A DNA stretch of 64,000 nt from an uncultured Clostridia bacterium (GTDB lineage Bacteria > Bacillota > Clostridia > Christensenellales > Borkfalkiaceae). The position numbers were made by a program, and so were the translations under genes. A model generated the notes under the pieces. The model ran no database searches. It worked only from the letters and a program-made list of their open reading frames with translations, and was not told the origin of the DNA. Position 1 is the first letter of the stretch. Every line of letters starts with the position of its first letter. Positions 1 to 64,000 of the stretch are shown here, in pieces. The DNA lies in contig CANRAR010000004.1 of assembly GCA_947628675.1 (NCBI GenBank), forward strand, positions 81,790 through 145,789, written 5' to 3'.

Positions 1-36
1 TGACAAACTTTTTTTGAAAAATGGAAAAATTTTTTT

Positions 37-98
37 AAGATACGCTCGCCCCGCCGCCCGTCCGCTGTTGCGGACGGGCGGCGGGGCTCGGTATGAGG
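37..98 (+). repeat. Palindromic intergenic repeat (AAGATACKCTCG ... CTCGGTATGAGG family), copy 1
   Basis: Conserved flanks with hairpin core gccgcccgtccgctgttgcggacgggcggc. Confidence 0.75.
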
Positions 99-378
99 GG
101 CGGACTGCGTTTTTCGGGATTCTTCGCCCCACAAGGGGGTTCAGAATGACGCGATTCCCCATGCGCATAGACACCTCCACGAGGGGGTTACTTCGCGCTA
201 CGCGCTCGTGCCGCGCTTAGTAGACAATGGTGCGCGCGGGGCAGAATGACGCGGTATCCCTGCAAGGGGCGGGGCGGCATGACGTATTTGTGCGCGGGTG
301 CGCACAGAAGGATAACCCCCACCACCGCCTACGGCGGAGCCGCCCCCTTAGAAAGGGGGCAGCTATAGGCAAGGAAAA

Positions 379-1101
379 CTAATTGTTGGTGTAGAGTTGT
401 TTGTAGGGGTCGTCGGTGTTGGGGGTGAGTTTGAGGAAGGGAGAGGCGAGGATCTCCTCCAAAGGGAGGGAGAACGCCGCGGCGTACTCCCGCAAAATTT
501 GCAGAATTTCCTCGTCTTCGAGGCGGGCGATGCGCTCCGCCTTGACCTGTTTGGGGAGGGGGTGGGGAACCTCCTCGCACCGCAGGTACATTTCGCCGCC
601 GTGCATTCCCGTGCCGCAGAAGTTGCCGACGACGCCCATGGGGTCTTTATTCAAATCGAGAACGACGATGACGCCGCCCGCCTGATATTCGCCCAAAAAG
701 GAGCCGACGACGCCGCCCACGACGATGACGGGGCGGTGATCCTTGTACGCCTTCATGTGGATGCCGACGCGGTAGCCCGCGTCGCCGCGGATGAAAATTT
801 TGCCGCCGCGCATGGCGTAGCCCACGGCGTCGCCCGCGTTGCCGAAGATGCACACTCTGCCTGCGTTCATGGTATCGCCCACGGCGTCCTGTGCGTTGCC
901 GTGGACTTCCACCTCGCACCCATCGAGGTACGCCGCGAGCGCGTTGCCCGGGGTACCTTCAATACTTAAATGCTTGCCCGCAAGCCCCGCGCCCAAATAC
1001 CGCTGCCCGAGGCAGCCCGTGATCTCCACTTCGGCGTCCGCCGAGGAGCGCACGATCTCATTGAGGGCGCGGTAGTCCAAATTGTTTGCGTCGATTTTCA
1101 T
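379..1101 (-). CDS. Glutamate synthase alpha-subunit C-terminal (GXGXG / GltB3-like) domain protein
   Basis: 240 aa with repeated G-rich beta-helix pattern (GNAQDAVGDTMNAGRVCIFGNAGDAVGYAMRGGKIFIRGDAGYRVGIHMK); clustered with GltB1- and GltB2-like genes. Confidence 0.88.
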   Translation of the reverse strand: MKIDANNLDYRALNEIVRSSADAEVEITGCLGQRYLGAGLAGKHLSIEGTPGNALAAYLDGCEVEVHGNAQDAVGDTMNAGRVCIFGNAGDAVGYAMRGGKIFIRGDAGYRVGIHMKAYKDHRPVIVVGGVVGSFLGEYQAGGVIVVLDLNKDPMGVVGNFCGTGMHGGEMYLRCEEVPHPLPKQVKAERIARLEDEEILQILREYAAAFSLPLEEILASPFLKLTPNTDDPYKQLYTNN

Positions 1102-2339
1102 CTCTCCCTCCTCTCGCCGAGTTTCTCCCTTCTCACGCTCCCCGCGAATGCCATGAGCCCGGGCGCGTGTTTCAATAAATTGAAATCTACCGCGTCGAGG
1201 GGGGTGCCGTCGCGGATGAGCGAGGTGTAGATGCCCGCGCGCTCGATGTTGTTGATGAGGATGAAACCCTTCAAAACGTTATCCTGATAGAAGAGTTTTT
1301 TGTAGGTGTTCTCGGTGCGCTCCGTGTAACTTTCGCCCTCGTAGACGCCTGCCGTTGCGATGTGCGAGCCGAAAAAGCCGATGGCGTTGAACATGGTGCC
1401 GCCCAAGTAGTAGCCCTTGCCGCCCGCCATGTTCTTGCCCGCGCACTCGCCCTGCAAGGCGGCGTTGGGCAGGATGGCGAGGATCTTGTTCTGCTTTGCC
1501 GAGGTATCGAAACTCTCGCAGTTATCGCCCGCGGCGTAAATATCGGGAAGGCTCGTCTCCTGCCTATTGCTGACGACGATGCCGCGGCGGACTTCCCCGC
1601 CCGCGTCCTTTACAAGTTCTACGTTGGGGCGGACGCCGACGGCGACGACGAGGACGTCGAAGGGAAGTTCCTTGCCGCTCTTTAAATGGGCGCAATTTTG
1701 CGAAAACCGCAAAACGCTGTCGTTTAACGCGAATTTTACGCCCTCCTCTTCCAATTGTTTTTGGACGAGCGCGGCGCCCTCTTCATCCAAGATACTCGGC
1801 AAGATGCGGGGGGCGAGATCGACGACGGTGACTTCGCCCGAACGGTGCAGGATGCCCTCCACGCATTTGAGCCCGATGAGCCCCGCGCCGAGCACGAGCA
1901 CCCGCGACTGCGGCGTGAGGGCTTTTTCGAGGGCGAGGGCATCGTCCATCGTCATGAAGTGGAATTTTTGCGGGACGGTTTCCAGCCCCTCGACGGGCGG
2001 CGTGAAGGGGCGCGAGCCCGTGGCGACGAGCAGTTTATCGTAGAAAATTTCCCGCCCGTCCGCAAGCGTTACTTTTTTTGCCGCGGGGTCGATCTTCTCC
2101 GCGCGGGCGCCGAGCAGGACTTCCACCTTGTTCTCCCCGTAGAAGGACGCGGGGCGGTAGTCCATCTTCGCAGCGGGAATTTTTCCGTAGAGATAATAGG
2201 AAATGAGCGGGCGGCCGTAAGCGGGGCGGTTTTCCGCAGAAATGACGGTGATGGCGCCCTCTTTATCGACGGAGCGGATGCCCTCGATGGCGAAGGTGGC
2301 GGCTGTGGAATTTCCGATGATGACGTAGCGCATATTCAC
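1098..2339 (-). CDS. NAD(P)/FAD-dependent oxidoreductase
   Basis: 413 aa; N-terminal nucleotide-binding region, VLVLGAGLIGLKCVEGI second dinucleotide motif, IYAAGDN motif; 4-nt overlap with neighbour. Confidence 0.88.
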   Translation of the reverse strand: MNMRYVIIGNSTAATFAIEGIRSVDKEGAITVISAENRPAYGRPLISYYLYGKIPAAKMDYRPASFYGENKVEVLLGARAEKIDPAAKKVTLADGREIFYDKLLVATGSRPFTPPVEGLETVPQKFHFMTMDDALALEKALTPQSRVLVLGAGLIGLKCVEGILHRSGEVTVVDLAPRILPSILDEEGAALVQKQLEEEGVKFALNDSVLRFSQNCAHLKSGKELPFDVLVVAVGVRPNVELVKDAGGEVRRGIVVSNRQETSLPDIYAAGDNCESFDTSAKQNKILAILPNAALQGECAGKNMAGGKGYYLGGTMFNAIGFFGSHIATAGVYEGESYTERTENTYKKLFYQDNVLKGFILINNIERAGIYTSLIRDGTPLDAVDFNLLKHAPGLMAFAGSVRREKLGERRER

Positions 2340-2776
2340 CCCCTATCCTCAAAGACGATGGCGCGGTTGGGGCAATGCTTGACGCACTGCGGCTCGCCCA
2401 TGAGATTATCCGTGCATAATGCGCACTTTTGCGCCGCCTTGCCCTCGCTATCGGGCATAATTGCCCCGTACGGGCAAACGGTGACGCAGGTGAAGCACCC
2501 GACGCACTTCTCACGGTCGATGACGACGGCGCCGCCTTCCGTCTTGGAGAGCGCCCCCGCGATGCAACTCTTGACGCAGAGGGCATCGCGGCAGTGGCGG
2601 CAGTTGACGGCGAAGTGAACGTCGTTTGCCCCGTCCTCGACGCGGATGCGGGGGAAAATTTGCTTATCCTTTAGGGCGCGCACCATGTCGGTATCGCCAG
2701 AATTGGCGAACGCGCATTCGTATTCACAGAGGTGGCAGCCGAGGCACCAATCCTCGTTGACATAGACGACTTTCAT
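2336..2776 (-). CDS. 4Fe-4S dicluster ferredoxin-like electron transfer protein
   Basis: 146 aa with CLGCHLCEYEC, CRHCRDALCVKSC, CVGCFTCVTVCP, CALC cysteine clusters. Confidence 0.88.
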   Translation of the reverse strand: MKVVYVNEDWCLGCHLCEYECAFANSGDTDMVRALKDKQIFPRIRVEDGANDVHFAVNCRHCRDALCVKSCIAGALSKTEGGAVVIDREKCVGCFTCVTVCPYGAIMPDSEGKAAQKCALCTDNLMGEPQCVKHCPNRAIVFEDRG

Positions 2777-2785
2777 GCTTCCTCC

Positions 2786-4291
2786 TCACTCGCCCGCGTG
2801 TTTGACGCCGAGAATTTCGAGTTCCTTTTCGGTGAGCCCCACGCCGCGCAGCATGAGCCTGTTGCCGCGGAGTGCCTCGATGGAGTTGAGACCCATGCCG
2901 CCCATCATCTCCTGCAACTCGTGCGTCCACGCCGTGACGAGGTTGACGAGCCGCTCGACGCCCATTTCTGGGTTGAGGCGCTTGACGAGTTCGGGGCGCT
3001 GGGTGGCAATTCCCCAATTGCACTTGCCCGTGTGGCAACTGCGGCAGAGGTGGCACCCGAGCGCGACGAGCGCCGCCGTGCCGATGTAACAGGCGTCCGC
3101 GCCGAGGGCGATGGCCTTGACGAGATCCGAACTCGAACGGATGGAGCCCGCCGCGAGGATGCTGACGTTATCGCGGATGCCCTCTTCGCGCAGACGGCTA
3201 TCGACCGCCGCGAGGGCGAGTTCGATGGGGATGCCCACGTTGTCGCGGATGCGGGTGGGCGCCGCCCCCGTGCCGCCGCGGAAGCCGTCGATGGCGATGA
3301 TGTCCGCCCCGCTCCGCGCGATGCCGCTCGCAATGGCGGCGACGTTGTGCACTGCCGCGATCTTCACGATGACGGGCTTTTTGTACGCCGTTGCCTCCTT
3401 CAACGAGAAGATGAGCTGGCGCAAGTCCTCAATGGAATAGATATCGTGGTGCGGGGCGGGCGAGATGGCGTCTACCCCCTTGGGGATCATGCGGGTGGTG
3501 GAGACGGCGTCTGTAATTTTTGCCCCCGGGAGGTGCCCGCCGATGCCCGGCTTCGCCCCCTGCCCCATCTTGATCTCGATTGCCGCCGCCGCTTCCAGAT
3601 ACTCGGGATGGACGCCGAACCTGCCGCTTGCGACCTGCACGACGGTGTTCTTTCCGTACTTGTAGAAGTCGCGGTGGAGACCGCCTTCGCCCGTGTTGTA
3701 ATAAATTCCAAGTTGCTCGGCGGCGCGGGCGAGGCTCGCGTGGGCGTTGTACGAGATGGAGCCGTAACTCATCGCCGAAAAGAGAATGGGCGTTTTGAGT
3801 TTGAGTTGCGGGGCGAGGGTATCCTTCAAGCGCCCCTTCTCGTCGCGGACGATCTCGGCATTCTTGCTGCCGAGGTAGACGGTCGTCTCCATGGGCTCGC
3901 GGAGGGGGTCGATGGAGGGGTTGGTGACCTGCGAGGCGTTGACGAGCAGCCTATCCCAATAGACGGGGTAGGGCTTGGGGTTGCCCATGGACGAGAGGAG
4001 CACCCCGCCCGTGCCCGCCTGACGGTAAATTTCGTTGAGGGCGTCGCCCGTCCAATTGGCGTTGAGTTTGTAGGTATCCTCGGATTTTTTGATCTTGAGG
4101 GCGTGGGTGGGACACAGGGCGACGCAGCGGTGGCAGTTGACGCACTTGGTGCTGTCGGACACCATCTTACGGTTGACTTCGTCGTAGCGGTGCGCCTCGT
4201 TGGCGCACTGACGCTCGCACACGCGGCAGGCGATGCAACTTTCCCTGTCGCGGACAATTTCATATTCGGGGTAGACAAAGAGCGGTTGCAT
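2786..4291 (-). CDS. Glutamate synthase FMN-binding central domain (GltB2-like) with N-terminal ferredoxin domain
   Basis: 501 aa; CIACRVCERQC and CVNCHRCVALCP clusters, then GEGGLHRD, GQGAKPGIGGHLPG, DGFRGGTGAAPTRIRDNVG, CHLCRSCHTGKCNWGIATQ. Confidence 0.92.
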   Translation of the reverse strand: MQPLFVYPEYEIVRDRESCIACRVCERQCANEAHRYDEVNRKMVSDSTKCVNCHRCVALCPTHALKIKKSEDTYKLNANWTGDALNEIYRQAGTGGVLLSSMGNPKPYPVYWDRLLVNASQVTNPSIDPLREPMETTVYLGSKNAEIVRDEKGRLKDTLAPQLKLKTPILFSAMSYGSISYNAHASLARAAEQLGIYYNTGEGGLHRDFYKYGKNTVVQVASGRFGVHPEYLEAAAAIEIKMGQGAKPGIGGHLPGAKITDAVSTTRMIPKGVDAISPAPHHDIYSIEDLRQLIFSLKEATAYKKPVIVKIAAVHNVAAIASGIARSGADIIAIDGFRGGTGAAPTRIRDNVGIPIELALAAVDSRLREEGIRDNVSILAAGSIRSSSDLVKAIALGADACYIGTAALVALGCHLCRSCHTGKCNWGIATQRPELVKRLNPEMGVERLVNLVTAWTHELQEMMGGMGLNSIEALRGNRLMLRGVGLTEKELEILGVKHAGE

Positions 4292-5394
4292 TATTTCACA
4301 CCCCCATACAGTTCAAAGATGACGGGCTCGCCGCCGCGGGGCGCGCGCACGTAGTCGAGTTCGGGCTCGATGGCGCGGATGGCGCATTCTTCACTTGCGA
4401 TATACGCCTTGTCGCCATGCTCGGCGACGACCATGGAGCGGAGTTTGAGGCGGTCGTTGAGCGCCATGAGCCCGCCCGTGTAGCCGAAAATGATGGAGAA
4501 GGGCCCGTTGATGAGGAGGGACGGGAACATTTTACGGAGCAAGATCTCCTGCTCCCTGTCCTCTTCGGGCTTGCTGTCGATGGTCGTCCAGAAGGACGCC
4601 GAGATGACCTTGGCGACCTCTTGGAGGGAGAGTTTTTTCTTGCGGAGGAGGAAGTCCACGATGTAGGTGATGACTTCGGTATCCGTCTGCAAGTTGCACT
4701 TGTAGCCGTACATCTCGATCCAGCGGCGGTTGGCATCGTAACTGGAGATCTCGCCGTTGTGCACGACGGAGTAATCGAGGAGCCCGAAGGGGTGCGCGCC
4801 GCCCCACCAGCCCGGCGTGTTGGTGGGATACCTGCCGTGGCAAGTCCACGCGTAGCCCTCGTATTCGTCGAGGCGATAGAACCTGCCGATGTCCTCGGGA
4901 AAGCCCACGCCCTTGAAAATTCCCATATTTTTGCCGCAGGAAAAGACGTAGGCGCCCTTGATCTCGGTGTTTATTTTGTTGACGGCGCGGACGACGTATT
5001 CCTCTTCGTCGAGTTTGCGGGTCTCGAGTTTGCGGGAATCGGGCAGGACGAAGTAGCGGAAAATGACGGGCGCATCGGTGACACCCGCCGTCTTGCGGGT
5101 GGAGATCGCCGACTGAAAGGCGACATCGAAATGCTGGCCGATGAAATCCTCCGTCTGCTTTTTGGAGGCGGCGCCGTCGTAAAAGAGATGAAACGCGTAA
5201 TAATCCTTGTACTCGGGATAGATGCCGTAGCCCGCAAAGCCACCGCCGAGGCCGTTGCTCCGATCGTGCATGGTGGTGATGGAGTTTATCATGCACTCCC
5301 CGCTCATGCGGCAGCCGCTGCGGTCGATGACGCCCGAGATCGCACACCCCGAAGGGTTGCGGAATTGACCTTCCAACATACTGCTCTCCTGCAT
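4291..5394 (-). CDS. Class II glutamine amidotransferase subunit of glutamate synthase (GltB1-like)
   Basis: 367 aa; CAISGVIDRSG, HDRSNGLGGGFAGYGIYPEYKDYYAFHLF, CHGRYPTNTPGWWGGAHPFG, VHNGEISSYDANRRWIEMYGYKCNLQTDTEV. Confidence 0.9.
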   Translation of the reverse strand: MQESSMLEGQFRNPSGCAISGVIDRSGCRMSGECMINSITTMHDRSNGLGGGFAGYGIYPEYKDYYAFHLFYDGAASKKQTEDFIGQHFDVAFQSAISTRKTAGVTDAPVIFRYFVLPDSRKLETRKLDEEEYVVRAVNKINTEIKGAYVFSCGKNMGIFKGVGFPEDIGRFYRLDEYEGYAWTCHGRYPTNTPGWWGGAHPFGLLDYSVVHNGEISSYDANRRWIEMYGYKCNLQTDTEVITYIVDFLLRKKKLSLQEVAKVISASFWTTIDSKPEEDREQEILLRKMFPSLLINGPFSIIFGYTGGLMALNDRLKLRSMVVAEHGDKAYIASEECAIRAIEPELDYVRAPRGGEPVIFELYGGVK

Positions 5395-5818
5395 AAATTC
5401 ACTTGATGTGCCTTAACAGTATAAACTTATTCACGAAAACGGTCAAATACTTTAAGTTTATGCGAATATATTTGTTATTTATAAGAAGTATAAGTACAAA
5501 TTATAAAAGACGGGCGAATTGCCCGTCTTGGCTTGGGTGGGGTTATGGATGGGGCGGATTGGGGGGGCGGACTTCGTTGTTCGGGATTCTTCGCCGCAGC
5601 CCGCGCCCGCCCCCGCACAAGCGGGGGCGGGCGCGGGCTGCGGCTCAGAATGACGCGTAAGAAAGGCGGCGGCTCAGAATGACGCGGGAGAAAGGGGCGG
5701 GGCGCGGTATGAGGAAATAGGGTGGGATTTCTCGACTGCGCTCGAAATGACATTTTATTCTCGGAATGACATTTTATTAGCGTACGCGCGTTTGAGAGTT
5801 GAGAGACGGGATCGGTGG

Positions 5819-6550
5819 CTATTCTTTGCCGAAGGGGTGTTTGTTCTCCACACTCGTTGCGGTGAAGGCGAAGACCCGCCCGGCGCCCGCCCTTTTGAGG
5901 GTGCGCGCAAGTTCGCTCACGGTGGCGCCCGTCGTCAAAGTATCGTCGATGATGAGTAGCGTTTTGCCCTTGACCGCCGCGCGGTCGGCCACGTGAAAAC
6001 AGCCCTCGAGGTTGCTCTCGCGCTCCCGTCTGCCCAAAAATTTTTGCGACTTCGTCTCGCGGCGTTTCTCGACGGCATCAACGACGGGGACGGACAGTTT
6101 GCGGGAGAGTTCTTCGCACAAAATGAGGGACTGATTATAGCCGCGCCTTCTCTTGGCACGGGCGGTCATGGGCACGGGGACGAGCCCCTCCGCCTCGGGA
6201 AATTGCGACTTTATTGTCGATAAACAGAGTTCGGCGACGGCGCGGTAGAGATATTGATCGCCCCGCTTATAGCGAACGATGAGGCGGGAGGCCTCGCCCT
6301 CATAGAGGAGCGCCGAACGCGCCTTCTCCACCTCGAGGGGGCGCTCCTTGCACTCGAGGCAAACGCCCGCCTCCTTCACCCTTCTGCCGCACAGGGGGCA
6401 AATTGCGCCGCTGTTCCAAGGGAGCGCCTCGCGGCACTTGGCGCAGACGCGCTCGCCCGCGAACACCTCCCTGCCGCAAATATCGCAGGTGAAATTGTGG
6501 GCGTCGTCGTATTTCCGCACCCATTCGGCGATTTTCTTGAAAAAATTCAT
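5819..6550 (-). CDS. comF: ComF family amidophosphoribosyltransferase-like protein
   Basis: Start at MNFFKKIAEW; CDICGREVFAGERVCAKCREALPWNSGAICPLCGRRV zinc region, C-terminal LLIIDDTLTTGATVSELARTLKRAGA PRT motif. Confidence 0.88.
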   Translation of the reverse strand: MNFFKKIAEWVRKYDDAHNFTCDICGREVFAGERVCAKCREALPWNSGAICPLCGRRVKEAGVCLECKERPLEVEKARSALLYEGEASRLIVRYKRGDQYLYRAVAELCLSTIKSQFPEAEGLVPVPMTARAKRRRGYNQSLILCEELSRKLSVPVVDAVEKRRETKSQKFLGRRERESNLEGCFHVADRAAVKGKTLLIIDDTLTTGATVSELARTLKRAGAGRVFAFTATSVENKHPFGKE

Positions 6551-6569
6551 CGGTCGTACTGAAATTTTG

Positions 6570-6800
6570 TCAGCGATAGCGCTTGGCGCCGCTTTCATCC
6601 TCGAGCCCGAGGAGATAGTCGGCGGAGACGCGGAAATATTCCGCGATGAGGTAGATGTTTTCGGCCGTCGGCTGCACGTTGCCGTTCGACCAATCGGACA
6701 CACTCATCGCCGAGACGCCGATCGCCCCCGCAAGTGTGCGCTTGGAGATACCGCCCTCCTTCAATAACTCGCTGAGCCGCAGAGAAAAGAGATTTTTCAC
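6570..6800 (-). CDS. XRE-family helix-turn-helix regulator
   Basis: 76 aa: SELLKEGGISKRTLAGAIGVSAMSVSDWSNGNVQPTAENIYLIAEYFRVSADYLLGLED; GTG start. Confidence 0.85.
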   Translation of the reverse strand: MKNLFSLRLSELLKEGGISKRTLAGAIGVSAMSVSDWSNGNVQPTAENIYLIAEYFRVSADYLLGLEDESGAKRYR

Positions 6801-6809
6801 GCCTCTATT

Positions 6810-6855
6810 GTAAGATAAAGTTTACGTTAAAAGATGAACGTAAGGTTTATCTTAC
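6810..6855. promoter_or_regulatory. Long inverted repeat upstream of XRE gene 6570-6800, operator-like
   Basis: gtaagataaagtttacgtt ... aacgtaaggtttatcttac, about 19-nt arms with few mismatches. Confidence 0.65.
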
Positions 6856-7426
6856 ATTTTTGTGAAAAATAAACGTGGCACGGCTGAAAAATGGGCGGTC
6901 GGGGGAATTCTGCTGCGGGTAGATATGGATCGGGGCGCATCAATAGAAGAATAAATTACAAAAAACAAAGTGATGAAAAAGGATGTGAGAGAAGGAAAAA
7001 ACAGAAAATAAAACTATAGTTGTGAAGAATATAAGAGGCGATGGGAAAACTTACTCGATTGTCCTCTATGCTGCCTCTATTGCGTCTATTGTGTGCTCGC
7101 TTGCCCGAACCCTGCGTCCCTCTCCATGCCCCCGTAACCCATTTCGCACTGCGCTCTCGCCATGTCTCCGCACCGTGCCGCATCCGAACGCAGGCTCATC
7201 TCCTACCGCACCGCTCCCCACAACGGGCTCTTGCCTTTCTGCCGTGCCGCTCCCAAACGCAGTCCCGCGGCGATGATAAAATTCTACTGCGGGTAGATAT
7301 GGATCGGGACGCATCGTGAAAAAATAAAAAGTTAAAAAAGTGTAAAGAAAAAATTCAAAAATTAAAATATAAAATAACAATTGAAATATGAAATAACAAA
7401 AAAAAGAGAAATGGGTGGGGGTATTT

Positions 7427-7610
7427 TGCTTACCAACTAACTAGCTTACTTGCTAAATTACTTACTAACTTGCTTACTTGCAAACCTGCTTGCTAACTTA
7501 CTAACTTACTTACAAACCTGCTTGCTAACTTGCTTACTCGATTGCTTACTTATTTACTTACTTACTTTCTTGCTTGCTAACTTGCTTGCAAACCTGCTTG
7601 TTTACTTGCT
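7427..7610. repeat. Low-complexity minisatellite-like array built from cttacttgctaactt / caaacctgcttgctaactt units
   Basis: Direct reading of repeated ctnactt/gcttgctaactt words across about 180 bp. Confidence 0.85.
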
Positions 7611-7639
7611 CTCCACGCCCTCTTCCGCTCGTTTGCCCG

Positions 7640-7770
7640 CTCCCCCGCTCTCATCCTCGTCACTCGTTCTCGTGCCCACGCACTCGCTCTCATCCGCGCC
7701 GCTCGTTCTGGCGCCCGTACGCTCGCTCTCATCCTCGCCGCTCGTTCTAGCGCCCACGCACTCGCTCCCT
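7640..7770. repeat. Imperfect about 39-bp tandem repeats (cgctcgctctcatcctcgccgctcgttctagcgcccacg)
   Basis: Three adjacent units visible by eye; minus-strand translation repeats ECVGARTSGEDES. Confidence 0.85.
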
Positions 7771-7797
7771 ATGCGCTCTTCCAATCGCTTGCAGAGC

Positions 7798-7823
7798 CGC
7801 AGAGAAAAGAGATTTTTCACGGA
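7798..7823 (-). pseudogene. Remnant of the 5' end of an XRE gene (MKNLFSLRL) identical to the start of the 6570-6800 gene
   Basis: gccgcagagaaaagagatttttcac shared between 6777-6801 and 7797-7821. Confidence 0.7.
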
Positions 7824-7826
7824 AAT

Positions 7827-8051
7827 TTAATAAAGTTTAGCGCCGCTTTCATCTTCGAGGCCGAGGAGATAATCGGCGGAGACGCGGAATACGCGGCAGA
7901 TCTCCGTGAGCATGGAAAGCGATGGCTCGCTCCTGCCCTTTTCCCACGAGTACACGCTATCGTCCGTCGTGCGCAAAAGCACGGCGAGCGCGCCCTGCGT
8001 AAGCCCCTGCTCCACCCTCAATTCGCGCAAACGCTGTTGAAATACCGTCAT
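7827..8051 (-). CDS. XRE-family helix-turn-helix regulator
   Basis: 74 aa: LRELRVEQGLTQGALAVLLRTTDDSVYSWEKGRSEPSLSMLTEICRVFRVSADYLLGLEDESGAK. Confidence 0.87.
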   Translation of the reverse strand: MTVFQQRLRELRVEQGLTQGALAVLLRTTDDSVYSWEKGRSEPSLSMLTEICRVFRVSADYLLGLEDESGAKLY

Positions 8052-8056
8052 GGTTT

Positions 8057-8106
8057 CAGTGTACCGTAAATTTTACGGTACACTGCGAAAACCGTAAAAA
8101 TTACGG
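8057..8106. promoter_or_regulatory. Tandem palindromic operator-like sites upstream of XRE gene
   Basis: CAGTGTACCGTAAA-T-TTTACGGTACACTG (perfect, 8057-8085) followed by CCGTAA-AAA-TTACGG (8092-8106). Confidence 0.7.
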
Positions 8107-8125
8107 GGGCGGCAGGAAGAAAGAA

Positions 8126-8187
8126 AAGATACTCTCGCCGCCCCGCCCGTCCGCTTATGCGGACGGGCGGGGCGGCTCGGTATGAGG
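8126..8187 (+). repeat. Palindromic intergenic repeat (AAGATACKCTCG ... CTCGGTATGAGG family), copy 2
   Basis: Same flanks, core gccgccccgcccgtccgcttatgcggacgggcggggcggc. Confidence 0.75.
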
Positions 8188-8214
8188 AGCGTGAGAAAAA
8201 ATCGGCATGAAGAA

Positions 8215-8247
8215 AACCGCCCGAAGGGGCGGTTTTCTTCAAAAACA
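8215..8247 (-). terminator. Intrinsic terminator downstream of MreB-like gene
   Basis: aaaaccgccccttcgggcggtttt on minus strand. Confidence 0.75.
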
Positions 8248-8262
8248 GCAAAACGCTGTGAG

Positions 8263-9249
8263 TTATTCCATGCAGATGCGGTCGCGGAGGGTGCGGTTGC
8301 CGATGGCTCTGCCGCCGCCGAGGATGACCGCCATTTGCGCGTCGGCGGGGAGGTGCGCTTCCATCTGCAGACGTTCGGCGACGTAGTCGGAAAAGCCCGC
8401 GATGTTGCAGACGCCGCCCGTCAGGAAAATGCCGTTCTTGCACATCGCGGCGGAGACCTCCGCGGGCAATTTCCTCAGGAGCACCTCGGCGTATTCGATA
8501 ATTTTATCGACATACACGCGGATGGGGAAGAGGACGTCCTCCGAGGAGACGGTGACGGAGCGCGGGCGACCCGTGGAAATATCCCTGCCGTTGACGAGCA
8601 TACTCTGGTTATCGTGCTCGATGAGACTCCCCACCGTGTTTTTGAGTTTCTCCGCGGTGAGCGACCCGATCTTGAGGTTGTACGTCTCGGCAATGTGGTC
8701 GATGATGTGGATGTCCATATTGTTGCCGCCGACGCTCATGGTGAGCCCCGCGATGATGCCCTCCAACGAGAACGTGGCGAGCGACGTCTTGCCGGCGCCG
8801 ATGTCGATGGCGAACACGGGGTTGCTCTCCGACAGGGGCACGTCGTGCCCGAGGGCGGCAAGGTAGGGCGTTTCGGCGAAATACACGCGGGAGACTCCCG
8901 CCGATTTCGCTACGCGGTAGTATTTTTCGCGCGAGGCTTCACTGCAACCGCAGGGGACGCAGAAGAGCGCCTCGATGGAGATGCTGCGCCCGACGATCTT
9001 CTTCAGGAAATATTCGAGGAGCGCCGCCGCCTGCCCTTCATTGACGATCTCCCCTTCGTACACGGGGAACAAGACGTCGCCGAACTCCCCCGTCTTGCCG
9101 AGGAGGCGCTTGGCATCGCTGCCGAAGGCGCGGATCTCTCCCGTCTCGCGCGCCACGGAGACGCACGTCGGCTCGGCGAGCACGATGCCGCTCCCGAGTT
9201 TGTAGATTTTGGTTGCCGAAGTTCCGAAATCGATGGCAAGTTTCAGCAT
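8263..9249 (-). CDS. MreB/actin-like rod-shape determining protein homologue
   Basis: Start MLKLAIDFGTSATKIYKLGSG; actin-fold phosphate motifs (DFGTSATK, AIDIGAGKTSLATF), FLTGGVCNIAGF, AVILGGGRAIGN. Confidence 0.82.
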   Translation of the reverse strand: MLKLAIDFGTSATKIYKLGSGIVLAEPTCVSVARETGEIRAFGSDAKRLLGKTGEFGDVLFPVYEGEIVNEGQAAALLEYFLKKIVGRSISIEALFCVPCGCSEASREKYYRVAKSAGVSRVYFAETPYLAALGHDVPLSESNPVFAIDIGAGKTSLATFSLEGIIAGLTMSVGGNNMDIHIIDHIAETYNLKIGSLTAEKLKNTVGSLIEHDNQSMLVNGRDISTGRPRSVTVSSEDVLFPIRVYVDKIIEYAEVLLRKLPAEVSAAMCKNGIFLTGGVCNIAGFSDYVAERLQMEAHLPADAQMAVILGGGRAIGNRTLRDRICME

Positions 9250-9806
9250 TTTTCTCCTCCGAGCGCCGAAAGTATGGCGCCGACTTCCTCCACGGGTAGC
9301 CCCACGACGTTGGAATAACTCCCCTCCACCGCCTTGACGAGCGGGAACCCGTCCTGTATTCCGTATGCCCCCGCCTTGTCCGCGGGGAGCCCGCTTGCAA
9401 TGTAGCGGGCGATGAGCTCTTCGCCGAGCGGGAAAAATTCCACGCGCGTCTCGGCGACGCACTCCCTCGTGCCCTTGGGCGATAAGACGCAGACGCCCGT
9501 AAAGACGCTGTGCGTCTTGCCGCTCAACTTTGAAAGCATCCGCTTGGCGTCCTCGTCGTCCGCGGGTTTGCCGAAGATCTCGCCTTCGAGGGCGACGACG
9601 GTATCGGCGCCGAGGACGATGTGCCCGGGGTAGCGGGAGAAGACCTCGTGCGCCTTGCCGCGGGCAAACGCGAGCGCGGTCTCACGTGCAGAAAGCCCCT
9701 CCGCGCGTTCTTCGAAGCGGGAGGGAACGATGTCGAATTTGTATCCAAGCGTTGCGAGCAGTTCCCGTCTGCGGGGGGAGTTGCTCGCCAAGATGAGATT
9801 TTCCAC
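9243..9806 (-). CDS. maf: Maf-family nucleoside triphosphate pyrophosphatase
   Basis: 187 aa: LILASNSPRRRELLATLGYKFDIVPS, VLGADTVVALEGEIFGKPADDEDAKRML, DKAGAYGIQ. Confidence 0.93.
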   Translation of the reverse strand: MENLILASNSPRRRELLATLGYKFDIVPSRFEERAEGLSARETALAFARGKAHEVFSRYPGHIVLGADTVVALEGEIFGKPADDEDAKRMLSKLSGKTHSVFTGVCVLSPKGTRECVAETRVEFFPLGEELIARYIASGLPADKAGAYGIQDGFPLVKAVEGSYSNVVGLPVEEVGAILSALGGEKC

Positions 9807-11321
9807 TTACAGAATTTCGAGGTTCTTGCGGAAGGAGCGCTTGAAGTCCGCCCCCGCGAGCGACGCCTGCCGAAGTTCCAAGGTGGCATCGCCGGCGAGT
9901 TCCGTCTTCATGATGACGGAGTCGCCCAAGACGTCGCAATTGACGCCCGTGACCATGCCCTGCCCGCTCCTGTCGAGACACTCCGCGATGCGGAGGAGCA
10001 CCCCGAGTTTCTTGACGACATCGAGGTCTTCGTCGGTGACGATGTCCTTAAAGCGCGCCCAGTCGGCGGGGCTCACATCCTCCTTCCTGTGGCACCCCGC
10101 AACGAAGGCGGCGAGGACGATCTCGCGGTGCGTGGCGCCGTAGATGCCGCTGTTGAGGATCATGTAGCGGCTGTGGTTCTGGTTGTTATAGAAGCGGACG
10201 CGGACACCGCAATCGTGCAAACTCGCCGCGATTTTGAGGACTTTCAAATAGATGCGCGGGAATTTGTGCAAGACGCGCAGTTGTTTGAAGAGTTGGATAC
10301 TCAGGTGCACGACGTGCTCGACGTGTTTTTCATCGCACCCGTAATATTTTACGAGGGTGTTGAGGGAGTAGGAGAGAACATCCGAGATGGGACGCTCCAC
10401 GGTGAGCGGGATGGCGGTGTTGAACATGATGCCCTCTCTGAGGCCGCAACCGCTCGTGATGAAGTTTTCGATGTGCAAATAGTCGGTGAACGACTTGATG
10501 ATGGCGAGCGCGGCGGGCATGATGTCCGCCCGGGCGGGCGAGAGGCCGCGGATGCGCTTGCGCTTTTCCACATCGAGAACGCGCACCATCTCGTAGATGG
10601 AGCGGAAATCTTCGGTGGTGAACTGGTAGTTGTGCACCGTGTTCAAGGGGTATTTGCGCACGATGCGGTTGATCTTGTAGAGGTTGCGGAAGGAGCCGCC
10701 CACGCCGATCATCTGCGTATCGGGCTCGATCTCCGAGAGCCATTCGATCTTCTTGAACTGCTCGGTGAAGAATTCCTCGATGCGCTCGGTCTGCTCCTTG
10801 GGGGTGAGCCCGTCGCCCGAGAAGAGGTCGGTGAGGGTGACGGCGCCGAAGGGCAGCGTGACGTTCTGCAAGACGGCGCGGCGGTTGTAATAAATTATCT
10901 TGGTGCTGCCGCCGCCGATCTCCAAGATGATGCCCTTGGGGACGTCCATCGAATTGATGACGCCGCGATAGACGAGCGCCGCCTCCGCCTCCTGCGGGAG
11001 GACGGTGACGCGGATGCCGCAACTCGCCTGAATTTCATCGAGGAAGGAGCGCTGGTTTTTGGCGCGCCTTACCGCCGCGGTCGCAACCGCGATGATGCGC
11101 TCTGCGCCGTAACTGTCGCAGAGTTTTTTGAACATTTTGAGCGCCTTGATGGTCTCGGCGACCCGTTGAGGCTTTAAGAACCCGTCCCGATCCATATCTT
11201 GACCGAGACGTACGCTCTCTTTGAGTTCATCGATGACCATGAAGTGATTTTCGTCGAACAGTTCGACGATCACGAGGCGGGCAGAATTGGAGCCGAGATC
11301 GATGATACCGATTTTTTCCAT
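9807..11321 (-). CDS. Ppx/GppA family phosphatase (exopolyphosphatase-like)
   Basis: 504 aa: IGIIDLGSNSARLVIVE, VATAAVRRAKNQRSFLDEI, ILEIGGGSTKII, C-terminal HD-like region. Confidence 0.9.
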   Translation of the reverse strand: MEKIGIIDLGSNSARLVIVELFDENHFMVIDELKESVRLGQDMDRDGFLKPQRVAETIKALKMFKKLCDSYGAERIIAVATAAVRRAKNQRSFLDEIQASCGIRVTVLPQEAEAALVYRGVINSMDVPKGIILEIGGGSTKIIYYNRRAVLQNVTLPFGAVTLTDLFSGDGLTPKEQTERIEEFFTEQFKKIEWLSEIEPDTQMIGVGGSFRNLYKINRIVRKYPLNTVHNYQFTTEDFRSIYEMVRVLDVEKRKRIRGLSPARADIMPAALAIIKSFTDYLHIENFITSGCGLREGIMFNTAIPLTVERPISDVLSYSLNTLVKYYGCDEKHVEHVVHLSIQLFKQLRVLHKFPRIYLKVLKIAASLHDCGVRVRFYNNQNHSRYMILNSGIYGATHREIVLAAFVAGCHRKEDVSPADWARFKDIVTDEDLDVVKKLGVLLRIAECLDRSGQGMVTGVNCDVLGDSVIMKTELAGDATLELRQASLAGADFKRSFRKNLEIL

Positions 11322-11474
11322 GCGGTCACGTCCTTAACGAAATGTGTACGGATACCCGTCCGTTCGGTAGAACACGATAATTCCCTATTATTATAACTTG
11401 CCCCTATTCTAACACATGAATTGGGGTTTGTCTATACCCTTTTTCAAAATATTTTGTTAGTTTTGCGAAAATTT

Positions 11475-11867
11475 TCACAGCGTTTTTGCGTTTTTGTTAT
11501 TTTTTAACGCAAAAAACGACTTTCCCAAACGAAAAGTGCCAAGAATTATCAAAAAACAGCCGAAGCCCGTGCGGAGCACCGCGGAGGGCAGGCGCGCCGC
11601 GAGCAGCGAGAACGCGAAGGAGGAAATAAGCGCGGGCAGGGCGAAGGAGACCGCGCCCTCCCCTTTGAGGAGGCCTTCCCGCCTGTGGACGGCGAGCGCC
11701 GCCGCCGACATCGGCAGAAAGGACAGAAGGTTGATGCCTTGCGCCGCGCGCTGTTCCACACCGCAAAAGAGGGTCAAAAGAGGAATGAGCGCCGTGCCGC
11801 CGCCCATGCCCATTCCTCCCAAGAGCCCGCCCGCGATGCCGCAGAGGAGGAAGACGTAGAAACTCAC
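11475..11867 (-). CDS. TauE/SafE-type permease, half-size protein
   Basis: 130 aa hydrophobic: GIAGGLLGGMGMGGGTALIPLLTLFCGVEQRAAQGINLLSFLPMSAAAL. Confidence 0.75.
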   Translation of the reverse strand: MSFYVFLLCGIAGGLLGGMGMGGGTALIPLLTLFCGVEQRAAQGINLLSFLPMSAAALAVHRREGLLKGEGAVSFALPALISSFAFSLLAARLPSAVLRTGFGCFLIILGTFRLGKSFFALKNNKNAKTL

Positions 11868-12208
11868 AGCGCCATCCTGACGCCCGCGGCGAGCATGAGG
11901 ACGCCGAAGAGGATGTTTAAGGCGCGCACCGAGAGGCGGGGCAAAAGGCGGGCGCCCAAAAATCCGCCTACGGTCACCCCGAGCGCGACGGGGACGAGCA
12001 CTGCGGCGGGCACAAAGCCGCCGACGGCGTACACGATGCCGCTTGCAAGCGACGTGGGCAGAATGACGGCGATCGCCGTTGCGTGTGCCTGCCGCGTTTC
12101 AAGCCCCGCGCGCTCCAAGAGGGGGACGGCGAGCATCCCGCCTCCGCCGCCGAAGAGGCCGTTCGCCGCCCCCACGGCGCCGCCGCCCGCAAAATACCGC
12201 CATCTCAT
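11864..12208 (-). CDS. TauE/SafE-type permease, half-size protein
   Basis: Start MRWRYFAGGGAVGAANGLFGGGGGMLAVPLLERAGLETRQAHATAIAVILPTSLASGIVY; 4-nt overlap with following gene. Confidence 0.75.
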   Translation of the reverse strand: MRWRYFAGGGAVGAANGLFGGGGGMLAVPLLERAGLETRQAHATAIAVILPTSLASGIVYAVGGFVPAAVLVPVALGVTVGGFLGARLLPRLSVRALNILFGVLMLAAGVRMAL

Positions 12209-12409
12209 CCCCCGCACACCTTCCTCCCGCCGCGCTTTTCGCGCGGGCTTACGAAAAGTTTGCGTAAAAGCAAAAAAAATTTCCCGTTTTTTGCGCGATT
12301 TCATGCGGAAATGCTTGCGTCAAAATGCGATTTATATTAAAATAGTGTCGTATTGCAAAAATCCCGGAGTGCGCGCCCCGTTGCGCGACCCGTCAAAAAG
12401 GAACTGTCT

Positions 12410-15400
12410 ATGGCAAGAATCATCACGAAAGGAAAACGGAAGCGCTTCATCGCGGTCACTGCGGTCGCCCTCTCCGTAACCCTCTCTCTCGGCGTATTCG
12501 CCGCGTGCGGGGAGACCGAGACCCCTGAAGAAGAGGAACCCGTCGTTTCCACGCCCACCGATACGCAGACGATCAAGAACGGCAATTTTGAATTCTTCTC
12601 GGAGATGACGGAGGATGACCTCGCGGCGCGCCGCAACCTCATCCACTCGCCCAACAGCTGGACGATCACGACCGTCTCCCCCGCTTCCGATACCAAGTCG
12701 GGCATCATCGACACCGACAAGGAGTGGAACTATATCGCCAAGTCCGGAAGCGAACTTACGAGCATCGACGACGCGTACAACCGCTGGAACGACGAAGCGG
12801 TGACTGCCTACGACCGCCTCAAATTCCTCGACGAATTCAGCACCCAGATCGGCGAACTCGAAGCGGGCTCCGAGCAGAGGACGTTCTTCGACGCATACCG
12901 CACGGGCGGCTCGGACATCTACTCCGTGGACTACGAGGACGTGAAAGACCTCAGCAACGACTTCCAGGGCGGCGTCGATCTCCATGAAGGCGTCAAGGAC
13001 GGCGATACCCACGTTCTCATGCTCCACAACTACGAGAACTCCGACAGCGTACTCGGCACCGCGACGTATGCGACTTCCTCCACCACCATCACCTTGAAGG
13101 GCGGCACGGCGGCCGAGGTCTCCGTTTGGGTGCGCACGGACAAGCTCACCCACTACTACGAGGACGACGACGCGACAAAGACGAAAGTGGAAAAGGACGG
13201 CGGCGCGTACATCGCCGTCACCAACACCGTGGGCGGAAACAGTTCGAGCCCGCAGTTCGTCATCAAGAACATCAACACCAAGAGCGCGTGGGAAAAATAC
13301 ACGGTGTACATCCGCGCCAACACCTACGCGACGACGACCTACCGCCTCGTTTTGGGGCTCGGGCGCAACACCTCCTCGGATAACCGCCTCGAAGGCGTGA
13401 ACGGCTATGCCTTCTTTGACGACATCGAGGCAAAGACCATCACCGCCACCGACTACGAGGCGACGACGGCGGGCTTTGACCCCGCAGTGACGGCCACCCT
13501 CAACTCCGATGCAAAGGGACGCACGAAGGACGCGACCGCACTTGCCGCCGACACCAGCATCACTTACGACCGCCGGTTTGCCTTTGACCTTGCCGCCGCC
13601 GAAGATTTTACCGAACTCGACGTAAGCGGCGCGCAGATCACGACCACGAAGGAGACGGAGGGATCGCTCACCAAGGATTCCAACGACATCGTGCCCGACA
13701 ACAGCAAGGACCCCGCCGCGATCGCGGCCAAGAAGCAGAGCATCGCCGCGGCGACGACGTACAGCGGACTTGAAGACATGGTAGCGGGAAACGGTTACCT
13801 TGAAACCATCTTTGAAAACGACTTCGAGGACAAGTTCCCCTTCGGAGACGAGAAAACGGAGAAGAACGACGTCGGCATTGTCATGCTCCTCTCCACCAAC
13901 GGCGCGGCGTACACCGCAACGTTGCCCGAAATGAGCCTCGGACAGGACGGATATCAGCTCATCTCCTTCTTCGTAAAGACGAGCAAAATTCAAACGGGCA
14001 AGACGGGCGCCTCCATCACCCTCGTGGAGGGCGAGAACAAGACGACCATCTCCGCGTTCGACTCGACGACGGTTGCGACCGTTGACCTCGACAAGGACAA
14101 TAAGGACATATACAACGGCTGGGTGCAATGCTTCTTCATCGTGAAGAACGAGACGGAGGACACGGAAGAAAAGACCTTCCACCTCGAACTCAACTACGGC
14201 CCCACCTCCATCGTCGGCTCCAAGGTGAGCGACTACGCGGACGGCTATGCTGCGTTTGCGGGCTTCCAGACGATGGAACTTTCCAAGACGCAGGCGAACT
14301 ACGCCTCGACGGGCACCTACGCGAAGAGCGTTTCGCTCACCGAGACCGTAAAGGACACGACGAAGTTCGACGACGTTGCCAACTCGTTTGACATCAAGGA
14401 AGAACTCTCCGCGCCCGCCAACTTCCGCGGCGTCTCCTCGAGCAAGGAAGAAAATGCGACCGCCGACATCGTGACGGGGCTTCTCAACAAGGAATATAAA
14501 GCAACGTATGCCGCGGCAGAAAGCGGCACCGGCCTTAAATCCCTCGTCGATTTCGGGGAGACTTTGAAAGGCACGAGCGGCGATTGGTGGGACGGCCTCT
14601 TCGGCGATTCGAGAAGGACGGCGCGCGTGGCGACGCAGCCCCTCGTCATCTACAACAAGAGCGCGGACGCAACCGCGCCTGCCTACGGGTACACACTCCG
14701 CACGTTCAGCAGCACCATCTCCGCGAACTCCTCGCAGCGCATTTCGCTCCGCCTCAAAGTTTCCGCAGGGCTCCACGCGTACGTCTTCCTCTATGACCTC
14801 TCCGAACCCAAGACGGGGCTCACGAACAGTTTTGCCCCCTCCGTGCCCGGCGTCACCTATTGGTACGACGACGAGGGCAACATCGTAAAGGGCGATCCGA
14901 CGGCGGACGAATTCAACAAGAAGACGGACATCCTCTACTACTTGCAGGACAACGGCCTGTATACCAAGGCGGGCGAGACGAACGGCACCTACTATGCCAA
15001 CCTCTGGAATTTTGACACCGACGACAAGGGCAACCTTGTGACGGGCGGCGAGAAATCGCAGATCGTGTTCTACCGCAACGAGAACGACAATGCGGATACG
15101 AAGTACTACGCCTACCGCGACGGCAAGGCGGGCAACTACACCTACTCGCAACCCGTTGAGAACCTGCCCAAAGACATTGCGCGATACGACTATACCGCCG
15201 CAGACGCCTTTGCGAATTACACCTCCGTCATTGAAATTACAGGCGCCGCAAAGACCGCGACGACGTGGGTGGAGGCTTGCTTCTACGTGCGCACGGGCAG
15301 TGACGCCAAGACGTACGGCCTCGCCGTTTGGGCGGGCGATCCGAGGGAGGGCGCGCAGTACGGCACCATCCCCGCAGACGGCTACCTCTTTGTGGACAGC

Positions 15401-16045
15401 TACAAGAACGCGAGCGCTTCGAACTTCGAGGCCATCCGCGACGAGCGCGTGAGCGCCCTTCTCGAAAATGAAGAGAACCGCGCCACCGACCCCGCCGACC
15501 CGACCAAGAAACTCGAGGATAAACTCAACAGCAACTATGCACTGTATTCGACCTACACCTTCTACGATTCCGACCGCTACGTGCGCTATGACAAGTCGCA
15601 GGATACGGATAACATCGGAAGCCCGTGGATCGACTACGTGCAGTCCTCCTATGAAGAGGGCATCGCATGGCTCCGCTTCGATACGTTGAATGCGGATACG
15701 GGCGTCATGGGCTCGGAGGTGTTCCTCGACTACTCCGTCTCCGAAGTTTCCGTCGCCGAACACGTGTACGACACGGATGAGGAGCCCGAAGAAGAGGAGG
15801 AAGATACGACCGACTCGAGCGGCACCAACATCTGGCTCATCCTCTCCTCCTCCCTGCTCGCCATCGTGCTCATCTTCGCCATCGTCGCCATCATCGTGCG
15901 CAAACTCTATAAGAAGCACACGCGCGGCAAAATCAAGGTGGTGAAGGATAAACCCGCCAAGAAGCACAAGAAGGCGTCGGGCGCAGAAGAGCCCGCTCCG
16001 ACCAAGGATACGCCGAAGGACGATAACGATCCTTACAACGAATAA
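12410..16045 (+). CDS. Very large secreted lipoprotein with C-terminal transmembrane anchor, unknown function
   Basis: Start MARIITKGKRKRF; lipobox-like LGVFAAC; three beta-sandwich-like ligand-binding-type segments; C-terminal NIWLILSSSLLAIVLIFAIVAIIV helix and Lys-rich tail. Confidence 0.85.
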   Translation: MARIITKGKRKRFIAVTAVALSVTLSLGVFAACGETETPEEEEPVVSTPTDTQTIKNGNFEFFSEMTEDDLAARRNLIHSPNSWTITTVSPASDTKSGIIDTDKEWNYIAKSGSELTSIDDAYNRWNDEAVTAYDRLKFLDEFSTQIGELEAGSEQRTFFDAYRTGGSDIYSVDYEDVKDLSNDFQGGVDLHEGVKDGDTHVLMLHNYENSDSVLGTATYATSSTTITLKGGTAAEVSVWVRTDKLTHYYEDDDATKTKVEKDGGAYIAVTNTVGGNSSSPQFVIKNINTKSAWEKYTVYIRANTYATTTYRLVLGLGRNTSSDNRLEGVNGYAFFDDIEAKTITATDYEATTAGFDPAVTATLNSDAKGRTKDATALAADTSITYDRRFAFDLAAAEDFTELDVSGAQITTTKETEGSLTKDSNDIVPDNSKDPAAIAAKKQSIAAATTYSGLEDMVAGNGYLETIFENDFEDKFPFGDEKTEKNDVGIVMLLSTNGAAYTATLPEMSLGQDGYQLISFFVKTSKIQTGKTGASITLVEGENKTTISAFDSTTVATVDLDKDNKDIYNGWVQCFFIVKNETEDTEEKTFHLELNYGPTSIVGSKVSDYADGYAAFAGFQTMELSKTQANYASTGTYAKSVSLTETVKDTTKFDDVANSFDIKEELSAPANFRGVSSSKEENATADIVTGLLNKEYKATYAAAESGTGLKSLVDFGETLKGTSGDWWDGLFGDSRRTARVATQPLVIYNKSADATAPAYGYTLRTFSSTISANSSQRISLRLKVSAGLHAYVFLYDLSEPKTGLTNSFAPSVPGVTYWYDDEGNIVKGDPTADEFNKKTDILYYLQDNGLYTKAGETNGTYYANLWNFDTDDKGNLVTGGEKSQIVFYRNENDNADTKYYAYRDGKAGNYTYSQPVENLPKDIARYDYTAADAFANYTSVIEITGAAKTATTWVEACFYVRTGSDAKTYGLAVWAGDPREGAQYGTIPADGYLFVDSYKNASASNFEAIRDERVSALLENEENRATDPADPTKKLEDKLNSNYALYSTYTFYDSDRYVRYDKSQDTDNIGSPWIDYVQSSYEEGIAWLRFDTLNADTGVMGSEVFLDYSVSEVSVAEHVYDTDEEPEEEEEDTTDSSGTNIWLILSSSLLAIVLIFAIVAIIVRKLYKKHTRGKIKVVKDKPAKKHKKASGAEEPAPTKDTPKDDNDPYNE

Positions 16046-16051
16046 GCAGAT

Positions 16052-16085
16052 GGCAGCCTCCCGATTCGGGAGGCTGCTTTTTTAT
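16052..16085 (+). terminator. Intrinsic terminator
   Basis: gcagcctcccgattcgggaggctgcttttttat. Confidence 0.88.
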
Positions 16086-16399
16086 GGTTGGGGGTGTTTA
16101 TTTTTTATTTTATTTTTTTATTTATTTGAATGGGTTATTTTTTGTTAATTGAGATGATTTATTTGTTTTTTTGAGGGGATCTTTTTTTGGGGGGCGCTCC
16201 CTTTTTCTTTTTTGGGGGGCGCTCCCCTTAGTGTTTGGTGGGCGGACTTCGTTGAGGAGGAACTTCGCCCGCCCTGTGCCGACGGGCGCACGGAACGGCA
16301 GACACGCTTGAAACGCGGAGAGCGCGCATCTTTCACGGCAAAAAAATTGCCCCGTAAAACGCGGGGGCGAGAATTTACAATGATTTTGTGGCGGAATTT

Positions 16400-17692
16400 T
16401 TATTGTTCTTTGACGAGGCGGAGACCCTTGGGGAGATGGTTTTTGACGGTGCCGCCGACGCTCTTGCCGAGCCCGAGGGGGAACCCCTCCACGCACACGG
16501 CGCACCAACCGTTTGCGCAGTCTCTTTGCAGCGTCTCGCCGCGGAGGTATTTTTTCGCCTCCTCGCGGGTGAGGGCGAGTTTGCGGTTTGCCCTTTCGCC
16601 GAACGCCATCAGAAGGGCGTGGGCGGGCTTGAAAAGTTTGCCGTCCCACGTGCCGAGTTCGACGCCGAGGCGCAGGACGCTCACCCCCGAAAGGTCGGGC
16701 ATCCCCGCGGGCACGAGGTACATTCTGCCGTCCGCGAGGGTCGTGATGCCGCCTGCGGGGGGCTCCGCAAAGAAGTCCTCGGCAAAGATACGGAAGGCGC
16801 GCTCGGCTTGCGTATTTTTTTGCACGGGGAAGGGCTTTTGGGGTAGCGTTTCGCCGTTTTTACGTTGGAGCAAAGCGCAGAAGTGCCCTTCGCCGCGGAA
16901 GGTGTGGGGGTAGAGTTTACGCGCCTCGACGAGGGAAAATTCGGGGTGGCGGGAGAGGAAATCTTCGACTTGCCACTCGTCCTCCTCCTCGGAAAACGTG
17001 CAGGTGGAGTAGACGAGATGCCCACCGCCTGCGACCGTGCCTGCCGCGTCGCCCAAAATGGCGCGCTGCCGCGCGGCGCACATTTTTACGTTCTCCGCGC
17101 TCCACTCGGGAATGGCGCTCTGCTCCTTTTTGAACATCCCCTCGCCCGAGCAAGGGGCATCGACGAGGACAAGGTCGAAGTAGGCGGGAAAGCGCGCGGC
17201 GAGTTTTTCGGGCGGGGCGCTTATTACGGCGCAGTTCTTTATGCCCATGCGCTCGACGTTCTGCGAGAGAATTTTCGCGCGGGCGTAGTTCACTTCATTG
17301 GCGATGAGCACCCCCTCCCCCGCCATCTCTTGGGCGAGATGCGTCGTCTTACCGCCGGGCGCGGCGCAGAGGTCGAGCACACGCTGCTTTTTGCACTTCG
17401 CCGCCATGCTCCCCACTTGCATCGCCGAGGGCTCCTGCAAGTAATAGAGCCCCGCGAAGTGGTAGGGATCTGCGCCGGGCTTTTCCTCGCCGATGTAAAA
17501 ACAGGCGGGGTCGCCCCCGACGTTTTCCCCGAGGGGGAAGGGCGCGCGGCGGGCAAATTCCTCCGCGGAAATTTTCAGCGTGTTGACGCGGAGGCCTTTA
17601 TAGGGCGGAGTTTCGTAAGATGCCAAAAAGGCGGGGAAATTTTCTCCCAGCCTTTTTCTCATCCGATCCAAAAATGCCTGCGGCAAATTCAT
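16400..17692 (-). CDS. RsmF/NOL1-NOP2-Sun family rRNA cytosine-C5 methyltransferase
   Basis: Start MNLPQAFLDRMRK; VLDLCAAPGGKTTHLAQ, VDAPCSGEGMF, LVYSTCTFSEEEDE. Confidence 0.9.
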   Translation of the reverse strand: MNLPQAFLDRMRKRLGENFPAFLASYETPPYKGLRVNTLKISAEEFARRAPFPLGENVGGDPACFYIGEEKPGADPYHFAGLYYLQEPSAMQVGSMAAKCKKQRVLDLCAAPGGKTTHLAQEMAGEGVLIANEVNYARAKILSQNVERMGIKNCAVISAPPEKLAARFPAYFDLVLVDAPCSGEGMFKKEQSAIPEWSAENVKMCAARQRAILGDAAGTVAGGGHLVYSTCTFSEEEDEWQVEDFLSRHPEFSLVEARKLYPHTFRGEGHFCALLQRKNGETLPQKPFPVQKNTQAERAFRIFAEDFFAEPPAGGITTLADGRMYLVPAGMPDLSGVSVLRLGVELGTWDGKLFKPAHALLMAFGERANRKLALTREEAKKYLRGETLQRDCANGWCAVCVEGFPLGLGKSVGGTVKNHLPKGLRLVKEQ

Positions 17693-18645
17693 ACCGTTCC
17701 GAGCGCCTCCACGCACTCATCCAAGGGGACGAACGCCGCGCCGCCCGCTACGGCGTTTTCGTAGCGCACCCCGCCCTCGTCGCGCGCGATGTACACGTTG
17801 CACTCCGCGGGGTGGGAGGTGTATTTCCCGCCCGAGGCGAAGATGGCCTGCACGAGTTTCACGGAGATCTCCACGTCGTCCTCCACGTCCTTTGCAAAGC
17901 AGAACGTCTTGCCCTCGAGGGCGCCGCCCTTCTTGCGGCGGTGCATATATTTGTTGACGACGCGGTAGAACTGCTCGTGTGCGCGGTGGTGCGCCTCGCG
18001 CTGTTCCTCCCGCTCGGCGATGAAATTTTTGAGCCCGATGGAATAGGGCTGGCGGATCTGATAGTTGTCGATGCGACCCGCGCGGATGCGGTACTTTTCG
18101 ATGAGCCCCGCAAGGTTCACGCCCTCGCGCTTGCACAGCGCTTCGCACACGCGCATGGTGGCGTAGGCGTCGTCCACGGCGCGGTGGGGAACGAACTCCA
18201 CGCCGAGCGCCTCCGCCATGGCGCCCAGCCCCAACTGCTGGCCGAACTTCTTCTCGGTGTTCATCCAAAAGAACTGCGTATCGTGCCAATCGAAACGGAA
18301 GGACGGGAGTTTGTAGCGCTTAGTCTCCAAATTGAGGTAGTTGACGTCGTTGAGGGTGGCATGGCCTAAAACGACGGCGTCCTTATCCTCGAGGAGCGCC
18401 TTGATGCGCCTGTATGCGGCGGGGAAGGGCGGATATTTTTTGAAATCTTCGTACTCGTAGGGAAGCACGATGCCCTCGCCGCCCTTTCTGTCGGTGAGGT
18501 GGAACTTGCCCTTGGGGTTCATGAGAATGTCCTCGCGGACGAGAAGATTGAAGTTCTCGTCGGTGACGACGTACCCGAAGGCACATATTTTGGCGACGCT
18601 CTTAAAGACGCAGGCGCACTCGATATCGAAAAAAACGTGCTTCAC
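17689..18645 (-). CDS. 3'-5' exonuclease (DEDD) domain protein with C-terminal BRCT-like region
   Basis: GTG start (V)KHVFFDIECACVF; DIE, GHATLNDVNYL, HRAVDDAYAT DEDDh motifs; C-terminal GKTFCFAKDVEDDVEISVKLVQAIFASGGKYTSH. Confidence 0.78.
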   Translation of the reverse strand: MKHVFFDIECACVFKSVAKICAFGYVVTDENFNLLVREDILMNPKGKFHLTDRKGGEGIVLPYEYEDFKKYPPFPAAYRRIKALLEDKDAVVLGHATLNDVNYLNLETKRYKLPSFRFDWHDTQFFWMNTEKKFGQQLGLGAMAEALGVEFVPHRAVDDAYATMRVCEALCKREGVNLAGLIEKYRIRAGRIDNYQIRQPYSIGLKNFIAEREEQREAHHRAHEQFYRVVNKYMHRRKKGGALEGKTFCFAKDVEDDVEISVKLVQAIFASGGKYTSHPAECNVYIARDEGGVRYENAVAGGAAFVPLDECVEALGTV

Positions 18646-19925
18646 TTGACTACGATCTTGCTTTGCCCGCCCATGTAGGGACGGAGGACTTCGGGGATCT
18701 CCACGCTGCCGTCGGCCAATAGGTGGTTCTCGAGGAACGCGATGAGCATACGCGGGGGCGCGACGACGGTGTTGTTGAGGGTGTGTGCATAGACGCTGCC
18801 CTTCTCCGTCTTGTAGCGGATGTTGAGGCGGCGCGCCTGTGCATCGGTGAGGTTGGAGCACGACCCCACTTCAAAATATTTCTTCTGGCGGGGAGACCAT
18901 GCCTCCACATCGCAACTGCGGTATTTGAGGTCGGCGAGATCCCCCGAGCAGCATTCGAGTTGGCGCACGGGAATGCCCATGGAGACGAAGAGTTCCACGG
19001 TGTAGTTCCACATCTTCTCGTACCAACTCTCGCTCTCCTCGGGCTTGCAGATGACGATCATCTCCTGCTTCTCGAACTGGTGGATGCGGTAGATGCCGCG
19101 CTCCTCGATGCCGTGCGCGCCCTTCTCCTTGCGGAAGCAGGGGGAATAACTCGTGAGGGTCAAAGGCAATTGCTTTTCGTCGAGGGTCTGCCCCATAAAG
19201 CGCCCGATCATGGAGTGCTCGGAGGTGCCGATGAGATACAGATCTTCGCCCTCGATCTTGTACATCATGCCGTCCATCTCCTCGAAGGACATGACGCCCG
19301 AGACGACATCCGAGCGGATCATGAAGGGCGGGATGCAGTAGGTGAAGCCCTTATTGATCATGAAATCGCGGGCGTAAGCGAGGACGGCGGAGTGCAGCCG
19401 CGCGACGTCGCCCGTCAAATAGTAGAAGCCCTGCCCGCTCGTGCGGCGGGCGCTGTCGATGTCGATGCCCGCAAGTTTTTCCAAAATATCGAGGTGGTAG
19501 GGAATTTCGAAGTCGGGCACCTTGGGCTCCAAAAAGCGCTTGCGCTCGACGTTCTCGCTGTCGTCTCTGCCTATGGGGCAATCTTTGGAGATGATGTTGG
19601 GAATGCGCATCATCACGGCTTTGAGTTTTTCCGAGACCTCGTTTGTCTCCGCCTCGATGGCCGCAAGGCGGTCGGCATTGGCGGTGACCTGCGCGCGGAC
19701 GGCGTTCGCCTCCTCGGTCTTCTTCTCCTTCATGAGCGCGCCGATCTGCTTGGAAAGGGTGTTGCGCGCGGCGCGAAGGGTATCCCCCTCCTGTTGCAGG
19801 GCGCGGCGGCGGCTGTCGAGCGCGAGCGCCTCGTCCACGAGGGGAAGTTTGTGATCCTGAAATTTTTTACGGATGTTTTCGCGCACGAGTTCTGGCTCGT
19901 TGCGAAGAAGTGCGATGTCGATCAT
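18642..19925 (-). CDS. serS: Seryl-tRNA synthetase
   Basis: Start MIDIALLRNEPELVRENIRKKF; FRKEKGAHGIEERGIYRIHQFEKQEMIVICKPEES; LNNTVVAPPRMLIAFLENH. Confidence 0.96.
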   Translation of the reverse strand: MIDIALLRNEPELVRENIRKKFQDHKLPLVDEALALDSRRRALQQEGDTLRAARNTLSKQIGALMKEKKTEEANAVRAQVTANADRLAAIEAETNEVSEKLKAVMMRIPNIISKDCPIGRDDSENVERKRFLEPKVPDFEIPYHLDILEKLAGIDIDSARRTSGQGFYYLTGDVARLHSAVLAYARDFMINKGFTYCIPPFMIRSDVVSGVMSFEEMDGMMYKIEGEDLYLIGTSEHSMIGRFMGQTLDEKQLPLTLTSYSPCFRKEKGAHGIEERGIYRIHQFEKQEMIVICKPEESESWYEKMWNYTVELFVSMGIPVRQLECCSGDLADLKYRSCDVEAWSPRQKKYFEVGSCSNLTDAQARRLNIRYKTEKGSVYAHTLNNTVVAPPRMLIAFLENHLLADGSVEIPEVLRPYMGGQSKIVVK

Positions 19926-20043
19926 TTCCCGTTTCTCCTTGTTGTCCCTCCAATTATACACTATTTTGCAAAGAAAGGCAACGCTTTCCCTCGACGTTTG
20001 GCGCGATGGCCGCAAAAAATTCTCGTTTCGGCAAAAGAACCTT

Positions 20044-20072
20044 TTGACAATTCGCGCACGGGCGTGTATAAT
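20044..20072 (+). promoter_or_regulatory. Sigma-A-type promoter for P-type ATPase
   Basis: TTGACA-N17-TATAAT. Confidence 0.75.
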
Positions 20073-20109
20073 GTATTTGTCGGCGCGCGTACGCGCGCGG
20101 AGGAGAGCA

Positions 20110-22764
20110 ATGTTGCAGAGAAAGCGCCGCACAGAGCAGCGCGAAGAAAAAGAGACGGGAGTTCCCGCGAGCCCCGCGCCCGCGGCAAACGAACCCGCAC
20201 CCGAGGCGGCGCCCGCAAAGAAGCGGCGCAGCTTTTCTTCGCGCGTTTTGGATAGCGGCGTCGTCAGCGAAAAGAAGAAGCGCCGCGCGCTCATGAAGAA
20301 ATTCCGCAAGGCGAAGGATATTCCCGCCGACGCGGAGGAACGCTTCAACCCCTCCCTCGACGAAGGGCTCTCTCCCGAACAGGTGGAGACCCGTCTCAAC
20401 CAATTCCTCTTCAACGACGTAAACAAGCGCTATTCCAAATCGTACTTTGCCATCTTTGCCGGCAACATCTGCACCTTCTTCAACCTGCTGTGCCTCCTCG
20501 TCGCCGTCGCGCTCATCTTTGCGCAGGCGAGTTTCTCGCAGTTCCTCTTTGCGGGCATCTTCGGCGTCAACCTCATCATCGGCATCGCGCAGGAAATTTT
20601 GGCGAAGAAACAGATCGATAAACTCTCCGTGCTCATCTCCGCGACGGCGAAGGTCGTGCGCGGCGGGGTAAAGACGGAGATCCCCATCCGCGAGATCGTC
20701 CTCGACGACGTCGTGCTCCTCGAAGCGGGGCAACAGGTGCCCGCCGACTGCAAACTCGCCGACGGCATTGTGGAAGTCAACGAATCCCTGCTCACGGGCG
20801 AGAGTGTGCCCGTCAAGAAGAACGAGGGGGACATCCTCTACGCGGGCTCCTTCATCTCGAGCGGTGCCTGCCGTTGCCGCGCAGATAAGGTTGGAAAATC
20901 GACCTATCTCAACTCGCTTACCTCCAAGGCAAAGAAGTACAAAAAGCCCAAGTCGGAGATCATGAACTCCATCCGCCTCTTCATCCGCGTCATCGGTGTG
21001 CTCATCGTCGTCATCGGCGCGCTGATGTTCTGGATCAACTGGGATAAGACGGGCAACGACATCAACCAATCCATTCAGCTCACGGGCGCCGTCATCATCG
21101 GCATGATCCCCTCGGGGCTGCTGCTCCTCACTTCGCTTGCGATGGCGATCGGCGTCACGCGGCTCGCCAAGAAGCACACCCTCGTGCAGGACCTCTACTC
21201 CCTCGAGATGCTCGCCCGCGTCAACGTCTTGTGCCTCGACAAGACGGGCACCATCACCGACGGGCGGATGACGGTCAACGACTGCATGATCCTCAACAAC
21301 TACACCGATTACTCGCTCGACGAGGTGATGTCGAGTATGCTCGCCGCCCTCGACGACAACAACCAGACGTCCATTGCGCTCAAAGAGCGGTTCGGGCAGG
21401 CGGCAAAGTTACAGCCGACGGCGACCGTGCCCTTCTCCTCCAAGCGAAAACTTTCGGCGGTTTCCTTCGGAGAGGTGGGCACCTTCTGCATGGGCGCGCC
21501 CGAATTTGTGCTCCGCCCCATGCCGCCCAAGATCGATAAGATCGTAAAGCAGTACGCACAGGCGGGGCTTCGGGTGCTCCTTCTCGCCTACTCGCCCAAT
21601 CAGATCATCGGCGACAGGCTCCCCTCGCTCTTCCGCCCCTCCGCCGTCATCACCCTCGCGGACAACATCCGCCCCGACGCCATGGATACCATCAAGTGGT
21701 TCAGGGAGAACGACGTCGCCGTCAAGATAATTTCGGGCGACAATCCCGTCACCGTGTCCGAGGTCGCGCGCAGGGTGGGCGTGGAAAACGCCGCCAACTT
21801 CATCTCCCTCGACGGGCTTACCGACCTCGAAGTGGAGAACGTTGCCACCAAATACACGGTATTCGGCAGGGTCACGCCCGAGCAGAAGGCCATTCTCGTG
21901 AAGGCCATCAAAAAGCAGGGAAGCACGGTCGCCATGACGGGCGACGGCGTAAACGATATTCTCGCCTTGAAGGAGGCCGACTGCGCCATCTCGGTCGCCT
22001 CGGGCAGTGAGGCGGCGCGGAACGTAAGCCACCTCGTCCTCATGGACAACAACTTCTTAAATCTCCCCTCCGTCGTGTACGAGGGGCGGCGCGTCATCAA
22101 CAACATCAAGTCGTCGGCGTCCCTCTATATCATGAAGACGCTGTTCATCACGCTCCTCGCCATCTTCTGCGTCTCCATCCGCTCGCAGTACTTCTTCAAG
22201 ACCAACAATATGCTCATCTTCGAGACGCTCGTGGCGGCGCTGCCCTCCTTCATCATCACGTTGCAGCCCAACAAGGAGCGCGTGAAGGGGAAGTTTATCC
22301 CATACGTGCTATCCCGAAGTATCCCGGGGGCGATCACCCTCATCCTATGCGTGATCACGGTGTTCCTCGGCGTTCGGTTTATGCCCGAATCGTACGGGCT
22401 GGGGCCGCTTACCACGCAGGAAGTGATAAACGGGAAGACGGAATCGCTCATCAATCCGCTCATGATGCTCGCGGTGACCTTCGGCGGACTCGTGATGCTC
22501 TTCCGCATCCTGCAACCCATGAACCTACTTCGCCTCGCAACGTATGCCTTCTCCCTCGGCGTCACCATTCTCATGCTCGCGGTGCCCGTACTCGGCAACC
22601 TCGTATACGATCATTGGGACACGGTGACCCTCAACTTCCAGCAGGTTTTATACATCCTCGTCATCGTCCTCGCGGCGTTCCCCGTCTCCAATGCGCTCGT
22701 GAAACTCGGTGACCTCATGAACCCCTTGGAACAGGACAAGGGAAAACCGACAGAGAAAAAATAA
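20110..22764 (+). CDS. HAD-IC family cation-translocating P-type ATPase
   Basis: ATG preceded by AGGAGAG; LLTGESVPVKK, CLDKTGTITDGRMTV, AMTGDGVNDILALKEADCAIS; IIGMIPSGLLLL in M4. Confidence 0.9.
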   Translation: MLQRKRRTEQREEKETGVPASPAPAANEPAPEAAPAKKRRSFSSRVLDSGVVSEKKKRRALMKKFRKAKDIPADAEERFNPSLDEGLSPEQVETRLNQFLFNDVNKRYSKSYFAIFAGNICTFFNLLCLLVAVALIFAQASFSQFLFAGIFGVNLIIGIAQEILAKKQIDKLSVLISATAKVVRGGVKTEIPIREIVLDDVVLLEAGQQVPADCKLADGIVEVNESLLTGESVPVKKNEGDILYAGSFISSGACRCRADKVGKSTYLNSLTSKAKKYKKPKSEIMNSIRLFIRVIGVLIVVIGALMFWINWDKTGNDINQSIQLTGAVIIGMIPSGLLLLTSLAMAIGVTRLAKKHTLVQDLYSLEMLARVNVLCLDKTGTITDGRMTVNDCMILNNYTDYSLDEVMSSMLAALDDNNQTSIALKERFGQAAKLQPTATVPFSSKRKLSAVSFGEVGTFCMGAPEFVLRPMPPKIDKIVKQYAQAGLRVLLLAYSPNQIIGDRLPSLFRPSAVITLADNIRPDAMDTIKWFRENDVAVKIISGDNPVTVSEVARRVGVENAANFISLDGLTDLEVENVATKYTVFGRVTPEQKAILVKAIKKQGSTVAMTGDGVNDILALKEADCAISVASGSEAARNVSHLVLMDNNFLNLPSVVYEGRRVINNIKSSASLYIMKTLFITLLAIFCVSIRSQYFFKTNNMLIFETLVAALPSFIITLQPNKERVKGKFIPYVLSRSIPGAITLILCVITVFLGVRFMPESYGLGPLTTQEVINGKTESLINPLMMLAVTFGGLVMLFRILQPMNLLRLATYAFSLGVTILMLAVPVLGNLVYDHWDTVTLNFQQVLYILVIVLAAFPVSNALVKLGDLMNPLEQDKGKPTEKK

Positions 22765-22765
22765 A

Positions 22766-22797
22766 TCGCAGCCCGCCGCCACGGCGGGCTTTTTGCT
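22766..22797 (+). terminator. Intrinsic terminator
   Basis: gcagcccgccgccacggcgggctttttgctg. Confidence 0.7.
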
Positions 22798-22922
22798 GCA
22801 CATTTGCGACGCCTTAAAGCGCCGCCCGCGCCCTTCTCCCCATAAAAATTGCATGGAAAAAACCGCCCCGCGGAAGATGCGGGACGGCCGTTTTGTTTGT
22901 CCTTTGGAAATTCTTCGGTGCT

Positions 22923-23246
22923 TTATACCATGCCGAGAATGTTGAAGCCCAAAATAGACAGAAGCGCCATGACCGAGAAGACCCAGAACAGGATGCGGAA
23001 CGTCTTGGACTTGCTCTTGGAGTGCGCATACGCGGCGAGGAACACGCTCACGAACAGCGCGAGATTGGCAATGAGGTTGAAGATACTGAGCAGCCACCCC
23101 GCCCCGCCGAGCGAGACGCCGCACGCTTCGATGATGCGCAGAATGAAGGTGATGAAGCTGACGCAACCGGAGATGATAATGCCCCAGAACGCCGTCGTCT
23201 TGATGATGCCGTAATTCGTCATCGGTTCATTGGAATTGTTTGCCAT
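22923..23246 (-). CDS. Small integral membrane protein, unknown function
   Basis: 107 aa with three hydrophobic segments. Confidence 0.6.
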   Translation of the reverse strand: MANNSNEPMTNYGIIKTTAFWGIIISGCVSFITFILRIIEACGVSLGGAGWLLSIFNLIANLALFVSVFLAAYAHSKSKSKTFRILFWVFSVMALLSILGFNILGMV

Positions 23247-23378
23247 AAGAATACCTCTCGTTTTTTTGTCGCCTCTATTCTACCACTTTGCCCGCCCATA
23301 TGCAAGGATACGAAGGCAAAATTTTACGGACAAACCGTCGAAATTTCCGAAAAATTTTTCCGCGACATTTTGCAAGGA

Positions 23379-23418
23379 AAAAATATTCCCCCGCGAACCA
23401 CCCGCGAGGGAATTTTTT
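23379..23418. terminator. Bidirectional hairpin terminator downstream of the methyltransferase gene
   Basis: aaaaaatattcccccgcgaaccacccgcgagggaatttttt. Confidence 0.65.
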
Positions 23419-23473
23419 GCAAACTTTTCGAAATTTTCCGTGACTTGCTTATGAATTTGCTTTTGCAAACGGG

Positions 23474-24676
23474 TTACGGTAGGAAGACGTCCTTGATCGC
23501 CATTGCCAACTTATACGCCAACAGCGGCGGAACGGCATTCCCCACCTGCGTAAATTGCCGTGCGTTGGAGCCCGTGAAGATATAACTGTCCGGGAAGGTC
23601 TGCAATCTTGCGCACTCGCGGACGGACAAGGTGCGGGGCGCGAAGGGGTGCAGGTGAGACCGTCCGCCGCCCTTCGTTCCGCCGGCGATCACTGTTTTGG
23701 ACGGCAGGCGGGGATCCAATCTATCTACCCGACCGAGTTTATCCCGTCCCCCGTACGGGAGTTTCATATATCGGCCGATGGATTCGGCGGTGTGCTCTCT
23801 CGTGATATGATTTTCCACATTGTCGGTCGGCCGCAGGAACACCGACCCGCACGGGGTGACGGTATCGGCGGGCTTGGGGAACACGATCTGTTTTCGGTTG
23901 CGCGTCCCTGCGACGATCCATCTCAAACGGTTTTGCGGTACGCCGTAATTTGCGGCATTCAGCACCTGCGGCGCCGTGATCGTATAGCCGTCCTCCGCCA
24001 AGGAATCGAGCGCCCGCTGAACCCGTCCGTCGGTATCGCATTCCAGAATGCCCGCCACATTTTCAATTAAAAACGCAACCGGGCGGAACCTTCTGATAAA
24101 CCATATGTAGTCGAAAATCAGGGTGCCCTTCTCTTCGTCGTCGAAGCCCTTGCGCTTGAAATTATCATCCTCTTTGCTGAATCGCTGGTTGGCGGCAATG
24201 CTGAAGGATTGGCAGGGCGGCCCGCCGTGAAAGACCCCGGGGAAGTTTTCCGTGACCCCGTTGGCCATGAGTATGGCTGCGAGTTCCTCCCGCTTGCTGA
24301 TGTCGCCCGAATACTGCGGAGGGCCGATCACGATTTGGTTCGGACGGTTGGCGCGCAGGGTGTTGCAGAACACTTCGTTAAACTCGATGGAAATGATGTT
24401 GTCAAATCCCGCATAATCAAATCCCACGTCGAATCCGCCCGCGCCCGAAAAGAAGCTCACGGCGGGGATCCCGTCGGAGCACTTTTCAATTGAGTCAAGC
24501 GTCTCGATCGGAGCCAAACACGCGGGGGGGAGTTCGCAGTACGCCTCATATCGGAGCGAATCATACGAGATCCCCTTCTTCTCCAAAAGGCGGGGCAGGT
24601 TTCCCTTTGTCTTCCCGGCTTCCCGCAAAAGGGCTCTCTGCTCGGAAAGCCCGATCTTGCCGTTCGGTTCAATCAT
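23474..24676 (-). CDS. DNA (cytosine-5-)-methyltransferase
   Basis: Start MIEPNGKIGL; motif I FFSGAGGFDVGF, motif IV GGPPCQSFS, ENVAGIL, LSVRECARLQTFPDSY, QFTQVGNAVPPLLA. Confidence 0.93.
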   Translation of the reverse strand: MIEPNGKIGLSEQRALLREAGKTKGNLPRLLEKKGISYDSLRYEAYCELPPACLAPIETLDSIEKCSDGIPAVSFFSGAGGFDVGFDYAGFDNIISIEFNEVFCNTLRANRPNQIVIGPPQYSGDISKREELAAILMANGVTENFPGVFHGGPPCQSFSIAANQRFSKEDDNFKRKGFDDEEKGTLIFDYIWFIRRFRPVAFLIENVAGILECDTDGRVQRALDSLAEDGYTITAPQVLNAANYGVPQNRLRWIVAGTRNRKQIVFPKPADTVTPCGSVFLRPTDNVENHITREHTAESIGRYMKLPYGGRDKLGRVDRLDPRLPSKTVIAGGTKGGGRSHLHPFAPRTLSVRECARLQTFPDSYIFTGSNARQFTQVGNAVPPLLAYKLAMAIKDVFLP

Positions 24677-25842
24677 CACACAATCTCCTCGGTCGCTTGC
24701 ATAAAAACGTCGTGCGCTTCTTCTCTCGAATGAAAATCCGCTCGTCCGTTTTCCTGCAACCACTTGCGGTAATACATATGCACCGCCCGATGGCACGAGG
24801 GGCACAGCCCCACGATGTCCGCCAACGATGTGCCGACGGACGAAATTTTAACGGTGGAGGATAGCGGCAACAGATGGTGGATATCCAACATATAATCCGT
24901 CCAAGGGTAGCGCTTGCTCATATCCGTACCGCAAGCGCAACATACGGGGCGGGGATTGAGCTGCCTGTAATATTTTCGCAACAGCCCGCTGCGCTCAACG
25001 CGAAAATGTTCCACCCGCTTTTTGTTGCCCTCGATAAATTCCATGTCCGCGGGGTCAAGCGTAAACACTTCAAATGCGGGCACGGCGATCTTGCCGCTTA
25101 TGGAAGTCATCTCCAAAAACTCTTCCGTGCGGTCGGCCTTTGCGGGTCTGTTTTCGGGCTTTAAGAAATTGTTGAGCATCTCGCGCTTTGCGTTCTCGTT
25201 GATCTCTTCCAAATACAAATAGCCGTTGTGCACTTTCAGCAGACTGAATTGGCTGATGAAAATGACCATCTCGCGGATTTGGCGGCGCTCGGTATCCGAA
25301 TAGTTGTATGCCACGGGAACGAGCGTTTTATAATGATCGATGTCTTCCAATCCCGTGCAATTGTTTCCGATGATGTAATAAAAAATATCATCCAACGAGA
25401 GTTTCGCTTCCACGCCCAATTCCCTTTTCGCGAGCAGGTATTTCAAAATCGCGCAGAACGGGTACACGCGCTGTTCGGCGGCGTTGTAATGATCAAAGGC
25501 GGGAAACGGGAAACGGAATTTTCCGATGTAGTGGAATAGATAATCGTCCACCGTCTTCATGTCGCCGTCGGGGTTTGCCAAATCACGGCATATGTCCGTG
25601 ACGACCAACCTGTTGCCCACAAACGTCGCCAAAAAGCAGCATTGAAATACCCTGGAATAGTTCCGCTTGATCGTATAGTGCTCCGGCAAAAAGGGCATCC
25701 CCGTCTCATTTACGAGCGTCTTTCGGAACAACTCCTCGCACTGGGAAATATCCGCATTGTCAAATTTGACGAGCGTCTTGGCAATATCCCGCAACACGTC
25801 GAATTGAAAATATAAAAGACGCCCCTGATCCCAACGCCACAT
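24676..25842 (-). CDS. HNH-family endonuclease, probable restriction endonuclease partner of the methyltransferase
   Basis: Start MWRWDQGRLLYFQF after GGAGG; C-terminal CCACGTDMSKRYPWTDYMLDIHHLLPLSSTV...LCPSCHRAVHMYY; overlaps the MTase start (ATGA). Confidence 0.8.
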   Translation of the reverse strand: MWRWDQGRLLYFQFDVLRDIAKTLVKFDNADISQCEELFRKTLVNETGMPFLPEHYTIKRNYSRVFQCCFLATFVGNRLVVTDICRDLANPDGDMKTVDDYLFHYIGKFRFPFPAFDHYNAAEQRVYPFCAILKYLLAKRELGVEAKLSLDDIFYYIIGNNCTGLEDIDHYKTLVPVAYNYSDTERRQIREMVIFISQFSLLKVHNGYLYLEEINENAKREMLNNFLKPENRPAKADRTEEFLEMTSISGKIAVPAFEVFTLDPADMEFIEGNKKRVEHFRVERSGLLRKYYRQLNPRPVCCACGTDMSKRYPWTDYMLDIHHLLPLSSTVKISSVGTSLADIVGLCPSCHRAVHMYYRKWLQENGRADFHSREEAHDVFMQATEEIV

Positions 25843-26061
25843 CAAAAATCCTCCTTTGTTCGTTCGCCCGAGAAAACCCGTTGTGTATTTTTGCCCACAG
25901 TGAAGCCGCTCTCTTTCCTCTTGCATTTTAGCACATTTTCGGCCGCAAATCAAGTGTTCATTTCATGCGGAAAATGTTTTTGCACGGCGGTGCGCCCGGC
26001 ATGGGAAAGGGCCTGACCCCCTGCGGGATCAAGCCCTTGATGACTTTGCGATGCGCTTTGA

Positions 26062-26121
26062 TTATTTGCGCGGGTTTTTGATGTTTGCCTGTGCGGCGGC
26101 GAGGCGGGCGATGTCCTCCCT
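26062..26121 (-). pseudogene. Duplicated 3' end of a ppdK-like gene (MREDIARLAAAQANIKNPRK)
   Basis: 16 codons plus stop identical at the protein level to the ppdK C-terminus, differing only at synonymous positions. Confidence 0.75.
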
Positions 26122-26186
26122 CATAAAACAAGCCAGACTTCGTTTTATGATTCGTTCGGTCGTTCCGCTCGGCGCTTGCCGCAAAT

Positions 26187-28835
26187 TTACTTTCTCGGGT
26201 TCTTGATGTTCGCCTGTGCGGCGGCGAGCCGAGCGATAGGAACTCTGAACGGCGAGCAGGAGACGTAGTTGAGCCCGATGTTGTGGCAGAACTCGATGGA
26301 CGAAGGGTCGCCGCCGTGTTCGCCGCAGATGCCGCAGTGGAGTTTCTTGTTGGCCTTCTTGCCCATCTTCACCGCCATCTCCATGAGTTTGCCGACGCCC
26401 GTCGTATCGAGGCGCGCGAACGGGTCGCTCTCGTAGATCTTGTTTGCGTAGTAGGCGGGAAGGAACTTGCCCGCGTCGTCGCGCGAGAACCCGAAGGTCA
26501 TCTGTGTGAGATCGTTGGTGCCGAAGCAGAAGAACTGCGCCTCTTTGCCGATCTCGTCGGCGGTGAGCGCCGCGCGCGGGATTTCGATCATGGTGCCCAC
26601 TTCGTACTTGATCTTCTTGTGCTTGGACTTGATGACCTCTTCCGCCGTCTTGACGACGATGTCCTTGACGAACTTCAATTCCTTGACTTCGCCGGTGAGC
26701 GGGATCATGATCTCGGGCACGACTTTCCAATCCTTGTGGCGCTTGGCAACGGCGATGGCCGCCTTCATGACGGCGCGCGTCTGCATGACGGCGATCTCGG
26801 GATAGGTGACGCAGAGACGGCAGCCTCTATGCCCCATCATGGGGTTGAACTCGTGCAGGTCGGCGATGATCTGCTTGATCTCGGCGACGGTCTTCTTCTG
26901 CGCCTTGGCGAGGGCTTCGATGTCCGCCTCCTCGGTGGGAACGAACTCATGGAGCGGGGGATCGAGGAAACGGATGGTGACGGGCTGGCCGCCGAGCGCC
27001 TCGAAGAGACCCTCGAAGTCCGCCTGCTGCATGGGCTCGATCTTAGCGAGCGCCTTCTCTCTCTCCTCCACGGTATCGGAGCAGATCATCTCGCGGAATG
27101 CGCCGATCCTCGCGGGGTCGAAGAACATATGCTCGGTACGGCAGAGGCCGATGCCTTGCGCGCCGAACGCCGCCGCCTGCTTGGCATCCTTGGGGGTATC
27201 CGCATTGGTGCGGACGCCGAGCGCCTTGTACTTGTCGGCGAGCGCCATAATTCTGCCGAAGTAGCCCGAGTTGGGATCGGCGGGAACGGTGGGAATGATG
27301 CAATCGTAGATGTTGCCGGTGGAGCCGTCGAGAGAGATGCCGTCGCCCTCGTGATAGGTCTTGCCCTTCAACGTGAAGCACTTGTTCTCCTCGTCCATCT
27401 TGATGTCACCGCAGCCGGAGACGCAGCAGGTGCCCATGCCGCGGGCAACGACGGCCGCGTGGGAGGTCTGCCCGCCGCGGACGGTGAGGATGCCCTGCGC
27501 GAACTTCATGCCCTCGATGTCCTCGGGGGAGGTTTCGAGACGCACGAGCACGACTTTCTTGCCCTGCTTGCCCTCCTTCACGGCGTCCTCCGCGGTGAAC
27601 ACGATGGTGCCAGCCGCGGCGCCGGGGGAAGCGGCGATGCCCTTGCCGACGACGTTGTTCTTATCGGCTTCCTTCAAAGCCTTGGGGTCGAACTGCGGGT
27701 GCAGGAGCATATCGAGGGACTTCGCGTCGATCTGCATGAGGGCTTCCTGTTCGGAGATCATGCCCTCGTCGATGAGGTCGCACGCGATCTTGATGGCGGC
27801 AGCCGCCGTGCGCTTGCCGTTACGCGTCTGGAGCATATAGAGTTTCTCGTTCTCGACGGTGAACTCCATATCCTGCATATCGCGGTAGTGGTTTTCGAGG
27901 ATCTTGCAGACATCCTGGAACTGCTCGTAGACCTTGGGGAACACTTTCGCCATCTGCGCGATGGGCATGGGGGTGCGGACGCCCGCAACGACGTCCTCGC
28001 CCTGTGCGTTGGTGAGGAACTCGCCCATGAGCCCCTTCTCGCCCGTGGCGGGGTTGCGGGTGAACGCAACGCCGGTGCCGCAGTTATCACCCATGTTGCC
28101 GAACGCCATCATCTGCACGTTGACCGCCGTGCCCCAACTGTAAGGGATGTCGTGGTCCATGCGGTACACGTTGGCGCGGGGGTTGTCCCACGAACGGAAC
28201 ACGGCCTTGATGGCCTCGAAGAGTTGTTCCTTGGGATCGCTCGGGAAGTCTTTCCCGAGTTGCTTTTTGTATTCCGCTTTGAACTGGTTGGCGAGCGTCT
28301 TCAAATCGTTTGCGTCGAGTTCGACGTCCTGCTTCACGCCCTTCGCTTCCTTCATCGCGTCGATGAGCTTTTCAAAGTACTTCTTGCCCACTTCCATGAC
28401 GACGTCCGAGAACATCTGGATGAAGCGGCGGTAGCAGTCCCACGCCCAGCGGGGATTGCCCGATTTCTTGGAGATGACCTCCACGACTTCCTCGTTGAGC
28501 CCGAGGTTGAGGATGGTATCCATCATGCCGGGCATGGAAGCGCGGGCGCCCGAACGCACCGAGACGAGCAGGGGATTTTCCTTATCGCCGAACTTCTTGC
28601 CGGTGATCTTCTCCATCTTGTCGATGTATTCCATGATCTCGGCTTGGATCTCGGGGTTGATCTGCCGGCCGTCCTCATAATACTGTGTGCACGCCTCCGT
28701 GGAGATCGTGAAGCCCTGCGGGACGGGCAGGCCGATGTTCGTCATCTCCGCAAGGTTCGCGCCCTTGCCGCCGAGAAGCTCTCTCATGTTCGCGTTGCCT
28801 TCGGTGAAAAGGTAGCAATACTTCTTTGCCATCAA
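26187..28835 (-). CDS. ppdK: Pyruvate, phosphate dikinase
   Basis: 882 aa; LLGGKGANLAEMTNIGLPVPQGFTI, GGQTSHAAVVARGMGTCCVSGC, GIGLCRTEHMFF, FCFGTNDLTQMTFGFSRDDAG. Confidence 0.97.
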   Translation of the reverse strand: MMAKKYCYLFTEGNANMRELLGGKGANLAEMTNIGLPVPQGFTISTEACTQYYEDGRQINPEIQAEIMEYIDKMEKITGKKFGDKENPLLVSVRSGARASMPGMMDTILNLGLNEEVVEVISKKSGNPRWAWDCYRRFIQMFSDVVMEVGKKYFEKLIDAMKEAKGVKQDVELDANDLKTLANQFKAEYKKQLGKDFPSDPKEQLFEAIKAVFRSWDNPRANVYRMDHDIPYSWGTAVNVQMMAFGNMGDNCGTGVAFTRNPATGEKGLMGEFLTNAQGEDVVAGVRTPMPIAQMAKVFPKVYEQFQDVCKILENHYRDMQDMEFTVENEKLYMLQTRNGKRTAAAAIKIACDLIDEGMISEQEALMQIDAKSLDMLLHPQFDPKALKEADKNNVVGKGIAASPGAAAGTIVFTAEDAVKEGKQGKKVVLVRLETSPEDIEGMKFAQGILTVRGGQTSHAAVVARGMGTCCVSGCGDIKMDEENKCFTLKGKTYHEGDGISLDGSTGNIYDCIIPTVPADPNSGYFGRIMALADKYKALGVRTNADTPKDAKQAAAFGAQGIGLCRTEHMFFDPARIGAFREMICSDTVEEREKALAKIEPMQQADFEGLFEALGGQPVTIRFLDPPLHEFVPTEEADIEALAKAQKKTVAEIKQIIADLHEFNPMMGHRGCRLCVTYPEIAVMQTRAVMKAAIAVAKRHKDWKVVPEIMIPLTGEVKELKFVKDIVVKTAEEVIKSKHKKIKYEVGTMIEIPRAALTADEIGKEAQFFCFGTNDLTQMTFGFSRDDAGKFLPAYYANKIYESDPFARLDTTGVGKLMEMAVKMGKKANKKLHCGICGEHGGDPSSIEFCHNIGLNYVSCSPFRVPIARLAAAQANIKNPRK

Positions 28836-29151
28836 AAATTCCTCCTGAAAAATTTCGTTTTAGACCGTTTTTCATTGTACAACAATTTTGGAAAAATGAC
28901 AAGCCTTTCGCGGGAGAAAATAGGCAAAAAACAGCGTTTTTTTGCGTTTTCCCCCTTGGCACCGTGTTTTGCCGCCCACCCACCCCTATTACCGAGCCCA
29001 ACCCTCCTGTCGCGCACCACACAGCACGGTTGAAAACAGTTCGGACTTCGTTTCTCGGAATGTTTCGGCTGCGCTCACCGTGACGCGGCATTCTTCGCCG
29101 CCGCCCGCATTTCTCATTTGTTAAAAAATGTTAAGATTGCACGGATTGTTG

Positions 29152-29180
29152 TTGACAACTTGCAAAAAATGTGTTAAACT
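29152..29180 (+). promoter_or_regulatory. Promoter of SecB-like gene
   Basis: TTGACA-N17-TAAACT. Confidence 0.65.
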
Positions 29181-29209
29181 TCTGCTATCTTTTCAAGAGG
29201 AGCACAACT

Positions 29210-29659
29210 ATGATCCAATATTCCATGAAGGCGCTCACTGCCGATGAGCTTTCCTTCAAAGTCAACCCCATTCAGGCGCAACCCAACGCAAAGTTCGAGA
29301 TCAAGCCCTACTTCTCCCGCCAGATCAGGCAGGCGAACGAGAACCCCAAGATCAATCTCGTCATTTTGGAGTGCAAGATCGAATCGACGGAGGAGAGCCC
29401 CAAGCCCTTCAACCTTCTCGCCCGCTTTGTGGGCGTGTTCGAGGTGGAAAACATGACGACGGAGGAAGATAAGCGCACCTTCGCCGTGAACGCAACGGAG
29501 ACGATGTTCCCCTACCTGCGGGCGGCGATCACCAACCTCACGGCGGATGCGCTCATCAACCCGCTGACGCTCCCCGCCGTATCGGGCGCGACCATCTTCC
29601 CCGACGACCGGGGCGCCAAACAATTCACGCTCAATGTCGATCCCAACGTCGTAAACTGA
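29210..29659 (+). CDS. SecB-like protein-export chaperone family protein
   Basis: Start MIQYSMKAL after AAGAGGAG; FNLLARFVGVFEVEN..NATETMFPYLRAAITNLTADALINPLTLPAV resembles the SecB core (FPYAREAI...LNLAPVNF). Confidence 0.65.
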   Translation: MIQYSMKALTADELSFKVNPIQAQPNAKFEIKPYFSRQIRQANENPKINLVILECKIESTEESPKPFNLLARFVGVFEVENMTTEEDKRTFAVNATETMFPYLRAAITNLTADALINPLTLPAVSGATIFPDDRGAKQFTLNVDPNVVN

Positions 29660-29667
29660 TCGCATTC

Positions 29668-29699
29668 GACGCCCGCCAAACGACGGGCGCTTGTTTTAC
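29668..29699 (+). terminator. Intrinsic terminator-like hairpin
   Basis: cgcccgccaaacgacgggcgcttgtttta. Confidence 0.55.
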
Positions 29700-29745
29700 G
29701 CATCGCACAAACAACAATAAATAACAAAAGGATAAGGGAGAAAAT

Positions 29746-31338
29746 ATGAAAGAACAAAAGCAAGACGGTATGCCCGAAGAGGGGATGCCCGAACCCGCCC
29801 CGCAGGAAATTCTGCAGAGCGACGCCCCGCAGGAGCCCGCACAAGAAAGCGCGCCCGCAGCAGGGCAAGAGACGCCCGCCATGCCCCAACGGAAGGGCGC
29901 ATGGGGCTCGTTTACGAATAAACTCGACGCCTATTTCGGCGTCACCGCGCGCGGCTCCTCGTTCAAGCGGGAGATCTTCGCGGGACTCACGACGTTCATG
30001 TCGATGGTGTACGCCCTGCTCGTGGTGCCCGGTATGTACCCCGAAGCCGCGGTGTCCTTCGGCGCGGTGTACATTGCAACGGCGCTCGGCGCGATCATGG
30101 GAACGATGCTCATGGCGCTCCTCGCCAAGATGCCGATCGCACAGGCCTCGGGGCTGGGCGCGACCGCATATGTGACGGGTACGCTCATCGGCGGCAGCAT
30201 GGGGCTCTCCTATGCGAACGCGATGGTGTTCGTCCTCTTCGACGGCGTCATCTTCGTCCTGCTCACGGCGACGGGGCTGAGAAAGAAGATCCTCGAAGCC
30301 ATCCCCGCCGAGGTCAAACAGACCGTCCCCGTCGGGATCGGGATGTTCATCGCCTTCATCGGCTTCAACAACGCGGGCGTCGTGTCCCTCCACGAGGGAA
30401 GCATCAGCTTCGCCTCCTTCAACCTGCTCAGCGACCACCTGCGCTACTGCGACGCCATCGCCGCGGCAATCGCCATCTTCGGCGTCATCGGCATTGCCGT
30501 TCTCGCCAAGAAAAATTTCAGCGGCTGTATTTTGTGGGGCATCCTCGGCTCCGCAGCCGCGTATTACGCGCTCATCGGGCTCGGATGCGCATGGAATGCC
30601 GATGGGTGCAAGGCGGTGTTTACGGACATCGCCGCACAGTTTGAAGATCCCTTCCAGGCGTTCGGCGCATGGGGACGGGAATCCGTCGGGCAGGTGTTTG
30701 TGAGCGGGTTTGACTTCTCGGGCTACCTCGAAGGGCACGGCGCGGGTGCGCTCGTCCTTCTCATCCTCACCGCCGCCCTCTCCCTCTGCATGGTGGATAT
30801 GTTCGATACCCTCGGCTCGATGTACGGCGCCTGCTCCAAGGGCGGCTTGCTCGACAAGGACGGCAACCCCTACCGCGTGGGACAATGTATGCTCTCCGAC
30901 TCCATTGCGACCTGTGCGGGCGCTGTGTTCGGCGCGACGACCGTCACCACCTATGTGGAATCGGCTTCGGGCGTGGCGGCGGGCGGCAAGACGGGCTTCG
31001 CCTCTGTCATCACCGCCATCCTCTTTTTCTTCGCCATGTTCCTCTCGCCCATCGCGCGGCTGGTTCCCGGCTGTGCGACGGCGGCCGCACTCGTATGGGT
31101 GGGCGTCCTCATGATGTCCTCCGTGAAGGACGTCGATTGGGCGGATCCCGCCGCGGCGCTGCCCGCTTTCCTCACCATCGCCGTGATGGCGTTCGGGTAC
31201 TCCATCTCCTATGGCATCGGCGTGGGCATCATCTCGTGTGCGCTCGTCAAGTTGTTCACGGGCAAGGCGAAGGAGGTTTCCGTCGTCACGTGGATCGTCG
31301 CAGCGCTCTTCCTTGCGATGTTCCTCCTCACCAACTGA
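29746..31338 (+). CDS. NCS2 family purine/xanthine permease (AzgA/PbuG-like)
   Basis: 530 aa; FGVTARGSSFKREIFAGLTTFMSMVYALLVVPGMY, DMFDTLGSMYGACSKGG, TTVTTYVESASGVAAGGKTG. Confidence 0.92.
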   Translation: MKEQKQDGMPEEGMPEPAPQEILQSDAPQEPAQESAPAAGQETPAMPQRKGAWGSFTNKLDAYFGVTARGSSFKREIFAGLTTFMSMVYALLVVPGMYPEAAVSFGAVYIATALGAIMGTMLMALLAKMPIAQASGLGATAYVTGTLIGGSMGLSYANAMVFVLFDGVIFVLLTATGLRKKILEAIPAEVKQTVPVGIGMFIAFIGFNNAGVVSLHEGSISFASFNLLSDHLRYCDAIAAAIAIFGVIGIAVLAKKNFSGCILWGILGSAAAYYALIGLGCAWNADGCKAVFTDIAAQFEDPFQAFGAWGRESVGQVFVSGFDFSGYLEGHGAGALVLLILTAALSLCMVDMFDTLGSMYGACSKGGLLDKDGNPYRVGQCMLSDSIATCAGAVFGATTVTTYVESASGVAAGGKTGFASVITAILFFFAMFLSPIARLVPGCATAAALVWVGVLMMSSVKDVDWADPAAALPAFLTIAVMAFGYSISYGIGVGIISCALVKLFTGKAKEVSVVTWIVAALFLAMFLLTN

Positions 31339-31339
31339 C

Positions 31340-31861
31340 GTGAAAATTTACGTCGTGCGCCACTGCAGCACGGTGCGTAGCGAGCAGAAAATTTTCTGCG
31401 GAAGCACAAATCTCCCCCTCTCTCCGCGCGGGGAGGAGGAGGCGAAGCGGCTCGCCCTCGCGGGGCTCTCGCCCGACGTCATCCTCTCCTCGCCCCTCCT
31501 GCGCGCAAGGCAGACGGCGGAGGCGATCGCGGGCGGGCATATCCCCATTGTTCTCGACGAGCGCCTGCGGGAGCGGGACTTCGGCGACTTCGAGGGCACA
31601 CCTTGCTCCCGCTCCGACGGCAAACCGTACCGCCATAACATGGGCTTAAAGTACCCGAACGGCGAATCCTACCTCGACGTCGCCGCGCGCATCTTTCCCC
31701 TCCTCGACGAGATACGGACGCGCTTTGCGGGGAAGACGGTGTGCCTCGTCTCCCACGGGAGCGCGTGTCGGGTCATCCGCTCCTATTTTCTCGAAATGTC
31801 CGACGAGGAATTTTATTCCTACTCCCAGCCCAACGGCACCGCGGAGGAGTACGAGCGATGA
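31340..31861 (+). CDS. Histidine phosphatase family protein
   Basis: GTG start (V)KIYVVRHCSTVRSEQKIFCG..LSPRGEEEAKRL; SSPLLRARQTAEAI; LRERDFGDFEG; VSHGSACRVI. Confidence 0.9.
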   Translation: MKIYVVRHCSTVRSEQKIFCGSTNLPLSPRGEEEAKRLALAGLSPDVILSSPLLRARQTAEAIAGGHIPIVLDERLRERDFGDFEGTPCSRSDGKPYRHNMGLKYPNGESYLDVAARIFPLLDEIRTRFAGKTVCLVSHGSACRVIRSYFLEMSDEEFYSYSQPNGTAEEYER

Positions 31862-32199
31862 CGCACACCATGCGCCTTGCCCCGTCCCCCTTTGCGATGA
31901 TCAAATCGGGGCACAAGAAGTACGAACTGCGCCTATACGACGAAAAGCGCCGCCGCATTGCGGTGGGCGACGACATCCTCTTTACAAACACGGAAAGCGG
32001 CGAAACGCTGCGGGTTTTTGTACGAGGGCTCACCCTTTTCCCCGATTTTGCCGCGCTCTATGATGCGCTTCCTCTCCTCGAATGTGGCTACACGGAGGAA
32101 ACCCTTTCCGCAGCTTCCCCCACAGACATGGAGGAATACTATTCCCCCGAGGAAATAGAGGCCTACGGTGTCATCGCCATCCGCCTCTCCCTTGTATAA
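31858..32199 (+). CDS. ASCH domain protein
   Basis: MTHTMRLAPSPFAMIKSGHKKYELRLYDEKRRRIAVGDDILFTN; ATGA overlap with previous gene. Confidence 0.8.
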   Translation: MTHTMRLAPSPFAMIKSGHKKYELRLYDEKRRRIAVGDDILFTNTESGETLRVFVRGLTLFPDFAALYDALPLLECGYTEETLSAASPTDMEEYYSPEEIEAYGVIAIRLSLV

Positions 32200-32200
32200 A

Positions 32201-32243
32201 CGAAGCCGCCCGCGCAAGATTGCGCGGGCGGCTTCGTTTATCC
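32201..32243. terminator. Bidirectional intrinsic terminator
   Basis: cgaagccgcccgcgcaagattgcgcgggcggcttcg, very long perfect stem between convergent genes. Confidence 0.88.
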
Positions 32244-32246
32244 TCT

Positions 32247-33128
32247 TTATACGTTTTCCTCAAAGAATTCGAGCACCGTGTTCCACTTCTTGTCGCGGTC
32301 GGTTTTTTCATTCAAAAATTCGTGGCGGGAATGTTCAAAGAGCACCATCTCCACATTCTTCATGCCCGCCTTTTCGGTGTAGAAGCGGCGCAGTTTCTCC
32401 ACGCCCTTGCCCATGTTGCCCACGGGGTCGTTTTCGCCAGAGACGAGCAGCACGGGCATCTCCTTATTGAGCCCCGCGATATACTTTTTCGTGTACAGCG
32501 ATTTGAGCCCCTTGAAGAAGTCGCGGTAGAAGCGGTTGGAGCAGGTGAACCCGCACAGCGGGTCGGCGTCGTAGGCGGCGTTGTTTTCGCCGTCGGCGGA
32601 GAGCCACTGCCCGTCCTCGAACTGCTTGGAGTACGCCCCGAAGGAGAGTTTTTCGATGAGTTTTGCGGGCTTCTTCTCCCCCTTCAGATGGGAGACGAAG
32701 GAGCCGAGGTACACCTCGAAATCCTTCTTGTGGTTGCTCCCGCCGATGACCGCGCCGTCCACAAGATCTGCGTACTTCGAAATAAAACTCTGCGTGAGGA
32801 AGGAGCCATACGAGAACCCGAAGATGAAATATTTGAGCGCGGGAAATTTGGCGCGGTAATATTTAGCGATCTCCGCCTCGTCGCGCACGGTGTCCGCAAA
32901 CATATTCCCCTCGGAGTAGCCCAGCGTCTCGGGGTCGGTCTTGCCGTGCCCGCGGTGGTCGTCGGCGACGACGAGGTACCCATGTCCGTTGAGGAACTCC
33001 GCAAACGCCGCGTATCTGCCCGCGTGTTCGGTCATGCCGTGCACGATCTGCACGACGCCCTTGGGGCTCTCCGCCTCCAACCATTCATAGACAAAAATTT
33101 TCTTGCCGTCAAAACTCGTAAGTTCCAT
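32247..33128 (-). CDS. Alpha/beta hydrolase (monoacylglycerol lipase-like)
   Basis: VQIVHGMTEHAGRYAAFAEFLNGHGYLVVADDHRGHGKT, FGFSYGSFL, VSGENDPVG, HSRHEFLNE. Confidence 0.9.
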   Translation of the reverse strand: MELTSFDGKKIFVYEWLEAESPKGVVQIVHGMTEHAGRYAAFAEFLNGHGYLVVADDHRGHGKTDPETLGYSEGNMFADTVRDEAEIAKYYRAKFPALKYFIFGFSYGSFLTQSFISKYADLVDGAVIGGSNHKKDFEVYLGSFVSHLKGEKKPAKLIEKLSFGAYSKQFEDGQWLSADGENNAAYDADPLCGFTCSNRFYRDFFKGLKSLYTKKYIAGLNKEMPVLLVSGENDPVGNMGKGVEKLRRFYTEKAGMKNVEMVLFEHSRHEFLNEKTDRDKKWNTVLEFFEENV

Positions 33129-33275
33129 ACTGCCCTCCACCGCTATTATAGCACTTTCGCGGAAAAAATCAACCCCGCCGCGGAAAACTTTGCCTCCTTT
33201 TCCAAAAGCCCACCTCTTGAAACCCGCCGCCCGCCATGGTATACTTTTCTCTCAACGCAAAGGAGGAAAAGGTAT

Positions 33276-34088
33276 ATGAAAAAATTCGCTCTTTTGGGCG
33301 TCTCCGCGCTGCTCTTTTTGACGCCCGCATTCGCCGCTTGCGGACATGGTTCCGCTCAAGAACTTCCCGCAGGCTCCCCCGCACTCTCCACTCCCGTGCC
33401 GAATATTCCCGATCCCGCCCCGCAAATTTCCGAAACGCCCGAAGAACGACCCACGGCGCAGTATATCCGCGTCTGCGTAGGCGGGCTCAATGTGCGAAGC
33501 GGCGCGGGCACGTCGTTTTCTTCCCTCGGACAGGCGGAAAAAGATACGCTCCTTTCCTACGACGGCACGGAGGGCGGCTGGTACAAGACCCGCTTCCTCG
33601 GCCGCACGGCGTATGTGAGCGCCGGCGAAGCCTACACCGCACTGCGCTCCCTCGAGGCTGGCGGCGATATGGTTGAGGCCGTCATCGGCGAGGGCATGGC
33701 GCTCCTCGGTACGCCCTACGTGTACGGCGCGACCCGCTTTCACGACGGCAAGGGCAACCGCCTAAACGGGTTCACGGCGGCTGAATTCGATTGCTCCTCC
33801 CTCATGCAGTACATCTTCTACCGCGGGGCGGGCGCTTTGTTGGACGTCACCACCCGCACACAGATAAAACAGGGCGCGCACGTAGAAGCGGGCGATCTTC
33901 GCCGCGGCGACCTCATGTTCTTCACCAACGCCGCGCGGCAGAACGCGGCGGGCTTGGAGCGCGTGGGGCACGTCGCCCTATATCTCGGCGAGAACTACAT
34001 TCTGCACACCGCCTCCGACTTTGCCAAGGTCGAGCAGATCTCGGCGCAACGCTGGAACTATTTCCTCGAAGCCCGCCGAGTATTGTAA
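33276..34088 (+). CDS. SH3b + NlpC/P60 family peptidoglycan hydrolase lipoprotein
   Basis: MKKFALLGVSALLFLTPAFAAC lipobox; GLNVRSGAGTSFSSLG SH3; LLGTPYVYGA..AAEFDCSSLMQYIF, GDLMFF, HVALYLGENYILH. Confidence 0.9.
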   Translation: MKKFALLGVSALLFLTPAFAACGHGSAQELPAGSPALSTPVPNIPDPAPQISETPEERPTAQYIRVCVGGLNVRSGAGTSFSSLGQAEKDTLLSYDGTEGGWYKTRFLGRTAYVSAGEAYTALRSLEAGGDMVEAVIGEGMALLGTPYVYGATRFHDGKGNRLNGFTAAEFDCSSLMQYIFYRGAGALLDVTTRTQIKQGAHVEAGDLRRGDLMFFTNAARQNAAGLERVGHVALYLGENYILHTASDFAKVEQISAQRWNYFLEARRVL

Positions 34089-34132
34089 ACCGCCCCTCCC
34101 GATACCGCCCCACGCTCCAAACTCACCCTGAT

Positions 34133-34189
34133 CCTCATACCGAATGCGCGCCCCACGGCAGAGCCGCGGGGCGCGCACGAGCGTATCTT
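34133..34189 (-). repeat. Palindromic intergenic repeat, same family in opposite orientation, copy 3
   Basis: cctcataccga ... gcgcgccccacggcagagccgcggggcgcgc ... cgagcgtatctt. Confidence 0.7.
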
Positions 34190-34200
34190 TTTTGCTATTT

Positions 34201-34980
34201 TTATTTTTCGACGTAATCCGTGGGGAACACGATCTCCTCCGCCGTGTATTCCACTACGAAATGAAACACTATCTTTCTATCGGAAAATCCATGTTCTCCT
34301 TCATCTCCGAAAATCGCAACGAGTTTTCCCTCATCGTTAAATTTAATGACGGTATTTTCATATTTCCTTTCTCCGCGTGTTTCTATGGACGTAAGAATGT
34401 ATCCTTTCTTTTCTGCGTCATAGTGAAAGCGATCGAAATTGTCTTTACATTCTTTCCGCAACGATGAGAGATAATTCTCGAGGGGCAATTCATAATCTGA
34501 TACTCGCGCCCTGACCCATTGATTTGTCTCCGGCTCCATCTCATACCAATACGCTCCCCCTTCGGTTTTTTCTGCATACCGATTGATTTTATAGTCATAA
34601 GAACCTTTTTGTTCAACAATATCCTCATATTCTTCTTCGTCGAAAAACTCTTTGACGTCGCCCGAATAATCTACTAACTTCGCGTTGCCAAACATATGCC
34701 CCGCAGAAGCGGTTTTCTCCGCATACCCGCTATATTCTATCGTCACGCTTGCTTGATATTCCCCCTTTTTGAACGTACTTTCACTGGTCACCTCACCCCG
34801 CACGGTATACACGGCGTCTTCGCTCAAAAGTTCGTCGAACGCCGCATTCCACTGCGCTTCGGTGACCTCTTTGCCCTCGATGCTCTCCGCGTCGAGCCCC
34901 TTTTCACCGCAAGCCGCAAACGACACGCATATCACCGCGGCGAGCGCACCCGCCATCATGCCCGCAAACCACTTTTTCAT
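34201..34980 (-). CDS. Putative lipoprotein, unknown function
   Basis: MKKWFAGMMAGALAAVICVSFAACGEKG lipobox signal peptide. Confidence 0.75.
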   Translation of the reverse strand: MKKWFAGMMAGALAAVICVSFAACGEKGLDAESIEGKEVTEAQWNAAFDELLSEDAVYTVRGEVTSESTFKKGEYQASVTIEYSGYAEKTASAGHMFGNAKLVDYSGDVKEFFDEEEYEDIVEQKGSYDYKINRYAEKTEGGAYWYEMEPETNQWVRARVSDYELPLENYLSSLRKECKDNFDRFHYDAEKKGYILTSIETRGERKYENTVIKFNDEGKLVAIFGDEGEHGFSDRKIVFHFVVEYTAEEIVFPTDYVEK

Positions 34981-35089
34981 TTTTCTTCTCCTTTATCTTT
35001 TTAGATATTTATTTGAATTATAAACTTTCTATTAAGATGTGTCAAGTATCTAACAAGAAATATTTGGTAAAATTTTAGTTGGGTGGAAT

Positions 35090-35407
35090 ATGTTTATAGA
35101 TATTTTTCAAGAACTCTTGGCGGAAAATTCGCTGAACAAAAAACAATTTGCGGAAAAGAGCGGCATTCCGTACCCCACCGTCATCGGGTGGACAAACCTC
35201 AACCGTTTGCCCGACTATACCGCGCTGAAAAAGATCGCCGATTTCTTCCGTTGCAGTGCCGACGTGCTCTTGGAGCGGGGTGAAAACGACGCCTATACGC
35301 CGCCGCTTACGGCGGACGAACAACGTCTCCTCGTCTCCTACCGCAACGCGGACGCCGAAACTCAGAAGGCGCTTCTGCACATCGCGGAAAAAGCGAGCGA
35401 AGAATAA
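35090..35407 (+). CDS. XRE-family helix-turn-helix regulator
   Basis: 105 aa: FQELLAENSLNKKQFAEKSGIPYPTVIGWTNLNRLPDYTALKKIADFFRCSADVLLER. Confidence 0.85.
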   Translation: MFIDIFQELLAENSLNKKQFAEKSGIPYPTVIGWTNLNRLPDYTALKKIADFFRCSADVLLERGENDAYTPPLTADEQRLLVSYRNADAETQKALLHIAEKASEE

Positions 35408-35512
35408 AAACAGGGTTGGCGCCCCGCCGACCCTTTTCTTTTTTTCACCCCTCCAACTACCCGTCCGCAAAAACGAACGGGGCGGCAAACGCGCACATCT
35501 TCCCTCAAACGC

Positions 35513-35541
35513 TTGCGCCTTGGGGCGGGGCGTGGTATAAT
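35513..35541 (+). promoter_or_regulatory. Promoter implying a leaderless transcript for the PHP gene
   Basis: TTGCGC-N17-TATAAT, ATG 7 nt after the -10. Confidence 0.6.
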
Positions 35542-35547
35542 GCTTTT

Positions 35548-36354
35548 ATGCTCACCGATGTTCACACCCATTCTTCCTATTCGCCCGACGGAAAGTCGCC
35601 GCTTGCGGACATGGTAGCGGCGGCGAAGGCGAAGGGGCTCCGTTATTTCGGAATTTCCGAGCACTTCGACGTGGACGAAGCCTCCCGTTCCCTCTACGGC
35701 GAGACGACCTCGCCCTTCTTCTTTGCGGCGGCGCGAGCGTTGCAGGCGGCGCAAAACACCGACGCCTTCACCTTTCTCGTGGGCGCGGAATTCGGCTATG
35801 CCGAAGAAGAGGCCGCCCTCTCCCGCCTTCAAGAACTTGCCGAAGTCTACAAGCCCGACTTCATCGTGAACAGCGTGCACATCGTGGACGGCGTGGACGC
35901 ATGGTTTCCCGAATACTTTGAAGGAAAGAGCAGGAACTACGCCTATTCGCGCTACTTCGAGAAGGTGCTAAAAAGCCTCGATGCGCCCTACCCCTACGAC
36001 ATCGTGGGGCACCTCGGCTACGTCTCGCGCAATGCTCCGTACGCGGATAAAAAACTCCGCTACGAGGATTTTGCCGCCTTCTACGACGTCATCCTCCGCA
36101 CGGTCATCGCAAAGGACAAAATTTTGGAGGTGAACACCTCCGCGCGCGGGGCGGGGAGCGACTTTCTGCCGAATACCGACGTCCTCGAACGCTACTTTGC
36201 CTTGGGCGGCAGAAAGGTCTCGTATGCCTCCGACGCGCACGATACTTCCCGCATTTTAGATGGGCGGGAGAAGGTCGTCGCCGCGCTCAAAAAAGTGGGC
36301 TTTGCGCACATCACCGTCCCCGTCTGCGGAAAACATATTCTTATCGAACTTTGA
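35548..36354 (+). CDS. PHP-domain histidinol-phosphatase
   Basis: MLTDVHTHSSYSPDGKSPLADMVAAAKAKGLRYFGISEHFD; VNSVHIVDG; DIVGHLGYVSR; YASDAHD. Confidence 0.88.
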   Translation: MLTDVHTHSSYSPDGKSPLADMVAAAKAKGLRYFGISEHFDVDEASRSLYGETTSPFFFAAARALQAAQNTDAFTFLVGAEFGYAEEEAALSRLQELAEVYKPDFIVNSVHIVDGVDAWFPEYFEGKSRNYAYSRYFEKVLKSLDAPYPYDIVGHLGYVSRNAPYADKKLRYEDFAAFYDVILRTVIAKDKILEVNTSARGAGSDFLPNTDVLERYFALGGRKVSYASDAHDTSRILDGREKVVAALKKVGFAHITVPVCGKHILIEL

Positions 36355-36359
36355 AACAG

Positions 36360-36400
36360 TGAAGGGGCGCGTGGGTCTATGACCCGCGCGCCCCTCTTTT
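36360..36400. terminator. Hairpin terminator between convergent genes
   Basis: aggggcgcgtgggtctatgacccgcgcgcccctctttt. Confidence 0.8.
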
Positions 36401-36407
36401 GATGCTT

Positions 36408-36680
36408 TTATAACGCCCTGTCGAGCGCCCCTTTAAGGCAGGCTTTCACCTCTTCATAACTCTGCCCGGGGCGCGCCTCGTACAGTTTTTCCGCCCCGCA
36501 AAAGAGGGTGGGCACGTAGTAATAGTCGTACTTCGCGGCGATCTCGGGCTTTCTGCGCTCCTCCACCCATTCGATGTCCGCCGCGTACTTTTTCTCCTCG
36601 GAAGCGAGTTCTTTCAGCGCCCGCCGCGCGTAGTGGCAGTACGGGCAATCTTCGAGATAGAACAAGATAAATTTTTTCAT
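36408..36680 (-). CDS. Glutaredoxin/thioredoxin-like protein
   Basis: MKKFILFYLEDCPYCHYARRALKELA CxxC motif, YYYVPTLFCG. Confidence 0.85.
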   Translation of the reverse strand: MKKFILFYLEDCPYCHYARRALKELASEEKKYAADIEWVEERRKPEIAAKYDYYYVPTLFCGAEKLYEARPGQSYEEVKACLKGALDRAL

Positions 36681-37483
36681 TGCACGAGCCCCCTTTCCAG
36701 CAAAATATCTGCAATTTTCGCAAACGCCGCGGGAGAGAGCGTCTCACCGCGCGCCCCTTCGGGCACTCCCGCCGCGCTCAATATTTCCCGCGCCGCGCCG
36801 CGCTCGATGCTTGCCGCGTTCATCAAATTGTTCTCGAGCGTCTTTCGTCTGCTCGAAAACGCCAGCCGCACGGCAAAGCGGTACGCCTTTTCGCTCTTTA
36901 CGGCGACCCCGCCTTCAAAATCCACCCGCACCACCGCCGAATCCACATTGGGGCGGGGAATGAACATCGTCCGCGGCACCGTTCTCGTCATGCGCGCCGT
37001 GCCCTTGAGGGAGAGCGCCGCCGTAATGGCGCCGTAGTCGGGCGTATTCTCCCGCGCGCACAGCCGCCGCGCGACCTCCTCCTGCACCATCACGGTGAGC
37101 CCGCGGCACCCTTTCGCCTCCTCGCAAAAGCGCATGAGAACGGGCGTCGTGATGTAGTATGGAAGATTTGCGACGACGCGGTACTCGCCGAGTTCCTTTT
37201 CAAGCCGCGCCATGTCCTCGCGCATGAAGTCGCGGAACACGACCTCCACGTTCTCCAAGCCCGCAAGCGTCTGCGCCAAGATGGGCTTCAACTCGGCGTC
37301 TATTTCATACGCGACAACGCGCCTCGCCCTTCTTGCGAGCGCCCGCGTGAGCGCCCCCGCGCCCGCGCCGATCTCCAAGACAGTCGCAGTCTCATCCACG
37401 CCCGCATCCCGCGCGATGGCGTCGAGCAAGTTTTCATCGGTCAGAAAATTCTGCCCGTACTTTTTTTTGAAGCGAAATTCCAT
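36677..37483 (-). CDS. rsmA: 16S rRNA (adenine1518-N6/adenine1519-N6)-dimethyltransferase
   Basis: KKYGQNFLTDENLLDAIARDAGVDETATVLEIGAGAGALTRAL; VVANLPYYITTPVLM. Confidence 0.95.
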   Translation of the reverse strand: MEFRFKKKYGQNFLTDENLLDAIARDAGVDETATVLEIGAGAGALTRALARRARRVVAYEIDAELKPILAQTLAGLENVEVVFRDFMREDMARLEKELGEYRVVANLPYYITTPVLMRFCEEAKGCRGLTVMVQEEVARRLCARENTPDYGAITAALSLKGTARMTRTVPRTMFIPRPNVDSAVVRVDFEGGVAVKSEKAYRFAVRLAFSSRRKTLENNLMNAASIERGAAREILSAAGVPEGARGETLSPAAFAKIADILLERGLVQ

Positions 37484-37578
37484 TCATTTCCTCACAATTT
37501 TCGCCCCGCGCCGCACACACTGCAAGCGAGGGAGCGACCCTCCTCACCGAGGAAAAGCAAGGAGCCTTGCGGCTCCTT

Positions 37579-38169
37579 TTAGTCTATCATGGGGCGGACG
37601 CGGAGCGGGATCCCCACTTCCTCCGCGATTTTTCTGCACTGTTCCACCTTTTCCGCGCCGATGCAGTCCACCACGGAGAACCACGCGTTGAGCCCCTCTT
37701 TTTTGCAGTCGCGGGCAAATTGCAGAAGTCCCTCGAACGCCCCTTCTACCTGCGGCTGGCACAGCGCGTCGTACTCCTCCTTTGTGGGCGCGTTGAGGGA
37801 GATGTTGATGCCGTCGAGTTCGCCCTTCAGTTCGGGCGCAATATTCCTGCTCGCGAGGAGCGACCCGTGCCCGTTGGTGTTGAGGCGGGTCTTGCCGCCG
37901 TGCGCGTGGACGTAGTCGCAAATTTCCAGCATATCCGCAAGCCTTTCCGTGGGCTCGCCGAAGCCGCAAAATACGATCTCGGCGTACTTCTTGGGTTCGC
38001 CGATGGCATTTTTCACCGTCTCCACGGAGGGCTCGCCGCCCTTCAACCACAGGGCATAGCCCTCGTACGTCTCCTTGCCGTTGCGCACACAAAAGGTACA
38101 GCGGTTGGAGCAGCGGTTGGTGAGATTGATATAGAGATTTTCTCCGATTTGATAGGTGTAGGTATCCAT
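37579..38169 (-). CDS. Radical SAM protein, TatD-associated type
   Basis: NLYINLTNRCSNRCTFCVRNGKE CxxxCxxC cluster, FCGFGEPTERL; adjacent to tatD. Confidence 0.88.
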   Translation of the reverse strand: MDTYTYQIGENLYINLTNRCSNRCTFCVRNGKETYEGYALWLKGGEPSVETVKNAIGEPKKYAEIVFCGFGEPTERLADMLEICDYVHAHGGKTRLNTNGHGSLLASRNIAPELKGELDGINISLNAPTKEEYDALCQPQVEGAFEGLLQFARDCKKEGLNAWFSVVDCIGAEKVEQCRKIAEEVGIPLRVRPMID

Positions 38170-38170
38170 C

Positions 38171-38923
38171 TTATTTCAGCTTTTTGAACAGCGTTTTCGC
38201 GTTTTTCTCGATTTGCGCGGCGAGCGCTTCCACGCTTTCGCCCCGAATTTCGGCGAGCCGCCGCACGATGACGGGGATATTCGCGGGCGTGTTTTTCTCC
38301 CCGCGGAACGGGCTCAAATAGGGGCTGTCCGTCTCAGTGAGGAGTCTCTCCGCGGGACAAATTTCCGCCGCCTCCACGGCGCGGCGGGCGTTCTTGAAGC
38401 ACACCGTCCCGCCGAAGGAAAAATACGCGCCCAACTCCGCGAACGCCGCGAGGTTCTCCGCCCCGTACGAATAGCAGTGCATCAAAAACCCGTGCGAAAG
38501 ACATCCCTTATGCGCGCGCAAAATTTCCAATGTATCGGCGCAGGCGTCGCGCGAGTGGATCTGCACGGGCAGTCCAAGCCAATCCGCCGCCTCGAGTTGC
38601 GCCTCGAACATTCTCTTCTGCGCCTCTTTCGTCTCCGTGCCGTAGTGGTAATCGAGCCCGATCTCCCCCACACCCACGCACCTTTCATGCGCCGCGAGGG
38701 AGCGAAAAAGCGCAAAGTCTATCTCCGCTTCCGCAAATTCGGGGTGAACGCCCACGGTGAAGAACGCGCCCCCGTGCGCTTCGCAAAACGCCATGTGCCA
38801 CGCGGCGTGTTCAAGCGTGTCCGCGGCGAGGATGACAGTATCTACGCCCGCCGCCCGTATCTTCTCCCATTCGGCGGGGAATGCGTACCCCTCGTCCGCA
38901 AAATGGGCGTGAACGTCGATCAT
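38171..38923 (-). CDS. TatD family metal-dependent hydrolase
   Basis: MIDVHAHFADEGYAF, VGEIGLDYHY, QIHSRDA, ETDSPYLSP. Confidence 0.93.
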   Translation of the reverse strand: MIDVHAHFADEGYAFPAEWEKIRAAGVDTVILAADTLEHAAWHMAFCEAHGGAFFTVGVHPEFAEAEIDFALFRSLAAHERCVGVGEIGLDYHYGTETKEAQKRMFEAQLEAADWLGLPVQIHSRDACADTLEILRAHKGCLSHGFLMHCYSYGAENLAAFAELGAYFSFGGTVCFKNARRAVEAAEICPAERLLTETDSPYLSPFRGEKNTPANIPVIVRRLAEIRGESVEALAAQIEKNAKTLFKKLK

Positions 38924-40872
38924 CGCACGGTCGCCCCGCTCTCCACGGCCTTCTCGGGCGAGACGAGCGCGAGCCCGCCCTTGCCGTCGTCGGCGCACAA
39001 AATCATGCCCTCGGAGAGCACCCCGCACAGTTTTACGGGCTTTAAGTTGGTGACGACGACGACCTTTTTGCCCACCATCTCCTCGGGGGTATAGAATTTG
39101 GCGATGCCCGAGACGACCGAGCGCACTTCGCCGCCGATCTTCACCGTCTCGTGCAGCAGTTTTTCGCTCTTTGCGACTTTTTCACACGCGATGACCTCGC
39201 CCACTTTGAGTTCCACCTTTCCGAACTCGTCGATGGAAATCTCGGGCTTTTTCGCTATCCCCCTCCCCTCAGGGGTGGGGGACACAGGGGGAGGGGTGCC
39301 ACCCTTCTTCACCGCCTTCTCCACTTCGGCGAGTTCCTTCTTGATGTCGATGCGCGGGAAGATGGGCGGCAGTTTCACGACCTCCGCACCCTCTTTGAGC
39401 GCGCCGAATTTCAAAGTCTCGAACCCCGCATTTTCGTCGCACGAAAAACTCTTCAGGATGAGCGCGGGCGCCTTCGTCAAAAACGGCTTCAACAGAATGG
39501 CGCAGATGCGGCACACCTCGGCGAGGTTGTAGAGAACGGCTCCCAGCCGCTCCCTCTTTGCGGGGTCTTTGGCTAAAATCCACGGCGTCGTCTCGTCGAT
39601 ATATTTATTAGCGCGCGCGACGACTTCAAACACCGCCTCCAAGGCATCGGGGGCGTTGAGCCGCGCCATCGCGTCCTTCACCTTTTCAAACGCGCCCTCC
39701 GCGAGCGCGATGAGTTCGCCATCCGTCCCCTCGACCTTCCCCCGCGCGGGCAGGGTGCCGAAGTTCTGCACGATCATCGCCGCCGTGCGGGAGACGAGAT
39801 TTCCTAGATCATTTGCAAGGTCGGCGTTCACGCGGAGGAGAAACCGCTCCGTCGTGTACTCGCCGTCACTGCCGAACGGAATTTCGCGCAACAGGTAATA
39901 GCGCACCGCGTCGGCGCCGTAGCGCTTGACGAGTTCGTAGGGGTCGGTAAGTTCGGGGCGGGCGTTCTCCTTGCTCTTGGAGAGCTTCTCTCCACCGATC
40001 AGGAGCCACCCATGTCCGTAGATCTGCCTCGGCAACGGCTCCCCGAGCGCCATCAGAATGGCAGGCCAGATGATGGCATGGAAGCGCACGATCTCCTTTC
40101 CAACCATGTGCAGATCGGCGGGCCAATACTTCTTGTAGAGCCCATCCTCTGCGCCGTAGCCGAGCGCCGTCACGTAGTTGGAGAGCGCGTCGATCCACAC
40201 ATACGCCGTATGCTTGGGGTCGAAGGGGAGCGGCACGCCCCACTTTACCGTGGTGCGGGAGACGGAGAGGTCTGTAAGCCCCGCCTTCAAGAAGTTGTTC
40301 ACCATCTCGTTGACGCGCGACTTGGGCTGCAAAAATTCGGGGTGCTCCTCGTAGTGTTTGAGGAGCGCGGGCGCATATTTGGAGAGGCGGAAGAAGTAAC
40401 TTTCCTCCTTTTGAAGGGTGACGTCCCTACCGCAGTCGGGGCACTTGCCGCCGACGAGTTGCGCCTCCGTCCAGAACGATTCGCACGGTGTGCAGTAGTA
40501 GCCCTCGTACTCGGCCTTGTAGATGTCCCCGCTCTCGTAGAGTTTTTGGTAGATATATTGCACCGCCTTCACATGGTCGTCGTCCGTCGTGCGGATGAAG
40601 CGGTCGTACTCGACGTCGAGAAGCCGCCACATATCCTTGAGTTCGGCAACGAGCGGGTCGATGAATTCGCGGGGCGTGATGCCGCGCTTGGCGGCCTCCT
40701 TTTCCACCTTTTGGCCGTGCTCGTCGGTGCCCGTGAGGAAAAATACGTCCTCCCCCATGAGTTTGTGGAAGCGCGCCAAGGCGTCGCAGATGACCGTCGT
40801 GTAGCAGTGGCCGATGTGCCAGTTGCCGCTCGGATAGTAGATGGGCGTCGTGATGTAGTACTTCTTTGCCAT
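38920..40872 (-). CDS. metG: Methionyl-tRNA synthetase with C-terminal tRNA-binding domain
   Basis: TTPIYYPSGNWHIGHCYTTV, GTDEHGQKV, KLSKSKEN (KMSKS variant), C-terminal EISIDEFGKVELKVGEVIACEKV. Confidence 0.96.
   Translation of the reverse strand: MAKKYYITTPIYYPSGNWHIGHCYTTVICDALARFHKLMGEDVFFLTGTDEHGQKVEKEAAKRGITPREFIDPLVAELKDMWRLLDVEYDRFIRTTDDDHVKAVQYIYQKLYESGDIYKAEYEGYYCTPCESFWTEAQLVGGKCPDCGRDVTLQKEESYFFRLSKYAPALLKHYEEHPEFLQPKSRVNEMVNNFLKAGLTDLSVSRTTVKWGVPLPFDPKHTAYVWIDALSNYVTALGYGAEDGLYKKYWPADLHMVGKEIVRFHAIIWPAILMALGEPLPRQIYGHGWLLIGGEKLSKSKENARPELTDPYELVKRYGADAVRYYLLREIPFGSDGEYTTERFLLRVNADLANDLGNLVSRTAAMIVQNFGTLPARGKVEGTDGELIALAEGAFEKVKDAMARLNAPDALEAVFEVVARANKYIDETTPWILAKDPAKRERLGAVLYNLAEVCRICAILLKPFLTKAPALILKSFSCDENAGFETLKFGALKEGAEVVKLPPIFPRIDIKKELAEVEKAVKKGGTPPPVSPTPEGRGIAKKPEISIDEFGKVELKVGEVIACEKVAKSEKLLHETVKIGGEVRSVVSGIAKFYTPEEMVGKKVVVVTNLKPVKLCGVLSEGMILCADDGKGGLALVSPEKAVESGATVR
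39256..39305 (-). repeat. Palindromic repeat inserted in frame within metG linker (GGTPPPVSPTPEGRGIA)
   Basis: ccccctcccctcaggggtgggggacacagggggagggg resembles the intergenic repeat at 60822-60859. Confidence 0.7.
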
Positions 40873-41051
40873 AATTTACCTCGTTTTTTCCATTATAGCG
40901 CAACTTGGTGGAAAAGTAAAATCTTTTTGCCCCACTTGGGAGAAGGAGCACTCCGCTTTCCCGCCTGCCCCCTTTGAAGGGGGCGGGTGGCGCGGCATTG
41001 CCGCGTCAGGTGGGGGTTGTCCCCCAATTTCCAAAAATTTGCCCACATCGC

Positions 41052-41080
41052 TTGCAAATTATTTTCCCCCGTGGTAGAAT
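41052..41080 (+). promoter_or_regulatory. Promoter of RNA element copy 1
   Basis: TTGCAA-N17-TAGAAT. Confidence 0.75.
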
Positions 41081-41086
41081 GAACTT

Positions 41087-41222
41087 GCGACACAATAGAA
41101 TACTAACCATATAAAGATACAACGGCGTCGGTGTATCCTTATACCTTATATGGTTAGTTATTGTGTCGCAACAATTCGGGGATACTCGAAGCGGGCGCCT
41201 CGGATTGAGGCGCCCTTATTTT
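41087..41222 (+). ncRNA. Candidate structured leader RNA / attenuator, copy 1
   Basis: 11-bp + 13-bp + 6-bp hairpin 41087-41169, GGGATACTC segment, intrinsic-terminator-like hairpin gggcgcctc-ggatt-gaggcgccc-ttatttt. Confidence 0.7.
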
Positions 41223-41251
41223 ACCCGCAAAAATCAGAAAGGAGAAAAGCA

Positions 41252-42811
41252 ATGAAACGGATTTTGGCAGTCTTGCTTGCCTTTGTTACCGCGTTCTGCC
41301 TGTGCTTTGGGCTTGTGGCTTGCGGCGGCAAAGTCGGAAACAACAACAGCGCTGTTGACGGCGGTGGCGGCAACGGCGGCGGCGGTGCCGGCGGCGGTGG
41401 TGGTGGAGCCGGTGGAGGCGGCGGCGGTGCCGGAGGAGGCGGAGACAATAAGCAGAAGCCCGACTTCGTCATGCCCGAGGGCGGCTTCGATACGAGCAAG
41501 CCCGTCACCATTACCTTCTACCACACCATGAACCAAAATCTTCGCATGGTACTCGATTCCGCCATCGAGAAGTTCACCGAGATGTACCCCAACATCACGG
41601 TGAAGCACAAGCAGATCGGCGACTATGACGACGTACGCTATCAGATCATCACCGAGATCAAAGCGGGCAACCAGCCCAACATCGCGTACTGCTGGCTCGA
41701 CCACGTCGCGGACTTCAACACCTACAAGGCAGTCCAACCGCTCGACAATTTCCTCGCAGACGGCGCATACAGCGATTTGAAAGTCACGCAGGCGGACGGC
41801 ACGAAAGTCCCTCTCAACATGACGGCACAGGAGCAGGCAAATTTCATTGAGGCGTTCTTGGCTGAGGGCAAGCAATTCGGGGACGGCAGCACGATGTACA
41901 CGCTTCCCATCTGCAAGTCCACCGAAGTCCTCTATTACAATGTAGATTTCTTCCGTGATAACAACCTGACCGTTCCCACAACGTGGGACGAGATGGAAGA
42001 GGTCTGTGAGCAGATCAAAGAGATTGCCCCCGACGATTTTGCGTTCGGATACGATTCCGAGTCCAACTGGTTCATCACCATGTGCGAGCAGATGAAAGTT
42101 TCGACGGGCAAAGAGTACTACACCTCCTCCACGGGCACCAAGTATTTGTTCGATAACGAGAAGACCCGCGAATTCGTACAGCGTTTCAAGGGTTGGTACG
42201 ATAACGGCTACTTCACCACGAGAGCCCTTTATAGCAACAAGTACACCTCGACCCTCTTCACGGCGGCTTCGGGCGAAAAGTGCTATATGTGCATCGGCTC
42301 TTCTGCGGGTGCGAAAAACCAAGTGCCTACTGGGAATACGTTTGAAGTCGGCATCAAGCCCATTCCCCAACTCGATCCCGCACATCCCAAGGTAATTTCG
42401 CAGGGGCCTTCCGTCTGCATCTTCAAGAATGAGGATCCTCAGAAAGTCCTTGCAAGTTGGCTGCTCGTCAAGTATCTTACGACGAACATTCCGTTCCAGG
42501 CGCAGTTCGCTACGACCTCCGGCTATGTTCCCGTCTTAAAGCAGGATGTTATGCTCACCAACGCGACGTATGCCGACCTTCTCTCCAAAGCCGACGGCGG
42601 CGATCACATTGCCGCGCTTTCGCAGAAAGTTTGTATGGGGCAGACGGCGGCTTACTATACGTCTCCCGCGTTCCCCGGCTCCTCCAAGGCGCGCGAGCAG
42701 GTGGGGCTTCTGATGTGGGCAGTGTTCAGCAACAGCAAGTCGCTCGATACGGCGTTTGCGGATGCCATTGACGAGTGCAAATACGCGTATCCCTCGGAAC
42801 CGTCCGCATAA
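41252..42811 (+). CDS. Extracellular solute-binding lipoprotein (ABC sugar-type, family 1)
   Basis: MKRILAVLLAFVTAFCLCFGLVAC lipobox; Gly-rich linker; VTITFYHTMNQNLRMVLDSAIEKFTEMYPNITVKHKQIGDYDDVRYQI. Confidence 0.88.
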   Translation: MKRILAVLLAFVTAFCLCFGLVACGGKVGNNNSAVDGGGGNGGGGAGGGGGGAGGGGGGAGGGGDNKQKPDFVMPEGGFDTSKPVTITFYHTMNQNLRMVLDSAIEKFTEMYPNITVKHKQIGDYDDVRYQIITEIKAGNQPNIAYCWLDHVADFNTYKAVQPLDNFLADGAYSDLKVTQADGTKVPLNMTAQEQANFIEAFLAEGKQFGDGSTMYTLPICKSTEVLYYNVDFFRDNNLTVPTTWDEMEEVCEQIKEIAPDDFAFGYDSESNWFITMCEQMKVSTGKEYYTSSTGTKYLFDNEKTREFVQRFKGWYDNGYFTTRALYSNKYTSTLFTAASGEKCYMCIGSSAGAKNQVPTGNTFEVGIKPIPQLDPAHPKVISQGPSVCIFKNEDPQKVLASWLLVKYLTTNIPFQAQFATTSGYVPVLKQDVMLTNATYADLLSKADGGDHIAALSQKVCMGQTAAYYTSPAFPGSSKAREQVGLLMWAVFSNSKSLDTAFADAIDECKYAYPSEPSA

Positions 42812-42827
42812 AACTTTTCCGCACCCC

Positions 42828-42870
42828 TCTGCGCCCCGCGGCGTTCGCCGCGGGGCGTATTTTTATTTTC
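42828..42870 (+). terminator. Intrinsic terminator
   Basis: cgccccgcggcgttcgccgcggggcgtatttttatttt. Confidence 0.85.
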
Positions 42871-42912
42871 GCCGCCCGCCCCCCACAATTTCCAAAAATT
42901 TGCCCATACCGC

Positions 42913-42941
42913 TTGCAAATTATTTCCCCTCGTGGTAGAAT
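42913..42941 (+). promoter_or_regulatory. Promoter of RNA element copy 2
   Basis: TTGCAA-N17-TAGAAT. Confidence 0.75.
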
Positions 42942-42947
42942 GAACTT

Positions 42948-43083
42948 GCGACACAATAGAATACTAACCATATAAAGATACAACGGCGTCGGTGTATCCT
43001 TATACCTTATATGGTTAGTTATTGTGTCGCAACAATTCGGGGATACTCGAAGCGGGCGCCTCGGATTGAGGCGTCCTTATTTT
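42948..43083 (+). ncRNA. Candidate structured leader RNA / attenuator, copy 2
   Basis: Near-identical to copy 1 across the whole element (offset 1861 bp). Confidence 0.7.
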
Positions 43084-43111
43084 GCCCGAAAAAACGAAAA
43101 GGAGAAAAAAC

Positions 43112-45790
43112 ATGAAACGCAAACTTTTGACGGTGCTGCTCGCGCTTGTCGCCGCACTCTGTCTCTGCCTCGGCCTCGCCGCTTGTGGAAGAAGCAACGA
43201 AGACGACGGGCATGAGCACGTCTACACCGTAGAAAACAAGTGCTCGATCTGCGGCAAGGAATGGGAGTATACCAAATCGGATGCGCTGGAATACACGAAG
43301 GTCGTGTTGGACGGCGTGGAGGGATACGACGTCCGCTTCGGAGTATTTCTTACGGTAAATGTCACATATGATTCGCAGGGATTTCCCACAAATATTGAGC
43401 AAATACCGATCGGCAAGGAACTCGAAGGCGAAGAAGTTGTGTTCCCCTACGGCTACAACGGTCTCCCCGTCATCAGCATCGGGCGGTTTTATCCCTGTAT
43501 GTCGGATACAGTCAAACATATTACCGTGCCCAAGTCCATTCTCTCGTTCGGGCAGAGCATAACCTATCAAAACGGTACGCGCGGCGCATTCCATTGCACG
43601 GCGTTGGAGAAACTCGATCTCCCCGACGGGCTTCCCGTACTTACGCGTCAAGAAATTTCGGCCGATAATGAAGCCACAGTCAATACGGCTTTCCCTCTGT
43701 GTTATAACACATTGTTCTACGATGGCGGAGTGGGCGGGGAATCCTGTCCGCTCTATGAGGATCCCCAATACCGCGAGAACGGCGCGCTGTACATCGGCAA
43801 CTATTTGTTTGAGGCAGACTTTGATGAGCCCGTCGAAAATTATACCGTTAAGGACGGGACAAAGGTCGTCATAAGTCTCCGCGGTGCAAAGCACGTCGTT
43901 TTGCCCGACAGCGTGGAGATAATCGCGCAAGGCGCGTTCAGGAATTCAAGCCTTGAAAGCATCGAGGTAGGAAGCGGCATTGAAGAAATCGGAGGTTATG
44001 TCTTTAATTGGTCTAACCTTACGAGCATCACCCTGCCCGATAAACCCATTTCTATCGGGCAGGGTGCGTTTATGCAAACGCCATTCTTTGAGAATAAAGA
44101 AAATTGGGAATATCTCGGCGAAAAAAGTGCCGATAATTATACTTCCAGTCTTCTTTGCATCGGAAACCACCTGATTTATTTCGCTTGTAGCGCATTCACT
44201 CCGTCTTTTGAAATGAAACCCAACCTGAAATCCATTGCCGGAGATGCGTTTGAATACAGCACCGTCGGTGAGCTGCACATCCCGGATATCGAAACTTGGT
44301 TCAATATCCGCCGCGGCGGAAGTAACGCAACGCCGCGCGCACAGAAATTGATCATCGACGGGCAGGAAACCGCCGCGATCACCATTCCTTCATCCGTGAC
44401 GGAGATCCCCGATTATGCCTTTGCGCGCATGGAATCTCTGACAAGTGTTACCCTGCACGACGGCGTGACCAAAATCGGGGACGGAGCGTTTTTATCCTGT
44501 GAAAATCTTACGGGTATCACGATCCCGAGCGGCGTGACAAAAATCGGAACAAACGCGTTCGGCAATTGCTATAAACTTGCAAGCATCAACGTTTCCGAGG
44601 CAAATCCCAATTACGCAAGCGAAAACGGAATTTTATACAACAAAGCAAAGAACCACATCGTAACGGTGCCGACGGGCTTAACAGGAGCAGTCGTTCTCCC
44701 CAACAGTCTGACTTCGATTGAATATTTTGCGTTTTATAATTGTTACGGCATAACGAGCATCGAGATCCCCGCCGGCGTAACTTCGATCAATGCATACTGG
44801 TTGAATGGTTGTACTGCACTTGCAAGCATCTCTGTTGGCGCAAACAACCCGAATTACAGCAGCCAAGACGGGATTCTATACAATAAGGATAAGACGAAAA
44901 TTGTATGTATTCCGCCTTCGGTTACGGGCGCGATAACCATTCCGGATAGTTTAACTTCGATCGATAGTGGGACGTTCGGTAATTGCACCAAGCTTACGAG
45001 CATCACCGTTGGCGCAAATAACCCGAATTATAGTAGTCAAGACGGGATCTTATACAACAAAGATAAGACGGAAATTGTCTGTGTCCCTCGTGCGATCACG
45101 GGCGCGGTGACCATTCCCGACAGCATTACTACGATTGACAGTTGGACGTTCAGTAATTGCACCAAGCTTACGAGCATCTCCGTTGGCGCAAACCACCCCA
45201 ATTACAGCAGCCAAGACGGGATTCTGTACAACAAAGATAAGACGGAAATCGTATATGTTCCTCTTGCGATCACGGGCACGGTAACGATCCCCGACACCGT
45301 GACCAGGATCGATTATGAGTTCAATAATTGTTATGGCATTACGAGCATAGAGATCCCCGCCAGCGTAACCTCGATCTACGGAACGTTTTCGGGTTGTAGC
45401 GCACTTACAGGCTTCACGGTGGACGCAAACAACCCCAATTATAGTAGCCAAGACGGTATTTTGTACAACAAAAATAAAACGGAAATTTTACGTGTTCCTC
45501 CTACGGTAACGGGCACAGTAACCATTCCCGACGGCGTGACCTCGATTAACTATGGGGCGTTCGAGAATTGCACCGGGATTACGAGCCTTATAATTCCGAA
45601 TAGCGTGACTTCCATTAATTATGCACCGTTTGAGGATAGCAAAAACCTTACGGATATTCAATTCAAAGGAACTGTAGAGGAGTGGCAAGCCATGGACAAG
45701 AACGTTTATTGGGATAACGGTCTCGGCGATTACACCATCACTTGCACGAATGGAAAAATCGCCAAAGACGGCACCGTAACAATGAACTGA
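43112..45790 (+). CDS. BspA-type leucine-rich-repeat surface lipoprotein
   Basis: MKRKLLTVLLALVAALCLCLGLAAC lipobox; repeated VTIPDSVTSIxxxAFxxCxxLTSI and NYSSQDGILYNKDKTEI units. Confidence 0.9.
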   Translation: MKRKLLTVLLALVAALCLCLGLAACGRSNEDDGHEHVYTVENKCSICGKEWEYTKSDALEYTKVVLDGVEGYDVRFGVFLTVNVTYDSQGFPTNIEQIPIGKELEGEEVVFPYGYNGLPVISIGRFYPCMSDTVKHITVPKSILSFGQSITYQNGTRGAFHCTALEKLDLPDGLPVLTRQEISADNEATVNTAFPLCYNTLFYDGGVGGESCPLYEDPQYRENGALYIGNYLFEADFDEPVENYTVKDGTKVVISLRGAKHVVLPDSVEIIAQGAFRNSSLESIEVGSGIEEIGGYVFNWSNLTSITLPDKPISIGQGAFMQTPFFENKENWEYLGEKSADNYTSSLLCIGNHLIYFACSAFTPSFEMKPNLKSIAGDAFEYSTVGELHIPDIETWFNIRRGGSNATPRAQKLIIDGQETAAITIPSSVTEIPDYAFARMESLTSVTLHDGVTKIGDGAFLSCENLTGITIPSGVTKIGTNAFGNCYKLASINVSEANPNYASENGILYNKAKNHIVTVPTGLTGAVVLPNSLTSIEYFAFYNCYGITSIEIPAGVTSINAYWLNGCTALASISVGANNPNYSSQDGILYNKDKTKIVCIPPSVTGAITIPDSLTSIDSGTFGNCTKLTSITVGANNPNYSSQDGILYNKDKTEIVCVPRAITGAVTIPDSITTIDSWTFSNCTKLTSISVGANHPNYSSQDGILYNKDKTEIVYVPLAITGTVTIPDTVTRIDYEFNNCYGITSIEIPASVTSIYGTFSGCSALTGFTVDANNPNYSSQDGILYNKNKTEILRVPPTVTGTVTIPDGVTSINYGAFENCTGITSLIIPNSVTSINYAPFEDSKNLTDIQFKGTVEEWQAMDKNVYWDNGLGDYTITCTNGKIAKDGTVTMN

Positions 45791-45799
45791 CAAACCCTT

Positions 45800-45840
45800 G
45801 CGCCCCGCGGCGTTCGCCGCGGGGCGTTGTTTCATTTTCG
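45800..45840 (+). terminator. Intrinsic terminator, near copy of the 42828 terminator
   Basis: gcgccccgcggcgttcgccgcggggcgttgtttcatttt. Confidence 0.8.
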
Positions 45841-45890
45841 CCGCCCTCATTCCCCTCCCCGCGGTTTTGCCGCGGAAGGCACAAATATAT

Positions 45891-45950
45891 CATTCCGAGC
45901 CGAAGCGCCCGACCGCAAATGCGGTCGGGCGCTTCATGTCGAGGAATCTC
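45891..45950. repeat. Palindromic intergenic repeat (CATTCCGAG ... hairpin ... TCGAGGAATCTC family)
   Basis: gaagcgcccgaccgcaaatgcggtcgggcgcttc core with flanks shared with 5726, 60891 and 63485. Confidence 0.7.
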
Positions 45951-45992
45951 TATTTTTGTCATATCCGCGCGCGGACAGGCATATATTCAACC

Positions 45993-46607
45993 ATGAACGC
46001 CGTGTTCGCGGCGGTGTTTGTTTTGTCCGCCGCCCTCTTCCTCGTCTCCGACCCCGAGGGCTTCCTGCCCGCCCTGCTTGCGGGGGGCGAAAAGGCCGCG
46101 ACGCTGTCGCTTTCGCTCCTCGCCGCCTACTGCGTGTGGCTGGGCTTTTTCAAGGTGTTGGAGAGAAGCGGCCTCTCGGAAAAACTTTCCCGTCTCGTCT
46201 ATCCCGCCGCCCGCCGCCTGTTCCGCTCGGACGACAGGGAGGCGCTCATGCTCGCCTCGCAAAATTTATCGGCGAATTTTTTGGGGCTCCCGGGAGCGCC
46301 CACGCCCCTCGGCATCAGGGCGACCGCCGCCTTTGAGAAGCGCGGCAACCGCTACGCCTCGGATATGCTCTTCGTGCTCAACGCGACGAGCCTGCAACTT
46401 CTCCCCACCACCGTCATTGCCCTGCGCCTCGCCGCGGGCTCTTCCTCTGCCGCCGATATTCTCCTGCCCACGCTTCTTGCCACCCTCTTTTCCACCGTGT
46501 GCGGCGTGGTGCTTCTGCGCCTTCTCTCCCCCCACCATGTCCGCCATTCGCCCTCCGGAAAGCGCGTCCGCCGCCCTGCTCCGCGCGTCCGCCGCCTGAA
46601 AAAATGA
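45993..46607 (+). CDS. spmA: Spore maturation protein A-like (nucleoside recognition domain) membrane protein
   Basis: SQNLSANFLGLPGAPTPLGIRATAAFEKRGNRYASDMLFVLNATSLQLLPTTVIALR. Confidence 0.85.
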   Translation: MNAVFAAVFVLSAALFLVSDPEGFLPALLAGGEKAATLSLSLLAAYCVWLGFFKVLERSGLSEKLSRLVYPAARRLFRSDDREALMLASQNLSANFLGLPGAPTPLGIRATAAFEKRGNRYASDMLFVLNATSLQLLPTTVIALRLAAGSSSAADILLPTLLATLFSTVCGVVLLRLLSPHHVRHSPSGKRVRRPAPRVRRLKK

Positions 46608-47116
46608 AGTACTTCGCCCTCGTCATCCCCCTCCTCTTTCTCGCCCTCTTCGTCTTTGCCATCGTCAGGAAGATCAAACTCTACGACTGCTTCACGGAGG
46701 GCGTGAAGGAGGCCATCCCCCTCGTTCTCTCCGTCTTTCCGTATCTTGCGGCGATGCTCATGCTCTCCGAGCTCTTCGAGCGGAGCGGCCTCTCCGCCGC
46801 CCTCACTTCCTTTCTCGCCCCCGCCTTCCGCTTCCTCGGCATTCCGCCCGAAATCGCAAAACTCGTGCTTCTGAAGCCCTTCTCGGGAAACGGCTCCACC
46901 GCGCTCCTCTCGGAAATTTTCGCGCAGTACGGCGCGGACAGTTACATCGCCCGATGCGCCTCCGTGTGCTACGGTTCGAGCGAGACCGTCTTTTACATCT
47001 CCGCCGTCTACTTCGCGGGCACGGGGCGTAAAAATCTAATAAAGCCCATCGCCGTCGCATTGATTTCTAATTTTTTGAGCGTCCTGCTCGGCTGTTTTTT
47101 GTGCCGCATTCTGTAA
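46604..47116 (+). CDS. spmB: Spore maturation protein B-like membrane protein
   Basis: YDCFTEGVKEAIPLVLSVFPYLAAMLMLSELFERSG, LKPFSGNGSTALLSEIFAQYGADSYIARCASVCYGSSETVFYISAVYFA. Confidence 0.9.
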   Translation: MKYFALVIPLLFLALFVFAIVRKIKLYDCFTEGVKEAIPLVLSVFPYLAAMLMLSELFERSGLSAALTSFLAPAFRFLGIPPEIAKLVLLKPFSGNGSTALLSEIFAQYGADSYIARCASVCYGSSETVFYISAVYFAGTGRKNLIKPIAVALISNFLSVLLGCFLCRIL

Positions 47117-47602
47117 AAAAGGTCGCTTTGTAAATTATTCTAACTTTGAAGATTTTTGATGAAAAATAATCACAAGTCCTGTGATACAATGCATAAAAAT
47201 AAGTTTTTATAAATTTTTTCGTCAAATATTTTACTTTTATAAAAAGGGCTTGTATAATAGAGGCACAAACAGCGGAAACGCCCAACACCACTCATAATTT
47301 TCCCCCTTATCATATGCAAAACCCCTCGGAGCGCGAGTTTCGGGGGGTTTTGCGTGTTTGTTTTTTCGAGAAAGGGCTCGCCTTACACCAAGCCCCCTCG
47401 CCGAATACAGCCTTTCTTAAATTTTACTTTCTCCGCCCGAATACAGCCTTCCTTAAATTCCCACTTCCGCCCTGAGCGCTGCCCTATCTTAAATTCTTTC
47501 TCGCCGCCGAATACGGGCGCACCGCAAAATGCGCCTTTCAAACGCCGCACTTGACAAACGCCCGCCGCGGTGATACAATATCTTTACGCAAAGGAGGCGG
47601 CT

Positions 47603-48835
47603 ATGTGGGTTCTGAACGACACATATAAGCGGCGGTCGAAGGAATACAAAAATTATCTCCGCTATGTGCTCAACGAGTTCAATACCAACGGGAAAAAGAC
47701 GGTACTCATGACGTGCGATACCTATTTTCCCGTCTTCGACGGGGTGATCAACGTCATGGATAACTACGCCCGCCGCCTCGCCGCCGAGATGAACGTCCTC
47801 GTGCTCGTCCCCGCCTTCAAGGGCACCGTCCAAATGCGCGGCTATCCAGTCTTGGGCGTGAAGAGCATCTATTCGGATAAACTCAAATATCAGGTCGCCC
47901 TGCCCGCCTTTGATTTCCGCGCCAAGCGGTATCTCAAAAAGCTGAAAATCGACATCATACACTGTCATTCCCCCTTCTTCATCGGGAAACTCGCCCTCAA
48001 AATACACAAGAAACGTCACATTCCCATGGTGTGCACCTTCCACAGCCAGTACAAGCGGGACTTCATCAAGTACATCGGCGACAACCGCCTCGCAAACTTT
48101 CTTCTGCGCTTCATCATGAAGGTGTTCAACGGCGCCGACGAGGTGTGGACGATGCACCGCAAGACGGCGGAGGTCATCCGCGGCTACGGCTACAAGGGGA
48201 AGATCCGCCTCACGCCCAACGCCACCGCCATCGCCCCGCCCGAAAATTACGGGCGTGAGCGCCTGCTCGCCCGCCAAAAATACGGCGCGGGCGACGACCC
48301 CCTCTTCATCTTCGTGGGGCGGCTCATCACGCAGAAAAATATTCTGTTCATCGCGGAAGTCCTCGGCGAACTCAAACGGCGCGGGATGCGCTTCAAGATG
48401 CTGTTCGCGGGCGACGGGCCCGACCGCGGCAAACTCGAAAAGAAACTCAAAGAGCAAGATGTTTGGGAGAACGTCACCTTCGCGGGGCACATCTCCTCCG
48501 CGACCGAACTTTGCGGCGTATATGCGGCGGCAGACCTCTTCCTCTTCCCGAGTTACTACGACGTCTCGAGCATCGTGCAGATTGAAGCGGCCTCCCGCTA
48601 CACGCCCACCGTGTTCCTCGATGACAGCGTAACCTCGGGCACGGTCACGCCCGGGGTGAACGGCTACTCCTTCCCCAACGACGTTGCGGCCTTTGCCGAC
48701 GGCGTGTGCGCCGCCCTCGCAGACCGCGAGAAACTGCACGAGGTGGGCGAAAACGCCTACCGCGACATCTACGTCTTGTGGGAGGGCATCATCAAACTCA
48801 TCCTCTCCTATTACGATGACATCCTGAAAAATTGA
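47603..48835 (+). CDS. GT4-family glycosyltransferase (diacylglycerol glucosyltransferase-like)
   Basis: MTCDTYFPVFDGVINVMDNYARRLA, HCHSPFFIGKLAL, FVGRLITQKNILFIAEVL, LFLFPSYYDVSSIVQIEAASRYTP. Confidence 0.85.
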   Translation: MWVLNDTYKRRSKEYKNYLRYVLNEFNTNGKKTVLMTCDTYFPVFDGVINVMDNYARRLAAEMNVLVLVPAFKGTVQMRGYPVLGVKSIYSDKLKYQVALPAFDFRAKRYLKKLKIDIIHCHSPFFIGKLALKIHKKRHIPMVCTFHSQYKRDFIKYIGDNRLANFLLRFIMKVFNGADEVWTMHRKTAEVIRGYGYKGKIRLTPNATAIAPPENYGRERLLARQKYGAGDDPLFIFVGRLITQKNILFIAEVLGELKRRGMRFKMLFAGDGPDRGKLEKKLKEQDVWENVTFAGHISSATELCGVYAAADLFLFPSYYDVSSIVQIEAASRYTPTVFLDDSVTSGTVTPGVNGYSFPNDVAAFADGVCAALADREKLHEVGENAYRDIYVLWEGIIKLILSYYDDILKN

Positions 48836-48842
48836 ACATACG

Positions 48843-48876
48843 AAAACGGGGAGCCCGCGGGTTCCCCGTTTTTTTA
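48843..48876 (+). terminator. Intrinsic terminator
   Basis: aacggggagcccgcgggttccccgttttttta. Confidence 0.85.
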
Positions 48877-49025
48877 TGTTCTCTTACTTGTACTCTTTTA
48901 TATTCTATTATATTCTATTACTTGTATTCTTTTGCTTTTATTCTATTACTTATATTCTCTTTTAATCTCTTTTGCTCTTTTGATTTCTCTTGATTTCTTT
49001 TGTATTCTCTCTTATTCTCTTTCTT
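48877..49025. repeat. Pyrimidine-rich low-complexity tract (ttctattacttgtattctttt units)
   Basis: Direct reading. Confidence 0.8.
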
Positions 49026-49031
49026 GCACTC

Positions 49032-50501
49032 CTATGCCCTTTTTGCCGGCACTTTCCCGCGCTTGGGTTCGCGGTACAGCGGGTTATGCGGGTCGGTGCA
49101 CTCGGCGCACACGAGGAGGAGCGAATACAAAATCCCCGGGCCGATGTTGAAGAAGTTGCAGTCGAGAAGGCTCGTGAGCAGCAGCGAGGAGATGCAGAGG
49201 AAGGCAAACGTCTTGGCGGCGGTGGGCTTCCTGAACAGCACATAGAGCGTCTCGCCGCGGTGGTAGAGGTAGAGGACGAGGGCGATCACGCCGCCGCTCG
49301 CAAGCAGTTGGAGATAGGTGTTGTGCGCGCGGGCGGGGATGAACGTCCCCTCGGGCGCCGCGTCCCACATTCCGCCCTCCGCGAGCACCGCCCCGGGCGT
49401 CTTGTAGAAGCCGACGCCGAACGTGGGCGAGGAGCGGAAGGTCTCCCAACACTTTTTGTAGATCTCTCCCCTGCCCGAATCCTTGGTTCCCCACTCGATG
49501 ATGGAATAGAAGAGCGCCTGCATCTGCTCGCTCCACACGGCAAACGCGATGCCGATGGCGAGCACAAACGCACAGAACACGATGCCGTTCCACAGTTTCT
49601 CCCATTTCTTGGAGAAGATGAGCACGGCGACGATGCAGGCGAGGAACACGACGATGCCGAAGAGGATGGAGCCGCGGCTCTGCGTAAGCACGACGCCGAG
49701 GAAGAAGAAGCACCCGAGGATGGAGAACGCCCACCCGTGCTTCTTGGTGGCGGCAAAGTAGAAGGGCGCGGGCATACACATCGCCATGATGCACCCCACG
49801 TTGTTGTAGACGCCCCAGCCCGTATAGAGCGCGCCCCGCATCACCATGCCGTCCACGATCACCCCGGGGAGAAAGTACATCCCCACGACTTCGGCGAGCA
49901 TCCCGACGCCCGTCGCGGTGAACATGACGGCGAAGTAGTCCGCCTTCACGGTGCGCCAATCCACCGTATAGTAAAAGAAGAAATAAAAGACGCAGAGGGA
50001 GACGATCTGCACAAACCCGTAGAGCACGGTGTTGAAGGCGTAGTAGCCCGAAAACGCGCCCGCGAGCAGGTAGGCAATGCCCAGCCCAAGGAAGCCCACC
50101 GCGAGCCGCGGCACCCGCTTTTTGGGCAGTTCCCCCGCCGAGACGACGAGCCGCCCGAGAAACAAAATGACCGCGATCGTGAGCACGAAGGCGAGTTGCA
50201 AATACGTTTCGGGCTGCAAGAACGCCGAGGTCTCGGGGTGCTGCCCGGGGTTGTTCTGCGCCGCGAAGGTCATGTACCCGCAGCAGGCGATGGGCATGAT
50301 GCCGAGGGTATCCTCCGCGAACAAAATACACGCCGAGCCGAACAGGAGATAGATGTAATAAACGGGAAGTTCGAGGGCAAAGAGTTCGGAGACCGCCATG
50401 AGCGCCGCGATGATGGCGCAATAATAGGGAGAACGGAAAAACGCGCACAAAAAGCGCACGAATTTTTTGTTCTTCAATTGTGGATAGGCGGAAACAAGCA
50501 T
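49032..50501 (-). CDS. O-antigen ligase / Wzy-type polysaccharide polymerase membrane protein
   Basis: Multi-TM protein with ARAHNTYLQLLASGGVIALVLYLYHR motif. Confidence 0.82.
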   Translation of the reverse strand: MLVSAYPQLKNKKFVRFLCAFFRSPYYCAIIAALMAVSELFALELPVYYIYLLFGSACILFAEDTLGIMPIACCGYMTFAAQNNPGQHPETSAFLQPETYLQLAFVLTIAVILFLGRLVVSAGELPKKRVPRLAVGFLGLGIAYLLAGAFSGYYAFNTVLYGFVQIVSLCVFYFFFYYTVDWRTVKADYFAVMFTATGVGMLAEVVGMYFLPGVIVDGMVMRGALYTGWGVYNNVGCIMAMCMPAPFYFAATKKHGWAFSILGCFFFLGVVLTQSRGSILFGIVVFLACIVAVLIFSKKWEKLWNGIVFCAFVLAIGIAFAVWSEQMQALFYSIIEWGTKDSGRGEIYKKCWETFRSSPTFGVGFYKTPGAVLAEGGMWDAAPEGTFIPARAHNTYLQLLASGGVIALVLYLYHRGETLYVLFRKPTAAKTFAFLCISSLLLTSLLDCNFFNIGPGILYSLLLVCAECTDPHNPLYREPKRGKVPAKRA

Positions 50502-50610
50502 AAAAAAATTATAGCAAGGTTGCGCGAAGTTTGCAACTTTTTTTCGCACACGCGCGCGAAATTTGTCGGGGCGTGTCGGGGCGTGTCGAGGCGTGTCGGG
50601 GCGGAGAAAA

Positions 50611-51414
50611 CTACAAGTCGAGGGTCTCCTTATAGAGCGCGCTCTTGGGTACGCCCCGATCGCGGGCGGCGCGCTTCAAAGCCTCTTTTTTATCCAATCC
50701 CTCGTTGAGATACGCCTGCACGTGCTCGCGCGGCGAGAGGGCGCACAGCGGATTTTCCCGCGCCTTCGCCCCCTCCACGAGGAGCACGTACTCCCCCCGC
50801 TTCTCACCGGGGAGCCCCTCTTTGAGCGAAAACTCCGCGCTCTCCTCGTGAATTTTGGTAATTTCTCTGACGGCGCAGGCGCGGCGGTCGCCCAAAACTT
50901 CCGCCATGTCGGCAAGGTAGGCGTCCACGTCCTGCGGGGCGCAGTGGAAGATGAGCGTCTCGCGCGATTGGGCGTATTCCTCCAACACGGCGCGGCGGTC
51001 GCCCTTCTTCTCGGGCAGAAAGCCCAAAAACGTGAACCTGTCCGCAGGAAATGCGGAAAGAATGAGCGCGGAGAGGGCGGCGTTCGCCCCGGGGAGCACG
51101 GTGTACGGTTCGCCCGCCTCCTTCAAGATGCGGCAGACCTCCCGCCCGGGGTCGGAGATGACGGGCATCCCCGCATCCGAGACGACGGCGACGCGCTTGC
51201 CCTCGCGCGAGAGGGAGATCATCTTCTCCGCCGCCTCCCGCTCGTTGAACTTGTGGCAGGAGAGGAGCGGCTTCTTTATTTCGTACGCCGAGAGCAGTTT
51301 GAGGGTATGGCGGGTGTCCTCACAGAAGATGACGTCCGCCGCCTTCAACTCCTCGAGGGCGCGGAGGGTGATATCCTTCAAATTTCCGATGGGCGTCGCC
51401 ACAAAACTTATCAT
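50611..51414 (-). CDS. rsmI: 16S rRNA (cytidine1402-2'-O)-methyltransferase
   Basis: MISFVATPIGNLKDITLRALEELKAADVIFCEDTRHTLKLL; VSDAGMPVISDPG; GFLP. Confidence 0.94.
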   Translation of the reverse strand: MISFVATPIGNLKDITLRALEELKAADVIFCEDTRHTLKLLSAYEIKKPLLSCHKFNEREAAEKMISLSREGKRVAVVSDAGMPVISDPGREVCRILKEAGEPYTVLPGANAALSALILSAFPADRFTFLGFLPEKKGDRRAVLEEYAQSRETLIFHCAPQDVDAYLADMAEVLGDRRACAVREITKIHEESAEFSLKEGLPGEKRGEYVLLVEGAKARENPLCALSPREHVQAYLNEGLDKKEALKRAARDRGVPKSALYKETLDL

Positions 51415-51449
51415 AAATTCTCCAAGGCCGCACACGCCGTGCGGCATCG

Positions 51450-52115
51450 CTATTTTACGTTTACCGCCTCGGGGAGAACCTCGAGCCCGCTCTTGCCCCC
51501 CTTCACGGCGGCAACGAGGGCGAGGTAGGGCTTTCTCCCCCGCTTGCCCGCCACAAATTGCAGTTTTTTGGGCTCCAACGCGTGGGCGCGGAGGGCGGAA
51601 AAGAGTTCCGCGAGCCGATCGGCGCGGAAAGAGAGCGCAAACCGCCCGCCGAATTTCAGACAGCGCGAGGCGGCGGCGCACAGTTCCTCCAAGGTGAGTT
51701 CGAGTTCCTTGCGGCAGGCGGCGTCGCACTTCGTTTCAAACCCGCCTTCGCCGCGCTCGTAGGGCGGATTGCAGAGGATGAGCGAGAACGCCTCGGGAAA
51801 GGTTGCGGGCGCATCCTGTACGCGCATCTGCTCCACGAAAAATTTGCCTTCCAGCCCGTTGAGTTCTACCGTCTTTTTGGCGAGGGCGCACAGCCGCCCG
51901 TCCATCTCCACGAGCGTCACGCGCTCTATGCCCGTGTTCTCGGCGAAAAAGTGCAAGCCCACGATGCCGCCGCCCGCGCAGAAATCGGCGACGCGCTCCC
52001 CCTTCTTCGCCCGCAAAAAGCGCGAAAGAAGTACCGCATCCGAGGTGAAGCGGTAAAGTTCGGTGTCCTGTACAATTTGATAGTCGCCGCAACCGAGGCT
52101 CTCTGCCGACTGCAT
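51450..52115 (-). CDS. tRNA1(Val) adenine-N6 methyltransferase-like protein
   Basis: IVQDTELYRFTSDAVLLSRFL, VADFCAGGGIVGLHFF, LILCNPPYERG; ATG at 52115. Confidence 0.87.
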   Translation of the reverse strand: MQSAESLGCGDYQIVQDTELYRFTSDAVLLSRFLRAKKGERVADFCAGGGIVGLHFFAENTGIERVTLVEMDGRLCALAKKTVELNGLEGKFFVEQMRVQDAPATFPEAFSLILCNPPYERGEGGFETKCDAACRKELELTLEELCAAASRCLKFGGRFALSFRADRLAELFSALRAHALEPKKLQFVAGKRGRKPYLALVAAVKGGKSGLEVLPEAVNVK

Positions 52116-52176
52116 CAAAAATTACCCCGTAAAAAAGCAAAAGCGCAGCCTAAGCCGCGCCTTTTCGCTTTGAACC

Positions 52177-52347
52177 TTACTCCGCGGTGATCGCGCCGAC
52201 GGGGCAACCGTCCTCACACGCGCCGCAATCGATGCAGGCGTCGGGATCGACGACGTACGTCGTATCGCCGGGTGCGATCGCGCCGACAGGGCAGGTATCC
52301 GCACACGCGCCGCAGGAAATGCAAGCATCAGAAATTTTGTGAGCCAT
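52177..52347 (-). CDS. 2[4Fe-4S] ferredoxin (56 aa)
   Basis: Own translation: MAHKISDACISCGACADTCPVGAIAPGDTTYVVDPDACIDCGACEDGCPVGAITAE; too short for the supplied ORF track. Confidence 0.93.
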   Translation of the reverse strand: MAHKISDACISCGACADTCPVGAIAPGDTTYVVDPDACIDCGACEDGCPVGAITAE

Positions 52348-52418
52348 AATTCGACCTCCGTTAAAATCTTATGCGTATTATATCACATCTTTGCGCGTTC
52401 GTAAAGTACTTTTTTCAA

Positions 52419-53261
52419 TTATTCGGAAATTTTGTCGTCGTCCTCGTCCTGCGCGGCGCCGCTCCCGAACTGAATGTCTCCGAGCGGGAAATCGCGGTAC
52501 AAGAGCGCCCCGTCCTTCTCGATCTTGACGCGCACCGTCATCTTCAACATATCCGTGGAGATGACCGCCCCCTTGCCCTCGGGGGTATCCACGGTGGCGC
52601 CGAGTTTGGGCATCTTCTTGAACGCCTCTGCGTAGTACTCGTTCTCGTAGGAGAGGCAGCACATCAGCCGCCCGCACAGCCCCGAAATTTTGCCGGGGTT
52701 GAGGGAGAGCCCCTGGTTCTTCGCCATCTTGATGGAGACCTTTTTGAGTTCGGGCATACAACTCGCGCAGCAGCACACCCTGCCGCACGGCGCAATGCCG
52801 CCGAGGATGCGCGTCTCGTCGCGCGCGCCCACCTGCCTGAGTTCGATGCGGAGGTGGAAGTAGGCGGCGAGGTCCTTCACGAGTTCGCGGAAATCCACGC
52901 GGCTCTCCGCCGTGAAGGTGAAGATGACTTTGCTCCCGTCGAAGGTGAACTCGCAGTCGATGAGTTTCATGTTGAGCCCGTGCGCCTCGATCTTCTCGCG
53001 GCAGACGCGCATGGCCTCCGCGCGGCGCGCTTCGTGCTCCGCGATGATGGCGTTATCCTTCTCGTTGGCGACGCGCAGAATGGGCTTCAAGGGCTGGGTA
53101 ATCTCCCCCTCCCGCGCCTCATATGCGGGGTTCACGACGACGCCGTACTCCGTCCCGCGCGATGTCTCCACCACGACGTTCTGCCCCTTTTTGAGTTCCA
53201 CGTCCGAGCGGAAAAAATAGGGCTTGCTATTCTTGAATTTGATTATGACAACCTTTTCCAT
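52419..53261 (-). CDS. PSP1/RicT-family regulatory protein
   Basis: MEKVVIIKFKNSKPYFF; GGIAPCGRVCCCASCMPELKKVSIKMAKNQGLSLNPGKISGLCGRLMCCLSYE. Confidence 0.92.
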   Translation of the reverse strand: MEKVVIIKFKNSKPYFFRSDVELKKGQNVVVETSRGTEYGVVVNPAYEAREGEITQPLKPILRVANEKDNAIIAEHEARRAEAMRVCREKIEAHGLNMKLIDCEFTFDGSKVIFTFTAESRVDFRELVKDLAAYFHLRIELRQVGARDETRILGGIAPCGRVCCCASCMPELKKVSIKMAKNQGLSLNPGKISGLCGRLMCCLSYENEYYAEAFKKMPKLGATVDTPEGKGAVISTDMLKMTVRVKIEKDGALLYRDFPLGDIQFGSGAAQDEDDDKISE

Positions 53262-54184
53262 ATCTCTCTCTCCTTTCGGGTGGCGACGGCGAGCGCCAAC
53301 GCGCACTGCTGGAAGTTGGCGTTAAAGCCTATCTCCCGCTCCGCCCCCTGCGTAAGTTCCACGGCGCGCGCGAGCGCCCCCGCGGGGTAAATATTTGCGA
53401 TGCGCACCGTGCCCTCTCCCCGCCGCTTGGCAAACTGCGCCTGCCCGTTTGCGAGCATCATCGCATCGCGTAAGACCTGCATGAGCGCCGCAAAGAACGC
53501 GCGCTTATCGTCCTTGTCCGAAAGCGCCCTGCAAAATTTTTCGGGCTCGTCAGTGAGTAAAAATTCCTCCGCGAGGCGGAACTCTCTCCCGCCGTCGAGC
53601 AATAAACTCTCTGCGACCGAGTACAGCCCGCCGCTCGCCGCCGCGGCCTCCCCGATGCCCGCAGCCCCCGCGTGTTCGCGCGCGAGCGCCGCCGCCACCC
53701 GCTCCTCCGAAAAGGGCGGCACGGCGATCTTGCTGACCCGCGATAAAATGGTGGGGAGCACAGGGTGTTCGCTCGTTGCGCCGAGCAGGAAATATACGCC
53801 CGCGGGCGGCTCCTCGATGACCTTCAAAAGTTTGTTCTGCACGAGCGGGGTCGCCAAGTGGAAGGCGTCCAGCACGAACAGTTTTTTGCTCTCCTCTACG
53901 GGGCGGAGAATGCTCTCGTCGATGATGCGCCCGCCGAGTTCGGCGTTGAGTTTGCCGCCCGCCTCGGGAAAGATGAGGCAGTCCGAGAAGTGCTCCTCGC
54001 CGATGAGCCGCGCCGCGCGCGAGCCGTCCGCCGCCGCAAAGAACGCCTTGGCGCACTCCTTCAGGAGGGCGCGCAGCAGTTTTTCGTCGGGGAAGAGGAC
54101 GAGCGTCGCGTGGGACTGTTCGCCCCGTTCGGCGTCCGCCGCCATCCGTTTGTATGCGTTTGTCTCCCGCAAGAGTTGTATCAT
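53243..54184 (-). CDS. holB: DNA polymerase III delta' subunit-like protein
   Basis: SHATLVLFPDEKLLRALLKECAKAFF, LDAFHLATPLVQNKLLKVIEEPPAGVYFLLGATSEHPVLPTILSRV; neighbour of ricT-like gene. Confidence 0.82.
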   Translation of the reverse strand: MIQLLRETNAYKRMAADAERGEQSHATLVLFPDEKLLRALLKECAKAFFAAADGSRAARLIGEEHFSDCLIFPEAGGKLNAELGGRIIDESILRPVEESKKLFVLDAFHLATPLVQNKLLKVIEEPPAGVYFLLGATSEHPVLPTILSRVSKIAVPPFSEERVAAALAREHAGAAGIGEAAAASGGLYSVAESLLLDGGREFRLAEEFLLTDEPEKFCRALSDKDDKRAFFAALMQVLRDAMMLANGQAQFAKRRGEGTVRIANIYPAGALARAVELTQGAEREIGFNANFQQCALALAVATRKEREIWKRLS

Positions 54185-55215
54185 ACAAGTCTGTACATGG
54201 GAATTGCGCCCGCGGGCGCATCTTCCGCCACGTCCCTCCGCGGCAAGTTTTGGGTGAGCCGCACGAGTTTTTTGAGTTCCCGCGCCTTGGTGCAGGGCGA
54301 GAGGTAGAACATGAGATAGTTTCCGTCGTTGAACTCGGGATATACGCCGCGCGCCTCCAAAGAGCGCTCCGCCGCCCCCGTGTCCGCGAACGGGACGACG
54401 ATCTTCGTCCAGTCGGCGTTCGAGAGGGCACCCATGTCGCGCTTCGCCGCCTCCGCCGCCCGTTCGATTGCCTCGTTGCGGGGGAACTTTACGGCGTACT
54501 CCACGCTCGCCATGATGGGGTAGGAGGGCGACGTCGTGCGGAACTTTACGACGCTTTCCGAAAGCGCCTCCGCCCACCCCGCATTTGCCGAGACGACGGC
54601 GCCCTGCGTCATGGCGGGGAGCGACTTATGCACCCCGTCCACCCACAGATCGGCGTATTTTCCCGCGTAATTTTCGCAAAAATGCAGGTGGCTCCCGTGC
54701 GCGCCGTCCACCGCGAGGGGCTTTTTCCTCTCATCGCACAATTTTCTCGCCTCCGCGAGCGGGGCGAAAAATCCGTAATAATCGGGAGAGGTGAGAAGCA
54801 GCGCGTCCGCCTTTTCAAGGGCGTCTTCGATGGCTGCGGGAGAGGGTTGGACGGGAAATCCCCGTACCATGTCCTGCATCACGGGCTCCGTGGCAACGCC
54901 GAGCGCCTCACACGCGTGGAACACGCTGGGGTGCGAGAACGCGGACACGGCGATCTTCTTCACGCCCCTCGCCTTCATCGCGCCCACCATACTAAACACG
55001 CCGCAGGTGCTTCCGTCGGTCAAAAGAAAACTGCGCGCGGCGCCCAAAATTTCCGCGACGTCCCGCTCCGCCGCCGCGAGCACCCCCGTGGGCGAGACGA
55101 GGCAATCGGAATAGGGAAGTTCGGTGATGTCCGCGCCCGCCCGCTTGTGCCCGGGGGTGTGGAAGGAGATATGCTTTTTCTGCGCGCGGAGCATCTCCGC
55201 GATGTGCAGTTTCAT
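54181..55215 (-). CDS. Orn/Lys/Arg decarboxylase-like PLP enzyme (short form)
   Basis: FHTPGHKRAGADITELPYSDCL, FLLTDGSTCGVFSMVGAM, VDGAHGSHLHF, WVDGVHKSLPAMTQGAVV (PLP lysine). Confidence 0.87.
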   Translation of the reverse strand: MKLHIAEMLRAQKKHISFHTPGHKRAGADITELPYSDCLVSPTGVLAAAERDVAEILGAARSFLLTDGSTCGVFSMVGAMKARGVKKIAVSAFSHPSVFHACEALGVATEPVMQDMVRGFPVQPSPAAIEDALEKADALLLTSPDYYGFFAPLAEARKLCDERKKPLAVDGAHGSHLHFCENYAGKYADLWVDGVHKSLPAMTQGAVVSANAGWAEALSESVVKFRTTSPSYPIMASVEYAVKFPRNEAIERAAEAAKRDMGALSNADWTKIVVPFADTGAAERSLEARGVYPEFNDGNYLMFYLSPCTKARELKKLVRLTQNLPRRDVAEDAPAGAIPMYRLV

Positions 55216-56156
55216 GCGTATTGCTCGACGAGATATTTGAGGAAGGTGACCGCCTCGTATTTGAGGTCGTCCCGACCGTCGTTGGTGCCGTCGTCGTAAC
55301 TCGCCGCACCGTTGTTGTAGATGAGAAAGACGATCTTCTCGTGCGAGGGTTTCTTCTCGCCGTCCTCATAGCAGACGAGGGAGGAGAGGCGGTTGAGTTT
55401 GCCGAGGCTCACCCCCGCCGTGTACTCGCGCAACTTGGAGGTGTACTTCACGTAGGGGAGCAGCCCGTCCTCCTGCCCGAGCCCGCGGTCGAGGAGGTAG
55501 ACGTAGTCGCTTCGGAGCGCGTTGAGCCTCGCCTTCTCGTCCTCGATGCCCGCCGCGATCTGCGCGTCCGAGCGGTAGCGGTTCTTGTTGTTGGGGCCGT
55601 CCACGTTGCGGGCGCGGAAGCACTTCTCCGCCTCCGCGGCATTCAGCGTCCCCTCCCGCCAATTCTCGCCGAAGAAGCGGACGAGGTATTCTTCGAGCCC
55701 CGCAAAGAACTTGTCCGCCTCGTAGAACATTCCGAAGTCCTCGCCCCCTCTCTCCTCCTCGCCGCCCGTCGCCATCGCGGCGAGTTGGGCGAAGGAAGAG
55801 GTCTCGCCCTCCGCGGCATAGTCCGAGGTGATGACGACGGAGCCCTCGCCCGAACTGCGGCGCGCGGTGTACGAGGCGCCGTCCATCGTGCCGCTCCCGA
55901 AACTATCCGCGCGGGTCTTGAGCACGTCGTAGGAGAGGCGCTTTTCGAGCACATCGGGAAGACCGGATACGTCCTCGCCGTATTCGTAGTCGCCGTAGAA
56001 ATGGACGATGAACTGCTGGGCGCGCGCGGGGCTTACCTGCACCATGGTGAAGAACAGGATGAGCCCCACGACCGCCGCGGCGATCGCGCACAAGATTTTC
56101 AGCCAATCGTAGGAAAGCATATTCCCGAGGCGTTGCTTTGTGACCCGTGCGTCCAA
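55212..56156 (-). CDS. Membrane-anchored protein of unknown function
   Basis: N-terminal TM segment WLKILCAIAAAVVGLILFFTMV; sits between lysS and the decarboxylase-like gene. Confidence 0.65.
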   Translation of the reverse strand: MDARVTKQRLGNMLSYDWLKILCAIAAAVVGLILFFTMVQVSPARAQQFIVHFYGDYEYGEDVSGLPDVLEKRLSYDVLKTRADSFGSGTMDGASYTARRSSGEGSVVITSDYAAEGETSSFAQLAAMATGGEEERGGEDFGMFYEADKFFAGLEEYLVRFFGENWREGTLNAAEAEKCFRARNVDGPNNKNRYRSDAQIAAGIEDEKARLNALRSDYVYLLDRGLGQEDGLLPYVKYTSKLREYTAGVSLGKLNRLSSLVCYEDGEKKPSHEKIVFLIYNNGAASYDDGTNDGRDDLKYEAVTFLKYLVEQYA

Positions 56157-56214
56157 TTTCTCTCCTTATCTTTCGGCGCGGAAAAAATATTCCGCGCCGC
56201 ATTTTTGTCCGTGA

Positions 56215-57699
56215 TTATTTTTTGGGTTTCATGGTGGGGAACAAGAGCACGTCGCGGATGCTCGCGCTGTCCGTGAGGAGCATCACGAGGCGATCGACGC
56301 CCAGCCCCAGCCCGCCCGTGGGCGGCATTCCGTATTCGAGGGCGTTCAAAAAGTCCTCGTCCACCTCGGCGTTTGCGCCCTGCGCGCGCTTCTTTTCGGC
56401 CTGCGCCTCCATGCGGCGGCGCTGGTCGATGGGGTCGTTGAGTTCGGAGAAGGCGTTGCCCATCTCCATGCCGAGCATGAAGTACTCGAACCGCTCGGTC
56501 ATCGTGGGGTCGTCGGGCTTGCGCTTGGCGAGCGGCGAGATCTCCACGGGGTATTCATAGATGAAGGTGGGCTGAATGAGCTTATCCTCGACGAACGCAT
56601 CGAAGAAGGCGGCGAGGATGTGCCCCTTCGTCTCCTTGCCCTTCTCGAGTTCCACGCCCTTCCCGGCGGCAACTTTTTGCGCCTCTTCGTCGGAGGAAAT
56701 TTGCGCAAAATCCACGCCCGAATATTTTTTCACCGCCTCGGTCATGGTGAGTTTTTCCCAATGCCCGAAGTCGAGTTGGGTGCCCTGATAATTTATCTTC
56801 GTCGTCCCGCAGGCGCGCTCGGCGACGAAGCGGTACAACTCCTCCACGAGATCCATCATCGCATGGAAGTCCACATACGCCTCGTAGATCTCCACCGTGG
56901 TGAACTCGGGGTTGTGTTTCTGATCCATGCCCTCGTTGCGGAAGATGCGCCCCATCTCGTACACCCGTTCGAACCCGCCCACAATGAGCCGCTTCAAGTA
57001 GAGTTCGGTCTCGATGCGGAGGTACATATCGAGGTCGAGGGCGTTGTGGTGCGTCTTGAAGGGGCGGGCGTCCGCGCCGATCTCGAGCGGCAGCAGAATG
57101 GGCGTCTCCGCCTCGTAGAAGCCGCGGCCGTCCAAAAATTCGCGGATGGCGGAAATCACTTTCGCCCGCGTCCTGAACGTCTCCCTCACGTCCTCGTTCA
57201 TGATGAGGTCGAGGTGCCTGAGCCTGTACTTCATATCCACATTCGTGAGGCCGTTGTACTTCTCGGGCAGGGGCAAGAGGGCTTTCGTGAGCATCTCGAT
57301 GGAGGTCGCGTGTACGGTCACTTCGCCCGTCTGCGTCTTGAATACGTACCCCTTCACGCCCACGATGTCGCCGATGTCGTAGTCCTTCTTATACGAGGCG
57401 TACTCCTCCTCGCCCACATCCTGCCGCGTGACGTAAATTTGCAGTTGCCCGTCGCGGTCGGAAAGGTGCGAAAAGGACGCCTTGCCCATGATGCGGCGGG
57501 ACATCATCCGCCCCGCGATGCACACTTCCTTCCCCTCGAACGCGTCGAAATTCTCCTTCACCTCGCGGGAGCGCGCGGTGACGGGGTACTTGGTCTTGAG
57601 GTAGGGGTTCTTGCCCGCCTCCGTAAGTTTTGCGAGTTTTTCGCGGCGCACCTGCGCCTGCTCGAAGAGTTCCTGCTCGCCCGTTCTGTTTTCTTCCAT
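56215..57699 (-). CDS. lysS: Lysyl-tRNA synthetase (class II)
   Basis: FRNEGMDQKHNPEFTTVEIYEAY, GLGLGVDRLVMLLTDSASIRDVLLFPTMKP. Confidence 0.96.
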   Translation of the reverse strand: MEENRTGEQELFEQAQVRREKLAKLTEAGKNPYLKTKYPVTARSREVKENFDAFEGKEVCIAGRMMSRRIMGKASFSHLSDRDGQLQIYVTRQDVGEEEYASYKKDYDIGDIVGVKGYVFKTQTGEVTVHATSIEMLTKALLPLPEKYNGLTNVDMKYRLRHLDLIMNEDVRETFRTRAKVISAIREFLDGRGFYEAETPILLPLEIGADARPFKTHHNALDLDMYLRIETELYLKRLIVGGFERVYEMGRIFRNEGMDQKHNPEFTTVEIYEAYVDFHAMMDLVEELYRFVAERACGTTKINYQGTQLDFGHWEKLTMTEAVKKYSGVDFAQISSDEEAQKVAAGKGVELEKGKETKGHILAAFFDAFVEDKLIQPTFIYEYPVEISPLAKRKPDDPTMTERFEYFMLGMEMGNAFSELNDPIDQRRRMEAQAEKKRAQGANAEVDEDFLNALEYGMPPTGGLGLGVDRLVMLLTDSASIRDVLLFPTMKPKK

Positions 57700-57706
57700 A
57701 TTCGTA

Positions 57707-58204
57707 TCAGTCGATGCCCAAAATTTTCAGATAGTATTCGCCGTCGGGCGCCTTTACGGAGACGACTGCGCCCTTCTTCTTGCCGAGCAGCGCCGCGCCC
57801 ACGGGCGATTCGTTGGAGATGATGTTGTGAATGGGATCGGCGCCCGTCGTGCCCATGATGGTGTAGGTCTCCTCCTCGGAGTACGCCGCGGCGACGTACA
57901 CGTTGCCCTTCTTCTCCACTTCCTGCACGGTGACTTTGGAGCCGATATGCACCACCGAGGTATCGTCGCTCTCCTCGATGATCTGCGCGTTCTTGATCTG
58001 GTAGCCGAGTTCGAGGATCTCGCCCTCGTTGGCGGCCTGCTCGTTGCGCGCCGCGTCGTATTCGGCGTTCTCGGAAAGATCCCCGTGACTGCGCGCCTCC
58101 TGGATGCGCTCGATGATCTCCGCGCGTTTGACGGTCGTGAGATATTCAAGGCGCTCCTCCGCCTTGCGCTTCTCTTCCTGCGTCATGTAAAAAGTATCTG
58201 CCAT
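57707..58204 (-). CDS. greA: Transcription elongation factor GreA
   Basis: MADTFYMTQEEKRKAEERLEYLTTVKRAEIIERIQEARSHGDLSENAEYDAARNEQA. Confidence 0.96.
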   Translation of the reverse strand: MADTFYMTQEEKRKAEERLEYLTTVKRAEIIERIQEARSHGDLSENAEYDAARNEQAANEGEILELGYQIKNAQIIEESDDTSVVHIGSKVTVQEVEKKGNVYVAAAYSEEETYTIMGTTGADPIHNIISNESPVGAALLGKKKGAVVSVKAPDGEYYLKILGID

Positions 58205-58255
58205 CGTTCCACCTCTTCTCGCGCCGAAGCGCGTTCTTTTCATGAATAAGAGAGA

Positions 58256-58283
58256 CCGTGATTTCCGAAGCGGAAAATCACGG
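58256..58283 (-). promoter_or_regulatory. Leader hairpin in greA 5' UTR
   Basis: CCGTGATTTTCCGCTTCGGAAATCACGG followed by TCTCTCTTATT on minus strand. Confidence 0.55.
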
Positions 58284-58300
58284 CGTCCCCGATACTCTGC

Positions 58301-58329
58301 ATTATACCGCTTTTGCGGGGCATTGTCAA
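58301..58329 (-). promoter_or_regulatory. Consensus promoter of greA
   Basis: TTGACA-N17-TATAAT on minus strand. Confidence 0.8.
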
Positions 58330-58348
58330 CTCGGAATGCGCCCCGCGC

Positions 58349-59524
58349 TCATTTTTTCACGTGTTTTTGGGCAAAATGCGCGATGCGCCGCGCCGCTTCG
58401 GTGAGTTCCCGCATCCCCGTGGCGTACGAACAGCGCACGTGATAGTTCCCACACGCGCCGAACGCGCTCCCCGGAACGACCGCCACCTGCTCCTCGGTCA
58501 GGAGCCGCTCCGCGAACTCCTCCCCCGTCATGCCCAAAGGCGCCACGGAGGGGAACACGTAGAACGCGCCGCGCGGCTCGAAGCAGGTGAGCCCCGCCTC
58601 GGCGAGCGCATGGAGGAGGAACCGCCGCCGCCCGTCGTACTCCGCGCGCATACTTTCCACCGAGGCAAAGCCGCTCTCGAAGCCCCCCGCAAGCGCGGCG
58701 ATGGCGGCGTGTTGGGAGACGGAGGGCGCGCACAGCGCCGTGTATTGGTGAATTTTCAGCATGGCGGCGTCTATCTCCGCGGGCGCGCTCGTGTAGCCGA
58801 TGCGCCAGCCCGTCATGGCGAACGCCTTGGAAAAGCCGCCGAGAACGACGGTGCGCTCCCGCATCCCCGCGAGTGAGGCGATGGAGACGTGCCCGCCGCC
58901 GTAGGTGAGTTCGGCGTAGATCTCGTCGGAGATGACGAGAAGGTCGTATTTTTGGATGACAGGGACGAGTTTTTCGAGTTCTGCCTTCGTCATGACTGCG
59001 CCCGTCGGGTTGTTGGGGTAAGTGAGAATGAGAATTTTGGAATGGGGCGTTACCGCCTCTTCGAGCGCCTCGGGCGTCACCGCAAAGCCGCTCTCCGCGC
59101 TGCATGAGACAGACTGCGCTACGCCCCCGCACAGCGTCACGATGGGCGCGTAGGAGACGTAGGAGGGGTCGGGAATGAGCACCCCGTCGCCCGCCTCGCA
59201 CGTGGCACGGAGGGCGAGGTCGATGCCCTCGCTCGCCCCTATCGTGACGATGACGTGCTCCGCGGGGCAAACAACGCCCATGCGCTCCTCCTCGTAGCGG
59301 GAGATGAGCGCGCGCAGTTCCGCCATGCCGCGGTTGCCCGTGTAGTGGGTGTAGCCCCGTTGCAGGGCGCGCACCCCGGCGCTGCGGATATCCCACGGCG
59401 TGACGAAGTCGGGCTCGCCCACGCCGAGCGAAATGGCGTCGGGCATACGCTCCACGATGTCGAAATATTTGCGGATGCCGCTCGGCTTCAAGCCGCGCGC
59501 CGCCTGCGTGAGGAAATCTCTCAT
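58349..59524 (-). CDS. Class I/II pyridoxal-phosphate aminotransferase
   Basis: AISLGVGEPDFVTPWDIRSAG, LTYPNNPTGAVM, SDEIYAELTYGG, VLGGFSKAFAMTGWRIGY. Confidence 0.93.
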   Translation of the reverse strand: MRDFLTQAARGLKPSGIRKYFDIVERMPDAISLGVGEPDFVTPWDIRSAGVRALQRGYTHYTGNRGMAELRALISRYEEERMGVVCPAEHVIVTIGASEGIDLALRATCEAGDGVLIPDPSYVSYAPIVTLCGGVAQSVSCSAESGFAVTPEALEEAVTPHSKILILTYPNNPTGAVMTKAELEKLVPVIQKYDLLVISDEIYAELTYGGGHVSIASLAGMRERTVVLGGFSKAFAMTGWRIGYTSAPAEIDAAMLKIHQYTALCAPSVSQHAAIAALAGGFESGFASVESMRAEYDGRRRFLLHALAEAGLTCFEPRGAFYVFPSVAPLGMTGEEFAERLLTEEQVAVVPGSAFGACGNYHVRCSYATGMRELTEAARRIAHFAQKHVKK

Positions 59525-60012
59525 GCCTGAACGGAGAGCCTCCTATCCTTTTCGCGCGCCCGCGTGACGGCGCCCTCGATCTTGTACTTTTTGAGAATGA
59601 AGTGCGTCGCCGTGGAGAGCACACAGTCGTACGTGGAGATGCACTCCGAGATGAACCGCGAGACGGACTTTACAGACTTCGCCTCGACGATGACGAGGAA
59701 ATCATATGCGCCGCTCATGAGATACAGCGTCTTGACTTCGGGGTGCAGGGCAATTTCTTCCGCGATGCCGTCGAAGCCCGAGCCGCTCTGCGGCGTCACC
59801 TTGACTTCGATGAGCGCCTCCACGCACTCGTCCTCCTCCTCGTCTAAATTGGAGATGGCGGCATACTTTACGATGACGCCCCGCTTTTCGAGGGCGCGGA
59901 TGGCAGCCGTCACCGTCTCCTCCTTTTCGCCGAGCATGACGGCCACTTGCCCCGCCGTTGCCCTGCAGTCCTCCGTGAGTATTCCCAAGATCGCGCGTTC
60001 GAGTTTTTCCAC
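59521..60012 (-). CDS. Lrp/AsnC family transcriptional regulator
   Basis: AILGILTEDCRATAGQVAVMLGEKEETVTAAIRALEKRGVIVKYAAI; C-terminal RAM-like domain; 4-nt overlap with aminotransferase. Confidence 0.9.
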   Translation of the reverse strand: MEKLERAILGILTEDCRATAGQVAVMLGEKEETVTAAIRALEKRGVIVKYAAISNLDEEEDECVEALIEVKVTPQSGSGFDGIAEEIALHPEVKTLYLMSGAYDFLVIVEAKSVKSVSRFISECISTYDCVLSTATHFILKKYKIEGAVTRAREKDRRLSVQA

Positions 60013-60070
60013 CGCCCTATCCTCCTTTTTTCTCCATTGTAAACGATATGCAAAATAAAGTCAAATATAT

Positions 60071-60099
60071 TTGCTTTTTTGCGCGCGATTTTGTATAAT
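60071..60099 (+). promoter_or_regulatory. Promoter implying a leaderless transcript
   Basis: TTGCTT-N17-TATAAT, ATG 7 nt after the -10. Confidence 0.6.
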
Positions 60100-60105
60100 G
60101 GGCGT

Positions 60106-60363
60106 ATGTTTCGTATATGGGCGAAGGTGTACGAGGACGGCCGCATCGCAAAGCAGACGACGTACACAAGCGAGGAAAAATTCACTTACTCCAAATTCTT
60201 CAACTATCTTGCCGACATCTGCGGCGAGTTGGATATTTCCACGCCCGTCCTCCTCAAAACGCACATCATGAACTACGCCAAGTTCAACCACGTCGTGTTC
60301 CGCCCGCGCGACTTCGTGGAGGACTTGGGCTACGAAAAATTGGTGCTGGAAAATATTTTATAA
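60106..60363 (+). CDS. Conserved-looking small protein, unknown function (85 aa)
   Basis: MFRIWAKVYEDGRIAKQTTYTSEEKFTYSKFFNYLADICGELDISTPVLLKTHIMNYAKFNHVVFRPRDFVEDLGYEKLVLENIL with its own promoter. Confidence 0.75.
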   Translation: MFRIWAKVYEDGRIAKQTTYTSEEKFTYSKFFNYLADICGELDISTPVLLKTHIMNYAKFNHVVFRPRDFVEDLGYEKLVLENIL

Positions 60364-60461
60364 CTTTACGCTTGCCGAACTTGCATTCCGCCCGCGGGAA
60401 TTTATTTTGCCCACGGGATTGCATTTCCCACTTTAATTTTATCCCCCCCCCTGCAAATTTA

Positions 60462-60586
60462 CGGAAACTTTAAGCAACGAAAAACCCATTCTCGAAAACA
60501 TTTTAGAAAATACCGCCACATTCCGCCCGCATAATTTTGCGGAAACTTTAAGCAACGAAAAACCCATTCTCGAAAATAATTTGTAA
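60462..60586 (+). pseudogene. Tandem degenerate copies of the 3' end of the 60106 gene
   Basis: 37-nt perfect direct repeats at 60462-60498 and 60540-60576; frame reads FRPHNFAETLSNEKPILENNL* versus FRPRDFVEDLGYEKLVLENIL*. Confidence 0.75.
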
Positions 60587-60605
60587 AGCCGCACATACTG
60601 ATCCC

Positions 60606-60815
60606 ATGAAATACACGACTTGGATCTTGTGCGGCATTTTGATTTTGTTCGGGCTGTTCGCCTCGGTTTACGCCCTCACGGGCTTTGATATTCTGCTCTT
60701 TTTGTGCGCGGGAAATGTTTACGCCTACCGCGGATTTTTGTCCCTCGCGGGCATCGGCTCCTTATGGCTCCTCTTTTGGCTCCTCACCTTCCGTCCCACA
60801 AAATTTTTATCGTAA
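60606..60815 (+). CDS. Small two-TM membrane protein
   Basis: 69 aa hydrophobic ORF MKYTTWILCGILILFGLFASVYALTGF. Confidence 0.45.
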   Translation: MKYTTWILCGILILFGLFASVYALTGFDILLFLCAGNVYAYRGFLSLAGIGSLWLLFWLLTFRPTKFLS

Positions 60816-60939
60816 AAACAGCCCCCTCCTCGGGAGGGGGATACAGGGGGTGGGGCATACCCGAACAACGAAGTCCGTCCCCCATTTATACAGCGCCCGA
60901 CCGCATTTGCGATCGGGCTTTCCATGTCGAGAAATCTCG

Positions 60940-61839
60940 TTAATCGTCTTGTTCTCCCGCATCTGGCGAATTGTCCTTTGTATCTTTCCAATATTGCCAT
61001 AACATCATATCAAGCACTTTGAACGATGTGTAATGTGATATACCTATTTTTTCCATATATATTTGAGCCTCTTCAAACTCTTTTCGGTGCTCTGTTATGA
61101 TTTTATATGTATCTTCCAACAGTTCTCTTTCTGCTTTTTCGTACTTTTTGCGTCTGCTGTTTTCATCATGTTCAAAGTTCACTTGCTCATCCCAATGAGA
61201 GACGTAATGTTTCCGGTTAAGAGCTTCAAGCGTTTTACGATCATAATCATCATAAGCGATGACGCAGCCATAGGTAGCCATAAGTATTTTATTGATCATT
61301 AAATGTGTGACGTTGCTGAACTGTTTTTTCTCTTCTTCAAGATCTTTCTTTTTGCCCAATTTTTCATATTCGCTCTTTTCATTTTCTTCAAGGAAGGACT
61401 TTAACCCTTTCACAAGTGCCCCGCACGCTTTCCTTTGTAGATCTATAAGTGTTTCTATGTAATTATCTAATTTATCATTATTACACCCTTTTTCAGTCAA
61501 ATGATGAAGCGGTTCATAATCGTGAAGAACCTTATATTGCTTATCAAAAAGCACTTCTGCCAATGGCATTAAAACCTGATATGAGGCGACACCAAGCCAT
61601 TTGTTGTTTCTACGCATACCCCAACTGAACAAAAACCCGAATATCCTGATGCACAAACCTTCATATATGTCTGCTGTTTTGTTCTCATCGTCGTAATGCT
61701 TATCAAAATAATTTTTGACCATATCATAAGAACGATACCTGTGATATTCGTTCGTCCATCCTGTGAGAAAGTCTTTATATTTTGATTCGATGGCTCCAAA
61801 TTCAATCTTTTTTAGTTTCTGCTTTTTGCTTTTTGCCAT
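60940..61839 (-). CDS. Hypothetical protein (299 aa), visibly lower GC than surroundings
   Basis: Intact ORF with Lys-rich start MAKSKKQKLKKIEFGAIESKYKDF; no family recognised. Confidence 0.75.
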   Translation of the reverse strand: MAKSKKQKLKKIEFGAIESKYKDFLTGWTNEYHRYRSYDMVKNYFDKHYDDENKTADIYEGLCIRIFGFLFSWGMRRNNKWLGVASYQVLMPLAEVLFDKQYKVLHDYEPLHHLTEKGCNNDKLDNYIETLIDLQRKACGALVKGLKSFLEENEKSEYEKLGKKKDLEEEKKQFSNVTHLMINKILMATYGCVIAYDDYDRKTLEALNRKHYVSHWDEQVNFEHDENSRRKKYEKAERELLEDTYKIITEHRKEFEEAQIYMEKIGISHYTSFKVLDMMLWQYWKDTKDNSPDAGEQDD

Positions 61840-61895
61840 AGCGTGTCCTTTTCTCCTGTGTTTTTATTTTTTCGGCTGTGCCGAGAAAGCCATTT

Positions 61896-63443
61896 TTATT
61901 GCCGCGTCCAATTATAATTAGAATAGAGATCGCGCAAGTATTCCGCGGCAGTCGTTGCGTTTTGAAGAACGTCACGCAATAGTGCTGTTTCGCCCGCGCT
62001 CCACCCGTTCGGGTTCACAAACGTCACGCTGTTAAGATTATCGCACGACAAAAATGCCTGATACCCTATGGAAGCCACATTTTCCCCAATCGTCACGCTC
62101 GTCAGCATGGCGCACTCCCAAAACGCATTATGCCCAATCGAAGTCACGTCTTTACCAATTGTCACGCTTTCCAGCCCGCTACAAAAAGAGAACGCATTAT
62201 CCCCAATCGAAGTCACGCCGTCGGGAATTTTCAACGTCCCCGTCAACCCGCTACACCCCTCAAACGCCGCATACCCAATCGAGGTCACGCCACTCCCGAT
62301 CGTCACGCTCGTCAGCCCGCTGCACCCCCCGAACGCATTATTTTTGATTTCTTTGATCTCCGCAGGGATCGTAAGATCTTTTACTTCCACGCCATCCAAA
62401 TAGAGATGGTGCGCGCAGTAAAGCGGATTGGCGGTGATCTCCTCGACTCCAAAATCAATTTTACACCACGCCGCAAGGTCGGTAATATATACTCCCGTCA
62501 GCCCACTGCAACCACTGAACGCCCTATCCCCAATCGAGGTCACGCCACTCCCGATCGTCACACTTTCAAGCCCACTGCAACCATAAAACGCCTCCTTTCC
62601 AATCGAGGTCACACCGCTTCCAATCGTCACGCTCGTCAGGCCACCGCAATAATTGAACGCACTCTCTCCTATCTCGGTCACGCTCTCGGGAATTTTCAAT
62701 TCTCCCGTCAACCCGCTACACCACCAGAACGCCTCCTTCCCAATCGAAGTTACGCTGTCGGGAATTTCAATGCTCGTCAGACCACCGCACCTGTTGAAAG
62801 CACTATCCCCAATCGAGGTCACGCTGTCGGGAATATTAATGCTCGTCAGCTCGATGCAACCATTAAACGCATAGTTTCCGATCGAGGTCACGCTATCGGG
62901 AATGGAAATGCTCGTCAAATCACTGTGGTCGTAAAATGCACGATCGGCGATCGCCGTAACGGGAATACCGCGGTAAGTCGCGGGAATGACGATATCGAGG
63001 TCATAGGCGATTCCGATGCCCACAACTTCCAACGTCTCTTCGCCCGTCGGGCTTCGCCGCATACGGTATGCAAGCCCCTCCGTTCCCTCCGCTTGCGCAG
63101 GCGCGCCCGATACCTCTCCTGCATCAAGCACGTTGCCGTCCGTGAGCGTCAAGTACAGATGTCCGTCTTCACCGACTTCTGCCGACTGGATCCCGACGCC
63201 GTTTCGTCCGTCTTTCCCGTCTGCGCCGTCCTTGCCGTCTGCTCCCTTGAAAAGCGCGACGAGGTCATCAAACGAGCCCTCAAATCCGAGCGCCTTTGCC
63301 TCGGCGTAGAGCCGTTCCGCCGTCCAAAGGTCATCTCCGCCCGAAGGCTCCTGCGGGGTCTTTTCTCCGCACGCCGCGAGGCCGAAGCAGAGGCACAGAG
63401 CCGCGACGATTGCCAAAAGTACGGTTAAAAACTTCTTTTTCAT
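61896..63443 (-). CDS. BspA-type leucine-rich-repeat surface lipoprotein
   Basis: MKKKFLTVLLAIVAALCLCFGLAAC lipobox; collagen-like GADGKDGADGKDGRNG; many SIPDSVTSIGxxAFxxCxGLTS repeats. Confidence 0.92.
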   Translation of the reverse strand: MKKKFLTVLLAIVAALCLCFGLAACGEKTPQEPSGGDDLWTAERLYAEAKALGFEGSFDDLVALFKGADGKDGADGKDGRNGVGIQSAEVGEDGHLYLTLTDGNVLDAGEVSGAPAQAEGTEGLAYRMRRSPTGEETLEVVGIGIAYDLDIVIPATYRGIPVTAIADRAFYDHSDLTSISIPDSVTSIGNYAFNGCIELTSINIPDSVTSIGDSAFNRCGGLTSIEIPDSVTSIGKEAFWWCSGLTGELKIPESVTEIGESAFNYCGGLTSVTIGSGVTSIGKEAFYGCSGLESVTIGSGVTSIGDRAFSGCSGLTGVYITDLAAWCKIDFGVEEITANPLYCAHHLYLDGVEVKDLTIPAEIKEIKNNAFGGCSGLTSVTIGSGVTSIGYAAFEGCSGLTGTLKIPDGVTSIGDNAFSFCSGLESVTIGKDVTSIGHNAFWECAMLTSVTIGENVASIGYQAFLSCDNLNSVTFVNPNGWSAGETALLRDVLQNATTAAEYLRDLYSNYNWTRQ

Positions 63444-63529
63444 GGGGTATCTCCTTTTCCGCGGGCAAAATTGCGTTTTTTTTGAGATTTCTCGACTTCG
63501 CTACGCTTCGCTCGAAATGACAAATCGGC

Positions 63530-63672
63530 AAAAATAAGGACGCCCGACAATATCGGGCGCCCGCATAGAGTATCCCGAGATTGTTGCGGTACAATTTCCT
63601 CCATAAACGGAAAATAGGATACACCAAATGCCAGTGTAGCCGTTTATGGAGCAAAATATGAAATTGTACCGC
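63530..63672 (-). ncRNA. Candidate structured leader RNA / attenuator, copy 3 (diverged)
   Basis: Hairpin 63586-63672 GCGGTACAATTT...AAATTGTACCGC, CTCGGGATACTC segment, terminator-like GGGCGCCCGA-TATTG-TCGGGCGTCC-TTATTTTT. Confidence 0.68.
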
Positions 63673-63678
63673 ACTGTC

Positions 63679-63707
63679 AGTATATCACGCCCGAAAAAAT
63701 TTTGCAA
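63679..63707 (-). promoter_or_regulatory. Promoter of RNA element copy 3
   Basis: TTGCAA-N17-TATACT on minus strand. Confidence 0.75.
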
Positions 63708-63907
63708 GATTTTATGTAAATTTTATCCGCGCGGGAAAATGCCGCGCCTTTTTTCATTTCCCTGCCGCGCGCCCGCTGCGCTTTGCGCAGCGGGCGCGCG
63801 GCATGGGAATGTTATTCCTTATAATTTCTTTTTTTCTGCACCGTGCACGAATTTCTTCCCGTAAAATCGCTTGACGGGGGCGAGGGTTTGTAGTAACATA
63901 GAACGCA

Positions 63908-63950
63908 CGGAAGGTTTTCGGCTAACACTTCCGAATAAAAAAACCGAGGT
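63908..63950 (+). promoter_or_regulatory. Probable preQ1-I riboswitch
   Basis: P1 CGGAAG/CTTCCG, loop GTTTTCGGCTAACA, A-rich tail AATAAAAAAA, P2 CGG(loop)/CCG(tail) overlapping the GAGG Shine-Dalgarno. Confidence 0.7.
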
Positions 63951-63955
63951 GTCAA

Positions 63956-64000
63956 TTGAAAAACTTTTTTACCACCAAGCGCATCTGCCGCGCCGGCGCT
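63956..64000 (+). CDS. Start of a truncated CDS, probably an ECF transporter S component (QueT-like)
   Basis: TTG AAA AAC TTT TTT ACC ACC AAG CGC = MKNFFTTKRICRAGA..., 6 nt after GAGG and directly after the preQ1-I-like element. Confidence 0.5.
   Translation, partial: MKNFFTTKRICRAGA

Follow-up and report, generated by a model that had tools for sequence, protein, structure and literature searches.

In the window, by which we mean the whole 64-kb stretch of DNA analysed, a covariance-model scan finds exactly three copies of a promoter, leader and terminator unit, at 41052-41222 (+), 42913-43083 (+) and 63530-63707 (-). Each lies on the coding strand of its gene and precedes a lipoprotein gene. 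Weaker antisense matches are also seen in the window, because the long hairpin of the leader is nearly palindromic. The features of the three units are as follows.

41052-41080, plus strand: copy 1 promoter, TTGCAA (41052-41057), N17, TAGAAT (41075-41080), with TG before TAGAAT
41087, plus strand: copy 1 predicted +1, a G that lies 6 nt past the -10 and is the first base of P1
41087-41097, plus strand: copy 1 P1 5' strand, GCGACACAATA, from covariation
41098-41101, plus strand: copy 1 conserved GAAU bulge between P1 and P2 (family consensus NAAUA)
41102-41114, plus strand: copy 1 P2 5' strand, from the native-versus-swapped pairing test
41116-41121, plus strand: copy 1 strand a', the P3 5' strand GATACA, from the same test
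41124-41138, plus strand: copy 1 strand a, P3 loop and 3' strand, GGCGTCGGTGTATCC, partner of a' or b
41132-41137, plus strand: copy 1 P3 3' strand, partner of 41116-41121
41146-41158, plus strand: copy 1 P2 3' strand, from the same test
41159-41169, plus strand: copy 1 P1 3' strand, TATTGTGTCGC, from covariation
41172-41192, plus strand: copy 1 strand b, CAATTCGGGGATACTCGAAGC, predicted partner of a (termination) or c (antitermination)
41193-41207, plus strand: copy 1 strand c, terminator 5' arm and loop, also the antiterminator 3' half
41193-41222, plus strand: copy 1 intrinsic terminator, GGGCGCC..GGCGCCC (hairpin 41193-41215), then the T-rich tail TTATTTT
41252-42811, plus strand: lipoprotein after copy 1, ATG at 41252, extracellular solute-binding protein (SBP_bac_8, E 3.7e-29)
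42913-42941, plus strand: copy 2 promoter, TTGCAA-N17-TAGAAT
42948-43083, plus strand: copy 2 element, same architecture as copy 1, terminator to 43083
42948-42958/43020-43030 and 42963-42975/43007-43019, plus strand: copy 2 P1 and P2
42985-42999, 43033-43053 and 43054-43068, plus strand: copy 2 strands a, b and c
43112-45790, plus strand: lipoprotein after copy 2, BspA-type leucine-rich repeats
63679-63707, minus strand: copy 3 promoter, TTGCAA (63702-63707), N17, TATACT (63679-63684), +1 at 63672
63530-63672, minus strand: copy 3 element, same architecture as copies 1 and 2
63660-63672/63586-63598, 63640-63651/63599-63610 and 63620-63638, minus strand: copy 3 P1, P2 and P3
63617-63632, 63563-63583 and 63548-63562, minus strand: copy 3 strands a, b and c
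63538-63562, minus strand: copy 3 terminator, followed by a T tail
61899-63443, minus strand: lipoprotein after copy 3

The preliminary description of this DNA had placed a promoter six nucleotides before a G at 41087 that opens a long hairpin, three stems, a terminator-like hairpin before the start codon and repeat copies at 42948 and at 63672 on the minus strand. The promoter was recovered exactly as given, all three stems are present as P1, P2 and P3, and the terminator and the architecture of the repeat copies agree. Copies 1 and 2 are nearly identical (94% identity). For the copy 1 leader (41087-41225) the folding energy is -64.4 kcal/mol (z -8.8), compared to -31.6 +/- 3.7 for its shuffles, none of which equals it; for copy 3 it is -62.4 kcal/mol (z -8.3), again with no shuffle as good. 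G+C-rich palindromic repeats, which may be dispersed repeats or terminators belonging to the preceding unit, lie directly upstream of all three promoters (40970-41020, 42830-42860 and 63765-63805).

The same description spoke of a three-copy element, which holds for the window, while the whole genome carries 13 sense copies with one downstream gene each. These were found with a covariance model built from eight own-genome copies (R1) and then with a broader one built from 70 diverse copies (R2); three of the 13 are weaker and were confirmed by eye. By covariance model, for which the E-values are rough, the element occurs in 220 of 398 genomes and 12 of 18 genera of the family, in 116 of 396 genomes and 39 of 142 genera of the order, and in 82 of 391 genomes and 49 of 222 genera of the class. 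In the richest genomes the number of matches reaches 18. When 300 genomes were drawn from across the phylum, none of the 299 besides the window's own genome matched, which shows that the model is specific. A phage or plasmid origin was considered and set aside: one class-level element (L267 type) matched nothing in phages or plasmids, and a search of viral contigs with two exact patterns was likewise negative, though diverged copies may still occur in any of these.

Across these copies the order of parts is invariant, namely promoter, P1, NAAUA bulge, P2, P3, U-rich return, P1', AACA, b, c-d terminator, SD and ORF. P1 has 11 bp, including near-invariant A-U pairs (94% and 97%), and P2 has about 14 bp of free sequence; in the bulge the A is conserved at 95% and the U at 87%. 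The length of P2 does not correlate with that of the linker, for which our measure is noisy. In order to evaluate each pairing, we compared the duplex energy of a strand with its own partner to that with partners from other copies, using 100 diverse copies and 5000 permutations. The native-versus-swapped z was -29 for P1, -40 for P2, -17 for P3 (a'-a), -18 for a-b, -21 for b-c (the antiterminator) and -17 for c-d (the terminator), and none of the 5000 permutations reached the native value for any of the six helices. These z-scores are inflated by relatedness; eight control pairings drawn from the same sequences, including a'-b, a-c, P2-b and P1'-b, were null (|z| 1.4 or less). In a structure-fitted alignment, 96.6% of cells are paired and both sides have changed in 23 of 24 pairs. 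The covariation score is 0.589, compared to 0.220 after shuffling, with a similar result from a second count, and P1, P3 and the terminator together have 416 double-change cells versus 103 in the shuffled control. The terminator pairs are 99% formed in the 100 copies. All six predicted helices, P1, P2, P3, a-b, b-c and c-d, are therefore supported by covariation or by the pairing test. A further hairpin, in which ATTGT of the P1 3' strand would pair with ACAAT of b, is apparent in the window's genus and null family-wide (p13-b z -0.2), and was rejected.

The many copies per genome, the 94% likeness of copies 1 and 2 and the fact that P1 is an inverted repeat would also suit a dispersed DNA repeat or an inverted-repeat operator without RNA function. 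However, P1, P3 and the terminator carry compensatory changes that include G-U pairs, P2 is paired although its sequence is unrelated between copies, and promoter and strand orientation are fixed. A DNA-level explanation is already contradicted by these observations, and we give it next to no weight.

The promoter is tied to the RNA fold. Of 263 copies, 244 have a -10-like box 3-10 nt upstream of P1, compared to 22.7 expected from sequence further downstream, and in 210 of the 263 the gap between the -10 and P1 is exactly 6 nt. The TG extension is found in 228 of the 263, and 235 have TTG where a -35 would lie. This fixed distance puts the first base of P1 at the predicted +1. The aptamers of riboswitches usually lie at varying distances from the transcription start; here promoter and leader behave as one module, and such an exact coupling of a promoter to an RNA fold is unusual and can be tested directly. 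At eight loci (L095, L067, L203, L209, L199, L309, L323 and L283) two elements stand in tandem before one gene; at L095, the one tandem read closely, the second carries a promoter of its own.

The stems and terminator of the earlier structure account hold, but two pairings of strand b were overlooked in it, the b-c antiterminator and the long-range a-b helix. In the 100 copies, a-b has a mean of 14.7 pairs and b-c a mean of 13.0, with 8.6 nucleotides of b shared between them, and the two overlap in 100 of 100 sequences. Since nucleotides of b are shared in all copies, a-b and b-c are mutually exclusive. In copy 1, GGCGTCGGTGTATCC pairs with GGATACTCGAAGC (-13.0) to form a-b, CAATTCGGGG pairs with CCTCGGATTG over 10 bp to form b-c (duplex -14.9), and the terminator reaches -19.7. 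Distant genera keep the pairings with other letters (AAAAATGTATTCTCTC with GAGAGATACGTTTTT). When the nascent leader is folded to the end of c, the b-c antiterminator forms in all three window copies; when the complete leader is folded, the terminator forms in all three.

An attenuator has an intrinsic terminator between promoter and gene, and a conserved antiterminator exclusive with that terminator. The leader contains both, the second as judged from the b-c z of -21 and the nascent folds. As far as sequence comparison can establish them, the predicted helices and their mutual exclusion, the terminator, the coupling to the promoter and the arrangement in cis to the genes are demonstrated, and we consider it probable (roughly 0.8) that the element is a cis-acting, four-strand transcription attenuator. 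Transcription would begin at the first base of P1; P1, P2 and P3 would fold first, and strand b would emerge next. If b pairs with c, the 5' arm of the terminator, the antiterminator would form and the gene would be transcribed. If b pairs instead with a, the P3 loop and 3' strand, c would be left free for d, and the terminator would stop transcription. We infer this direction, and the choice would be made by a factor that recognises the conserved core, consisting of the near-invariant A-U pairs of P1, the NAAUA bulge and the P3 region.

A difficulty for this model is the a-b helix, a pseudoknot that crosses P1 and P2 and could hardly span the longest P2 variants. Some copies have GCCCGC, GCCCTGC or CCGAAA 3' of the T tract, complementary to GCGGGC, GCAGGGC or TTTCGG at the b/c junction. 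This stretch lies at 41216-41230, at 43077-43088 and at many related loci (e.g. L075, L096 and L098); it has a native-versus-swapped z of -6.3 with the junction and could bracket the terminator.

At 107 of 126 loci an SD-led ORF on the same strand begins no more than 200 nt from the element, at a median of 26 nt. This spacing speaks against the view that each copy is mostly a separate small RNA of about 135 nt that ends at the terminator, with downstream expression as incidental readthrough. A small RNA would agree with the strong, fixed promoter and terminator and with the interchangeability of a and b among own-genome copies. However, it would not need the conserved, copy-specific b-c pairing (-16.6 for native partners versus -12.0 with same-genome copies), and a-b carries no genome-specific code across 16 genomes. 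We regard the small-RNA explanation as quite improbable; an sRNA released from the leader, as the preliminary description had also suggested, may nevertheless exist. A genome-specific trans code was also examined and rejected: in the window's own genome swapped partners seemed as good as native ones, yet over the 16 genomes a-b swaps within a genome gave -12.6, compared to -13.0 with other genomes of the genus.

The logic of an aptamer-like domain followed by an antiterminator and a terminator is shared with known classes, and the element could be a diverged member of one of them, such as a T-box, c-di-GMP-II or other riboswitch, or a ribosome-mediated leader-peptide attenuator. Four-strand attenuators such as the trp leader have a chain of exclusive pairings a'-a, a-b, b-c and c-d. 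The element has the same chain; in contrast to the trp leader, it has no leader peptide, and its strand a is carried by a large preserved P1-P2 stem. Leader ORFs with a ribosome-binding site are in fact rarer than expected (29 of 263 leaders versus 42 in shuffles). Terminator-type pseudoknot riboswitches (e.g. c-di-GMP-II) have a conserved core, an apical loop paired long-range with the 3' linker, an exclusive terminator and antiterminator, heterogeneous surface-protein targets and tandem units. The element shares the core, the loop-linker pairing, the exclusive pair, the surface targets and the tandems, but has no Rfam match, and its P1 stands at the predicted start at a fixed promoter distance. 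T-box leaders (RF00230) are likewise promoter-proximal, set an antiterminator against a terminator and occur in many copies per genome in Bacillota, with tandem copies; the element differs in its targets, which are not amino-acid genes, and in the absence of the T-box core UGGNACCGCG from all 263 leaders and of a match to the T-box covariance model at the gathering score. Membership of a known class is thus very unlikely in our judgment.

Against Rfam 15, the window and 20 loci gave no match at the gathering score, and relaxed E-values returned sub-threshold matches of the chance type only. The preliminary description had proposed an undescribed leader RNA or attenuator family, with Rfam and homologues showing covariation among its checks. 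Its proposal is supported by the absence from Rfam 15 and by hundreds of homologues in Clostridia genomes with strong covariation. Literature searches by sequence fragments and key phrases did not find the family described in searchable papers. A comparative human-microbiome survey lists 3161 candidate structured RNAs (PMC8040213); its main text, to which our comparison was confined, describes no motif that matches the element, and a fragment of the family may already be among the 3161. As far as tested, the family and its rigid promoter coupling are new, while attenuation as a mechanism is already known.

The downstream genes are heterogeneous. In a diverse set of 123 downstream proteins, BspA-type leucine-rich repeats are present in 26 and Listeria-Bacteroides repeats in 10; the rest include zinc ribbons, SHOCT proteins and many single matches, for a total of 76 Pfam families. 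Small membrane proteins and LytTR-like regulators are also among the targets. In the window's own genome, 10 of the 13 targets are lipoproteins and three are zinc-ribbon or membrane proteins. A simple regular expression, which makes the counts approximate, called a lipoprotein signal in 55 of the 69 proteins from the window's genus, in 56 of 96 from other genera of its family, in 11 of 33 from other families of the order and in 1 of 23 from other orders of the class. The position upstream of lipoproteins first noted for this element therefore applies to all three window copies and mainly to the window's family, but not to the class at large; the lipoprotein link belongs to the lineage and not to the RNA. 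Small uncharacterised proteins follow the element in several genera (L107, L114 and L224), and downstream of class-level copies (L265, L266, L275 and L282) is a family of uncharacterised proteins that are 50-70 residues long and begin alike (e.g. MADYKRLYFHLFAKVADVIEE). Two of the diverse downstream set match the Rho N-terminal domain (Rho_N) and are possibly nucleic-acid binding.

As to what would trigger the attenuator, our first choice, at slightly less than even odds, is a small ligand that stabilises the a-b pseudoknot, which would make the element an OFF switch. We prefer a ligand because the core looks like an aptamer, with no protein or leader peptide implied. We tentatively propose that the element may be a new Clostridia-specific riboswitch class whose aptamer begins at the transcription start, with promoter and sensor as one module, controlling envelope proteins and many uncharacterised accessory genes; its ligand would probably be of a signalling type. 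The mixture of lipoproteins, zinc ribbons, small membrane proteins and LytTR-like regulators among the targets suggests no ligand. Alternatively, a protein may bind the core of P1 and the NAAUA bulge and pick a-b or b-c, that is, protein-dependent antitermination. P1 and the bulge hold the most conserved nucleotides that do not switch, the fixed promoter distance would suit a factor that joins RNA polymerase as transcription initiates, and the many matches per genome precede unrelated targets; however, conserved bulges are equally typical of aptamers, and we consider a protein rather unlikely. The remaining weight goes to other triggers or to no trigger.

The attenuator family would add to the known regulatory RNAs a large one that is absent from Rfam and present in roughly a fifth of sampled Clostridia genomes. 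In gut bacteria that are mostly uncultured, it would unite many uncharacterised genes and surface lipoproteins in one regulon, and its trigger, once found, could reveal an unrecognised signal.

Follow-up and report, generated by a model that had tools for sequence, protein, structure and literature searches.

Transcription-terminating and orphan riboswitches are structured 5' leaders in which a pseudoknot and alternative antiterminator and terminator structures lie directly before a gene. The element described here shares these features but matches no known class, its ligand is unknown, and its regulon is made up of accessory surface and phage-cargo genes and not of one pathway. It also follows the four-segment logic of the trp/ilv leader attenuators (1:2, 2:3 and 3:4 pairings); unlike them, it has no leader peptide, its RNA starts in stem P1, and the 2:3 pairing is a pseudoknot across P1 and P2. 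The JUMPstart/ops-RfaH and LoaP leaders are known as cases where one RNA or DNA element precedes many unrelated surface or secreted gene clusters and controls elongation. The present element likewise stands before many unrelated gene clusters, but it has a local intrinsic terminator/antiterminator switch inside a covarying RNA. Type III toxin-antitoxin loci (ToxI before ToxN) are similar in having a pseudoknotted RNA with its own promoter and terminator before a gene, and in their presence in Clostridia and phages. In contrast to ToxI, the element lacks short tandem antitoxin repeats, has an antiterminator, and is followed by genes that are not ToxN-like; the ToxN family was absent from the Pfam families of the 88 and 54 downstream proteins (the 25 commonest per set were listed).

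No match to Rfam 15 was obtained at gathering scores in the window, and 20 class- and order-level loci matched tRNAs only; no T-box leader model was matched in the Rfam scans. Permissive scans at low thresholds returned only chance matches, far below threshold, which were rejected. The open-access literature that we searched held no description of the motif (subscription papers and supplements were outside our reach). Metagenomic RNA motifs from gut Clostridia are described in a study of candidate structured RNAs of human microbiomes (PMC8040213), the main text of which, supplements excluded, names no motif with the anatomy or regulon of the element. Attenuators and orphan riboswitch-like leaders are already a known kind; the class itself appears to be new, as do its four-segment code built on a pseudoknot, its spread across Clostridia and its carriage by phages. 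Our best explanation, likely but made without expression data, is that the element acts in cis as a riboswitch-like attenuator of transcription with its own promoter, serving accessory surface lipoproteins, zinc-ribbon membrane proteins and phage cargo.

Element copies in the window

The window, i.e., the whole 64,000-nt stretch of DNA that was analysed, held three copies of the element with the following features.

63531-63672, minus strand: element copy 3, all stems present
63702..63707, minus strand: -35 box TTGCAA in the promoter of copy 3, read in the sequence, with a 17-nt spacer to the -10 box
63679..63684, minus strand: -10 box TATACT of copy 3, 6 nt before P1
63661..63672, minus strand: P1 5' strand GCGGTACAATTT, predicted RNA 5' end, supported by covariation
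63586..63597, minus strand: P1 3' strand AAATTGTACCGC, supported by covariation
63640..63651, minus strand: P2 5' strand CTCCATAAACGG, supported by covariation
63599..63610, minus strand: P2 3' strand CCGTTTATGGAG, supported by covariation
63634..63638, minus strand: segment X (UACAC), P3 5' strand, supported by native versus swapped partners and pair counting
63628..63632, minus strand: P3 loop GGCAU, conserved in the family; GGUAAAA in class-level members
63617..63625, minus strand: segment Y (GGUGUAUCC), partner of X (P3) or Z (pseudoknot)
63568..63585, minus strand: segment Z (AACAAUCUCGGGAUACUC), partner of Y (pseudoknot) or T (antiterminator)
63538..63562, minus strand: intrinsic terminator hairpin GGGCGCCCGA/TCGGGCGTCC, the 5' arm and loop of which are segment T, antiterminator partner of Z
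61896..63443, minus strand: LRR_5/BspA-type lipoprotein gene (515 aa) after copy 3, putatively controlled by it, its ATG at 63443 preceded by AAAGGAG
41087..41222, plus strand: element copy 1, promoter -10 box at 41075-41080
41252..42811, plus strand: solute-binding lipoprotein (SBP_bac_8) gene after copy 1, putatively controlled by it
42948..43083, plus strand: element copy 2, the second copy of the window
43112..45790, plus strand: LRR_5 lipoprotein gene after copy 2, putatively controlled by it

An earlier note on the minus-strand element at 63531-63672 had claimed a set of stems, all of which were present, a terminator, which was present too, and a -10 spacing equal to that of the other copies, which also held (TATACT is 6 nt from P1, and copies 1 and 2 have equal spacing). 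Its consensus for the loop segment failed by one base, copies 1 and 2 having GGCGTCGGTGTATCC; when this consensus was used as a search pattern, only copy 3 was retrieved. The description as a third copy was understated, the genome total being 10. The claim that the unpaired segments are conserved held in part: they are conserved, yet pieces of them form P3, the pseudoknot and the antiterminator. That an attenuator would switch through these pieces was absent from the note.

Copies 1 and 2 lie in a 231-nt duplication that includes the promoter and is 93% identical. Being a recent duplication, they are not mutually independent, and the real comparison is between two diverged types. Both types folded far more stably than their shuffles (copy 3, z -6.8; copy 1, z -9.2).

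Three further observations concern sequences in and around individual copies. A palindromic repeat (TCGACTTCGCTACGCTTCGCTCGAAATGAC, 63484-63525) is inserted between the copy 3 terminator and the ribosome-binding site, with one further copy in the genome on contig C12. A Gly-rich low-complexity linker (GGGGAGGGG...) follows the lipobox of the solute-binding lipoprotein of copy 1 (window positions 41349-41441). Some copies of the element represented by loci L043 and L162 carry an extra complete hairpin (CCGATATATCGG) on the 3' side of the P1-P2 junction.

Covariation in the stems

Covariation above background was detected with our own R-scape-like script, not R-scape itself; it combined FastTree, Fitch ancestral states, within-branch shuffling of substitutions and an APC-corrected G-test. 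The family alignment (104 sequences) gave 15 column pairs at E<0.05, every one in P1, P2 or the terminator, and the order/class alignment (61 sequences) gave approximately 20 significant pairs, one of them in P3. Significant pairs were confined to P1, P2, P3 or the terminator in this phylogeny-aware test. By pair counting, 94.4 and 95.2% of cells were paired in the two alignments; doubly changed cells numbered 881 and 604, compared with 249 and 168 in shuffles. None of 500 shuffles came up to the observed values, and slid controls collapsed. By parsimony, P1 had 118 and P2 186 double changes along branches. The earlier claim of compensatory changes in every stem held, with significant covariation in P1, P2 and the terminator, and the claimed selection on RNA structure was strongly supported by the phylogeny-aware test and pair counting together. 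The alignments were fitted with a covariance model and are biased towards P1, P2, P3 and the terminator; no such bias applies to the Y:Z and Z:T pairings considered below. Across the class, GCGACACAA/UUGUGUCGC, an AUA bulge and a GGC/GGU loop were conserved.

Mutually exclusive pairings of four segments

Four segments formed exclusive pairings: X:Y (P3), Y:Z (pseudoknot), Z:T (antiterminator) and T:T' (terminator). In copy 3, X (UACAC) and Y (GGUGUAUCC) make up P3, and Z (GGGAUAC) is a second complement of Y; Z plus the upstream CAAU is complementary to T, the terminator 5' arm and loop. Full X:Y and Y:Z cannot form together because they share three columns. Z pairs with Y or T, never both, and T pairs with Z or its own 3' arm, never both.

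Native duplexes were stronger than foreign ones in 107 family copies (Z:T -17.2 vs. -11.3, Y:Z -10.6 vs. -9.3 and X:Y -5.5 vs. -4.4 kcal/mol) and in 115 copies from the class level and from phages (Z:T -17.8 vs. -11.5, Y:Z -14.0 vs. -8.9 and X:Y -10.9 vs. -5.6 kcal/mol). When partners were permuted across all sequences of the class-level/phage set, z was -20 for X:Y, -17 for Y:Z and -22 for Z:T, compared with +0.5 and -1.2 for the control pairings X:Z and Y:T.

Because permutation across related sequences can mislead, relatedness was controlled for by taking disjoint tip pairs on the tree and counting wins of native over swapped partners. In the class-level/phage set, native partners won 39 vs. 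6 for X:Y (P 2.7e-7), 34 vs. 10 for Y:Z (P 1.9e-4) and 40 vs. 4 for Z:T (P 8.5e-9), and control pairings in the same pairs were flat (X:Z 26 vs. 20, Y:T 21 vs. 22, X:T 24 vs. 22). Only Z:T was significant among independent pairs of the family set (27 vs. 11, P 0.007); X:Y was weak (19 vs. 16), Y:Z was not significant (16 vs. 15), and parsimony placed no Y:Z double change on any single branch of the family. The family level alone would therefore not prove the pseudoknot, and this claim rests on the class-level/phage set.

Y:Z had 94.5% of cells paired, including CG to UA and UA to CG changes. At class level, Y and Z vary greatly yet match each other, e.g., CGUUAGUCUC with GAGGCUAGCG in locus L252, and pseudoknots of up to 15-17 bp occur with quite different sequences. 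The class-level pseudoknot was judged by partner swapping, since the covariance model sets Y and Z in the wrong register at this level; the boundaries of X, Y, Z and T came from automatic cutting, and some were mis-set. Extension of the pseudoknot by pairing of the P3 loop with the tail of Z was not significant in the family (z -1.4) and modest in the class (z -4.8).

The antiterminator had a mean energy of -11.6 to -13.2 kcal/mol and is able to form before the 3' arm of the terminator has been made; the complete terminator was usually stronger (mean -16 to -17 kcal/mol). Such a balance is usual for attenuators.

A mobile inverted-repeat (MITE-like) element, or nothing more than recent duplications, is all but excluded by these results. 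The 231-nt duplication of copies 1 and 2 and the multiple copies in genomes and phages speak for it. However, orientation and distance to promoter and gene are fixed, strongly diverged copies carry compensatory changes, no terminal repeats were noticed outside P1, and the Y:Z and Z:T results contradict it.

Promoter and downstream start codon

The layout around the element was constant across the 187 copies. The gap between the end of the -10 box and P1 was 6 or 7 nt in 151 of 180 distinct upstream regions, indicating that the RNA starts at P1. Of the 180 distinct copies, 129 had a -35/-10 spacer of 17 nt, 30 had one of 18 nt, and 146 (81%) had an extended -10 (TGn). We infer from sequence alone that the promoter is of the sigma-A type and that each transcript would begin 6-7 nt past the -10 box and end at the intrinsic terminator. 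A Shine-Dalgarno sequence and start codon followed within 60 nt in 135 of 187 copies (72%); the corresponding figure was 13% for random positions and 3% for the upstream side. Median distances to the start were 32 nt (family) and 18 nt (class set).

A ribosome-mediated (leader-peptide) attenuator of the trp/ilv type would share the 1:2/2:3/3:4 logic, but we regard it as very unlikely. ORFs with a Shine-Dalgarno sequence and start were rarer than or similar to those in shuffles (0.19 vs. 0.33 and 0.38 vs. 0.43 in two large sets), AUG ORFs occurred in 5-7% of leaders, and the criterion of a conserved short ORF in the leader was not met. Since P1 begins at the RNA 5' end, there is no room for a ribosome site in the leader.

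In a second alternative, the terminated 140-nt product would act in trans as a standalone small RNA, and its proximity to genes would be incidental. The element's own promoter and terminator, and the great stability that the terminated product would have, favour this reading. It is nevertheless highly improbable: a same-strand start codon lies within 60 nt in 72% of copies where 13% is expected, conservation of an antiterminator makes no sense for a plain small RNA, and Y and Z vary between copies within one genome, from which we infer that a trans-acting antisense RNA is unlikely.

Occurrence in genomes and phages

DNA searches and covariance model R1 found the 10 copies in the 1.53 Mb source genome, 3 of them in the window. 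With R1, the element was present in 63 of 151 genomes of the family and in 12 of its 18 genera, at up to 13 copies per genome. Model R2, built from 107 members, found it in 95 of 396 genomes of the order sample and 69 of 392 of the class sample (Clostridia). Across the class, copies number in the hundreds. None of the approximately 385 sampled genomes of the phylum outside the class matched; the sole match at E<=0.001 in the phylum sample (399 genomes, almost all outside the class) was the window's own genome, so this near-empty sample served as a useful negative control. In a scan of named-genome sequences, almost all matches were rabbit-gut MAGs labelled uncultured Clostridia bacterium.

A short pattern matched 17 IMG/VR contigs, and the full element was present in all 17. 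A blastn search of phage and plasmid records with a class-level element returned no match, although the IMG/VR contigs do match. Phage contigs with the element carried tape-measure, helicase, NrdD and HNH genes, and the element lay before a variable cargo gene (a DUF6591 lipoprotein or PASTA protein) adjoining conserved phage genes. By analogy, this arrangement of element and cargo resembles a moron. At loci L301, L302, L306 and L311, the element and a swapped cargo gene were seen near a conserved VRR-NUC-like endonuclease gene, most of them also having a large gene that PHROGs labels as RNA-dependent RNA polymerase.

At nine loci (L122, L089, L120, L130, L135, L155, L261, L289 and L293), tandem elements separated by roughly 200-300 nt precede a single gene, and their Y/Z types often differ. 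The second copy had its own promoter in all four tandem loci that were checked.

Genes downstream of the element

The 88 downstream proteins at family level included 28 with LRR_5, about 13 of zinc-ribbon families, 7 with the Listeria-Bacteroides (InlB-like) repeat and 5 with DUF6273, and a simple pattern found a lipoprotein-like N-terminus in 63 of 104 downstream proteins. At least 6 of the 10 elements of the source genome precede LRR_5 genes, of which the genome has about 18. Class-level downstream genes were more mixed (LRR_5, PASTA, DUF6591, AbrB/MazE-like, M23). As a whole, the downstream genes were varied surface, phage-cargo and regulatory genes, without a common metabolism or a pointer to a single metabolite. 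Two protein types recurred: zinc-ribbon membrane proteins (MxxCxxCGTEFEGxFCPxCG; L043, L105, L111, L118, L123, L131, L136, L157 and L169), and, after class-level elements, small Cys-rich proteins (ITGIxLTPGNxGKDCxGNG ... ECCCDECDY; L237, L259 and L268).

Discussion

The promoter, stems P1-P3, the terminator, gene adjacency and the compensatory conservation of X:Y, Y:Z and Z:T are supported computationally, with Y and Z each taking part in two alternative pairings. Two defining features of riboswitches were present, namely a sensor domain of conserved structure within the 5' leader and an expression platform with mutually exclusive structures (by native versus swapped partners with null controls). 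So was the defining feature of an attenuator, an intrinsic terminator that sits between promoter and gene and competes with an antiterminator. The assignment of ON and OFF states, conditional termination in vivo and the existence of an effector are inferences made without expression data. In the proposed mechanism, P1-P2-P3 would be the first part to be transcribed and folded, and would serve as the sensor. As long as P3 (X:Y) is kept, Z would remain free to form the Z:T antiterminator, and RNA polymerase would read through into the adjacent gene, for a lipoprotein or another accessory product (ON). If Y captures Z as the pseudoknot, the terminator would form (OFF). An effector common to all copies, of unknown identity, would bias X:Y against Y:Z.

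Two sub-forms of this attenuator were considered, and the data do not decide between them. In the first, a small-molecule or ion riboswitch proper, P1-P2-P3 would bind a ligand in a pocket made of the bulge (AAUA), the P3 loop and P1 sequence. We find this plausible but do not favour it, in the absence of binding data. It is supported by the compactness of the pseudoknotted leader and its classic expression platform, by the class-wide conservation of GCGACACAA/UUGUGUCGC, the AUA bulge and the GGC/GGU loop, and by tandem copies at several loci, which are common among riboswitches. Against it, the putatively controlled genes are diverse with no metabolism in common, the conserved loop is possibly a pairing partner of Z in class-level members (z -4.8), and the examined tandem copies each have their own promoter.

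In the second, a trans-acting RNA-binding protein or a modified elongation complex would read P1/P2 and select P3 or the pseudoknot, a possibility that we likewise find plausible but do not favour. Sequence conservation within paired P1 and the bulge is in its favour, and many copies per genome before unrelated accessory genes suggest a global regulator; JUMPstart/RfaH or LoaP-type control of surface operons is a comparable case. However, no candidate protein was identified, and phage-borne copies would need a host protein usable across many genera.

A bolder form of the attenuator reading can be offered only tentatively, and we lean slightly against it: a Clostridia-specific riboswitch-like class would form a portable promoter-sensor-terminator cassette on chromosomes and phages, placing accessory genes all under one host signal.

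Spread widely through Clostridia, a class that dominates animal guts, the element reaches 13 copies per genome, is also phage-borne and has no entry in Rfam 15. Its four-segment code, in which the competing arm is a pseudoknot, allows clear predictions of what each mutant would do. As an orphan switch it is well supported, its ligand or protein partner can be sought directly, and it gives a testable handle on the switching of surface-protein and cargo genes in mostly uncultured bacteria and their phages.
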